Shown here one piece after another: positions 1-39,968 of a stretch of 39,968 bases of DNA. Source of the DNA: a virus. The notes beneath the pieces are model-generated. The model was not told the DNA's origin, did no database searches, and worked only from the letters and a program-made list of their open reading frames with translations. The position numbers were made by a program, and so were the translations under genes. Location: IMG/VR virus record IMGVR_UViG_3300034072_001363, positions 1-39,968 of that record. One strand, written 5' to 3'. Numbering within the stretch: the stretch's first letter is position 1; each line of letters starts with the position of its first letter.

Positions 1-1
1 C

Positions 2-193
2 GGCGGCACCGACGGCGTGCGCGGCCTCCACATCCTCTCGCAGGCCGGAGCCAAGCTGTTCGTGCAGCGCCCCGCCGACTATGCCCCGCGCGATCGCTAT
101 GACGGCGCGCGCGCGCTCGGACTGGAACTCGCCGATCTGCGGCAGGAAGCGATCCCCGACTGGATCCTCGAGCAGACCAACCTTGCCGCCTAG
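2..193 (+). CDS. Host gene, 3' end only (unidentified)
   Basis: The reading frame is open from the window edge and ends with TAG; 63 residues are visible, starting GGTDGVRGLH and ending EQTNLAA. Codon use is GC-rich and typical of a real gene. I do not recognise the family from this C-terminal piece. It lies outside the prophage, 15 bases from the 3' end of tRNA-Pro and convergent with it, so it is host chromosome flanking attL. Confidence 0.6.
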   Translation, partial: GGTDGVRGLHILSQAGAKLFVQRPADYAPRDRYDGARALGLELADLRQEAIPDWILEQTNLAA

Positions 194-208
194 GCAATCC
201 GGGAAAAG

Positions 209-286
<78 letters not shown>

Positions 287-296
287 ACGGCGGCGA

Positions 297-325
297 GCCT
301 TAGGTTTCCTGCACATTTGAGGCAA
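297..325 (-). promoter_or_regulatory. Candidate phage-borne promoter for tRNA-Pro
   Basis: On the minus strand, TTGCCT (320-325) is followed after 17 bases by TAAGGC (297-302), 11 bases before the tRNA 5' end. The -35-like element is reasonable and the -10 is weak. This DNA is on the phage side of attL, so some promoter is expected here if tRNA-Pro is still expressed. Seen: spacing and elements. Inferred: function. Confidence 0.35.
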
Positions 326-381
326 GCAGGAACTGCCGCTCGTGGCATTTGACGGCGGAACATGGCAGGAACTGGCCGCCC

Positions 382-403
382 GAGTCCCGGAATAGTCCCG
401 GAC
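382..403 (+). repeat. Arm-type integrase site, left (two 9-mers 11 bp apart)
   Basis: The 9-mer AGTCCCGGA occurs twice, separated by AT, so the units repeat every 11 bp, about one helical turn. The 19-mer GAGTCCCGGAATAGTCCCG recurs exactly at 39776-39794 near attR, in the same orientation. Paired repeats a short distance inside both att cores are the hallmark of arm-type binding sites of lambda-class tyrosine integrases. Binding is inferred. Confidence 0.65.
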
Positions 404-543
404 TTTGTTCCTTGGCTGTTCGCGGTCAACTCAGCGCAAAGAGCACACCCGTGTGAAGGTCGGACGCGATTCCGACGAGCGCGCTGATCACCCTCACGAA
501 ATCGGCGATCCGCCGACCCCGCCTGTACGCGCTTTGTACGAAG

Positions 544-580
544 AGGGGGCCCGATCAACCTGCCGGGCTGTCGGCCCCCT
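544..580 (-). terminator. Hairpin downstream of the left-edge genes
   Basis: AGGGGGCCCGA (544-554) can pair with TCGGCCCCCT (571-580) with one bulged base around a 16-nt loop. It lies downstream of the minus-strand gene ending at 722. No clean T-tract follows, so it could be a weak terminator or simply structure in the att arm. Confidence 0.35.
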
Positions 581-721
581 CAACACGCTCCGGGTCGTGA
601 GCGCGCGTTGCTGCTACACAGACAGGCTGTCGATGCAAGACGGTGCTGGGGCGGGTCGGTTGAAAATGGGCCGCCGGATAGCAGGTTGAAAACCGGAACC
701 CTAGGTCGAGGCTGGGGGTTA

Positions 722-937
722 CTAAGCCTCCCCGAGGTCATCTTCCTCGGGCTTGGTGTGAAGAACATTCCTAACCTTCACCTCGGCCTCCTTGGCGGCG
801 TTTACGACGGTCGGGGTGTTGATGAAGGCACTATCACGGATCACTATCGCACTATTGATCCTGACGCCTTCGCCGCAGTTAACGGCGATGCACCCCCGCA
901 TCACAAATGGCGGCTCATTTTTTGGAAGCTTTGCCAC
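722..937 (-). CDS. Small attL-proximal protein with beta-helix-like motif
   Basis: This 71-residue frame begins MAKLPKNEPP and has no signal peptide or membrane segment. Residues about 12-48 are rich in alternating hydrophobic residues, with an I-R-D-S-x-F-I-N motif typical in look of parallel beta-helix rungs. The gene upstream (915-1295) carries a related stretch (I-E-D-S...N..T). The two genes overlap by 23 bp and are probably cotranscribed. Composition is visibly less GC-rich than the tail genes. Next to attL and outside the structural block, it is likely a lysogenic-conversion (moron) gene. No function recognised. Confidence 0.55.
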   Translation of the reverse strand: MAKLPKNEPPFVMRGCIAVNCGEGVRINSAIVIRDSAFINTPTVVNAAKEAEVKVRNVLHTKPEEDDLGEA

Positions 938-1295
938 CGGCGCCTCCTTTGGGATCGTGAGTGTTCCGCCGCCCCTTCACCGAAGGCCGGTCACCAAGGT
1001 CAAGAAAGGTGTCGGCGTTTGTGTAGCTGTCTTCAATGTCAATCACGGCACCATCACCGGCCTTGATGAAGGTAGATCTTGGGGCTCGTTTTTCTGGGGC
1101 GGATGCGGAGTGAGTGTCGTCTTGACCAAAAGGCCAACGCAACAACCAGCCCGCAAGAGCAAGCGCGACGGCGCATAGGGATAAAACCACCACCATGCCT
1201 AGATCGGTTAGCCGCCAATCGGTGATGGAGAATGCAGCGGAAATCACGATAGGCACTGAAAGAGCTAGTAGCAGACCGAATCGCGTGCGAACCAT
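915..1295 (-). CDS. Small two-TM membrane protein, probable lysogenic-conversion gene
   Basis: The 126-residue product starts MVRTRFGLLLALSVPIVIS. It has two hydrophobic segments (about 7-22 and 32-53) and then a soluble tail of about 70 residues with a beta-rich stretch, FIKAGDGAVIDIEDSYTN, that resembles part of the next protein (722-937). The C-terminus is basic and Gly/Lys-rich. There is no obvious Shine-Dalgarno sequence before the ATG; a promoter-like sequence sits just upstream (1303-1330), so it may be expressed separately from the late tail genes, possibly leaderless. Superinfection exclusion or another prophage-encoded membrane function is plausible but unproven. Confidence 0.6.
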   Translation of the reverse strand: MVRTRFGLLLALSVPIVISAAFSITDWRLTDLGMVVVLSLCAVALALAGWLLRWPFGQDDTHSASAPEKRAPRSTFIKAGDGAVIDIEDSYTNADTFLDLGDRPSVKGRRNTHDPKGGAGGKASKK

Positions 1296-1302
1296 GCATG
1301 CG

Positions 1303-1330
1303 AAGATAACACGCTAGGACGCTTTGCAAA
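1303..1330 (-). promoter_or_regulatory. Candidate promoter for the left-edge gene pair
   Basis: Minus-strand TTTGCA (1325-1330), 16 bases, then TATCTT (1303-1308), ending eight bases before the ATG at 1295. It lies in the 53-bp gap between the tail genes and the two small attL-proximal genes, where an independent lysogen promoter would be expected. Based on motif only. Confidence 0.4.
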
Positions 1331-1348
1331 ACAGAGCGGCCACGCCCC

Positions 1349-1738
1349 CTACCGCTCCCGCACGCGATACCGCACGCTGCGATCGTCGACCAAGCCGCTG
1401 GTGGTGATCACCCGGCAGGTGACGATGTAATCCGCTCCTAGCGTTCCTCCGCTGATGCGCCAGCTCACAATGCCTGCGCCGTGATTCTCCTGGTCGATGG
1501 TCAGCCCCGCCCTGTCAGCGAACACATCGACGGTGTCGATCGCATCCCCGTCCTGCAGCCAAGCGCTCCAGTCCATGCCGTGCCTCTCGATGCTGTTCGG
1601 ATCCTTGATCGGGGCAGTGAAGGTGTAGGGCGTGCCGGCGTCCTCGCGCGTGACGCGGAAGATCGGCGCGGGCGGCACGGTCACCGGGCCGTCGGCCTCG
1701 AACAGAGGGGTGTCGAAGAGTTCGGTTTCGAACAGCAT
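1349..1738 (-). CDS. Putative tail-associated beta-sandwich protein
   Basis: The product has 129 residues. A GGAG ribosome site lies eight bases upstream of the ATG, overlapping the stop of the 40-residue gene. The second half (about 45-129) looks like an Ig-like or fibronectin-like beta domain: DWSAWLQDGDAIDTV, then alternating strands ending SVRYRVRER. It is the last gene of the late transcript, after the fibre and esterase genes, so a decorative or fibre-associated role is reasonable. No catalytic motif seen. Confidence 0.6.
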   Translation of the reverse strand: MLFETELFDTPLFEADGPVTVPPAPIFRVTREDAGTPYTFTAPIKDPNSIERHGMDWSAWLQDGDAIDTVDVFADRAGLTIDQENHGAGIVSWRISGGTLGADYIVTCRVITTSGLVDDRSVRYRVRER

Positions 1739-1741
1739 CAG

Positions 1742-1864
1742 CTAATCTCCAAAGTGCGCGCACAGGTCGAGCGCGAAGTTCAGCGCCCAGAGGAACAAGC
1801 ACACCGCGCACAGATCGCAGTTGCGCTTGGCTTGCGAGGCTATCCAGTGGTGAAGCCGGGTCAT
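1742..1864 (-). CDS. Forty-residue Cys-rich membrane peptide
   Basis: ATG at 1864 overlaps the TGA of the esterase gene (ATGA), and TAG ends at 1742. The peptide begins MTRLHHWIASQ and has a hydrophobic stretch at about 18-37 containing cysteines 16, 19, 22 and 35. Close packing between two late genes supports translation; the function is unknown. The start has no strong Shine-Dalgarno sequence and may depend on coupling. Confidence 0.5.
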   Translation of the reverse strand: MTRLHHWIASQAKRNCDLCAVCLFLWALNFALDLCAHFGD

Positions 1865-3642
1865 CGGTAAGAAACCGCCGCAATCGAAAGGTCGGCTGCG
1901 CCAGCAAATGTCGCGGTAATGTTCGACGAAGCGTTGGCAGAAACATTTGAGGCATCGCCAACAACGTGAACCCCACCGGCGGCAACGGTAGAGTCCCGCG
2001 TCGAGTAGGTTTCGTCACCAGAAAACGAACCCGGTCCTACGGTGGAGAGACGCGATGTAGACACAGCAAAAACCGATCCGCCCGCATCAGTGGCAAGTGC
2101 AGTCGAAACCGACAGGGCAGCAAGCGCGCGGTTATTTGCGCTCGACACCGCCGTTGTTGAGTTCATATCCGCAACTGGGATGGTCGAAACATGAAACCGC
2201 CCGCCCGAAGTGCTAGTTGCGCCCAATGTCAGGGATATGTCGATTGAAGTCGTTCCCGCTGGCACTTCCGCCTGCATGATGGCGGCAAGAGGGCCTGTTT
2301 GTTGTGCAACAACAGCCCCGGAAATTGGAGTGTTCGAGGGCTGCGCAGTTACCGTTATTGCGCTCGCAGTGATCGAGTTGTTTCCGGTGGAAAGACCGAA
2401 GCCGACAAGAACCAGCAGGGCCCCAGAAGATCCTGGAACTGCAATGCCAGTTGCCGTCCGGATAGTCCCTGTTCCGCTAGAAAATGCACTCACGGAGTAA
2501 GTGATCGTTGGAAGCGCAGCAGCTCCCGCCGCGACGATGTTGGACGAGGTGAAGTTGAGCGGCGCGGCAATGGCACTGTTATCCAGAACCGCCCCGGTCA
2601 CACCGGGCAGCTTGCCATACTGGTAGCGCACAAGGCGCTCGACCGCCCCCATGTCGCTATGCGTCAGGCGGATCGTAGTAGCGTCAACCCGCGCGCCCGT
2701 TGCGGCTTCCCAATTCGCGCCGTTGTCGTCCGAAACCTCGAAACCAGTGATCCCGCTGGTCGGGGTGAAGTCGGTCCCCATTTCGTGATCAACTGTAATG
2801 TCGGTCTCGGTGACACTGTGCCGTTCGGCTGCGGTGGCATACCAAACAGGGCGAGCGCTTTGCGATCCACGAAGGAAAAGCACGGTTTGTGCAGAGCGCG
2901 CGCCGGAGCGGCCATAGCTGGGGCCATCCCAATGCACGCCATCGGTCAGCACTGCATCGCGGTTTGAGTGCGAGTAATGAATATTCGGATAGTCAGCGTT
3001 GATGCCCGCGAGCGCCTGCTGGATCGTCTGCCACGAACTGTCCGGCTGATTGAACGAGGTCGCCACCGCGCTATCGACGTTGGCAAGGCTGGAAAGCACA
3101 ATCGGCAGCTGCGCACGGGTCTTGCTCAGGTCAGACGTGATGCTGTCGTGGAACGTATCCAGCGCCGTGCGATAGCCCGAAATGGTGGGCGAAGCGGTGT
3201 TCGCATCGCCTTCGCCTTGGTGCCAGATCATATACTGGGGGTCAGCTCCCGACGCGATGATACGCGCAAGCAAGGCTTCGTAGTTTCCGTTTGCAGCACC
3301 TTTCTGCAAGAGGGCGATCGGGACGCCCGACTGCCCGCCGTAGACCATGCGACAAACCTGCCCTGTCGCGGCCTGCATCGCATTGAGAAACGTGCGAACG
3401 CCATTGCCCGCAGGTTCGACCCATGCGCTCGTATCAGGATCCCAGACAAAAGTGTCTGGATGAGCAGCAGGGCGACCGGACGTATTAGTGATCCAGAAAA
3501 GAAAATTCGACTGCCCCATGCCAGCGAAGTCGAGCGGGCCGGTGCCCGGCTTCAACCAGGCGAACCCACTGCCCTTGAGCGACAGAACCTCGCCACCTTG
3601 CGCCTTGATGCGCAGCGCGTTGCGCAGATCGAGCTTAGGCAT
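1861..3642 (-). CDS. Tail protein with SGNH/sialate O-acetylesterase-type domain
   Basis: This 593-residue protein begins MPKLDLRNAL; the ATG overlaps the TAA of the fibre gene. Residues about 38-257 carry the blocks of SGNH carbohydrate esterases (SASA type): GMGQSN with candidate nucleophile S45, GGQSG at 102-106, WHQGEGD at 140-146, and DGVHWDG with candidate D234 and H237. The rest (about 265-593) is Thr/Ser/Ala-rich and beta-rich, as in tail fibres. By family knowledge, such enzymes remove O-acetyl groups from sugars. As a tail component it probably deacetylates a capsule or LPS glycan during adsorption; the substrate is unknown. A longer frame reaching 3903 is open, but it duplicates the fibre coding region. 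Confidence 0.8.
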   Translation of the reverse strand: MPKLDLRNALRIKAQGGEVLSLKGSGFAWLKPGTGPLDFAGMGQSNFLFWITNTSGRPAAHPDTFVWDPDTSAWVEPAGNGVRTFLNAMQAATGQVCRMVYGGQSGVPIALLQKGAANGNYEALLARIIASGADPQYMIWHQGEGDANTASPTISGYRTALDTFHDSITSDLSKTRAQLPIVLSSLANVDSAVATSFNQPDSSWQTIQQALAGINADYPNIHYSHSNRDAVLTDGVHWDGPSYGRSGARSAQTVLFLRGSQSARPVWYATAAERHSVTETDITVDHEMGTDFTPTSGITGFEVSDDNGANWEAATGARVDATTIRLTHSDMGAVERLVRYQYGKLPGVTGAVLDNSAIAAPLNFTSSNIVAAGAAALPTITYSVSAFSSGTGTIRTATGIAVPGSSGALLVLVGFGLSTGNNSITASAITVTAQPSNTPISGAVVAQQTGPLAAIMQAEVPAGTTSIDISLTLGATSTSGGRFHVSTIPVADMNSTTAVSSANNRALAALSVSTALATDAGGSVFAVSTSRLSTVGPGSFSGDETYSTRDSTVAAGGVHVVGDASNVSANASSNITATFAGAADLSIAAVSYR

Positions 3643-4096
3643 TGAGCAGCACCGCCAGCTCGAGCGCGCCCGGCGTCGCTGCGTTGAACAGGGCTTCGTC
3701 GGTGAAGGTCGTGATGGTGACGCTCTGGCCGTCAGCACCATCGGCCCCAGGTGCACCGTCTGCACCCGGCGCACCATCCGCCCCCGGAGCACCATCCGCA
3801 CCCGGATCGCCCTGCGGCCCCACCAGCGAGGCAAGCCACTGCGCTTCGGTTCCCACGAAGCCGTTGGCGACTGCAATCTGGTAGGCCGAGGCACCGTCGG
3901 CACCGTCTGCGCCCGGCGCGCCGCCGCCTAGAGCCGCGATCGCCTGCGCAACCCGTTGCGGCGTCATCACCTTGTCGGTGGCAGTCCCGGCCTCGGCCTC
4001 GGCCTGCGTGGCGACAGGGACAGTGTGATCGTCATCCCATGCGGTCACCGCCAGCGGGCGGTTCGCAGACTGGGTGCTGTGGCGGATGGACACCAT
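3635..4096 (-). CDS. Collagen-like tail fibre protein
   Basis: The 153-residue product has a fibre-type segment at about 28-55 (ATQAEAEAGTATDKV, then TPQRVAQAI), as in many phage tail fibres. It is followed by the widespread AVANGFVGTEAQWLASLVG motif and eleven Gly-X-Y triplets at about 93-125, mainly GAD/GAP. Collagen-like triplets form trimeric stalks. It sits directly upstream of the esterase gene with overlapping stop and start, so the two probably build one host-recognition device. An AAGGA-like site precedes the ATG. The last 25 residues form a short non-collagen cap. Confidence 0.8.
   Translation of the reverse strand: MVSIRHSTQSANRPLAVTAWDDDHTVPVATQAEAEAGTATDKVMTPQRVAQAIAALGGGAPGADGADGASAYQIAVANGFVGTEAQWLASLVGPQGDPGADGAPGADGAPGADGAPGADGADGQSVTITTFTDEALFNAATPGALELAVLLNA
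3722..3820 (-). repeat. 18-bp tandem repeat encoding GADGAP
   Basis: The collagen-like part of the fibre gene is built from near-identical 18-bp units encoding Gly-Ala-Asp-Gly-Ala-Pro. Such units can expand or contract by slippage, changing stalk length in 6-residue steps. Confidence 0.8.
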
Positions 4097-4135
4097 GGTC
4101 GTTTCCTTTCGAATGAGGTGGTTGCAGGCAGAGCT

Positions 4136-4471
4136 TCAGAAGATGCCGAGGAACTTGGGTCGGGCGCGCTTAACTGCCTCTCGGTCGCGCGCCTCGCATC
4201 TCTCGACTATGCCGATGGCAGAGACCGTGCGGTCATTGGCCTTGTCGAGCTGACCGGTCTGGGCGTCGCCGAAGGCGATCCAGTCTCCGACGCTCTGCCC
4301 GTCCGGGAGGGGGGCGCCGGGGACAGGCTCGCGCCATTCACCGGGCAGCAGGCTGCTGCAGGCACTCTGGGCGGCCACGATAGGCGGCTCGCTTACAAAG
4401 AGCCCGCAGGCCTGCGTCATGCACGCCATCGGCAACAGGAGCAGCAGCCCCCGGCGCTTTGCGGATTTCAT
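4136..4471 (-). CDS. Putative outer-membrane spanin (Rz1-like lipoprotein)
   Basis: The 111-residue frame begins MKSAKRRGLLLLLPMACMTQACG: a basic start, a Leu-rich signal, and cysteines at 17 and 22 that could be lipidated. Neither site is a perfect lipobox. A GGAG site lies eight bases upstream. Its first 134 bases overlap the Rz-like gene out of frame, the nested arrangement classic for Rz/Rz1. A spanin would link inner and outer membranes in the last step of lysis. It is longer than typical Rz1 proteins, so the assignment rests mostly on context. Confidence 0.6.
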   Translation of the reverse strand: MKSAKRRGLLLLLPMACMTQACGLFVSEPPIVAAQSACSSLLPGEWREPVPGAPLPDGQSVGDWIAFGDAQTGQLDKANDRTVSAIGIVERCEARDREAVKRARPKFLGIF

Positions 4472-4727
4472 CGGCATTCTCCATGGTGGTGCGGTCGGTT
4501 TCGGCGGCGCGGGCGCTGGTATCGCCGACGGTGTTGGCAGCATCGGCCCCGCTGGCGATGGCGGCACCGGTCTGGGCCTCGCCCAGCTTGGCCTCGGTCT
4601 TGGCGGTGGTGGCACTCTGGCAGGACTGCAGGATCAGGAACCCGGCCAGCAGCAGCGCCAGCACCAGCCCGACGATCACCCGGATCGCCAGCGGGGTCAG
4701 GCTACGCAGGAAGGCGAGCGGGCTCAC
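4338..4727 (-). CDS. Putative inner-membrane spanin (Rz-like)
   Basis: The start is GTG at 4727, overlapping the lysozyme stop (GTGA). The 129-residue product has a single membrane segment at about 12-33 (IRVIVGLVLALLLAGFLIL), then an Ala/Thr/Glu-rich helical stretch to about 95 and a Cys-containing tail. One N-terminal anchor, a periplasmic helix and position after the endolysin all fit an i-spanin. The next frame overlaps it as Rz1 overlaps Rz. Confidence 0.65.
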   Translation of the reverse strand: MSPLAFLRSLTPLAIRVIVGLVLALLLAGFLILQSCQSATTAKTEAKLGEAQTGAAIASGADAANTVGDTSARAAETDRTTMENADEIRKAPGAAAPVADGVHDAGLRALCKRAAYRGRPECLQQPAAR

Positions 4728-5308
4728 AGGCCCTTCAGGCACAAGGCCCGCTCCCTCTGGCGACGCAGGGTCAGGCCGCGCACCTCGCGCCCACCGGCCT
4801 TGTTCCACATCAGGAAGGCATTGCACCCGCCCACCCAATCGCCCGCGTTGAAACGCCGCGCGGCAGTCGAGCGACAGAAGCCGCCGGTGCCGATGTTGTA
4901 GGCGAGGCTGACGCTGGCGACGAGCTGGTTCTCGCGGTCTTTGCGCGCCAGCCCTGGCACGCAGGCCAGCACCGGCTTGGCGTGCGCGACCAGCTGGCGT
5001 TCAAGCCGGGCGGTGCAGCCCGCTTCAGTCTCCACCATCCCGCGCCTGACGCCCTTCGTGTCGCCGTCGCAGATCGTCCAGACCCCGACGATGTCGGCAT
5101 AGGCGCGCAGATATTGCGGGCCGCTGACGTGATCGACCAGCAGCGCGCCGTCGTCGGTGACGGTGGCGCGGACGGTGCGACCGCTTTCGTCGTGCGGGAT
5201 CATCACCGCCAACGCAGCAGCTGCTGCTGCGCCAACCAAAGCAACCAGCGGGCTCTTGGGCACGCCACCACCAGGAGGCGGGGCAGGACGATTATTCGGC
5301 TGCGTCAT
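4724..5308 (-). CDS. Endolysin, GH24 lysozyme family with N-terminal signal-anchor
   Basis: The 194-residue product has a Pro-rich start, an Ala/Gly-rich hydrophobic segment at 20-37 that looks like a SAR (signal-arrest-release) anchor, and a GH24 (T4/P21-type) core: AYADIVGVWTICDGDT at 70-84, NQLVASVSLAYNIG near 127-140, and RRFNAGDW. Family members cut murein glycan strands. D72 and T78 match the Asp and Thr of the catalytic triad (T4 D20, T26). The Glu normally nine residues before the Asp is not present; the stretch reads HVSGPQYLRAYAD. The flanking holin-like and spanin-like genes confirm the lysis role. Confidence 0.85.
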   Translation of the reverse strand: MTQPNNRPAPPPGGGVPKSPLVALVGAAAAAALAVMIPHDESGRTVRATVTDDGALLVDHVSGPQYLRAYADIVGVWTICDGDTKGVRRGMVETEAGCTARLERQLVAHAKPVLACVPGLARKDRENQLVASVSLAYNIGTGGFCRSTAARRFNAGDWVGGCNAFLMWNKAGGREVRGLTLRRQRERALCLKGL

Positions 5309-5555
5309 CGCTGGCCCCCTGTTTCCAGAGCCGCAGGACGGTCGGCCCGAAAAAAGCGACCAGCCCCACGCCGATCGCCATCCCGGCCCGGTTCAGCGGA
5401 TCGGTGGGCATGAAGTTGATGATGCCAAGCAGCAGGTCAGGCTGCGCAGCGAAGGCGCCAACCAGCGCGGCAAAGACGCCCGCTGCCCGCACGCTCAGGA
5501 AAGACCATGCCTTGCGCCATTCGGGCACCAGGTGCTTGTCCAGCCATTCGATCAT
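5292..5555 (-). CDS. Putative holin
   Basis: The 87-residue protein begins MIEWLDKHLVPEWRKAWSF. It has two hydrophobic segments at about 19-37 and 56-75 and a charged C-terminus. The start (5555) overlaps the previous stop as ATGA with an AAGGA site, and its end overlaps the lysozyme start by 17 bp. Size, topology and position directly before the endolysin fit a class II holin, which sets lysis timing by permeabilising the inner membrane. Confidence 0.75.
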   Translation of the reverse strand: MIEWLDKHLVPEWRKAWSFLSVRAAGVFAALVGAFAAQPDLLLGIINFMPTDPLNRAGMAIGVGLVAFFGPTVLRLWKQGASDDAAE

Positions 5556-5791
5556 TGTCCTTCCTTTCGGTTGCGTTCCTCGCGAGCGAGATCGGTGAGG
5601 AACGTGACGTTGGCGTCGATCCGCTCGACCTTCGGGCCGAGCGCATCCATCTTGGCTTCCTGCTCGACGATGCGGCGCTCGTGGTCCTCCTGCGTCGCCC
5701 AGACGACACCGGCGAGGAACACGATGGTCAGGAGGTTGAGCGCCAGCGCGGCGACCGCGATCCACTCTGCGCGGGTCCATCCGTTGGTCAT
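5552..5791 (-). CDS. Membrane-anchored coiled-coil lysis protein (XhlA-like)
   Basis: This 79-residue product starts MTNGWTRAEW. It has one membrane segment at about 9-32 and then a charged heptad-like helix to the C-terminus (HERRIVEQEAKMDALGPKVERID). It resembles haemolysin XhlA-type proteins that cooperate with holins. It overlaps both neighbours by 4 bp, so it is translationally coupled in the lysis cassette. Confidence 0.6.
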   Translation of the reverse strand: MTNGWTRAEWIAVAALALNLLTIVFLAGVVWATQEDHERRIVEQEAKMDALGPKVERIDANVTFLTDLAREERNRKEGQ

Positions 5792-5946
5792 TGATTGATA
5801 TCCCTGCTCATCGCTGTTTGCGCCTTCACCTTGATCTCCACTTTCACCCGGTCGGCCTCGCGCCAGACCGCAAACTTCCCGGGGATGCAGACGCGCCCCT
5901 CCCGGCCGGCCAGCACGCTGGCGACCGCATCTTCGAGACCTTCCAT
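5788..5946 (-). CDS. Small protein at the hub/lysis junction
   Basis: The 52-residue frame (MEGLEDAVASVLAGREGRVC...) has a GAGG site seven bases before its ATG, and its stop overlaps the next start (ATGA). No membrane segment or known motif is visible; residues about 19-41 may form strands. Similar tiny genes often follow tail hub genes, but its role is unknown. Confidence 0.55.
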   Translation of the reverse strand: MEGLEDAVASVLAGREGRVCIPGKFAVWREADRVKVEIKVKAQTAMSRDINQ

Positions 5947-5954
5947 GTCGAACC

Positions 5955-8900
5955 TCAGCCCCCTGCCGTGACCGTGCCGAACGGCGTGACGGTGCGCGTA
6001 GTCCCGCCAGAAACCCGGGCAACGAGCCGGAACTTCTGGGTCGATCCGGCGGTCAGCCCGGTCGCGGTGCGGTTGCAGGTGACGGAACCGAGCAGCAGCG
6101 ACGGGAAGCCGCCTTCGTCGATCACGCCGGGGTGCGGCGAGGCCGCGGCAGCAGAGCCGACATCCGCCCATGTCCCGGGTGAGGTCTCACGCTGCCACTT
6201 GAACTCGACATTGGTGCTGCCGGCCGGAAGAGCATTCGGCACTTCAAGAACGATCGGCCCGCACAGCAGATTGGCGACCGTCACACCGCTGGGCAGGGCA
6301 ATCGTCATGTCGTTGCTGATCGCCACGAAGCTGGTCGACGAGAACGGCTTCGTGATGCTGCTCGCGATGCTACCCACCCCTGCGGCGACGTTCGGCACGT
6401 AGGTGACGTTCACCGGCAGTTCGGTCGCGATCCCGTCGCTGTGCGTGTAGCGGACGGTGTAGGCTCCGCTTGCCGCGACACCAGACAGCGTCACTGTCCC
6501 CGTGCCGGCATTGATCGTGATCGTCGCGCCGGTGACATTGATGGAGGGCAACGACCAGGTGCCGCCTGTCAGCGTCGCCGTGCCGCGCTTGGCGGTGTGC
6601 GTCACGGTGCGGTTGCCGGTGTGGCCTGCCTCGCCCTGCTTGATCTCGATCACCGGGAACTGCGGCTCGATCGTGCGCTGCGCAGTGGCAGTTACATCCG
6701 CGCCGGGCTGATGCCGCCCGAAATAGGGCAGGGCGGCGAAGATCGTGCTGGTGTTGCCGCCCGTGTTGTTCCCCACCAGCGGGCGAACGTAGGCCACCCC
6801 CGCCGGACAGGTCCACTGGCCCTGCATCCGATACCAGGTGTTGTTCGGCCCGCCGATCGTTGTGACGCCGGGAATGTCTTGGACCCCGATATAGGCACCG
6901 GTTGCGTCATAGGTTTCAACGCGGGCGGTGATGTTGCCGGTGGCCGAGCTCGAGCGGAAGAACCAGCCCGAGAAATAGTAAGTCTCGCCCGCCTGCACCG
7001 CGCCGCGTTCCAGCGCCGGAAAGGTGCTGCCGAGGAACCAGATCACCCCTTCGCCAAGGAACACCGCCCGGTGCCGGTCGTAAAGGTTGGCGCCCGAAAG
7101 GCCGGGCGAATAGGCCGCGTTCGAATAGACCCAGCCCTCGCCAAAGATCGGGTCGGCGATGAAGTTGCCGCCGAAATCGCCATCCACGCGGCCGCCCGGA
7201 AGCTGCCCGATGAACAGCGGGCCGCCCGCATCAATCGCATCGAGGCCGTCTTCGTTGAGCGCGCCGGTGTTGCGGGTCGGCCCGGCAGCCCACACAGAGC
7301 CGTCCCAACGCGACAGGAAGCCGGTGCTGGGGCCGGATGTCACCAGATAGGTCTGCCCAACGAAAGAACCGCTGGCAGGCCGTGCAGCCAACGTCCCGGT
7401 GAGATCGGGCGTGGGGATGACCTCTTCGACCTTGTAGCCCGCGAACTCCAGCGTCATCGGGCTGGTGCCGCCATCGCCATAGGTGAAGCCGACACAGAAG
7501 GTCTTGCCATTGGCCGGCGTCGACGCGGACCCGCGCGGGCCCATGAAGATCTCGTAATAGCGCCACTCGCTTTCGGGGTGCCCCGTCGAACCATAACCCC
7601 AGTATGCGAAGGTGCCCGCAAACCATCCCGGGATCGACGATCCGATAATATTGGCCCCCGCAGCATCCTGAAACGCGCAGGTCAGGCGCAGCACCCGGTT
7701 GCCCGTGGTCCGCACCCATGCCGACAGCTTGTAGGTCTTGGTCGTATCGAGCGGGATCGGTGCGGACAGGATGTTGCGCAACTGCGGCGTCGTCTCGACG
7801 GCGCGGATGCAGGACACGCCCACCGGCACATCCCCCGGCGCCTGGACGCTATAGGTCGCACCCGAACCGTTGAGCGTGAGGGGATTGGTCCCGTTCCCCG
7901 AATTGAACCACAGCGCCAGGCTGTCGGTCTCGTGGCCGGTGTTGAGCGCGGATCCCGATGCTGCCAGCCTTGTGCGATCAAGCCGCACAATCGTGATCCT
8001 GTCAGTGATGCCGCTCAGGGTGGCCGTCACCGTCACCTGCCGATTGGTGCCGAAATTCGCGGCCGTCAGCGTGCGGGTGTTGCCCGAGCCGCCCAGCGTC
8101 ACTGCGGGCGAGGTCGACCATGTGGCCGTGCCGCTGAGGTTGTTCAGCAGCGCCTCGATCGTGATGGTCTGCGAAGCCGGATTGGCGACCCCATCGGTGA
8201 AGGTGAACGCCTGATTGTCGGCCGTCAGCGCCAGCCTCGGGCCGGTGACGCCCTGCTTGGACTTCGCCAGCGTATAGGTGCGATCATAATTCACGCCCGC
8301 CCAGGTCGCGCGCAGCGTGGCGGTGGCAAGGTCAACGCCCGGATCAGAGACGGTGTAAACGCCCGTGCTCGAATTGATCGAGATCCAGCTCGGCGAGGCC
8401 GGGGTCTGCGCCGCGATCGAGAAGGTCGGGGTCAGCACCACATCGCCGCGCAGAAGGCGCATCGTCCCTCCCGCGCTGGTGAAGCTGCCGCCGCTGCCAT
8501 CCGCTGCCGTGGCGACAACGTGCGCCTCGTTGCTCACGATTACGCTGATGCCGGGAAGCCCGTCAGCCCCCGCAGGCCCCGAACCCGCATTGGCAGTCAG
8601 CGCCCAGCGCGCCACATCGGGCGGCGCGTTGCCGGTGCTGGTGTCCACGATCAGCTGATAGGACGAACCCGAAAAGATAACGGTGTCGCCGCGCACATAG
8701 GTGGTGCCAGCATCATAGGTGCCGCGCGGGACGTTGCGGGTCGCGCCGGGCTCCAGTCCGATCGATGCTGGATCGACCGGCGGTGAGAAGTTGGTCCAGT
8801 ACGAATTGCTTACAGTTGGCCACACAGGCAAATCCTGCCCTGCCGCTGGCGTCGCATTGGAATAGGCCCAGCTCGCACCGTCAGAGCCGGTCACCACGTC

Positions 8901-10124
8901 GTCGCGGCGGTACACCCGCGCGGCCGACCATTCGCCCTGCCAGCGGTAGGCGAACGCTGCTTCGTCTGGCGAATGCAACTCGAAGGTCGGCTCGGCCTCC
9001 GTCGCAAGCCGCCAGTTCGGCGGCAGCTTCGCCAGCTCTTCCACGGCCAGCACCCGCTGGGCGCTGCTGTCATCAGGGTTGAGGGCCTCGCCCGAGGCCC
9101 CGATCGTCAGCGCCTGGGCAAACAGCTCGCCGGTGAGCGAGACACCGGCCACCGCCCCAACACTGTCGGCCAGCTGCGCCACGATCTCGCGCGGCGTCAC
9201 CTGCTCGCGCAGCTGCAACTGCAGGTTGTAGGGCCGCGCCGTGTCGAGCGCCGTCAGGCTGGCCGCATTCACCGTGCCGCCTGCCAGATCGGCAATCCGC
9301 CGGATGATGGCCCCCGGCCGCCGGACATAGCCGCCAGTACCGCTGTTGCTGCCCGAGACGTCGAAGCTCACCCGCCCGTCAGGCGGCGCGCCAAGCCGCA
9401 CCAGGCCGAGCGCCAGACAGGTGCCCCAGCTGCCGTTCGGGATGCTGGCCGCCTTCAGCGCTGCCAGATCGGCAAAGTTGCCCGCGCTGGGCCCGAGGCT
9501 GGCGAGCCGGTCATAGACCGCATTCACCGCCTGCACCGGGCCATTGCTGACCATCCAGATGTTGTCGACATTGTCGATCAGCACCCCGCCGGCGAAGCGG
9601 ATATTGCCCAGCGCCAGAGGTTCGGGCTGGCCGGTGAGATCGGCCGGGCCCTCGATCCCGCCGCTGCCGGCGAACAGCGCCAGCAGCGGCTTGTCGGCCC
9701 AGCTGTCCTTCACCGCGGCGTCGAAGCGCGCGGTGCGGCTCGCGTCATCGATGTCCGGCTCGCCGGTGATCCGCCCGTCGAAGCGCAGGGTGAGCGGCCC
9801 CAAATCGACCGTCGCGGTGCTGGTGATGTCGCCCACCCAGATCCGCACCCGCGCATCGGCACAGCGGGCCCGATTAGCGGCGAGTGCGCCAAAGGCGGCA
9901 ACACCGATGGTCGCCACCGAAAAGCCGGTGCGCGGTGCGGTCACCTGCCCGGCAAACCCGCCGCCGAAGAAGTCGAGCGCGAAATCCGGCAGGTCGACCA
10001 GCGCCGGGTCCCATTCCTCGCCGCCCAGATGACAGGCCTCGGGAATGTCGTGGCTGGAAAGCCGGATGGGCACAGCTCCGCCCGACGCGTCCTGCGCGTC
10101 GATCCGGATCAGGGTCACATTCAT
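5955..10124 (-). CDS. Central tail hub / host-specificity protein (J-like)
   Basis: At 1389 residues this is the largest product. The N-terminal ~390 residues (FDGRITGEPDID, AAVKDSWADKPLL, YVRRPGAIIRRIADLAGG) resemble baseplate-hub or J-type tail-tip proteins. Two carbohydrate-binding-like modules follow at about 396-446 and 469-511; both have the W/Y-x-x-G-D-x-V pattern of CBM5/12 chitin-binding folds. After a GPAGADGLPG linker come beta-rich repeats and a region at about 740-1170 with jelly-roll-like features, then Ig-like ends. It should close the tail tip and contact the host surface. It follows the tail-tip gene after one base. Confidence 0.8.
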   Translation of the reverse strand: MNVTLIRIDAQDASGGAVPIRLSSHDIPEACHLGGEEWDPALVDLPDFALDFFGGGFAGQVTAPRTGFSVATIGVAAFGALAANRARCADARVRIWVGDITSTATVDLGPLTLRFDGRITGEPDIDDASRTARFDAAVKDSWADKPLLALFAGSGGIEGPADLTGQPEPLALGNIRFAGGVLIDNVDNIWMVSNGPVQAVNAVYDRLASLGPSAGNFADLAALKAASIPNGSWGTCLALGLVRLGAPPDGRVSFDVSGSNSGTGGYVRRPGAIIRRIADLAGGTVNAASLTALDTARPYNLQLQLREQVTPREIVAQLADSVGAVAGVSLTGELFAQALTIGASGEALNPDDSSAQRVLAVEELAKLPPNWRLATEAEPTFELHSPDEAAFAYRWQGEWSAARVYRRDDVVTGSDGASWAYSNATPAAGQDLPVWPTVSNSYWTNFSPPVDPASIGLEPGATRNVPRGTYDAGTTYVRGDTVIFSGSSYQLIVDTSTGNAPPDVARWALTANAGSGPAGADGLPGISVIVSNEAHVVATAADGSGGSFTSAGGTMRLLRGDVVLTPTFSIAAQTPASPSWISINSSTGVYTVSDPGVDLATATLRATWAGVNYDRTYTLAKSKQGVTGPRLALTADNQAFTFTDGVANPASQTITIEALLNNLSGTATWSTSPAVTLGGSGNTRTLTAANFGTNRQVTVTATLSGITDRITIVRLDRTRLAASGSALNTGHETDSLALWFNSGNGTNPLTLNGSGATYSVQAPGDVPVGVSCIRAVETTPQLRNILSAPIPLDTTKTYKLSAWVRTTGNRVLRLTCAFQDAAGANIIGSSIPGWFAGTFAYWGYGSTGHPESEWRYYEIFMGPRGSASTPANGKTFCVGFTYGDGGTSPMTLEFAGYKVEEVIPTPDLTGTLAARPASGSFVGQTYLVTSGPSTGFLSRWDGSVWAAGPTRNTGALNEDGLDAIDAGGPLFIGQLPGGRVDGDFGGNFIADPIFGEGWVYSNAAYSPGLSGANLYDRHRAVFLGEGVIWFLGSTFPALERGAVQAGETYYFSGWFFRSSSATGNITARVETYDATGAYIGVQDIPGVTTIGGPNNTWYRMQGQWTCPAGVAYVRPLVGNNTGGNTSTIFAALPYFGRHQPGADVTATAQRTIEPQFPVIEIKQGEAGHTGNRTVTHTAKRGTATLTGGTWSLPSINVTGATITINAGTGTVTLSGVAASGAYTVRYTHSDGIATELPVNVTYVPNVAAGVGSIASSITKPFSSTSFVAISNDMTIALPSGVTVANLLCGPIVLEVPNALPAGSTNVEFKWQRETSPGTWADVGSAAAASPHPGVIDEGGFPSLLLGSVTCNRTATGLTAGSTQKFRLVARVSGGTTRTVTPFGTVTAGG

Positions 10125-10125
10125 G

Positions 10126-10944
10126 TCAGTCGACCGCGACGAAGTTCACTTCGGCCTGCCAGGCATTGGGCACGCGGTGGATCGTGCCGAGATTGCCGGT
10201 GAGATGGCCGATCCCCATGCGGTTCTGACGCTGGGGATGGGCATCCGGTTCGCTCACCAGCACCACCGGATCGGTGTTGCCGATACGCTCGAACAGGCGC
10301 TGGAGCGTGTCTTCCACCTCTTCGCGGCGCAGGCCGGAAAAGGTCAGCCCCATGCCGCGCAGCTTGGCACCCGGACGACGGATCACCACCCCGCGCGGGC
10401 TGTAATCCAGTGCGCCGAGATCGCGCACGCCGAAGGCCGCGCCGTAGGAATAGTTGCGGGCAGGCTGGAGCCGCTGGCCAATGGCCACCAGTGCGATCTG
10501 CAGCGCGGCGCTGGACAGCGCCGAGAAGTTCAGCCGGACATAGCGCGCCAATGCGGGGGCCCCGTTCGGCGCCAGCCACAGCGCCTTGCCACGCCCGGAC
10601 ACGGGCAGCACGGCGCCGGCCAGCAAGGGGCCGGTGCCGCCCGCCCAGAACGCCCCGCTAAACGCGCCCTGCGCAGCCGTGGCAAGGTCGATCGACCAGC
10701 TCCAGGCGGCCGAAGGGGCCGCATTGCCCGCGCCGATGCCGAACAGCGCGATCGTGTCGACCGGCTGATCGGATCCGAAATCGATCACGATGTTGCGCGT
10801 CGCGCTACCGGCATCGCTGCACCACACCCGCCCCATGCGCGGCACCGGCCAGGGCGAAAGGTTCGCAGCCGAAAACCCGGACGCCGTGTTGCTCGGCGTG
10901 ATGGCAGCCCACTGGAGCGGGCGGAACAGCAGGGCGTTACTCAT
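10126..10944 (-). CDS. Tail-tip protein, distal-tail-like
   Basis: The product has 272 residues. The first half (DFGSDQPVDTIALFGIG, AGGTGPLLAGAVLPVSG, ARYVRLNF) has the look of a discoidin-like beta-sandwich. The second half, RRPGAKLRGMGLTFSGL followed by QNRMGIGHLTG, is typical of proteins between tape measure and hub in siphoviruses. It overlaps the previous gene by 4 bp. A structural role at the distal tail is inferred from order and fold impression. Confidence 0.65.
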   Translation of the reverse strand: MSNALLFRPLQWAAITPSNTASGFSAANLSPWPVPRMGRVWCSDAGSATRNIVIDFGSDQPVDTIALFGIGAGNAAPSAAWSWSIDLATAAQGAFSGAFWAGGTGPLLAGAVLPVSGRGKALWLAPNGAPALARYVRLNFSALSSAALQIALVAIGQRLQPARNYSYGAAFGVRDLGALDYSPRGVVIRRPGAKLRGMGLTFSGLRREEVEDTLQRLFERIGNTDPVVLVSEPDAHPQRQNRMGIGHLTGNLGTIHRVPNAWQAEVNFVAVD

Positions 10945-11303
10945 CCGATCACCTCCAGTTCAGTGCGCTCTTCGTTCAGGTCGATCCGCCAGCGCGTCAC
11001 CATCACCGGCCCGTCAAAGCCCAGCTCGGGATCGGTCAGCGTGAAGGTCGGGATCCCCGCGGTCGGATCGATCCACAGCAGGCCGTCGATGATCACCGCA
11101 AACCGGCGGCGGAAGGTGCCGGTCAGCGACGCCTTGAGCGCCAGGACGGCCGAGGCATCCGCCGCGCTTTCGAAGAAGCCGGGCTCGGGCGCCTTGGCCT
11201 GATCGCCGGCCGCCGGATAGCGGGTCTGGATCGTGGTATCCTCGCGCGTGACGAGCCGCGCGCGCCGGGTGGCGCGGATAATGTCTGCAGGTAAAGCGGG
11301 CAT
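10941..11303 (-). CDS. Small tail protein between tape measure and tail tip
   Basis: This 120-residue product (MPALPADIIRATRRARLVT...) ends in alternating strands (PVMVTRWRIDLNEERTELEVIG). It starts eight bases after the tape-measure stop and its end overlaps the next gene by 4 bp. Position suggests a minor tail-completion protein. No motif recognised. Confidence 0.6.
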   Translation of the reverse strand: MPALPADIIRATRRARLVTREDTTIQTRYPAAGDQAKAPEPGFFESAADASAVLALKASLTGTFRRRFAVIIDGLLWIDPTAGIPTFTLTDPELGFDGPVMVTRWRIDLNEERTELEVIG

Positions 11304-11311
11304 GATGATCT

Positions 11312-14300
11312 CTAATTCGCAAACAGCCGGGCTTCGCCGATGAAGTTGCCGCTACCGCTCGAAAATGACCCGCCGTTGTCGTTCACAGCGGCGAGGATCT
11401 GGTTCAGGATCGCGGTCTGCTCCGAAAGGATGATCGCCGCGTCCTGCGTGTTCTGTGCGATCGCCTGAGAGAACGGATCGCGGGTGTCGCCCGGCCGCGC
11501 GCTGGCCTGATCGACAAACCCGATCGCCTGCCCCGTCAGCGCACGGATCCGGTCGAAATCCGAGAAGAACGCGCCCGAGCTGGCATTGCTCTGGCGGCTG
11601 ATCGACAGCAGCAGCTGGCTGGCCTGCGTGAACCCGTCCTGATTGATCGCCGCCGCTGCCGTGCGCGCCGCCGCCTCGGCGCGTTCGATATCGGCCGCGC
11701 TGGCACCCGAGGCGCGCAGCCGCTCGACTTCGGCGCGCGCGCTTTCGGCCGCGCTGATCTGGGTCAGGAACGGTTCGAGCTGGCGCTCGGCCTCGGCGCG
11801 CTGCTCGCGCAAGCTGAGCGGCGAGTTCGAACCAGCGTTGAGGCTGGCGAGGAAATCGGCAAGGGTCTGGCTGGCCGCGCCGATGCTGGCGATTGCGTCG
11901 GCCTTCTCCAGCTCCCACAGCTGGCGCGCCTGGGCGAACTGCTCGGCGCTGGCGCTGCCTTCGATCAGCGCATCGTTCACCCGCTTGAACTTGTCGTAGA
12001 TCTCGTCGAGCGCCGCGCCCAGCGGATCCATGCGCTGCCGCAGCAGCTTGGGGATCTGCTCGATCAGCAACGCCTTTTCGATCTGCGCTTCGAGGTCGCC
12101 GCCGCGCTGCAGCAGGTTCTGGCTGGCTTGGCTGATGCCGGTGATCACGCCATCGGCGATCAGGTCCTGCACTGCAAAGCGGATCGCCGCTTCCTGATCG
12201 CTGCCGAAATCCACCGCACCGCGGCGCGTGCGCGTGCGGCCTTGCCCGGTAGGATCGACGCGGAAGTTGTCGTTGCGCACGCCGATCGAGACCGACCCGC
12301 GCGAGGCATCCACACTGCCGCCGAGCTCGCCCGCGATCTGGTAGATTGCATCGATCAGGCTACCGGCCGCACCCGTCGCCGCCTCGCGCCGGCTGCGCGA
12401 GTTGCCGCGCGTGCCGGTGATGCCGAGCTCGCCGCCCACCCCGCCGACCGTGGCGCTGCCACGCCTTGCGCCGGACAGCAGGCCGATCAGGGGCTGGGCT
12501 AGGCTGAAGGCAAGGCCTGCAATGCCGAGTGCGGTTCCGGCCGTCGAAAGCAGGCTGGAACCGCCGCCGAGCGTCGCGCTGAACCCGCCGCCTGTGGAGG
12601 GAATAGCTCCGCCACTGCCGAGCAGCCCGCTGCTCGAGGCTGCGCCGCCACCACGACCAAGCCCAAAAATCCCTCCGCCGAAGCCAGGGATACCGAACCC
12701 GTTATCGTTCGCGGCACCGAACCCGCCGCCGCCCATGAAAATGCTGGCGAGCGGCGAGCGGCCCAGCGCGCCACCGAGGGCCGAATTGAAGTTGAACCCC
12801 TGCCCGGAGATCATCGCCAGCGTCCATTCGGCGGCGATCTCGGCGATGATGCGGGTGCCTTCGTCCTTGAAGCTGCGCCACAGGTCCTTGGTGCCGCCGC
12901 GGAACGCCGTCTCGTAGAAGTCGGCGACATCGAGGATCGCCTGCTCGTGCAGCCGGCGGAAAGCCTCGGCCTGCTGCTCCGCAATGCGCTGGGCTTGTTC
13001 GGCCTGCTTTGCGGCTTCGCGGTCCTGCGCAGCGCGCGCCTTCTGGGCGGCAGCATCGCCGACCGTCTTCTGGGCGGCATTGCCCTGGTCGATCAGCAGC
13101 TGCAGACGGTCCCTGTCGGCTTGCGTCAGTTCCTTGGTGATGCCCAGCGCCTTGGCGAGCGCCTCTACCGTGTCGTTTACAGCGAGCGGATGCTGGCGCA
13201 GGAAGGCGAGCTCGGCCTCGGCGCGCGCCGCCGCTTCTTCACCCTGCTCGGCGCGGATCCGCTGGACCTGCGCGCTGTCGTCCTGCGCCTTGAGCGTGCG
13301 GGCGATCGCGTCGCGCAGCTGCTCTTCGTTGCGGATCGCTTCCTTGGCGGCACGCTCGGCCTCGCGCTCGGCTGCCGACTGGGTCGGGTTGCGGGCACCG
13401 CCACCAGCGCGCCGGGTGCCGCTGCCGCCCCCGGTCAGGCGAGGTGGGGCAACCTGTTCCTGCGCGCCCGGATAGCGTGACAGGAAGCCGCCGGGGCCTG
13501 CCCAATCGCTGTCGACGCCGGGCTGAAAGCGCACGTCCTTGAACTGGATAAGCCCACCAAGATAGGAACCAGTGACGGTCTCGCGGCGACCGAAGCGACG
13601 ATCGAGGTTGCCGATCGCGGCCGCGCGCTGGGCGGGCGAGAGGTTCTTGGGGAGGTTGCCGACCTGTTCGCGATACTGCGCCTCGGTCCGCATGAAGGTG
13701 AGCATATCGCCCGAAGCCCGCACCGCCGCTTCGGCCAGGCCGAACAGGCTGTCAGCCAGCCCGTTGATGGCGTCGGCATTTTCGGCCACCACCTTGGCCA
13801 CGCTGCGCGACAGCTGGTTCTTCATCTCCGCGATATTCGCGTTGATCTGCTGAAGGTCCTGAATTTCCTTGGCACTCAGCGCGCCGCCGAAGCGGTCAAC
13901 ATCAGCCGCCGCCTGTTGAAAACCTTCGCCACCCTTGATGAGCAGCGGATAGAGGATCTGGAACTCGTCACCGAGCAGCTGCGCACCGAGCCGCATGCGC
14001 TCGGCCGGATCCTCGATCGCGGCAATCCTGTTGGCCAGATCAAGCAGCACCGCATCGGTCGCGCGGGCCTGTCCGGAAACGGTCTGGAAGGAGATGCCCA
14101 GATCAACGAAGCCCTGCTGCGCGGTACGGTTGCCCGCGTTCGCCTCGCCGATCTTCTGGGTGAGGTTGGCCAGCTGATCGTTGAAGTCGTTCGCGCTGAT
14201 CTTGGCGGTGTTGGCCGCCTGACGCCACACCTGCAGATCCTCGGCGCCGATGTTGAACTGGCGCGAGGTGCTGGCGATTTCCGCGCCGAGCTCGCCAGCG

Positions 14301-14509
14301 CTGCTGATGGCGGTGCCGATCGCGGCGCCCAGCGCGCCCAGCGCAGCCGTGCCGAGGAAGCCTTTCACAAAGCCACTGCCCGACCGGCTCCCGGCGTCGA
14401 CAGAGAGCTTCTCGGCTTCTTGCCCGATATCGTTGAACCGACCCTTGAGCTCGCGGTCGAACTCCTCGCCCGCAAGGCGCATCCTGATAATGACGTCCTG
14501 CCGGGCCAT
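11312..14509 (-). CDS. Tail tape measure protein
   Basis: At 1065 residues it is the long, Ala/Gln/Glu-rich protein that sets tail length and passes through the tail tube. The N-terminal part has a hydrophobic Gly/Ala segment (GTAALGALGAAIGTAISSAG, about 52-71). Long helical charged stretches (about 370-530) are rich in EAERAAKEA-type heptads. A Gly-rich hydrophobic middle (about 575-690) includes LGIAGLAFSLAQPLIGLLSG, and the C-terminal third is again helical. A GGAG site precedes the ATG by six to seven bases. Position after the tail chaperone and before tip genes fits. Confidence 0.9.
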   Translation of the reverse strand: MARQDVIIRMRLAGEEFDRELKGRFNDIGQEAEKLSVDAGSRSGSGFVKGFLGTAALGALGAAIGTAISSAGELGAEIASTSRQFNIGAEDLQVWRQAANTAKISANDFNDQLANLTQKIGEANAGNRTAQQGFVDLGISFQTVSGQARATDAVLLDLANRIAAIEDPAERMRLGAQLLGDEFQILYPLLIKGGEGFQQAAADVDRFGGALSAKEIQDLQQINANIAEMKNQLSRSVAKVVAENADAINGLADSLFGLAEAAVRASGDMLTFMRTEAQYREQVGNLPKNLSPAQRAAAIGNLDRRFGRRETVTGSYLGGLIQFKDVRFQPGVDSDWAGPGGFLSRYPGAQEQVAPPRLTGGGSGTRRAGGGARNPTQSAAEREAERAAKEAIRNEEQLRDAIARTLKAQDDSAQVQRIRAEQGEEAAARAEAELAFLRQHPLAVNDTVEALAKALGITKELTQADRDRLQLLIDQGNAAQKTVGDAAAQKARAAQDREAAKQAEQAQRIAEQQAEAFRRLHEQAILDVADFYETAFRGGTKDLWRSFKDEGTRIIAEIAAEWTLAMISGQGFNFNSALGGALGRSPLASIFMGGGGFGAANDNGFGIPGFGGGIFGLGRGGGAASSSGLLGSGGAIPSTGGGFSATLGGGSSLLSTAGTALGIAGLAFSLAQPLIGLLSGARRGSATVGGVGGELGITGTRGNSRSRREAATGAAGSLIDAIYQIAGELGGSVDASRGSVSIGVRNDNFRVDPTGQGRTRTRRGAVDFGSDQEAAIRFAVQDLIADGVITGISQASQNLLQRGGDLEAQIEKALLIEQIPKLLRQRMDPLGAALDEIYDKFKRVNDALIEGSASAEQFAQARQLWELEKADAIASIGAASQTLADFLASLNAGSNSPLSLREQRAEAERQLEPFLTQISAAESARAEVERLRASGASAADIERAEAAARTAAAAINQDGFTQASQLLLSISRQSNASSGAFFSDFDRIRALTGQAIGFVDQASARPGDTRDPFSQAIAQNTQDAAIILSEQTAILNQILAAVNDNGGSFSSGSGNFIGEARLFAN

Positions 14510-14605
14510 GGGTTTCTCCGATAATCGAAATCACTGAAACGCTTGATCTTGCGACCAAGCGCGCCAACTATTGCGGTCAACCGCCAGCTTCATGGAGCCG
14601 ATCGC

Positions 14606-14812
14606 GTGGACCGTTTTCTTCTTTATGCCGCCAACGCCGTCGCACTGCTCGCCACTCTGGCAGCCGTGATCCTGCTTGGCCTTGGCCTGATTGATCTGAT
14701 GAACGGCATCGCGAAGACCGAGATATGGCTGGCCATCATTGCCCTTGCCGTGGTGCCCTATTGCTTCACCGGCACGCTCCACCGGATCGTCGGCATCCCT
14801 GATCGTTCCTAA
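14606..14812 (+). CDS. Lone plus-strand two-TM protein in the tail module (moron)
   Basis: GTG at 14606 has a GGAG site eight bases upstream; the 68-residue product begins VDRFLLYAANAVALLATLAA. Two hydrophobic segments (about 6-30 and 39-56) form most of it. It is the only plus-strand gene inside a 25-kb minus-strand block, filling the 300-bp gap before the tape measure and ending within the last codons of the 14809-15465 gene. An inverted repeat, CGCTTG/CAAGCG (14540-14561), and a weak promoter-like stretch lie upstream. Opposite orientation suggests independent expression, perhaps in the lysogen. Function unknown. Confidence 0.6.
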   Translation: MDRFLLYAANAVALLATLAAVILLGLGLIDLMNGIAKTEIWLAIIALAVVPYCFTGTLHRIVGIPDRS

Positions 14813-15465
14813 AGCAGCCGCGCCAGCTCCTGGGCAAATTCCTGCGCCATTCTCCGCTCTGCCCTTGCCACTGCCGTGCCGATCGACACGCGGTTGGCGT
14901 GCGGCTGTGTCTCGATCAGCGCGAACACCGCGATGGTGCCTGTCTTGCCCACATCCTGACCGCCCCGCCGACGCTCGCCGGCCAGCTTGGCCGGGTTGAA
15001 CCCGCCGGGCCCGAAGGCCCCATCGGCCACCAGCAACGGCGTCTTGCCCGGGCGGAACAGCGGCCGGAGCTTCGCGCGAAACCGGCCTTCCCACTGGCGC
15101 GGGCTGATGTTGCGGCCCAGGCTGGTGCCCAGCGCCGCCTTGAGCGGCACCGCGAGATATCTGTTGCCCACCGCCCGGTTGGTACCGGGCAGCGACCAGT
15201 ATTCGATCAGGCCCTGCGTACGGCGCCCGCCATTGCCGAACACCTCGCCGCTCGGATCCTTGGCTGGCGTATCGCCGCGCGGATAGACAGCGCTCTTCCA
15301 CGCCCGCCAGGCATTGCCCTTTGCGGCTGCGCGGGTCTGGGCCTCGAGGTCCTGTTCCAGCGCACGGGTCGCGCGCTGCACGGCTCTGGTTCCCGCGCGA
15401 TAAAGCAGGCCGCGGGCTTCACGGCTGACCTCATCGAGGTTGAGCGCTTCAAACGTCGCCCGCAT
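14809..15465 (-). CDS. Minor tail protein (possibly DUF6441)
   Basis: The 218-residue product begins MRATFEALNLDEVSREARG. It has a helical basic N-terminus, a middle with KSAVYPRGDTPAKDPSGEVF, and a C-terminal FALIETQPHANRVSIG region. It lies between the tail chaperone and the tape measure, and overlaps the frameshift extension by 17 bp with GGAGG upstream. From memory it resembles DUF6441 phage proteins of alphaproteobacteria; I cannot verify this. A tail assembly role is inferred. Confidence 0.6.
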   Translation of the reverse strand: MRATFEALNLDEVSREARGLLYRAGTRAVQRATRALEQDLEAQTRAAAKGNAWRAWKSAVYPRGDTPAKDPSGEVFGNGGRRTQGLIEYWSLPGTNRAVGNRYLAVPLKAALGTSLGRNISPRQWEGRFRAKLRPLFRPGKTPLLVADGAFGPGGFNPAKLAGERRRGGQDVGKTGTIAVFALIETQPHANRVSIGTAVARAERRMAQEFAQELARLL

Positions 15466-15760
15466 CCCGCTTGCCCTCCGTCACCCAGTAATCGAACAAC
15501 GCGAAGGCCTCCATCGCCAGCGCAGGCTGGTCGAGGTATCCGCCCGCGCGTGGCATGATCATCGGCCCGATCCCGGCCATACCGCCGCCGCGTGCGCTGC
15601 GCAGCTGCGCCCAGGTCTGCACCAGCGCCCTTGCCCACAGCGGGCAGGTGAAGCGCGGGTTTTCCGCAAAGGCAAAACCGCCAATTTCCCATCCGCCTTC
15701 GACGCTGCGCGGCAGGCGGAAATCGCCCGGCGAAGTGAACAGCGCAAAGGCGGCCCTCAG
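15449..15760 (-). CDS. Tail chaperone -1 frameshift extension (GT-type)
   Basis: This is a 103-codon open frame, from CTG at 15760 to TGA at 15449, beginning LRAAFALFTSPGDFRLPRSV. It has good coding character but no ATG/GTG/TTG start with a ribosome site near its beginning. It lies exactly one base back from the upstream gene's frame at the run of seven A. If ribosomes slip, it continues the 191-residue protein to give a 294-residue fusion, like lambda gpGT. The extension would contact the tail tube or tape measure. An internal ATG (residue 61) exists but would leave only 43 residues. Confidence 0.75.
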   Translation of the reverse strand: MRAAFALFTSPGDFRLPRSVEGGWEIGGFAFAENPRFTCPLWARALVQTWAQLRSARGGGMAGIGPMIMPRAGGYLDQPALAMEAFALFDYWVTEGKRDAGDV

Positions 15761-16332
15761 TTTTTTTCCTCTCCCGCTGCGTACTGGAAATTGTACGCCC
15801 GGTTGCCCGCGGCATAGATCAGCGCCGGGTGGATGCGCCGCAGCACGGCGTCGGGGATCGCGCCGCTCTTGTCGCGCTCGAACGCCACCGGCTTGCCGTC
15901 GGTGCCGGTGACATTCTCCCAGTCTTCGATGAAGCGCTGGAAGGCGAGCAGCGGCATCAGGTTGCGATAGCGCGCGTTTTGCTCGACCAGCTGGCGATAG
16001 GTCGGCCAGCTCTTGGCCAGAATACCCTCGATCTCGGCAATCTGGGCGCGCTCTTCGGGCATGATCTCCTCGCGGCTGTCATCGCCGTGGAACCCGCGCA
16101 GCAGCTCCTCGAGCTCGGCCGCCTCATCGCCCGCCAGCGCGTGCACCCCGGCGATCGCCGTGTCGAGCATGACGAAGGCCGGAACCGGGGCGGCCTGATG
16201 CCGCCCCTCGAGCTCGGCATCGAACGCGCTCCGTTCGATCAGCGATGCCATCCGGATCTTGAAGCCGGGGCGCGTGTCGGCCTTGCCTTCTTCCGGCTCC
16301 TCGCCGGGCCGGTACCAAGTGTGATCCTGCAT
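15757..16332 (-). CDS. Tail assembly chaperone, short form (G-like)
   Basis: The product has 191 residues and starts MQDHTWYRPGEEPEEGKAD; this ATG is ten bases after the tail-tube stop. An acidic, helical protein between tail tube and tape measure is the place of lambda gpG, which holds the tape measure during tail assembly. The stop is reached directly after the slippery A-AAA-AAC sequence, so most ribosomes make this form and some extend into the -1 frame. The frame is open upstream to 16440, but that part overlaps the tail-tube gene and reads as shadow. Confidence 0.8.
   Translation of the reverse strand: MQDHTWYRPGEEPEEGKADTRPGFKIRMASLIERSAFDAELEGRHQAAPVPAFVMLDTAIAGVHALAGDEAAELEELLRGFHGDDSREEIMPEERAQIAEIEGILAKSWPTYRQLVEQNARYRNLMPLLAFQRFIEDWENVTGTDGKPVAFERDKSGAIPDAVLRRIHPALIYAAGNRAYNFQYAAGEEKN
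15760..15766 (-). promoter_or_regulatory. Programmed -1 frameshift slippery site A-AAA-AAC
   Basis: In the chaperone's frame the end reads GAG GAA AAA AAC TGA. The heptamer A AAA AAC has the X-XXY-YYZ form in the correct register and is a known efficient -1 slip sequence. The next in-frame codon is the stop, and the -1 frame stays open for 103 codons. Seen directly; slippage is inferred from lambda-type tails. Confidence 0.8.
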
Positions 16333-16342
16333 CCGCCCCGCC

Positions 16343-17569
16343 TCAGTAGAAGCACAGGACAGCATCGCTGTCCCGCGTCTGCGGATCGAGGCCCGAGTTG
16401 AGCGCAAGCAGCGACAGTTCCTCGGTGCGGTAGATCCCACGGCGGCCCGGCGAGATATCGGCGGGCTGGGTCAGCGGCGTGGTCAGCGACCAGCGATTGC
16501 CGGCCACCGTGCCGCACCGGATCACGGCCGGGTAGCGGGTCCCGCCCTCGATATCGGCGATGACGTTGCGGACCGAAACCAGCGTGTCGATCGGGTCGAG
16601 CGTCAGGGTCGGGGCACGGCGGGCGATATCGGCCGGGCCGAAGCCGAACGGCGTGTTCGGATCGTCGGTCACTTCCATCGCCTGCGCGGTCGCCAGCGCC
16701 CAGTTGCGGACCGCCAGCGGCAGGCGGTTGACCAGCACCGAGCTGGTGACGCCGCTTGAACCCATCGCCAGCGTCGGCGCGGTGTGCTGGGGCACGCTGT
16801 CAGCCGGGCGGGCGACATCGCTCTTGCCCAGATAATTGCCCATGAAGCGGAAGGTCATGAAGCCGGGACGAGCCGTCTCGCCGGCGAAATCGACCATGCC
16901 GCGCAGGCCTGCAAACCGGCGCAGCACCCCGTCTTCGTAGATGTAGAGCGTGCCGGACGGGTGATCGGTCGCCCGCGCCGCTGCATCCGAAGGGCTGGTC
17001 GGGGCATAGGTCCAGTTGGCCGGCAGGGCAGCGGTCACCGCCGCCGCGAGCGCCGTGCCGAACTGGTCAGTCAGCTGCGCCACGCGGGCGGCGGTATAAT
17101 CGATCACATGCGCGATGCGGCCGCCCGAAGAACCGCCGGCCAGCTGCAGCGGCATGCCGCGATACAGCTGAGCGGTGGCGGCATAGGGCGCGGCGAGCGT
17201 GGCCGAATTGACCGTGCCCGATGCCAGCGCGGTCGCAGCTACCGCCGCCGAGAAGAATCCGCGCCAGCCACAGGCGGCCAGCAGATCGTGATGCGGCGGG
17301 CGGATGAGCGAGGTGTAGGTCACACCTGCCCCGGCGCCCTTGATCCGCACCCGGAAGGTGATTTCCGCAGGCTGACCAATCACCAGCGGTGCGGCCGCAG
17401 CGAGCGACCCGTTGGCTTCCTGCGAAGCCTCGGAGCGGTACGGGCCGTTGTACTCGACGCTGTCGACCTCGAACGGAAAGGCGTTGGTCGCGTCGGGCAC
17501 AGCATCGACACCTTCGGTGGTCTCGATCTTGAACCGCATGGCAACATTGCCGTGGCGAATTCTGGACAT
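16343..17569 (-). CDS. Major tail (tube) protein
   Basis: A start at ATG 17569 is supported by GAGGAG seven bases upstream and gives 408 residues beginning MSRIRHGNVAMRFKIETTEG. The sequence is beta-rich with EVDSVEYNGPY, FRVRIKGAGAG and RPGFMTFRFMGNYLG, the style of large siphovirus tail tube proteins. It lies between the tail terminator-like gene and the chaperone pair, the conserved place for the tube protein. It polymerises into the tail tube around the tape measure. The family's exact name cannot be fixed by eye. Confidence 0.8.
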   Translation of the reverse strand: MSRIRHGNVAMRFKIETTEGVDAVPDATNAFPFEVDSVEYNGPYRSEASQEANGSLAAAAPLVIGQPAEITFRVRIKGAGAGVTYTSLIRPPHHDLLAACGWRGFFSAAVAATALASGTVNSATLAAPYAATAQLYRGMPLQLAGGSSGGRIAHVIDYTAARVAQLTDQFGTALAAAVTAALPANWTYAPTSPSDAAARATDHPSGTLYIYEDGVLRRFAGLRGMVDFAGETARPGFMTFRFMGNYLGKSDVARPADSVPQHTAPTLAMGSSGVTSSVLVNRLPLAVRNWALATAQAMEVTDDPNTPFGFGPADIARRAPTLTLDPIDTLVSVRNVIADIEGGTRYPAVIRCGTVAGNRWSLTTPLTQPADISPGRRGIYRTEELSLLALNSGLDPQTRDSDAVLCFY

Positions 17570-17579
17570 TGTGGTCTCC

Positions 17580-18014
17580 TCAGGCAGGTTGCTGCGGTTC
17601 ACCGAACCGCGTGTGGTAATGGATGGCGAGCTCGAGCCCGAAGCCGAGCCGGTGGTCCTTTGCGCGCTCGGCGACCGCCATGTTCAGCCGCTCGATGCGG
17701 ATCTCGGTGGCAAGGCCGTCCAGCACGGGCTGGGTAAACAGCGCCTCGATCACCGCGGCGTAGAGCGCGTTGGCGGCGGTGTGCGGCGCATCCCCGGCAA
17801 CGAAGCCGTCGATGCCGACCGACATGACGAACGCCATCGTGTCGGTCTCTTCCTCGTCGATCGCCGCCGTGTCGCCCTGGTCGAAGATGAACAGTGCGGG
17901 CATCTGCGTCGGGTCACCGGCGGGCATGCGCTCGACCTCGCGCACCACCGGGCTGGTGATCGCCGCAAGCCGGGCCTCAATCGCGGCGAAGATGCTTTCG
18001 CGGACCGCCGTCAT
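17580..18014 (-). CDS. Tail terminator-like protein
   Basis: This 144-residue protein begins MTAVRESIFAAIEARLAAI, a helix common at the start of gpU/gpZ-type tail-completion proteins, followed by alternating strands (MPALFIFDQGDTAAI, AFVMSVGIDGFV) and an HRLGFGLELAIHY strand. It overlaps the preceding gene by 4 bp and precedes the tail tube gene. Capping the tail tube for head joining is inferred from position and fold impression. Confidence 0.6.
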   Translation of the reverse strand: MTAVRESIFAAIEARLAAITSPVVREVERMPAGDPTQMPALFIFDQGDTAAIDEEETDTMAFVMSVGIDGFVAGDAPHTAANALYAAVIEALFTQPVLDGLATEIRIERLNMAVAERAKDHRLGFGLELAIHYHTRFGEPQQPA

Positions 18015-18331
18015 GCCGCTGCCTTCACCGTGACGCGGAAGGCATCGACATCATCCAGATCGACGAACTCGTCGACGGTCCAGATCGTGCCGGTGCCATT
18101 GCCCTCGATCAGGATGTCCCCCCGCTTGGGGATCCCGGCGAGGTCTTCCTTGCGTAGCTCGAACGACAGCGACCGCGCGCTTTCGTCGGCATAGAGCGAA
18201 CCGGCGGCGCCATGGGTCCGCACGGCATAGATCGATTTCGAGACCACCCCGGCGCCGGTGTAGCGCACTAGCTTGCCCATCGCGCGATGGATGGCGCGGG
18301 CCGCGTTGTCGCCGCCGGGAAGGTCGGTCAT
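18011..18331 (-). CDS. Head-tail joining protein (FII-like)
   Basis: The 106-residue product has a C-terminal beta domain (PKRGDILIEGNGTGTIWTVDEFVDLDDVDAFRV, read in pieces) similar in plan to gpFII-type head-tail attachment proteins, in which a GDxL...Y/W-xV pattern is typical. It lies between the capsid and tail terminator genes and overlaps the next gene by 4 bp. It should sit at the portal-tail interface. Confidence 0.65.
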   Translation of the reverse strand: MTDLPGGDNAARAIHRAMGKLVRYTGAGVVSKSIYAVRTHGAAGSLYADESARSLSFELRKEDLAGIPKRGDILIEGNGTGTIWTVDEFVDLDDVDAFRVTVKAAA

Positions 18332-18337
18332 GGCGGC

Positions 18338-18514
18338 TCACTTAGCCTTCTTGGCCGCGGGCGTGACATCGATGGCGGCACTTGCCGCCACGAGCGCCTG
18401 CGCCCGATCCTGCGCGATCTCGCCCGCCTCGTCGCCAACGGCCAGCTTGGCACCGGCATCATGCCGCGCGCCGCCATTGTCGCTTGCCGGGGTGTGGAGC
18501 AGGATCGCCTTCAC
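18338..18514 (-). CDS. 58-residue head-module protein
   Basis: The start is GTG at 18514, overlapping the previous stop (GTGA); the stop is TGA at 18338. The product begins VKAILLHTPASDNGGARHDAG and ends with a Lys-rich tail (PAAKKAK). It is translationally coupled between two head-completion genes. No recognised motif; it is probably a small connector or stabiliser. Confidence 0.6.
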   Translation of the reverse strand: MKAILLHTPASDNGGARHDAGAKLAVGDEAGEIAQDRAQALVAASAAIDVTPAAKKAK

Positions 18515-18771
18515 TGGGCCGTATCTCCGTTGTCGTCGGTGTCATCAGCTGCACCATCAGCCTCGGGCTCATCGCCGCCGATCTCGGGTGCGGGCACGCC
18601 CTGCGCTTCGAATTCGCTCTGGCGAACGACGCGGCGGACCGTGACGGCCCGGGCGAGTTCATCCTTCGAAACACCGGTCACCTTTACGCCGCGCTCGAAG
18701 GCCTTGCCTTCGATCAGGATAGTCTCGGCGGCGACCAACGAGTCAGCCTTGGTCTTATTCTCGGTCATCAT
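18511..18771 (-). CDS. Small acidic head-module protein
   Basis: Tandem ATGs at 18771 and 18768 have GAGGAAC just upstream. The 86-residue product has a KGKAFERGVKV-like strand segment, a helical KDELARAVTVRRVV stretch and a very acidic C-terminus (DDTDDNGDTAQ). It follows the capsid gene and is coupled to the next gene by GTGA. A head-completion or accessory role is likely; no family recognised. Confidence 0.6.
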   Translation of the reverse strand: MMTENKTKADSLVAAETILIEGKAFERGVKVTGVSKDELARAVTVRRVVRQSEFEAQGVPAPEIGGDEPEADGAADDTDDNGDTAQ

Positions 18772-18837
18772 CAGGTTCCTCGGGTTGGTACCTTGGGGTC
18801 TGCCCCGCTCTCGCGACTTTGGGGGGGAGAGAGAGGA

Positions 18838-18865
18838 GGGAGCGGCCCGCGGCCGCGCCGCTCCC
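18838..18865 (-). terminator. Strong GC hairpin after the capsid gene
   Basis: GGGAGCGGC (18838-18846) pairs perfectly with GCCGCTCCC (18857-18865) around a 10-nt loop, 19 bases after the capsid stop. On the transcript it is followed by a pyrimidine-rich tract but not a pure U run. It may be a partial terminator or RNA stabiliser that raises capsid expression relative to downstream genes. Confidence 0.6.
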
Positions 18866-18883
18866 GGTTGCTCACGATGGCGA

Positions 18884-20905
18884 TCAGCCGGTGATGGCGT
18901 CCACCATCGCGGCAAAGCTCTGCGGATGGCGCACGGCAACATCGACAGACTGGTGCGCCACGATGCGCTTCTTGCCCGCAGCCGACCCGGTGTACGGATC
19001 GAGCAAGATGTCGAGGCCGCCCCACATGCCGATGATCACGTCAGCCCAGTTGCCGAAGATGATCGCCGACAGGTTCGTGCCGGTGCCCTTGGTCAGGTTG
19101 CTGGGCACCTGATTGGACACGATGGCCGGATAGCCATTCAGCGGCTGATCACCTTCGCCCCAGATTTCACGGCCACCGCCGGCGAACTTCTCGGTTTCCT
19201 TCAGCTTGCCGCGCACCTTGGTATTGGTGATGTAGGCCAGCGTGCCGACCAGCGCATTGTCGGCGGCAACCTCGGTTTCGAGCTTGACGATATGCTGCCA
19301 GGCGGGGGCGGCACCATTGGTTCCGCCCACGACTGCACCGATCCCGGCCGTCTGCATCACTCCGCGCGGCACACCGCCGGAGCCAGCGCCGTTGAGCGAG
19401 GCGAGATCAAGCGCGATCGCCAGCTGCAGCATGATGTCACGCCGCACCATCACTTCAGCGTCGATCGACGACTGCAGCAGGAACTGGCGGCTGTACTCGA
19501 CCAGGGCACCAACGGTCTTCGGGGTCATCGCGACCTGATCGAAGGTCGGCGCACTGCCGGTCACTTCGCCGTTTTCCGCGACCCAGTAACCGGTCGCCCC
19601 GCCCGTCTGGCGCGGGATGGCGATGTTGCCGTTGAGATCGGTCAGCATCGTGGCACCGGCGTTCATCACCGACATCTGGTTGCGCAGCATGTCGATGAAG
19701 CTGCCCGAAAGCAGGTCGGTCGCGACCAGATTGCCACCGTCAGACGGCGTGCCGACAACCAGATCGCGGCGCTGGTCCGAACGCAGGAGATCGACCGGGA
19801 TGGTCTCGCCTTCGCCGTCGCGACCCGTGCGCTGGCGGGCAGCGCGCGAGCATTCCAGTTCGAAGGCCGCAGCCTCCACGGCCTGACGATCCAGCGGGTT
19901 TGCCACCGCATTCATCAGACGCATGAAGCTGAAGCTCTGACGATCGCGCTGCGAAAGCCCGATGGCGGGATCTTCGGCAGTGCGAACCTGCCGCGCCTCG
20001 CCGACCCGCGCGTTGTAGGCGGCGATGAAATCATCCATCGAACGCCCGTCGCTGATCGCAGTTTCGGCCAGCTCACGGCAGTTCAGCCGTTCGCCCATCG
20101 CGCGGATATTGGCGATGCGGCTGCGCTCTTCGCGGCGCACCTCGTCGGCACTGGGGCCGGACGGCGCAGCGGAAGCAGGCGCCGCGGGGGCCGGTGCCGC
20201 TTCGCGGGTTTCGGTGACCGGGGTCGCCGGGGTGGCGGCCGGGGTGACGTTGGCAGGGGCAGCGCCCCCGCCGGCATTACGGGTAGCGGACATATCGTCT
20301 TCCTCTTCGGGTTGGAGAAGCGTGCGCGGGTCAAAGCCCGCAGGTTCGCCATCGCGACCGACCCCGACCGACGGATCGGCAGGGACAGCCACCAGGCTTA
20401 TTTCGTAAGGTTCCCAGTCGGTGGCGCGGTAGGTTTCCTGACCCTCCTTGGCCTTTTCGAGCACCAGTTCGTGGATCCGGTAACCGACACTCACCAGCTT
20501 GCGGATGCCGTCCTTGACATCCTGAAAGACCTCTTCCGCACGCGCCGATCGACCAAACCGGACAACCGCGTAGGCCTTGCGCCCTTTGATCCAGGCGCGT
20601 TCCACAACGCCCACTTGGTCGCGGGTGTTGTGATCCATCAGCAAGGCACCGCCCGCGTTCAGGCGGCCAAGCCTGATCGAGGAAGCCTTGTGATCCAAAA
20701 CCTCGGTCCCCCACCATCGCTGATAGGGCTCTTCCGAGGAGAAGCTCAATTCGACCGTGCGTGCCTCTTCGTCGATCGTTTCGGCACGCACTTCGAACGC
20801 GAGTTCGCGGGTCAGCTGTTCGGCCGGAACGGCCTCGCCGTCACGCACAAGCATCGGCCCGGCCGCCACCAACGCGGTGGCGCCGAGAAGGGCAGTTTTC
20901 GTCAT
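18884..20905 (-). CDS. Prohead protease / major capsid protein fusion (HK97-type)
   Basis: One 673-residue frame joins two usual genes. Residues about 30-190 match HK97 prohead protease: LLMDHNTRD with candidate H92, KLVSVGYRI with candidate S139, and EPYEISLVAVPADP with E168. A Pro/Ala-rich linker with an acidic patch follows (about 190-250). From about 250 comes a helical scaffold-like delta region, then the capsid fold (GGNLVATDLLSG, GYWVAENGEV, TPKTVGALVEYSRQFL). The protease is expected to free itself and trim capsids during maturation. AGGAG lies eight bases before the ATG. Such fusions are known in other phages. Confidence 0.9.
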   Translation of the reverse strand: MTKTALLGATALVAAGPMLVRDGEAVPAEQLTRELAFEVRAETIDEEARTVELSFSSEEPYQRWWGTEVLDHKASSIRLGRLNAGGALLMDHNTRDQVGVVERAWIKGRKAYAVVRFGRSARAEEVFQDVKDGIRKLVSVGYRIHELVLEKAKEGQETYRATDWEPYEISLVAVPADPSVGVGRDGEPAGFDPRTLLQPEEEDDMSATRNAGGGAAPANVTPAATPATPVTETREAAPAPAAPASAAPSGPSADEVRREERSRIANIRAMGERLNCRELAETAISDGRSMDDFIAAYNARVGEARQVRTAEDPAIGLSQRDRQSFSFMRLMNAVANPLDRQAVEAAAFELECSRAARQRTGRDGEGETIPVDLLRSDQRRDLVVGTPSDGGNLVATDLLSGSFIDMLRNQMSVMNAGATMLTDLNGNIAIPRQTGGATGYWVAENGEVTGSAPTFDQVAMTPKTVGALVEYSRQFLLQSSIDAEVMVRRDIMLQLAIALDLASLNGAGSGGVPRGVMQTAGIGAVVGGTNGAAPAWQHIVKLETEVAADNALVGTLAYITNTKVRGKLKETEKFAGGGREIWGEGDQPLNGYPAIVSNQVPSNLTKGTGTNLSAIIFGNWADVIIGMWGGLDILLDPYTGSAAGKKRIVAHQSVDVAVRHPQSFAAMVDAITG

Positions 20906-20931
20906 CGTGGTTACTCCTGATCGTCGGGCGT

Positions 20932-22455
20932 TTAGGCGGGCGGCTGTTCACCGGCGCGCGGCGCGGCAAAACCCCGCTCCTGTTCGGCATCGAGTTCCGC
21001 CCAGACCTCTTCCGGATCACGGCCGCGCTCGCGAATAATCTCGGCGCGGCTCTTGATTCCCAGCGCCACCGCTTCGCGCAGCGCCATGATGTCGCTCTTG
21101 GGATCGACCCATTCCCACCGCCGCCCGAAGAACAGCGGGGCATTAAACTTGTCGAACTGCGAATAGGGCAGGCGGCGCAGATCAGCGTCGAAGATCAACG
21201 CCCGCGACAGCCACCACTCATAAAGCGGCACCTTGACCGTTTCGATGTACCAGCCCTGCAGCTGCTTCCACATCTCCCGCTCGTCGAGCGTACCCGCCCG
21301 GATCGACGAGAAATTGACTTGCGTAAGGTCGCCGGTCAGCCCGTGATAGCTCACAAGGCAGCCGGTCGCGATCGTCCGGCTCACTGCCTTCACGAACGGA
21401 TCGTAATTCGCGTGCGGATAGTCCGGATCCCACTCGGTCAGCTCGTACCCGTCAGGGATCACATCGAACTGGCCGGGGGCAGCCTCGCTGACGAAATCCT
21501 GATCGGGTCCGAAAGCCTCGCCGTCCTCTTCCTCGTCCACCCGCATCGGCGCACCGGCCTCAGGGTCTTTCTGCTGGAAGAAGCCCATCTTGGCCGCACC
21601 GACATTGGCTGCAACCTGCGCCGCTTCCTGATACTGGTCGAGCATCTTGGCGCTGCGCAGCGCAGCATAGGCCCAGGGCACACCGCGCCACTGATTGACT
21701 TCCTCGGGCACGAACAGATGGATGATCTGCTCTGCCGGTATCCGGTCATAATTCTGCGACCAGTTGCCGTGAATGTCGCTGCTGTGCGCTTCCTTGCGGA
21801 TCCAGTAGGCAACCGGCTTCATGAAGCCGTCGAACTCCACCGCCATTCGGATGCGGTGGCCGTTCGAAAGCTCGCGGTTAAGCTCTTCATCGAGCAGGTG
21901 ACCCGGCAGCAACTGCACCTGACAACCGTGAATGCCGCGGTCTGTCCCTTCGACTTTCCGGATCAGCACTTCGCCATCGCGAGCCACCATCATGATCGCC
22001 AGCGCATCGGCAAGATTTTCGCTCAGCTGGCCGGTCACATCGTACTGGCCCTTCTTGGCCCAGCGACGATAGGCCGCCTGCAGCCGGTCGCTGTCCTGCT
22101 CGTCTCGGCTGCCATCGGCACGCCGCGCGTCAACCTTCAGGGTGAAGCCTGCCGGACCCACAATGTGGGTGCGCACCAGCGATCCGAACTTGCGCCCGAA
22201 CTCGTTGTTGCGGAAGAAATCGCGGCTCCGCGCCCGCATCAAACGCAGATGCCGGTACAGCGACTGGTTCACGTTCTGGTCGTTCGTCGTCCAGCTCGCG
22301 GTCAGCCGATCCTGCCGCCCTACTTCAAAGCTGCGCGACAGGCTATGCCGCGACATCCCATGGCGCGGCAGCTTCATGAACGGCGGCAGCTCCGGCACCA
22401 GCTCGACGTCATCGTCAGGCGTGGCGCGGCCAATCTCGAATCCGAGGATCTTCAT
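20932..22455 (-). CDS. Portal protein, lambda family
   Basis: The product has 507 residues. Motifs of lambda gpB-type portals are visible: RARSRDFFRNNEFGRKFGSL near 73-92, HIVGPAGFTLKVDARR, and later RGVPWAYAALRSAKMLDQYQ with GLTGDLTQVNFSSIRAG. The portal dodecamer is the DNA entry and exit channel at the capsid vertex. It follows the connector gene after one base and precedes the protease-capsid gene, the standard order. Length is normal for the family. Confidence 0.9.
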   Translation of the reverse strand: MKILGFEIGRATPDDDVELVPELPPFMKLPRHGMSRHSLSRSFEVGRQDRLTASWTTNDQNVNQSLYRHLRLMRARSRDFFRNNEFGRKFGSLVRTHIVGPAGFTLKVDARRADGSRDEQDSDRLQAAYRRWAKKGQYDVTGQLSENLADALAIMMVARDGEVLIRKVEGTDRGIHGCQVQLLPGHLLDEELNRELSNGHRIRMAVEFDGFMKPVAYWIRKEAHSSDIHGNWSQNYDRIPAEQIIHLFVPEEVNQWRGVPWAYAALRSAKMLDQYQEAAQVAANVGAAKMGFFQQKDPEAGAPMRVDEEEDGEAFGPDQDFVSEAAPGQFDVIPDGYELTEWDPDYPHANYDPFVKAVSRTIATGCLVSYHGLTGDLTQVNFSSIRAGTLDEREMWKQLQGWYIETVKVPLYEWWLSRALIFDADLRRLPYSQFDKFNAPLFFGRRWEWVDPKSDIMALREAVALGIKSRAEIIRERGRDPEEVWAELDAEQERGFAAPRAGEQPPA

Positions 22456-22456
22456 T

Positions 22457-22990
22457 TCAGAGCCTCATCAGCACGCGCTTGGGGCCGCGCCCCTTGTTGG
22501 TCTCACGCGCCACGATCCGGGCATAGTGCTTGCGCAGCGCCAGCAGATCAGCGTGTGGCACCTTCTCCAGAGCACGCCCGTCGGCGAACGTGAACTTCAT
22601 GTCTTCCGAACTGGCGCGGTTCTCCAGCACGGCATCGATCGCGTCGAGCGCCCGGCGCGCGGGGCTGCGCTGGTCGGTGGCAGGCTTGGCCGGATCGGGT
22701 CGCACCTGCATATCGCCATGGTCGATCGTCTGCCGGTCGCCGTCCTTCGTTGCCGCGATCAGATAGCGATAACCGCCCGGAACCAGATCCGCCGAGTTTG
22801 CCGACGCCAGCACCATCAACCAGTCGCCGTCGTCATCGCTGGCATTCACGGTCACCGGCGCGGCGCCCGCCAGCGCCTGCAGCACCAGCGACACGGCCCA
22901 GCCTTCATCCGCCGGATAGTCCCCGACCGGGATCGCCAGACGCAGACTGTCGCCCGCGATCAGCGATGCGGGCATCCGGCTGAGGTTCAT
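22457..22990 (-). CDS. Head-tail connector-like protein in the gpW position
   Basis: This 177-residue protein has a beta-rich N-terminal domain (about 10-95) and a helical C-terminus, RRALDAIDAVLENRASSEDMKF followed by LEKVPHADLLALRKHYARIV. That helical pattern resembles the gpW-type and related proteins encoded between terminase and portal in lambda-like phages. The N-terminal addition is unusual for gpW itself (about 70 residues). Function is inferred from place and the C-terminal pattern. Confidence 0.6.
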   Translation of the reverse strand: MNLSRMPASLIAGDSLRLAIPVGDYPADEGWAVSLVLQALAGAAPVTVNASDDDGDWLMVLASANSADLVPGGYRYLIAATKDGDRQTIDHGDMQVRPDPAKPATDQRSPARRALDAIDAVLENRASSEDMKFTFADGRALEKVPHADLLALRKHYARIVARETNKGRGPKRVLMRL

Positions 22991-22998
22991 GGCTTTTC

Positions 22999-25071
22999 CT
23001 AGTTGAGGCGATCCATCCAGCCCCGGCCGCGCCGCACCGGCACCTTGCGGCGGCGGGCAGAGGGTGGAGCTTTTGCAGTAGCGGGCAGATCGTCCGGTTT
23101 TTCTGTCTCTGCCGGGGGCGGAGGGGGCTCATCTGCTTCGGCCAGCTTGGGCCAGAGCACTGAAAACCCGCGCCACACCCAGCGCATATCCACACGGCTC
23201 TGGGCATAGCCCGGCCGCAGCAAGGCCGCCTCGCCATAGACCAGGTGATCCCAGGTCTCGTTGCGCGTGCGGCGCTTCTTCCACTTGCCATCGACCAGCT
23301 CTTCGGCCGCGATTTCCTCGACATATTCGAGGCTGAGGTCGCCCGGCAGGTGGATGTAACCCGGCCCCGGCTGTGTCCGCCGGAGACGGGCGTCGATGAT
23401 ATTCTTGATCTTGTGGACGTTCGGGATCCACAGCCGCGCAGATCGCCGCTTGGCTCCGCCCTTGATCTTCTGGTCGGCAAACTGCCCGGGCGGCATCAGC
23501 GGTGCGGTGACTTTCGAACCACCTTTCAACAGGGTTATCCGCCGCTCGTGCACACCCAGCGCCAGCGCCGCGGCGAAGAAGAACTTCGCGCCTTCGGTTG
23601 CCTGGTCACCGCTCTTGTCGCTGCCGCCGGTATCCACCGCCACGCCGAGCACCGGCGCATGGCCGATGATCCGGCCCGGATCGGTCACCTCGCCCCGGTC
23701 GACATTGACCTGCGCGCCCTCGACCAGCGGGATCTTGCGATCGAACAGCGGCAGCAACGCCTTCCAGTGTTCCTTGTGCACGAAGGGCTGCACCCCCGTG
23801 ATGCCGTCATCCAGCACCGTGATCGCGAAGCGGTCGATGAGCCATGTCTCGCGCCCGGCCGCAAAGCCGAGCAGCCCGACCTCGAAGCGATCGTGCTGGA
23901 CGTCCACCACCCACTGCAACACCTTCGGCCCGCGCGGCACCGTGCCCGTGCGCCAGCCCGGTTCGCGCCGGCGGGCAAGGTCCTTGGCCTCGATCGGACG
24001 TTCGCCCGACAGCTGCGAGCGGTAATTCTTCCCGCCCTTCACGTTCCAGAAGGTGCGCAGCAGGCTTTCGTCCTGCCGCTCTTCCCAGGCAATTTCGGCC
24101 TCGCGCTGCTCGCGCGCCAGCTTCTCCCAGCTGGTGAAGCCCATCAATCCGTCGCGCCGGAAGGTCCGGCGATATTTGCTCGCACCCCTGTTCTTCGCGA
24201 CGAAGCCCCGGTTGGGCAGGTCGGCAAGGCTGCGCAGCACGTCGAACCGGGCTTCCGGCTCGAGGATGCAGCCGTTGGCCCCGCACACCACATGCGCGCT
24301 CGCCGCCGCCTCGTCGGGGGTGCCCCGCGTGAATTTCAGGTCGTGCCGGATGTCGATTTGCCACCGCTCGCCGCAGCTCGGGCAGCGCGGATGCAGCCGC
24401 TCGTCGGTCCCGCCCTCGATGAAGGCCTCGATCCCGCCGCCCTCGATCGCCGGGCTGGAGGAGACCAGCGTGGTCTCGCGCCCTTCGAACGTGGTCTGGC
24501 GGCCGCGCAGCAGCCCCAGCAGTCCGCCTTCGCCCTCGATATCCTCGGGCATGGCGTCGAAATCGTCCGCCCAGGTATTGCAGTAGGGCCGCTGGCGCAG
24601 CTGCGATTTCACCGGCCAGGCGGCGCCGACGTAGCAACCCTTGAACAGCTTCAGGTGCATGTTGTCGGCGCTGCTGTCGGGCAGCAGCGCGTTGCGCAGC
24701 ACCGGCACGGATCGCACCAGCTCGTTGATCCGCAGCTTGACGAAGGCCTCGGCCGCCGCCTTGTCGGGCTGCACCATCAGGAACGGCACCGCCGAGCGGT
24801 CGATCGTCCAGCCCATCCAGGCCTCGCCGACCATCGACTTGCCCGCCTGCGCCGGCCCCATGTCTCCGACCTCCGGCGTCTCGGGATCCCCGAGCGCGTC
24901 CATGATCTCGGCCAAATAGGGCAGGGCGAGCGGGTCGTAGCGCGGCATGAACCGCTCGGCCCACTGGGAAACGGTAAGGCGTTCCTTGGGAATGTAGATG
25001 TAGGCGTGGCGCGCGAACAGCTGCGCGCCGGTTTCAAATGGCGGCAGCGTCTCCACCCGCCGCATCAGCAT
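22999..25071 (-). CDS. terL: Terminase large subunit, GpA family
   Basis: The 690-residue protein has the GpA layout. An ATPase domain carries the P-loop GPAQAGKS at 72-79 and acidic TWADDFDAM at 166-174. A CPSCGERW...CGANGC zinc-like cluster lies in the middle. The nuclease part begins near VVDVQHDRFEVGLLGF, and PPGQFADQKIKGG lies in the C-terminal third. It cuts concatemeric DNA and pumps it into proheads. Lambda gpA is of similar length (641). The Pro/Lys/Arg-rich C-terminal tail (about 640-690) may bind the portal or DNA. The start overlaps the small-subunit gene by 38 bp. Confidence 0.95.
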   Translation of the reverse strand: MLMRRVETLPPFETGAQLFARHAYIYIPKERLTVSQWAERFMPRYDPLALPYLAEIMDALGDPETPEVGDMGPAQAGKSMVGEAWMGWTIDRSAVPFLMVQPDKAAAEAFVKLRINELVRSVPVLRNALLPDSSADNMHLKLFKGCYVGAAWPVKSQLRQRPYCNTWADDFDAMPEDIEGEGGLLGLLRGRQTTFEGRETTLVSSSPAIEGGGIEAFIEGGTDERLHPRCPSCGERWQIDIRHDLKFTRGTPDEAAASAHVVCGANGCILEPEARFDVLRSLADLPNRGFVAKNRGASKYRRTFRRDGLMGFTSWEKLAREQREAEIAWEERQDESLLRTFWNVKGGKNYRSQLSGERPIEAKDLARRREPGWRTGTVPRGPKVLQWVVDVQHDRFEVGLLGFAAGRETWLIDRFAITVLDDGITGVQPFVHKEHWKALLPLFDRKIPLVEGAQVNVDRGEVTDPGRIIGHAPVLGVAVDTGGSDKSGDQATEGAKFFFAAALALGVHERRITLLKGGSKVTAPLMPPGQFADQKIKGGAKRRSARLWIPNVHKIKNIIDARLRRTQPGPGYIHLPGDLSLEYVEEIAAEELVDGKWKKRRTRNETWDHLVYGEAALLRPGYAQSRVDMRWVWRGFSVLWPKLAEADEPPPPPAETEKPDDLPATAKAPPSARRRKVPVRRGRGWMDRLN

Positions 25072-25624
25072 CGTCGTTCTCCGTCAGCCCTTTCAGCGCG
25101 GCCGCAAACTGGCGGCGGTCATAGTCGATCAGCTCCTCGGCCGCCGCGAGCTGCTCGCGCGTGAGGCTTACGCGCTTGGCGAGCCGGGCCATGAAACTCG
25201 CGCGGCGCTGCGCATCGGCCACCAGCACGTCTGAGATCGCGGCTTCGATCTCGACCTTGCGGATCAGCTCGCCGCGCTTTTCGGCGACCTTGATCGCGTA
25301 GAGCTCTTCCTCGAGCAGCTTGCGCCGCTCTTCCGCTGACATGCCGACCTGCGACACATCCGCTGCCGAGCCCTCGCCGAGGAGCTCGAGGCCCAGCTGC
25401 CGCACCTTCTCGGCGTGCTCGCGCTCGCCCTGGACGCGCTTGGCCTCGCGTTCCTTCAGCCAGGCGATCCCGGCGGCAACATCGATCTCGTAAGCCTGCC
25501 CGTTGGTGCCGGGGTTGGCCGGAAAGTCCGGGTTTTCCTTGATCAGCCGCCGCAGCGTCGGCTCCGACGGCACGCCGGGGATCGCCGCGAACTCGCCGAG
25601 CGAGGCGATCAGCGCCTCAGCCAT
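25034..25624 (-). CDS. Terminase small subunit (Nu1-like)
   Basis: The 196-residue product starts MAEALIASLGEFAAI. Residues about 14-35 (PSEPTLRRLIKENPDFP) fit the recognition part of a winged helix. A long charged helix follows (KEREAKRVQGEREHAEKVRQL) with a C-terminal dimerisation-like helix. It lies directly upstream of the GpA-type large subunit, as Nu1 does. It should recognise the packaging site, which is often in or just upstream of this gene; the 198-bp gap at 25625-25822 has no clear gene and is a candidate cos/pac region. No strong ribosome site is visible. Confidence 0.75.
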   Translation of the reverse strand: MAEALIASLGEFAAIPGVPSEPTLRRLIKENPDFPANPGTNGQAYEIDVAAGIAWLKEREAKRVQGEREHAEKVRQLGLELLGEGSAADVSQVGMSAEERRKLLEEELYAIKVAEKRGELIRKVEIEAAISDVLVADAQRRASFMARLAKRVSLTREQLAAAEELIDYDRRQFAAALKGLTENDDADAAGGDAAAI

Positions 25625-25822
25625 GACCGAAACCGTAAGAAAAAGCAGAGCCCCCGAAAAAATCCGAAACTCTCACACAAGCCGCGCCTTCGGCCCCCGT
25701 ACAGGGAACATTGCCAGGAAGGACCCAAACCCCCTGCGCCCAAACGCCAGCGCCGAGCATGGCCTCAGGCATAGCCTTTTCCGGCCCAACCAGCGACTGG
25801 GGAATTTGCCGCGCGCTCACAT

Positions 25823-26308
25823 TCAACCCCTTGACACGTTCGACGCGCAGAAATCCGCGCTGTTGAGGCCCTCGGCGATTGCACGCAATGCCGAGCGATA
25901 GCGCTTCTGCAGGCCTGCCTTGCCTCGCTTGACCCCCAGCGCGGGCATGATCTTCTCGGACCAGGGCAGCTGCTTCCACCCTCGCGCATGGTGATCAAGG
26001 CAGATGCCGAGCAACCGGCGATCAGCCTCGCCCGGCACCAGCATCAGCCATGCCGTCACCTGGTCGCGCCAGTCGACCTCGGCCCGCGACAGCGGCAGCG
26101 GGCGCAACTTAACCTCGGTCAGATCGCCACCGCGCGCGTCATAGTCCGACTGCGCATCTCGGCTCATCAGGTGCCACGGCCCATCCGAGGCAAACGGCCA
26201 GCGCCCCTCGCCGGGCGACCTGCGCCACAACACCGCCGCTTCGACCAGCGCCTCGCGCACCAGCTCGAACGTCCACCACTCCACCGCCTCGATATCCATA
26301 AGTCCCAT
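25823..26308 (-). CDS. DUF6362-like putative late regulator
   Basis: ATG at 26308 follows a GAGG site by six bases and yields 161 residues beginning MGLMDIEAVEWWTFELV. The WTFELVREALVEAAVLWRRSP start resembles DUF6362 phage proteins as I remember them. The C-terminus, ALGVKRGKAGLQKRYRSALRAIA, looks like a sigma-type helix-turn-helix. Located at the border between early and packaging genes, it could switch on late transcription. Inference from position and helix pattern only. Confidence 0.6.
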   Translation of the reverse strand: MGLMDIEAVEWWTFELVREALVEAAVLWRRSPGEGRWPFASDGPWHLMSRDAQSDYDARGGDLTEVKLRPLPLSRAEVDWRDQVTAWLMLVPGEADRRLLGICLDHHARGWKQLPWSEKIMPALGVKRGKAGLQKRYRSALRAIAEGLNSADFCASNVSRG

Positions 26309-26312
26309 TGCC

Positions 26313-26408
26313 TCAGCCCTCCATCTCAGTGGCAGTCGGAACTCTTGACAACTGCGACACGGAAGCCCCACGGAAGGCATCAGGTTTCGCAAATTCCTCA
26401 ATTCCCAT
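26313..26408 (-). CDS. 31-residue leader-like peptide
   Basis: ATG at 26408 with AGAGGTAA eight bases upstream; the TGA lies inside the ribosome site of the next gene (GGAGGGCTGAGGCAATG). The peptide begins MGIEEFAKPDAFRGASVSQ. The good start signal and stop-start geometry suggest it is translated and couples to the 25823-26308 gene. No motif recognised. Confidence 0.5.
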   Translation of the reverse strand: MGIEEFAKPDAFRGASVSQLSRVPTATEMEG

Positions 26409-26428
26409 AACAACTTACCTCTCTATTT

Positions 26429-26628
26429 CTTCCCTCTGATTGGAAGAATGGAAGGGATGGAAGACAAAACAGGGGTCAGGGCGCTGCAAATCCCGTTGCG
26501 TTTCTCATGTGGAGCACCCCGCAAAATCCTTCCGAGCCTTCCAAACGCCAGCAACCCCACGAAATCGTGAGAGAAATTCCCTTCCGGCAAGCCTGATTTG
26601 CCCCTTCCGTCGCCGTTCCGCTTGGAAG
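26429..26628. repeat. Cluster of GGAAG/CTTCC sites (iteron-like)
   Basis: Within 200 bp, GGAAG occurs nine times on one strand or the other: 26429, 26442, 26450, 26459, 26529, 26538, 26581, 26604 and 26624. Three direct copies at 8-9 bp spacing lie at 26442-26463. Chance alone would give about 0.4 copies. The stretch is the only sizeable gap in the leftward transcript and lies just after the replicative helicase gene. It could be a replication origin or a regulator-binding region. Confidence 0.5.
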
Positions 26629-26679
26629 GCCCGTCGCCGCCTTTTCCAGCGGCAACGCCTTGTTATGGCTGCGAAACAG

Positions 26680-28554
26680 CTAGTCACCCGGCACCCAATC
26701 AGGACTGTCGCCAGTGGGCCATTCGTAGCCGTTTTCGGGCTCTTCTGCGCCGCCCGCTTCTGCAGGGCCATCCGGCCCGCTCCACCTTCCTTCACGGATA
26801 GTCTCGGGGTCGATGCCGTCGCGCAACCGCACGCCCAGCCACTTCATGCCGTCACTGGCTTTCGAGACGAAGCCCTTGTCCAGCATCGCTTTCTTGAAGC
26901 CGCCGATCTTCCAGTGCGCGCCGCCCGCCTGCTCGCACCAGGCGAGATAGGTGTCGTGCAGCAGCTTGGCCGCCACGCGGATCGGGCGCTGGGGCGTATC
27001 CTCGCCCACCTCGCAACAATCGTGCAGGAACCGGCCCAGCTCGTCGCTCTGGTCGCGATAGGCCTCGGTCGCCATGCGCACCTGGTCGGGCTCGATCAGG
27101 CCATGCTCGCGCCAGTCGCACAGGCCCTCGAGCAGCCGGTTCAGGATCCCGCTCGCCTCAGCCTTGAGCTTGGCGGGCAGATCGCGATCGACATCAGCGC
27201 GGTCGACCGTCACTGACCACGGCACCAGCTGCATCCGTCGCCAGATGCCGTCGCTGGTGTCCTTGATCTCGGGCTTGTGATTGCCGCTGATCGTCATCTT
27301 GAAGTCGGGCAGGAAGGTGAAGAAGCCCTTGTTCAGGTGCCGCGCATCCACCGGATCGCCGCCGGTCACCATCTTGACGAGGCCTTCGTTCAGCTTCGCC
27401 CCCCGCTCCGGCTCGGAAACGCGAAGGAAGCGCACGCCCGGTAGGCGCGCGAGGTCGGGCGTGGCCTGATCGCCGCGGCGCTTGATGCCATTGTCGAGGA
27501 AGCTCTCGATCGGGATCGATCCGGCATAATCGCCTGCGATGTGGGCAATCGCCTCCACCGCCGTGCCCTTGCCGTTGCGCCCGCTGCCATAGAAGAACGC
27601 CAGCTTCTGCTCGCCGATGTCGCCCGTCAGGCTCAGGCCGAACCACTGGTGGATGAAGCGCCGCATGATCGGATCGGGCTGCACCTTGGCGATGAAGGCA
27701 TCCCAGACGGGGGCCTCTGCGCCCGGCGCGTACTTCACCGGCGCCAGCTTGGTGATCAGATCCTCGCGCCGATGCGGTTCCTTGACAATCTTCCAGCCAT
27801 CGACCTTCCAGTCGGATTTGCCCGCCGCGATTTCCTCGGGGGACCGCTTCACGCTGCGCCGTTTCAGCCGCAGCGTGCCGTTCAGTACGTTGATCGCCAT
27901 GCGGTCGGCGTCGAGCTTGTCGGGCTCGATCGCGATGCCGGGGAAGGCCCGTGCGATCTTGGCAATCGAACCCAGCTTGCCGCTGGCCTCGCTGGCCTTG
28001 GCATGCGCCGCGATCGCGCCAGACCACAGCTGGCGGCTGCTGGGCGCGGTCGAGAACGCCTTGTCGCGCACCTTGCAGTTGGCGATGAAATCTGCCGCGT
28101 CCTCGACCGCCTTGTCGCTTTCAGGCGTCGGGATGCCATCCGGTCCGGAGGGAAAGGTCGAGCGGATCGACCGCTCCAGTTCGCCCCAGCCTTCGGACGT
28201 GCGGGCCATGGCCCAGATCTGGAAGTTCTGCAGCTTGACGCCGTCGAGCTCGTCGGGATCCTCGCAGCCCAGCGCCGCGATCAGGGCTGCCTCGTTGCGG
28301 ATCGCGCGGATCGTCAGGAAGACGGACTGCATCACCTCTGCGGGCAGCGCGTCCTTTTCCTCGGAAAGCAGCCGCCAGCGCCGCCCGTCCCACATGAACC
28401 ACCCGATCTTGTCGCAAAACCGGAAATCGTCGCCAAACCGCAGCCGCCAGCGCTCGGCATTGCCGAGATCGGTCAGCGGCAGACGCGCAGCCGCAAGATC
28501 GCGCGGCAGATCGGGCGCGGCGGTGATCCGCCGGGTGAACTGTGCTTCTGACAT
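26680..28554 (-). CDS. Phage/plasmid primase-helicase (SF3, D5/P4 family)
   Basis: The 624-residue protein has a D5-type N-terminal region (FRFCDKIGWFMWDGRRW at about 45-60) and an SF3 helicase core: Walker A GSGRNGKGT at 323-331, FLRVSEPERGAKLNEGL for the Walker B region, and the sensor-like MTISGNHKPEI. The C-terminal part, with YLAWCEQAG and KKAMLDKGF, matches the winged helix that follows in P4-type proteins. No clear primase active site is visible in the N-terminus. It probably unwinds the phage origin. It ends the leftward early operon. Confidence 0.9.
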   Translation of the reverse strand: MSEAQFTRRITAAPDLPRDLAAARLPLTDLGNAERWRLRFGDDFRFCDKIGWFMWDGRRWRLLSEEKDALPAEVMQSVFLTIRAIRNEAALIAALGCEDPDELDGVKLQNFQIWAMARTSEGWGELERSIRSTFPSGPDGIPTPESDKAVEDAADFIANCKVRDKAFSTAPSSRQLWSGAIAAHAKASEASGKLGSIAKIARAFPGIAIEPDKLDADRMAINVLNGTLRLKRRSVKRSPEEIAAGKSDWKVDGWKIVKEPHRREDLITKLAPVKYAPGAEAPVWDAFIAKVQPDPIMRRFIHQWFGLSLTGDIGEQKLAFFYGSGRNGKGTAVEAIAHIAGDYAGSIPIESFLDNGIKRRGDQATPDLARLPGVRFLRVSEPERGAKLNEGLVKMVTGGDPVDARHLNKGFFTFLPDFKMTISGNHKPEIKDTSDGIWRRMQLVPWSVTVDRADVDRDLPAKLKAEASGILNRLLEGLCDWREHGLIEPDQVRMATEAYRDQSDELGRFLHDCCEVGEDTPQRPIRVAAKLLHDTYLAWCEQAGGAHWKIGGFKKAMLDKGFVSKASDGMKWLGVRLRDGIDPETIREGRWSGPDGPAEAGGAEEPENGYEWPTGDSPDWVPGD

Positions 28555-28557
28555 GAC

Positions 28558-29211
28558 TCAGGCGGCCTCATAATCCGAGGCACGCTCCAGGCGCTTGCGG
28601 CACGGCGAAATCCACGCGAACCGCGCCGAGGGCCGCGCCATCCGGCCGACCTCGCGGCGGGCATCCCAGACGATCCAGCAGTAGGCAGTCGCAGTCGAAC
28701 CCTCGGGCGCGAGACGACCCTTGTGCATCACCACCCGCTCGGTGAACTGAAGAATGTGCGCGGGCGGATGCTCGGAAAACAGCCGATCGAACCGGCCAAC
28801 ACCCTCGAGGAAAGCCGATCGAACGATCATCGCCACACCAACCCGCGACAGTGACAGCGCCCGCTTGATGAACGGCTCAGCCAGTCGGAACGGCGGGTTT
28901 GTGATGGTCCAATCAGTTCGCGAAAGGTGGTCGACCGGCCCGAACAGGTAATCGCGCTGGGTAATACCGACGCCGTAATCGTGAACATCACTGGCAATTA
29001 CGTGGCCAAAGTACTCACGCAGCGGCGCGACCATATGACCGCGATTCGCAGCAGGCTCGCGGCAGTCCATCATCCCCAGCTTATGATCTTCCTCGATCAG
29101 CCATTCGCAAAGCGCCCGGGTCGCCCAAGGCGGCGTCGGAAAATCATCGAGGCTCGAATGCGGCTCCGACCGCTGCTGCATCACCGCTGACGACCGATTC
29201 TGTCCGCTCAC
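28558..29211 (-). CDS. Putative DNA adenine-N6 methyltransferase
   Basis: GTG at 29211 overlaps the previous stop (GTGA) with GGGGAAG upstream and gives 217 residues; ATG at 29181 is an alternative start. Visible motifs are DFPTPPWATRAL near 23-34, EPAANRG at 52-58 (motif I-like) and TNPPF at 104-108 (motif IV, N/D-P-P-Y/F), typical of N6-adenine enzymes. I see no restriction partner, so it is an orphan phage methylase, probably for self-protection or regulation. It sits between replication genes. Confidence 0.8.
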   Translation of the reverse strand: MSGQNRSSAVMQQRSEPHSSLDDFPTPPWATRALCEWLIEEDHKLGMMDCREPAANRGHMVAPLREYFGHVIASDVHDYGVGITQRDYLFGPVDHLSRTDWTITNPPFRLAEPFIKRALSLSRVGVAMIVRSAFLEGVGRFDRLFSEHPPAHILQFTERVVMHKGRLAPEGSTATAYCWIVWDARREVGRMARPSARFAWISPCRKRLERASDYEAA

Positions 29212-29870
29212 GCCGCTTCCCCCATCGCGATCCGCGCGACCGGCGCGCGTTCCTTCACCTTCGGCAACCCGCCAACCTCGAGCAGCGCCTTGATCCGCGC
29301 ACCCGCACCGGCATCGCATTCCAGCGTCACACGCTCGCCGAGACCGCGCAGGTGGGTCAGGGCTAGGCCCCAATCGATCACACAGATCCCGCGACCACGC
29401 CCGCGCATCCATTCCAGCGGATCGGCAAACACCCGCACCGTCACCCGCCGCTCGGCCAGCACTGCGGCCGCCACCGCTTCCTCGTAACGATCGAACCCGA
29501 GGCACCAGCCAAAGCCGGTGCGCCGCGCCACTTCATCAGGATGCGAGGTCGAAACCGCGATGATGTCGGCCAGCTGCCCGCACTCTGTCACCGCCAACAA
29601 TAGCCGACCATCAGGCCCGCCCGGCTCCCAGCGCGTCCCGTCAGACGAAAGATGGACTCGCGCCGCGGCGATCGCGCACATAGCGCCCAGCTCGGCGACA
29701 AACTTGCCTTCGACGCCCAGCGCCTCGAGCCGCTGGCAGGCGCGATAATCGATCCCGCGCTCCACCAACTCGCGCGCCAGATCGGACGCAGTGTCGAACA
29801 GCGGACCGGGCAAGCGCTCTACAGGTGCGCCAAACACCGCCGCATAAAGATCGGAAACACGGCCCTTCAC
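29208..29870 (-). CDS. Unidentified early protein
   Basis: GTG at 29870 overlaps the upstream stop (GTGA), giving 220 residues starting VKGRVSDLYAAVFGAPVERL. Residues about 90-160 alternate strands (GRLLLAVTECGQLADIIAVST, RTGFGWCLGF) and the C-terminus includes ICVIDWGLALTHLRGLG. It is cotranscribed with the methyltransferase and DnaA-like genes. I recall similar proteins beside phage methyltransferases but cannot name a family. A role in DNA metabolism is only suggested by context. Confidence 0.6.
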   Translation of the reverse strand: MKGRVSDLYAAVFGAPVERLPGPLFDTASDLARELVERGIDYRACQRLEALGVEGKFVAELGAMCAIAAARVHLSSDGTRWEPGGPDGRLLLAVTECGQLADIIAVSTSHPDEVARRTGFGWCLGFDRYEEAVAAAVLAERRVTVRVFADPLEWMRGRGRGICVIDWGLALTHLRGLGERVTLECDAGAGARIKALLEVGGLPKVKERAPVARIAMGEAA

Positions 29871-30406
29871 GCCGCAATGCTTTCTGCCGCGCGCAGGCTG
29901 CAAAGGCGCGCACCACACCGTCGAGCCTGTTGGGGGTGCACCGAACGGTCGCACTGGTCGCACCAGATCTTTTCAGCCTGGACGAACTCGGCCAGTTCAC
30001 CCTCCTCATCGATCATCGCAGTGAACACCGATGCCGATTTCGGTTTCTTGGCCTTGTGCGAAACCCAGTCCAGCACGTGCGCGTCATGCGCCTTGCGATC
30101 GATGGGCCCAGCGATCAGCGCATTAATCTTCCGCGCCAAGGCAGCGTCGCGCTCCATTCGCGCCTCGGTCTGCCGCACCGCGTGAATGATGGTCGAATGA
30201 TCGCGCCCGCCGATCAGCTTCGCGATCGAGGGGTACGACAAATGCGGGAAGCGCTGCCGCAGGACATAGCAGGTTGCCTGTCGCGGGATCGAAATCCACC
30301 GCGCACGCCCGCGACCGAGCAGCTTCGTCTCCGGCACGTCGAACGCGACCGCGCAGTTCCGACGCACTGCCTGAGCCGGTGAAAGAGGCGCAAGCGGCTC
30401 CATCAC
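29867..30406 (-). CDS. DnaA-domain-IV-like protein with Cys cluster
   Basis: This 179-residue protein carries WISIPRQATCYVLRQRF, then YPSIAKLIGGRDHSTIIHA (about 58-76). That is the DNA-binding signature of DnaA domain IV, which reads DnaA boxes. The AAA+ domain of DnaA is absent. The C-terminus has a C-x2-C...C-x4-C cluster (C149, C152, C164, C169) that could bind zinc. It is coupled on both sides by 4-bp overlaps. It may guide the phage helicase to the origin or compete with host DnaA at its boxes. Confidence 0.8.
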   Translation of the reverse strand: MMEPLAPLSPAQAVRRNCAVAFDVPETKLLGRGRARWISIPRQATCYVLRQRFPHLSYPSIAKLIGGRDHSTIIHAVRQTEARMERDAALARKINALIAGPIDRKAHDAHVLDWVSHKAKKPKSASVFTAMIDEEGELAEFVQAEKIWCDQCDRSVHPQQARRCGARLCSLRAAESIAA

Positions 30407-31230
30407 GCAGCCAGCTCCTGCGCCTGCTCACGCGCCTCGGCGAGAATGACCTCGATCATGGCATCGATCCACGACATCGACGGGTTCGCGCGACTTATGT
30501 CGTGCGCCTCCATCGCGATATCGTCGGGGCATTCATAGGCTGCCAGCGCGGCGACCAGACAGTCTGGATCGACGCCGGCGAGCAGATCGCGCGCGTAAAT
30601 CCGCACGAGTGCCTCGATGGTTCGGGCACAATTTCGCACCGCGGTTTCGGGATAGGCCTCGCGCAGCGCTGCAAGCGCATTGCGGACAGCCGCTTCACCG
30701 CTCGACTTCACGAGGCGGGCCAACCGCGGGGCGCATTGCAGATCGCCGGGCTTCCAGACCGCCGCATTATTGCTCCGCACCATCCGCCAACCTGTCTCGC
30801 GCATGATCGTGTCGACCAGCACGGCCTCGGGCTCGCCAGCGGCGAGCATCCCGGCGAAGATGTCGGCTTGGCTTAGCTTTTGCCGCGCGGTGTTGAGCTT
30901 GACGAATGCCGCCGCCTCTTCACCTGGTGCGATGGCGGGGATCACAACGCATGGCAAATGCGGAATGTCACCGCGTTCCCGAGCGCCGGCAAGGCGGTGC
31001 TGGCCGTCGAGCACGAACAGAGAATTGTCTGCCCTGCGGGTCACCACCAGCGGTTGGCACAGCTTCCAGTCCCAGCACTTGACCATGCCGACAATGATCC
31101 GGCGCGAATGATGCCCATCGGTCGCACGCTGATAGGCGTCGTCAACCTGCAGCTGAGACACAGCAAGCCATTCGAGGCTCGGCGGATTGCCCACCATCGG
31201 GCCAGTCTTGACCTTCTCGAAAGCCATCAC
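30403..31230 (-). CDS. ParB/sulfiredoxin-fold-like protein
   Basis: The 275-residue protein has an N-terminal ParB-like nuclease fold pattern: WLAVSQLQVDDAYQR near 21-35, QPLVVTRRADNSLFVLDGQHRLAGARERG at about 59-87 with the DGQHR signature (75-79), and AAFVKLNTARQKLSQAD. No adjacent ParA is present, so this is not a partition pair. Family members with DGQHR loops bind or cleave nucleic acids or use CTP/ATP. An early DNA-processing role is likely. Both ends overlap neighbours by 4 bp. Confidence 0.75.
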   Translation of the reverse strand: MMAFEKVKTGPMVGNPPSLEWLAVSQLQVDDAYQRATDGHHSRRIIVGMVKCWDWKLCQPLVVTRRADNSLFVLDGQHRLAGARERGDIPHLPCVVIPAIAPGEEAAAFVKLNTARQKLSQADIFAGMLAAGEPEAVLVDTIMRETGWRMVRSNNAAVWKPGDLQCAPRLARLVKSSGEAAVRNALAALREAYPETAVRNCARTIEALVRIYARDLLAGVDPDCLVAALAAYECPDDIAMEAHDISRANPSMSWIDAMIEVILAEAREQAQELAA

Positions 31231-31553
31231 CCGGCCTCCACTTCAGCCAGCGTGCGGTGATCGCGGAACGGGAAGGGCGCAGTGGCGGCTCGCGCGCCGA
31301 CGTCGGCGACGACGCCCCGGGCAAAGTCCTTCGCCAGATCAAACGCCGCCAGCGCCGCGTTCAGCTCGTCGCGCAGCTGCTCGGCCTCGGCGCGCGAAAG
31401 GATGCGCGGCCTATCCTGACACTTCCCGCGCTGCTCGCACAGCATCACCAATTGGCCTGTGACGCCGAAGCGCGCATCGCCATTAGGCATCGCTACGGCC
31501 CGAAACACTCGCGGATGGCCCGCCCAGGGATAAAAGATCGGTCGATCGTTCAA
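31227..31553 (-). CDS. Small early protein, TTG start
   Basis: TTG at 31553 overlaps the previous stop (TTGA) and has GGGAG seven bases upstream. The 108-residue product begins (M)NDRPIFYPWAGHPRVFRAVAM and has a helical LSRAEAEQLRDELNAALAAFDLA segment at about 52-74. No family recognised. Stop-start overlaps on both sides support its reality. Confidence 0.55.
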   Translation of the reverse strand: MNDRPIFYPWAGHPRVFRAVAMPNGDARFGVTGQLVMLCEQRGKCQDRPRILSRAEAEQLRDELNAALAAFDLAKDFARGVVADVGARAATAPFPFRDHRTLAEVEAG

Positions 31554-32059
31554 GCGCTTACTCCCTTCGTGCTCTTGCCCGCGTGCCGTCCGGTCAGGAT
31601 GGTCGCCACGCGGGGCAGGTTCGGGCCGCGATCCTCGATCGCGATGCGGCCCTTGCGGACCAGCAGGCTCACCCGGTATTGCGCGGCCCCCTTGCCCGAG
31701 AGACCGCAGCGCTTGGCGAGCTCCTCAAGGCTCGGGCAGGGCCGGTCGCTCACAGCCGCGGCCGCAATGCACTGGAACACCATCGACAGGCTGGACCGGC
31801 GAACCGTCTTGCGCCGCGCATAGCCGCGCGCCGCGCGGCGCTGGTCGGCCGCGCTGAGCGGCGCAGAGCTGCGCTGCACCAGGAACAGGAATTGCTCGCC
31901 CTCGCGCTTGCGCACCGGCGTCAGCACGCCGGCATCGACCAGTGGCCGCATGGCCGTCACCAGCTCGACCGGTGGGCGATCCCCGCGCCCATAGGTTGCC
32001 TGCGCGCCGGGACCTGCGCTTTCCGCAAAGCGGAAGATGTCAGCCGCCCCCCGCAGCAT
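31550..32059 (-). CDS. Putative winged-helix early regulator
   Basis: The 169-residue basic protein has CPSLEELAKRCGLSGKGAAQYRV at about 107-129, which fits a helix-turn-helix, followed by SLLVRKGRIAIEDRG, a typical wing. The N-terminal half is helical. It is the fourth gene of the leftward early operon, the region where lambda-like phages keep O-type or regulator genes. It may bind DNA to regulate transcription or start replication. Confidence 0.6.
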   Translation of the reverse strand: MLRGAADIFRFAESAGPGAQATYGRGDRPPVELVTAMRPLVDAGVLTPVRKREGEQFLFLVQRSSAPLSAADQRRAARGYARRKTVRRSSLSMVFQCIAAAAVSDRPCPSLEELAKRCGLSGKGAAQYRVSLLVRKGRIAIEDRGPNLPRVATILTGRHAGKSTKGVSA

Positions 32060-32202
32060 CAGCGCGGTTCCCCGTCCTGATCTTCAGGATCGCGCGGCTC
32101 TACCGACTTTGCGCGAACAAGCGCACTTTGGGGGATCAGACGATTACCCTCACGCACAAAGCGCGGGGCGGTCAGCATCCGGTTGTCGTATCCCTCGATC
32201 AC
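32059..32202 (-). CDS. 47-residue early protein
   Basis: GTG at 32202 has GGAGAG about five bases upstream and its TGA overlaps the next ATG. The product starts VIEGYDNRMLTAPRF and ends in an acidic tail (EPRDPEDQDGEPR). It fills what would otherwise be a gap in an otherwise gap-free operon. Function unknown. Confidence 0.55.
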   Translation of the reverse strand: MIEGYDNRMLTAPRFVREGNRLIPQSALVRAKSVEPRDPEDQDGEPR

Positions 32203-32204
32203 GG

Positions 32205-32624
32205 TCACTCTCCTGCCAGCGGCTGCAATTCGGCAATGGTAGCCTGCGCCAGCTGCTCGAGCTCGGCGCGCTCGCGGTGATCGAGCCGGCCATCGGCCAT
32301 CATCCGCGCGATCGTGCCCGCCAGATCATTGGCCTTGGCGGCCGCGAGCAGCGCGTTGACATCGTCGTCCTGGTCGCGCGCGACGAGGCGGAGGCCGGTC
32401 GGCCGGATCAGCTCGTCGGCAAGATGGCGCGGCAGCTCGCCCAGCAGCGCGCAGAAGACATGGCCGGGCAGGGTGACGCCATCGGCCCAGCGCCGCAGAT
32501 CGCGCGGGGTCTCACCGACCGCGCGGGCCAGCGCCTCGATCGCGCCGCCCTCGTGCTCGAACCGGCGCAGGACATTGCCGAGCCGCTCGGCCAGATAGTG
32601 CTTGGAAGGCAGGTCAGGCCGCAT
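32205..32624 (-). CDS. Putative CII-like regulator
   Basis: ATG at 32624 gives 139 residues. Residues about 27-50 (AIEALARAVGETPRDLRRWADG) look like a helix-turn-helix, followed by LPGHVFCALLGELPRHLADEL. The C-terminal half has two charged helices. It is the second gene of the leftward early operon, directly after the Cro-like gene, the place of cII in lambda-like phages. Start and previous stop overlap by 11 bp. Confidence 0.6.
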   Translation of the reverse strand: MRPDLPSKHYLAERLGNVLRRFEHEGGAIEALARAVGETPRDLRRWADGVTLPGHVFCALLGELPRHLADELIRPTGLRLVARDQDDDVNALLAAAKANDLAGTIARMMADGRLDHRERAELEQLAQATIAELQPLAGE

Positions 32625-32874
32625 GATCGTGGCGCTCCTGCGTGATAAATGTCCGACTATGACGTGCCGCCCTGACATCATCGTTCAAATCGCCAGCATC
32701 GATCCGGCCATCCGAAAGCCGCTCGATCGCCAGCGCGACCGGCAGCGAGCAGGGGCCGCCGCGCTCGAGCAGCGAAACCGACGCCTTGTTGGCAAGGCCG
32801 ATCTTGTGCGCAAACTCGATCTGGGTCAGGCCCAGCTCGCGCCGCAAGGCTTCAATCGTAAGTTGCTTGTCCAT
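32614..32874 (-). CDS. Cro-like XRE-family repressor
   Basis: The 86-residue protein starts MDKQLTIEALRRELGLTQIEF, and residues about 7-40 form a classic XRE helix-turn-helix (LGLTQIEFAHKIG, KASVSLLERG). It is divergent from the repressor gene; 94 bp with shared palindromes separate the two starts. By position and size it is the Cro counterpart, binding the same operators to block repressor synthesis in the lytic course. An operator lies seven bases before its ATG. Confidence 0.8.
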   Translation of the reverse strand: MDKQLTIEALRRELGLTQIEFAHKIGLANKASVSLLERGGPCSLPVALAIERLSDGRIDAGDLNDDVRAARHSRTFITQERHDHAA

Positions 32875-32881
32875 GCTCGCT

Positions 32882-32900
32882 AGTTTGCATATTGCAAACT
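32882..32900. promoter_or_regulatory. Operator A1, perfect 19-bp palindrome
   Basis: AGTTTGCATATTGCAAACT has perfect 8-bp arms around TAT. It lies just upstream of the Cro-like gene. The same consensus AGTTTGCN-N3-NGCAAACT recurs at 32951, 34122 and 34157, with a half-site at 32917-32924. Presumed binding site of the phage repressor and Cro. Confidence 0.85.
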
Positions 32901-32950
32901 GTATTACAAGCCCCCCAGTTTGCGTGGGGCGTAACGACAGGCGATTGCCG

Positions 32951-32969
32951 TGTTTGTATTCTGCAAACA
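32951..32969. promoter_or_regulatory. Operator A2 next to the repressor start
   Basis: TGTTTGTATTCTGCAAACA matches the operator consensus with one base changed in the left half. It ends on the first base of the repressor ATG, so repressor bound here could block its own gene (autoregulation). Confidence 0.75.
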
Positions 32970-33334
32970 TGGCAAAGCGCACCCGGCCGGTGATCCCGGT
33001 GACCTGGTATCTAAAGGAATGGATGGACACGCTGGGCGTGAACCAGTCCTTCATGGTGCGCGAGGCGGGCTGGTCGAAAACCACCGCCAGCCTGCTCTAC
33101 AACTGCCAGCAGGACATGAATGTCGACCTGTTGAAATCGGCCGCTGCCGCCCTGAAGCGCGAGCCCTATGAATTGCTGATGCCGCCCGAAGATGCCTTCC
33201 AGATCATCCGCCACAGGCAGGAGATCGAGCGCGAGGCCCTGCGCCTTGTGTCTGATCGGCAAGCAAAATTCACTGGCAAACAGGAAGACGACGACTTACC
33301 ACCCTTCCAGCAGACCAAGGCTGGCAAGGGATGA
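32969..33334 (+). CDS. Short phage repressor (CI-type, XRE), no peptidase domain
   Basis: The 121-residue protein starts MAKRTRPVIPVTWYLKEWMD. Residues about 12-70 have an XRE-type helix-turn-helix (GVNQSFMVREAGWSKTTASLL). It lies divergent to the Cro-like gene. There is no Shine-Dalgarno sequence and the ATG abuts an operator, so the mRNA may be leaderless, as lambda cI made from PRM is. The S24/LexA autocleavage domain of lambda CI is absent (lambda CI is 237 residues), so induction should not depend on RecA-stimulated self-cleavage. The C-terminal ~40 residues are charged and probably disordered. Confidence 0.75.
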   Translation: MAKRTRPVIPVTWYLKEWMDTLGVNQSFMVREAGWSKTTASLLYNCQQDMNVDLLKSAAAALKREPYELLMPPEDAFQIIRHRQEIEREALRLVSDRQAKFTGKQEDDDLPPFQQTKAGKG

Positions 33335-33340
33335 AGGCAA

Positions 33341-34114
33341 ATGGGGCGATACACTGTCCACCTGGTCGGTGAGGCAAATTATCAGGCTGCGATCGCCAAC
33401 CTGTCCGCCGGTGATCCCGTTACCATCGAGCACGAACCCGACAATCCCCACGACCCGCGCGCCCTGCGCTGCGCCGATGTGACCGGGGCCACCATCGGCT
33501 ACATCGAGCGCGACAGCTGGCTTGCCCGCGCCATGATTGACCAGAAGACAGCGATTCGCGCTGGGGTCAAAGCCATCATCGGCGGGGAAAAGGGCAAACC
33601 CACCCGTGGCGTCGTGCTCACCGTCCTGACCGGCGCTGATGCGAAACCGGGCAGCAGGCCGCCGGCCAGCCAGCGCTCGCCAGCGCCGAAGAAACAGTCC
33701 GAAGGCTGCCTAAAGGTTGCCGTCATCGTGATGGCCGTGTTCGTCGGGCTTGGCGTGCTGGGCAGCGTGATCGGGCCGGACAAGACGGAAAACGCCGACG
33801 GTTCGGGCACTTCGTCGTCGCCGAACACCGACGAAAGCGAACAGGAACGGCGCACGGCAGGGTTTCATTGCCTGTCCGGTTGGGATGGCTCGCACCGCGA
33901 GCTGGTGAGTGCGCTCAAAGATAGCCTGCGGGATCCTGACAGCTTCGAACATATCGAAACGAAAATCACCCCGGTCAACGACAAAGGCGAGCACGTCCTA
34001 CTAATGCGCTATCGCGCCCGCAACGGCTTTGGCGGCATGAATGTCGGCGCCCTGATGGCGACCGTGCGGAACAGCGATTGCAGCTTCCAGATCGTGCAGA
34101 ACGCCAGCCAATAG
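33341..34114 (+). CDS. HIRAN-domain membrane protein in the repressor operon
   Basis: The 257-residue protein has a HIRAN-like N-terminus (about 3-97): VHLVGE, then VTIEHEPDNPHDPRALRC and GYIERDS, the hallmark pattern of this DNA-end-binding domain. A Pro/Lys linker leads to one membrane segment (124-145, LKVAVIVMAVFVGLGVLGSV). A Ser/Thr/Asp linker and a C-terminal domain follow (ALKDSLRDPDSFEHIET, YRARNGFGGMN), as in some bacterial envelope proteins. It begins six bases after the repressor stop with GAAGG upstream, so it should be made in the lysogen. Function unknown; superinfection exclusion or DNA-entry sensing is possible. Confidence 0.75.
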   Translation: MGRYTVHLVGEANYQAAIANLSAGDPVTIEHEPDNPHDPRALRCADVTGATIGYIERDSWLARAMIDQKTAIRAGVKAIIGGEKGKPTRGVVLTVLTGADAKPGSRPPASQRSPAPKKQSEGCLKVAVIVMAVFVGLGVLGSVIGPDKTENADGSGTSSSPNTDESEQERRTAGFHCLSGWDGSHRELVSALKDSLRDPDSFEHIETKITPVNDKGEHVLLMRYRARNGFGGMNVGALMATVRNSDCSFQIVQNASQ

Positions 34115-34121
34115 CGCACGC

Positions 34122-34140
34122 AGTTTGCGCAACGCAAACT
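34122..34140. promoter_or_regulatory. Operator B1, perfect palindrome
   Basis: AGTTTGCGCAACGCAAACT has perfect 8-bp arms around CAA and is the same type as the operators before the Cro-like gene. It lies after the HIRAN gene and before the rightward operon. Confidence 0.85.
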
Positions 34141-34156
34141 TTTAGCTTGACCATCT

Positions 34157-34175
34157 AGTTTGCAACATGCAAACA
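34157..34175. promoter_or_regulatory. Operator B2 overlapping the rightward promoter region
   Basis: AGTTTGCAACATGCAAACA matches the operator consensus with one changed end base. A TTGACC (34147-34152) lies between the two B sites and could be the -35 of the rightward early promoter, with its -10 inside this operator. The next gene starts at 34203. Confidence 0.8.
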
Positions 34176-34202
34176 CCGCTTCCGTCAACAACGGAGGCGA
34201 GC

Positions 34203-34406
34203 ATGCCACGCACCTTCACGATCCCGGCAGGGACGGTTTTCAAGACAGTCAGCCCGCCAGACGCCGCCGACATCGTCGTTCGCGGGCCGATCAAGCTGCT
34301 GACCGGCAGCGATCCGGTGACCTTCCGCCCGCTCTCAGCCGCTGGGTTCCGTCGCTGGAACGGCTCAGGATTTGAGGCCGGACCCGATCGGGAAGCTGGG
34401 CAATGA
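34203..34406 (+). CDS. First gene of the rightward operon (67 aa)
   Basis: ATG at 34203 has GGAGG seven bases upstream; an ATG at 34167 lies within an operator and is less likely. The product begins MPRTFTIPAGTVFKTVSP and is strand-rich with a C-terminal RRWNGSGFEAG. As the first gene under the B operators it is expressed early on induction. No family recognised. Confidence 0.6.
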   Translation: MPRTFTIPAGTVFKTVSPPDAADIVVRGPIKLLTGSDPVTFRPLSAAGFRRWNGSGFEAGPDREAGQ

Positions 34407-34822
34407 CCGGGCCCGTCTCCCCCGCCACCATCGCCCGCATAGCCGAGGAGCAATTCCGCCAGCGCGTCACCGCTCTGAAGCGCGCGGTCGACAATGGCGA
34501 CTGGCCCGGCGATCCCGCCAATGAAACCGCGCGCCTCTGGCTCGCGATCGCCGCCGCTGCCGGCGCGAAGCTGCCCGAGCTGCAGGTGCCCGCGATCTTC
34601 CCGATCGGCCGCACCTGCTCGATTATGGCGCACAACATCGCCGAGCCGCACGCCTACCTAGGTGAACTTGCCCGCGCCCGCGATGTCGCCATCGCCAAGG
34701 CCGAGGCGAACCCCAAGGATCTGCGCGCCGACCAGAAGGCCCGCGATCTGATCGCACTGGCCGACGCCCTCGGCGCCCCCGCCTTCGATCACAGCCCCAA
34801 GCCCGAAAGGAAGGTCGCATGA
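34403..34822 (+). CDS. Helical early protein, rightward operon
   Basis: The 139-residue product starts MTGPVSPATIARIAEEQFRQRV and is largely helical (ARLWLAIAAAAGAKLPEL, RARDVAIAKAEANPKDLRADQKARDLIALADAL). 4-bp ATGA overlaps on both sides show translational coupling. No motif recognised. Confidence 0.6.
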   Translation: MTGPVSPATIARIAEEQFRQRVTALKRAVDNGDWPGDPANETARLWLAIAAAAGAKLPELQVPAIFPIGRTCSIMAHNIAEPHAYLGELARARDVAIAKAEANPKDLRADQKARDLIALADALGAPAFDHSPKPERKVA

Positions 34823-35307
34823 CGCACAATGGCATGACCCTGCAGACGCTGGAATTCACAGCGGCCCAACTGTTCGCCGATGCTTTGCGCGCGCATGATC
34901 TGACACCGGTGATCGACGATGACTATCCGGCGGTGCGGTTTCGCTACGAGCAGGCCGCCGCTATGCTGATCAAGACCTTCATCGACAACGGCAGGATCGG
35001 CGCACCCGTCCAGCCCGCCACGCCCGTCCAGCGCATCATCGGTGAGATCGAGGCCGAGATTGGCAAGGCCCTCGCCAAGTTCCCGACATGGCCGACGCGC
35101 ATCATCGACGCGGGCAATGTCGTTTCCGAGGAAGCGGGCGAGTTGGCCAAGGCCTGCCTGCAAGTGGTTTACGAGCCGCACAAGGAAAGCCTCGCAGGCG
35201 TCCGGCAGGAGGCGATCCAGACCGCTGCCATGTGCATCCGGTTTCTGCTGAGCCTCGATCAGTATGAGCTCTCGCCCGGGCCACAGCACAAGCAGGAGCT
35301 CGGCTGA
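34819..35307 (+). CDS. MazG-like NTP pyrophosphohydrolase
   Basis: The 162-residue protein has VVSEEAGELAKACLQV at about 101-116, an EExxE motif (E104, E105, E108) of all-alpha NTP pyrophosphatases, followed by QEAIQTAAMCIRFL at about 130-143. The second motif usually reads ExxD; here it is ExxQ (E131, Q134). Such enzymes remove non-canonical nucleotides or lower alarmone pools in phage infection. The N-terminal 70 residues are unassigned. Confidence 0.7.
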   Translation: MTHNGMTLQTLEFTAAQLFADALRAHDLTPVIDDDYPAVRFRYEQAAAMLIKTFIDNGRIGAPVQPATPVQRIIGEIEAEIGKALAKFPTWPTRIIDAGNVVSEEAGELAKACLQVVYEPHKESLAGVRQEAIQTAAMCIRFLLSLDQYELSPGPQHKQELG

Positions 35308-35456
35308 TGAGCGACGAAACCTTCCGCCGCCTGTTCTGGTCGGCCGCGCTGCTGTTCAGCGTTGCCGTCTGGACTTTCGCCATCATTGGCGTGCGCGCCA
35401 CCTTCGCTGACTGGCCGTCGCTGTCGGTGTGGTCAGCCAGCACGAGGGCCTTCTGA
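35307..35456 (+). CDS. Mini membrane protein 1 (49 aa)
   Basis: ATG at 35307 overlaps the TGA of the MazG-like gene. The peptide starts MSDETFRRLFWSAALLFSV and has one membrane segment at about 9-28. It shares a base with the next start (TGATG). First of three consecutive tiny membrane proteins. Confidence 0.6.
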   Translation: MSDETFRRLFWSAALLFSVAVWTFAIIGVRATFADWPSLSVWSASTRAF

Positions 35457-35572
35457 TGCTGACCGCCCTCTTTCTCACCGCATGGCAGCACGACCGCACT
35501 GCGCTGCTGATACCGTTTTTCATGATTGCCCTGCCGCTGGTGGGGGCGATGTTGGCAATGATTGGAGAGTGA
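35456..35572 (+). CDS. Mini membrane protein 2 (38 aa)
   Basis: The ATG shares a base with the preceding TGA. The peptide is MLTALFLTAWQHDRTALLI, then a Leu/Met-rich membrane stretch ending MIGE. The stop overlaps the next start in the same way. Probably one or two short membrane helices. Confidence 0.5.
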   Translation: MLTALFLTAWQHDRTALLIPFFMIALPLVGAMLAMIGE

Positions 35573-35784
35573 TGATGGAGCCCAGCTTTGGCAGGTGGAT
35601 GCTGCACTCAATGTCGCTTGTGGCGAACGTTCTTTTATTCATGGCGGTGCTGTCTGAGGCTTCGGAGCCGTATGTTCCGAGAGACACGCCGCCAGAACCT
35701 CTTGTTTACATCGTCATAACCGCGCTGTTTTTGCTGAACATTGCCAGCGCGCTTGTGGCCGTTTCCAAGGAGCAACCCGCATGA
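35572..35784 (+). CDS. Mini membrane protein 3 (70 aa)
   Basis: Start at 35572 or 35575, with GGAGAG upstream. There are two hydrophobic segments, about 12-29 and 44-64, separated by a Pro-rich periplasmic-like loop (YVPRDTPPEP). The stop overlaps the next ATG by 4 bp. Codon use is less GC-rich than in neighbours upstream. Confidence 0.6.
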   Translation: MMEPSFGRWMLHSMSLVANVLLFMAVLSEASEPYVPRDTPPEPLVYIVITALFLLNIASALVAVSKEQPA

Positions 35785-36224
35785 CCCCCGAACGCACCCG
35801 CCTGCTGGCGGAAAAGGCCCGCATCGAGGCCGAACTGGCGAAGCTGGATGATCCTTACGGGCCTGCCGTTGAGCGTTATTGCGAGGTGTTGGGCCTTAAC
35901 CCTGCTTATCACGCCCAAGCCGCAAGGGTTGGCCTCATCGCCGCCGCCCCGCTGATCCCGCGTGATGCGGGCATGACGGATGCGGAGATTGAGGCATTGG
36001 CGGAAGCCAAGTTGTCAGAAGAAGCCGCGCATAGTCCGTCTGCACGAAGGGCTGTGATCGCTGCCATCCGCGAGACCCTGAAGCGCGCCCCGCAGGTGCG
36101 GTGGCCGGGGGAGGATGAGTTGCGGGAGATGGCAACAGACATTTCCGAGACATACGGCCCCTATGGATCGGCAATGCAAATGGCCCGCCGCCTCAAGGCC
36201 AACCTGACGGGAGAAGGCAAGTGA
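35781..36224 (+). CDS. Helical early protein with N-terminal coiled coil
   Basis: The 147-residue product starts MTPERTRLLAEKARIEAELAK, a short coiled-coil-like helix, and ends with an amphipathic stretch (YGSAMQMARRLKANLTG). The central part includes TDAEIEALAEAKLSEEAAHS. It is joined to both neighbours by 4-bp overlaps. No domain recognised. Confidence 0.55.
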   Translation: MTPERTRLLAEKARIEAELAKLDDPYGPAVERYCEVLGLNPAYHAQAARVGLIAAAPLIPRDAGMTDAEIEALAEAKLSEEAAHSPSARRAVIAAIRETLKRAPQVRWPGEDELREMATDISETYGPYGSAMQMARRLKANLTGEGK

Positions 36225-36643
36225 GCGAGGAACTGAAGCCGTGCCCGTTTTGTGGGGGCGAGGCAAGGCTGCATCGCCCTTTGGGTGATTGGTCGTCACA
36301 AGAGGGGTATGGCCCGTCACGTTGGCGATATGGATGCACAGATTGCGGCGCGTATAGCGGAACATCAACGCTGACCCAAGCCGAAGCCATTGCAGCATGG
36401 AACGCCCGCCAATCCGCCACGACCGAAGCACTGGCGGCGATGGAGCAGGCGGGAGCGGCGTTGCGAGAGCATATTTACGAAACCACGCACTTGTCCCCCG
36501 AAGAGGATGATGGGTCGCATTGGTGCAGTATTAGCAAGAACTGCCTTAACGGTTCGCGCCAAGCCCTCGCCACACTCACCGAACAGATCGAAAGGATGCG
36601 CGGTGAGGTGCAGACCCCCTCGGGCGGAATGACAGGAGAGTGA
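36221..36643 (+). CDS. Lar-type restriction alleviation protein
   Basis: GTG at 36221 overlaps the previous stop. The 140-residue protein begins MSEELKPCPFCGGEARL; CPFCGG (8-13) and GCTDCG (38-43) form the zinc-ribbon pair, followed by QAEAIAAWNAR (53-63), the usual signature of the Lar family (Rac prophage Lar eases EcoK restriction). The helical C-terminal part (about 66-140) is beyond the usual Lar domain. Expected to counter type I restriction on entry; the partner is unknown. Confidence 0.75.
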   Translation: MSEELKPCPFCGGEARLHRPLGDWSSQEGYGPSRWRYGCTDCGAYSGTSTLTQAEAIAAWNARQSATTEALAAMEQAGAALREHIYETTHLSPEEDDGSHWCSISKNCLNGSRQALATLTEQIERMRGEVQTPSGGMTGE

Positions 36644-36644
36644 G

Positions 36645-36824
36645 ATGGGAACTACTGGTGAACTTGTGCTGTTTTTCCGTGAGGGCGGGTTTTACCCTGT
36701 GATGCTTTCCGGCCTGAAACCGACTGCCGACGAGGTGCCCGACCACGTGGCGCTGAACCCCGGCACTACTCGCGTAGAAACGCTAACCGGCGAGGTAATC
36801 TGGCCTCCGAAGGTGACGCAATGA
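36645..36824 (+). CDS. 59-residue early protein
   Basis: ATG at 36645 has GGAG eight bases upstream, right after the Lar gene. The product begins MGTTGELVLFFREGGFYPV and is strand-rich with GTTRVETLTGEVIW. Its stop overlaps the next ATG (ATGA). No family recognised. Confidence 0.55.
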   Translation: MGTTGELVLFFREGGFYPVMLSGLKPTADEVPDHVALNPGTTRVETLTGEVIWPPKVTQ

Positions 36825-36961
36825 CCCGCGCCCTCAATATCTTCGCCACCGACAAACCCTCGCGCTGGTCGCATGGCCCTATTCAGCCCATGACGCCGGA
36901 GGATGAATACTTCTGGAACTGGCGGCGTGAACGCAAGGAAAAGGAGCGGGCGCATGGGTGA
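36821..36961 (+). CDS. 46-residue early protein
   Basis: The ATG overlaps the previous stop. The peptide starts MTRALNIFATDKPSRWSHG and ends with a highly charged helix (FWNWRRERKEKERAHG). Overlaps on both sides support translation. Function unknown. Confidence 0.5.
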   Translation: MTRALNIFATDKPSRWSHGPIQPMTPEDEYFWNWRRERKEKERAHG

Positions 36962-37289
36962 TCTGGTGGAGCGGTTGCTGAAATATGCGCCGTGGGTGAC
37001 GAAACCAACGGTTGCCGAAATTATGGCCGAAGCCGCCGACGCAATCGAAGCCCTCACCGCCGAACGCGATAGGCTCAAGGCGGAACTGGCGGGGGCGCGG
37101 GAGGCTTTAGGCAAGGTGATTGATGCCTGTGACCGTGGCAGAACCATCCCTAAAAACGGCGCTTGCGGTATGACCATAGAGGCGCAAATTCGCGCATCTT
37201 GCATCAACGGCGTGGATGCTTGGCCCATCGAAGAGGCCCGTGAAACCTTCTACGCCCTCGCCACACAGGAGAACACCGATGCAGCGTGA
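36954..37289 (+). CDS. Early protein with coiled coil (111 aa)
   Basis: ATG at 36954, inside the previous gene's last codons, has AAGGAG upstream. The product starts MGDLVERLLKYAPWVTKPTV and has a helix, AADAIEALTAERDRLKAELA, typical of small phage proteins of the 'Ead/Ea22-like' look. No function assigned. Confidence 0.55.
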   Translation: MGDLVERLLKYAPWVTKPTVAEIMAEAADAIEALTAERDRLKAELAGAREALGKVIDACDRGRTIPKNGACGMTIEAQIRASCINGVDAWPIEEARETFYALATQENTDAA

Positions 37290-37686
37290 GACGATCGTGG
37301 AGGCGATGGCTCAACAGATGCTCGCAACCGTTCTGTTCGACGGCGACACGTTCAAGGATTGGCTTTCCCCAATCACCGATGACGAATTTGCCGTCTGCAC
37401 GGAACTCGCCCAAGCCGCCCTCACCGCCCTTGAAGCCCTTGGCCTTGCGGTGATGCCGGTGTGGCAGGACATTGCCAGCGCGCCGAGGGATGGGACGCGC
37501 ATTCTTTTGTGGCGCAAGGGCTATTGCTCTGTTGGCGAATGGGATGATGACATGGGTGGCGCGTGGCTGGCCAAGGCTGGTCTTTTTACCGCCCTTGATG
37601 GGGGCGAGTGTGAAGTCCGCCTCAACCCGACCCACTGGATGCCCCTTCCCGCAGCACCGAACCAAGCCGCGAGCGATAACGCATGA
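37279..37686 (+). CDS. DUF551-like early protein
   Basis: The 135-residue protein has W-x-D-I-A-S-A-P-R-D-G-T-R-I-L-L-W (about 62-78) and a C-terminal NPTHWMPLPAAP, the two conserved ends of DUF551-type phage proteins. The family's function is not known to me. The N-terminal ~55 residues form a helical extension. Start and stop overlap neighbours. Confidence 0.65.
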   Translation: MQRETIVEAMAQQMLATVLFDGDTFKDWLSPITDDEFAVCTELAQAALTALEALGLAVMPVWQDIASAPRDGTRILLWRKGYCSVGEWDDDMGGAWLAKAGLFTALDGGECEVRLNPTHWMPLPAAPNQAASDNA

Positions 37687-37979
37687 CCTCCCGCCGCGTC
37701 CTTGTGCCTGACTGGCCGCGCATGACCCCCGTCGCCCGCCAGAAGCTGATCGCCGCGACCGATCTGATCCGCGCCGCCAGCAACGCCGACAGCTTCGATG
37801 CCGAGGCCGTGAAGACCGCCCTGCGCGAGCTGGGCGCGAACATCGTCGACCAGCACACCAACACTTACTCGATCCGCCTCGCCGGCGTCACCGCCAGCAG
37901 CACCTATGACAAAGGCGAGCAGCTGCTGGTCCGCTGGGCCGCCAACGCCAGGGCGAAACTGGTAGAGGGGGAGGGGTGA
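37683..37979 (+). CDS. 98-residue early protein
   Basis: ATGA overlap with the previous gene. The product starts MTSRRVLVPDWPRMTPVARQ and has a helical DAEAVKTALRELGANIVDQ segment and an ARAKLVEGEG end. No domain recognised. Confidence 0.55.
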   Translation: MTSRRVLVPDWPRMTPVARQKLIAATDLIRAASNADSFDAEAVKTALRELGANIVDQHTNTYSIRLAGVTASSTYDKGEQLLVRWAANARAKLVEGEG

Positions 37980-38299
37980 TGGCTGATCGGCGATCCGGCA
38001 GAACCAGCAAAGCGCTTGCCGCGCTGCCGGATGGCAGCATCTACATCGTCACGCACGAAGCACAGAGAAGGCATTGCCAGCGCCTCATGCAAGATGCCGG
38101 GCGGCGCCAGCAAGCCCTTCACATTGTCACCCTCGATGAGATGCGGCGGGGCGACAAGCTGCGCGGTCTGCCGAGAACAACTGTGCTCGACGTCGATCAC
38201 TTCGTTTTTGAGAGCGGGATGTGCAGTGCGGGCTCGGAGATGCGCGAGCACCTCCGGATGTGGCAGCAGCGATATTCCGTGCCTCGGGTGAACTGGTGA
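37979..38299 (+). CDS. 106-residue early protein with P-loop-like order of strands
   Basis: ATG at 37979 follows GAGGGG closely. The product (MADRRSGRTSKALAALPDGS...) has strands IYIVTHEAQRR, LHIVTLDEM and TTVLDVDHFVFE, with the last resembling a Walker B strand (TVLDVDH), but no Walker A is present. It could be a degenerate Rossmann-type protein. No function assigned. Confidence 0.5.
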   Translation: MADRRSGRTSKALAALPDGSIYIVTHEAQRRHCQRLMQDAGRRQQALHIVTLDEMRRGDKLRGLPRTTVLDVDHFVFESGMCSAGSEMREHLRMWQQRYSVPRVNW

Positions 38300-38583
38300 T
38301 GACCGCCCAGCTCGACCTTATCGCTACCGCCGAACGCGATCAGCCCCCGCAAGACTTCGGCGAGAAGGGCAAGCGCGCGTGGTTCTGGCAGGACTGCAGC
38401 TGGCAGGTCGGCACGGCGTTCGAGATCAGGGCGGATGGCCGCGTCGCCGGCATGTGCCGCGACTATGGCCCTTGGGGCTCGCCCTATCCCGGCTCGATGC
38501 CGCTGCAGACGCATGGCAGCTGGCCCCAGCGCGAAGTGCGCTGGAAGCGCCCGGCCAACCAGTATGAGGGACCGAGCCGATGA
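38299..38583 (+). CDS. 94-residue early protein
   Basis: The ATG overlaps the previous stop. The product begins MTAQLDLIATAERDQPPQDFG and is Trp- and Gly-rich in the middle (RAWFWQDCSWQVGTAFEI, DYGPWGSPYPG). It resembles small phage proteins of unknown function and precedes the excisionase-like gene with a 4-bp overlap. Confidence 0.55.
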   Translation: MTAQLDLIATAERDQPPQDFGEKGKRAWFWQDCSWQVGTAFEIRADGRVAGMCRDYGPWGSPYPGSMPLQTHGSWPQREVRWKRPANQYEGPSR

Positions 38584-38909
38584 TCCCCAACCTCCTCACC
38601 GAGGCCGAGGCCGCCGCCCGCCTGCACATCGCCCCGCGCACCCTGCGCGCGCTGCGCAGCAACGGCCAGATCCGCCACGTCCGCCCGACGCCCCGAACAA
38701 TCCTCTATCGCGAGGACGACATCGCCGACTATATCGAGCGGCAGGCCCGCGAGGAGCGCCCCTCATGTCCGTCTACAAACCCGCCAAAAGCCGCTTCTGG
38801 CAATATGACTTCCAGTTCAAAGGTTGTCGGCATCACGGCTCTACGGGATGCACGTCGCGCCGCGACGCGGAACGCTACGAAGCCGACATCCGGCGGAAGG
38901 TCGCGCTAG
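38580..38909 (+). CDS. Putative excisionase (Xis), MerR-like helix-turn-helix
   Basis: The 109-residue frame begins MIPNLLTEAEAAARLHIAPR; residues 6-53 match the winged helix of excisionase-family proteins (TLRALRSNGQIRHVRPTPRTILYREDDIADYI, read in parts). It lies directly before the integrase gene and overlaps it by 145 bp. The last ~47 residues are Ser/Thr/Arg-rich and read out of frame inside int, so they may add little structure. Xis would bend attR and favour excision. ATGA coupling with the previous gene. Confidence 0.75.
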   Translation: MIPNLLTEAEAAARLHIAPRTLRALRSNGQIRHVRPTPRTILYREDDIADYIERQAREERPSCPSTNPPKAASGNMTSSSKVVGITALRDARRAATRNATKPTSGGRSR

Positions 38910-39850
38910 GCGAGACGGCCAAGCCCCCGATCACGCTCGATCTGGCCTGCGGCGAATGGCTCGAGCTCAAGGGCAAGCACCAGCGCAGCCACAAGACCAC
39001 CGAGTACCAGCTCGAAAACCTCGCGATCGGCCTCGGCAAGAACCGGTGGCTGCACGATCTGACCCTGCGCGACCTCGACAAGTACATCGCCAAGCGCCGC
39101 GCCAGCGTCTCCAATGCCAGCGTCAACCGCGAGATCGCGCTGCTGCGCCGGGTCTGCAACTGGTGCGAGGCCCGCGGCTATGACGTCCCGGTGATCGACT
39201 GGCGCGAGGCGAAGCTGAAAGAGAAGGCCCCCGAAACCCGCATCCTCAGCGCCGAGGAGGAAGCGCGCCTGTTCGATCACCTGCCCGAAAGCCTGAAACC
39301 GATCGTGGAGTTCGCGCTGATCAGCGGGCAGAGGAAGGCCGAGATCGTCACCCTGCGCTGGAGCGACGTCGATCTGGTCAACGCCCGCGCCACTGTCAGC
39401 ACCAAGGGCGGGCAGCGCCACACCTTCCCGCTGACGCCGCGCCTCGCCGCGATCATCCGCCAGCAGCCGAAGGTCTGCGCCCAGGTCTTCACCTATGTCT
39501 GCGAACGCCCGAGCCCCAAGCGCAAGGACCGTGTCGCCCGCCGCAAGGGTGAGCGCTATCCGTTCAGCAAGCAGGGCTGGGACCGCAAGTGGCGCCGCGC
39601 GCTGGTCGAAGCCGGGATCGAAGGCTTCCGCTTTCACGACACGCGCCACACCGCGCTGACACGCCTCGGCAGCATCGAGGCCGCCCAGCGCCTGGCAAAC
39701 CACAGCGATATCCGGACGACGCGCCGCTACTTCCACACCAGCGAGGACGAGGTCAGGCAGCGGATGGCTGCTGCGGAGTCCCGGAATAGTCCCGAACCGC
39801 AGGAAGGGGAGGGCGCTGAAACCCGCAGAAATGCTGGGGAGAGCGCTTGA
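38765..39850 (+). CDS. int: Tyrosine integrase
   Basis: This 361-residue recombinase starts MSVYKPAKSRFWQYDFQF. The N-terminal core-binding part (about 55-145) has KTTEYQLENLAIGLGKNRW and the catalytic part has R190 (GQRKAEIVTLRW), K214, H291 and R294 (HDTRHTALTRLG), H313 (NHSDIRTTRRY) and nucleophile Y322. All five to six catalytic residues are present, so it should be active. It reads toward attR and ends ten bases before the core. Its last codons overlap an arm-type repeat. No ribosome site is strong; expression may be coupled to the xis-like frame. Confidence 0.95.
   Translation: MSVYKPAKSRFWQYDFQFKGCRHHGSTGCTSRRDAERYEADIRRKVALGETAKPPITLDLACGEWLELKGKHQRSHKTTEYQLENLAIGLGKNRWLHDLTLRDLDKYIAKRRASVSNASVNREIALLRRVCNWCEARGYDVPVIDWREAKLKEKAPETRILSAEEEARLFDHLPESLKPIVEFALISGQRKAEIVTLRWSDVDLVNARATVSTKGGQRHTFPLTPRLAAIIRQQPKVCAQVFTYVCERPSPKRKDRVARRKGERYPFSKQGWDRKWRRALVEAGIEGFRFHDTRHTALTRLGSIEAAQRLANHSDIRTTRRYFHTSEDEVRQRMAAAESRNSPEPQEGEGAETRRNAGESA
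39776..39794 (+). repeat. Arm-type integrase site, right
   Basis: The 19-mer GAGTCCCGGAATAGTCCCG is identical to 382-400 and in the same orientation. It lies inside the C-terminal codons of int, 66 bp before the attR core. The second 9-mer unit differs from the left copy (AGTCCCGAA). Presumed binding site of the integrase N-terminal arm domain. Confidence 0.65.
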
Positions 39851-39860
39851 TCGCCCATCG

Positions 39861-39902
39861 GCTCCCAAAGCAGATGCGCTACCAGACTGCGCTACTCCCC
39901 GA
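39861..39902 (-). repeat. attR core: 5' half of tRNA-Pro
   Basis: This is the second copy of the 42-bp repeat. Read on the minus strand it is a tRNA-Pro fragment with acceptor 5' strand, D arm and anticodon loop TTTGGGA, ending in the 3' anticodon stem; the T arm and 3' acceptor are missing. Only 32 bp separate it from the end of the next tRNA. Confidence 0.95.
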
Positions 39903-39933
39903 CGCCTGTTTGTCCGCCCAGTCTCCTCGCCCC

Positions 39934-39968
39934 GGTGGGCCCGGCAGGATTCGAACCCGCGACCTAGC
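39934..39968 (-). tRNA. tRNA, 3' part only (isotype not readable)
   Basis: On the minus strand a T arm GCGGG-TTCGAAT-CCTGC is followed by acceptor strand CGGGCCC, discriminator A and CC. The anticodon lies beyond the window, so the amino acid cannot be read. It points toward the tRNA-Pro fragment, so the two were probably one transcription unit before integration. Confidence 0.8.

Follow-up and report, generated by a model that had tools for sequence, protein, structure and literature searches.

A conserved slippery heptamer and downstream hairpin mark a very probable −1 ribosomal frameshift between two putative tail-assembly chaperone genes of a temperate phage

In a virus recorded in IMG/VR, a gene that comes after the tail tube gene and before the tape measure gene ends at a stop codon behind which the −1 frame remains open, raising the question of whether the two frames are read separately or are joined by ribosomes that slip backward. 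The window, by which we mean the whole stretch analysed, is the 39,968-base IMG/VR virus record IMGVR_UViG_3300034072_001363. Its minus strand carries genes for a lambda-like terminase and portal, a capsid-protease fusion, a tail terminator, a tail tube protein and a tape measure protein, and an integrase gene lies on the plus strand; this gene set identifies the window as a temperate tailed phage. The local gene order is tail tube, G-like frame, T-like frame, DUF6441 gene and tape measure. The two frames thus have the tail tube gene on one side and the tape measure gene on the other, which is the lambda placement, with the single DUF6441 gene intervening before the latter. In phage lambda, a low-level −1 slip at a canonical heptamer near the end of G joins it to T (PMC5009743, citing Levin 1993; Xu 2004, 2013, 2014). 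There, gpG binds the tape measure protein, the T domain of gpGT binds the tail tube subunit, and a 30:1 ratio of the two products is crucial; G/GT chaperones, though low in sequence similarity, are widely conserved among long-tailed phages (PMC5009743). Collectively, our analysis indicates that a programmed −1 ribosomal frameshift very probably couples two tail-assembly chaperones of this temperate long-tailed phage. The coordinates of the features are collected in Table 1.

Table 1. Features of the G/T locus and its neighbours, in window coordinates.
Feature	Coordinates	Strand	Remarks
G-like upstream frame	15757..16332	-	191 aa, ATG at 16332, TGA 15757-15759
T-like -1 frame	15449..15760	-	103 codons, TGA at 15449-15451; no start codon near beginning
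Slippery heptamer A AAA AAC	15760..15766	-	in register, touching TGA
Zero-frame stop TGA	15757..15759	-	within 6-nt heptamer-hairpin spacer
Hairpin 5' arm CCGCCTTTG	15745..15753	-	begins 6 nt past heptamer
Hairpin 3' arm CGAAGGCGG	15693..15701	-	
Tail tube (major tail) protein gene	16343..17569	-	upstream neighbour; tblastn match to annotated Rhodobacter phage tail tube proteins
DUF6441 / PHROG 6367 gene	14809..15465	-	start overlaps T end; 'minor tail protein' in Rhodobacter phages
Tape measure protein gene	11312..14509	-	downstream; PHROG tape measure families

The G-like frame ends in GAG GAA AAA AAC TGA, so that its protein terminates in GEEKN, and the heptamer conforms to the X XXY YYZ pattern of −1 frameshifting in the register of the upstream frame. 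Read from position 15760, the −1 frame begins LRAAF and stays open for 103 codons, giving predicted products of 191 residues for G and 294 residues for a G-T fusion joined at GEEKN-LRAAF. The preliminary description of this locus had placed the G stop directly behind an in-register slippery heptamer and had given the same open frame and the same product lengths, and all of these were reproduced here. Its account of the site was accurate for the heptamer and the frames, although it left the minus strand unstated and missed the hairpin downstream. The presence of the heptamer alone is no proof, since AAAAAAC occurs once across the two strands of the window together, close to the 1.3 occurrences expected. 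When only in-register heptamers of the form X XXA AAN or X XXT TTN are counted, two are found at 8,228 codon positions in 18 likely genes, one of which abuts the G stop. The second of them is GGGTTTT, within the portal gene; it was dismissed as a frameshift site and attributed to chance, as the −1 frame there stops after six codons. Past the slip, the first ATG, GTG or TTG of the −1 frame of the locus is a GTG 46 codons in, well beyond the onset of conserved protein sequence; the frame thus lacks its own start, as had been claimed for it.

Conservation was assessed among relatives of both frames. Homologues of the G-like frame are present in eight intact IMG/VR contigs, in which G is 65-93% identical and two of which (L005 and L006) are nearly the same, and in a distant relative, L019, whose T is 46% identical; T homologues occur in L019 and in Synechococcus phage MinM1. 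Further viral scans yielded only contigs already found. All eight intact relatives keep GAG GAA AAA AAC TGA GRG CCG CC, with the heptamer retained letter for letter, and across eight sequences GAGGAAAAAAACTGAGRGCCGCC is constant except for one A/G site, against a background in which third codon positions differ by 37-39%. The last four G codons are the same in every compared sequence, although a single codon is used in only 20 of the 91 degenerate columns of G that have an invariant residue. Mismatches across the relatives at the first, second and third codon positions amounted to 0.14/0.13/0.39 for G in frame 0 and 0.18/0.16/0.37 for T in frame −1; the third-position excess in both frames indicates that G and T are both proteins under selection. 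Invariant T residues begin with the first codon of the −1 frame. The coding character attributed earlier to this frame is therefore borne out, and the frame is open and under coding selection without a start of its own. In L019, the junction reads G GGA AAC TGA, in register and in the same place, with the heptamer at 3995-4001 of that contig. A single homologous T family is accordingly preceded by A AAA AAC in the window and by G GGA AAC in L019, and the stop, the 6-nt spacer and the hairpin are retained. All eight close relatives, L019 and MinM1 have a canonical heptamer that is in register and abuts the stop of G, followed by an open and conserved −1 frame; none of them provides the second frame with its own start and ribosome site. 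Alignment of the two frames with these relatives, which the preliminary description had proposed as a check, revealed a conserved junction flanked by coding sequence in both frames.

RNA folding placed a stem of CCGCCUUYG paired with CGAAGGCGG six nucleotides past the heptamer. The 64-nt stretch from this +6 position was the most stable in a scan across G and T, with a mean minimum free energy (MFE) of −37.4 kcal/mol compared to −23.4 kcal/mol overall (SD 4.0). In each of 10 sequences, MinM1 included, the MFE of the hairpin was below that of 98-100% of synonymous shuffles. Over the same number of sequences, 97.8% of the stem cells can pair, and changes on both sides were observed in three of the nine pairs; sliding the stem register reduced pairing to 30-60% at every slide. 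Most of the outer stem pairs are invariant and are uninformative either way. The arms of the hairpin encode the conserved residues AAF and EGG, so part of the stem conservation could reflect conservation of the protein; the synonymous shuffles and the paired changes argue otherwise. An RNA structure is expected about 5-9 nt downstream of such a heptamer, and the 9-bp stem at 6 nt is a putative stimulator in this position. The register, the open frame, the conservation, the hairpin and the synteny are established features of the locus.

These features are those of a lambda gpG/gpGT-type site, an assignment made in the preliminary description that is very probably right given the heptamer, the hairpin and a location bounded by the tail tube and tape measure genes. 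We infer that slippage takes place and that the products act as gpG/gpGT, and the following course is proposed. Most ribosomes would terminate at TGA, yielding the G-like protein of 191 residues. A smaller share would pause at the hairpin, the P- and A-site tRNAs on AAA AAC would shift back by one base and bypass the stop, and translation in the −1 frame would then produce the 294-residue fusion. On the lambda model, G would form a coat on the tape measure protein and the T part would bring in subunits of the tail tube, the G:GT ratio being set by the slip rate. Ribosomes of E. coli slip far less readily on A AAA AAC than on A AAA AAG (PMC5009743); a strong stem may therefore be needed, and the host of the window's phage may differ from E. 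coli in this respect.

Because the window and its close relatives carry seven consecutive A residues (GAAAAAAAC), slippage of the RNA polymerase had to be considered: one A added at the run would open the same frame and allow some mRNAs to encode the fusion. We regard this as very unlikely. L019 has the same architecture with GGGAAAC, in which no homopolymer exceeds three, MinM1 has only six A, and Rhodobacter phages likewise use GGGAAAC. The shorter A runs of L019 and MinM1 are unsuited to polymerase slippage and suited to tandem tRNA slippage, and the in-register heptamer with a hairpin at 6 nt constitutes a set of ribosomal signals. The A run also bears on whether the two frames are merely one former ORF, broken by a sequencing or assembly error or by gene decay, since homopolymer runs are error-prone. 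This reading is the least credible of those weighed, because the same junction recurs in ten contigs independent of one another as well as in MinM1, an isolated phage, and is flanked on either side by sequence under purifying selection; the recurrence of a conserved junction excludes an assembly error.

Alternatively, T could be made as a separate protein through coupled reinitiation at a CTG overlapping the stop codon (C-TGA), aided by GGAGAGG 7 nt upstream. In the window, GGAGAGG AAAAAAA CTG does offer a plausible ribosome site and spacing. The upstream site, however, is not kept in the relatives, being GGCGAGG in L005 and L007, CCAGGCGGG in L019 and GGACGCGGC in MinM1, and CTG is a poor start that arises automatically wherever TGA follows AAC. 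Reinitiation also leaves unexplained both the invariant AAAAAAC and its replacement by G GGA AAC, and we give it scarcely any weight, slightly less than polymerase slippage. Programmed ribosomal frameshifting remains the preferred reading of the junction.

Subsequently, relations of G and T to known proteins were sought. Neither matched an entry in PHROGs, Pfam or the PDB. Searches of the phage collection returned nothing for G at the nucleotide or protein level and nothing for T at the protein level, and no relative appeared among genome contigs searched with a single G or with the T alignment. Fold predictions for G and T were weak (pLDDT ~67), and fold searches with these models gave noise alone. 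The G/T pair is a family missing from PHROGs and Pfam. As neither sequence nor fold linked G or T to known chaperones, the label "G-like" rests on synteny and architecture. Lambda gpG/gpGT share with the window a canonical heptamer late in G, a T read in the −1 frame and a location between the genes for tail tube and tape measure, whereas a sequence or family relation to the window's G and T was not detectable. The lambda heptamer is G GGA AAG and its stop lies further on, whereas the window has A AAA AAC with the stop immediately after. In the window, unlike in lambda, a DUF6441 gene separates T from the tape measure gene. The g-t frameshifts of the haloarchaeal viruses HCTV-1, -2 and -5, which have archaeal hosts, were set beside the window by description rather than by sequence. 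Speculatively, G and T might be unrelated to known tail chaperones and might have acquired the heptamer, stop and hairpin independently, in which case the device and not the protein family would be what phage tails keep, and heptamer swaps would be slip-rate tuning; we hold this to be rather improbable. Two heptamers within one homologous family, with the same stop and hairpin, nevertheless provide a natural comparison for slip-rate tuning.

Synechococcus phage MinM1 (ON981384) carries a T homologous to that of the window (hhalign E 5.7e-9), preceded by A AAA AAC TGA; the hairpin is present, and a DUF6441 gene lies downstream of T. Upstream of T, a 234-codon open frame spanning the record ends represents the G part. 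The deposited T (89-403 of MinM1, L032) has as its start a GTG inside the frame, 20 codons in, and no frameshift is annotated; the deposited annotation begins T too late. In Alteromonas phage P24 (MK241539; L030 5598-6241), an annotation gap before the tape measure gene holds a 101-codon −1 frame after A AAA AAC TAA, which is probably an unannotated T. The P24 and window T sequences match over 25 residues only, a GG..QP motif (hhalign probability 28%), and folding of the sequence downstream of the P24 heptamer gave no strong hairpin. Public annotation is correctable in MinM1, where T is mis-started, and probably in P24, where T is probably missing.

In the annotation of the Rhodobacter capsulatus RcC-cluster phages RcKemmy, RcOceanus and RcDormio, the tail assembly chaperone has a joined CDS. 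These phages resemble the window in their capsid-protease fusion, in their module order and in an in-register G GGA AAC with a strong stem some 6 nt further on, but in them the G stop comes 87-90 nt after the heptamer. Their G belongs to PHROG 313 and is not detectably related by sequence to the window's G, and a sequence relation between the T parts was likewise not detectable. As a joined chaperone gene was already annotated in these phages of similar gene order, the kind of arrangement was known before. The locus extends the lambda G/GT device to a new group of phages, in which all its usual signals are conserved; the kind itself is textbook, an ordinary and expected feature of long-tailed phages, and the finding is of modest interest. 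What it adds are the conserved hairpin, the heptamer swap within one family and a G/T pair that is not covered by PHROGs or Pfam.

Two further observations concern neighbouring genes and other cyanophages. In the window, in L019 (4311-4988) and in MinM1 (L032 403-1080), the DUF6441 gene follows T and precedes the tape measure gene. In Rhodobacter phages such as RcKemmy (L044 3992-4636), it is instead upstream of the tail terminator, between this gene and the head-tail attachment gene, and has moved inside an otherwise similar module. In Synechococcus phage Sc-Yong805-1 and Nostoc phage Nsp-JY21 (L045 and L046, near 6275), the chaperone place is occupied by two separately annotated ORFs, and an in-register A-rich heptamer, AAAAAAA, lies some 117 nt ahead of the first stop, marking a possible unannotated frameshift.
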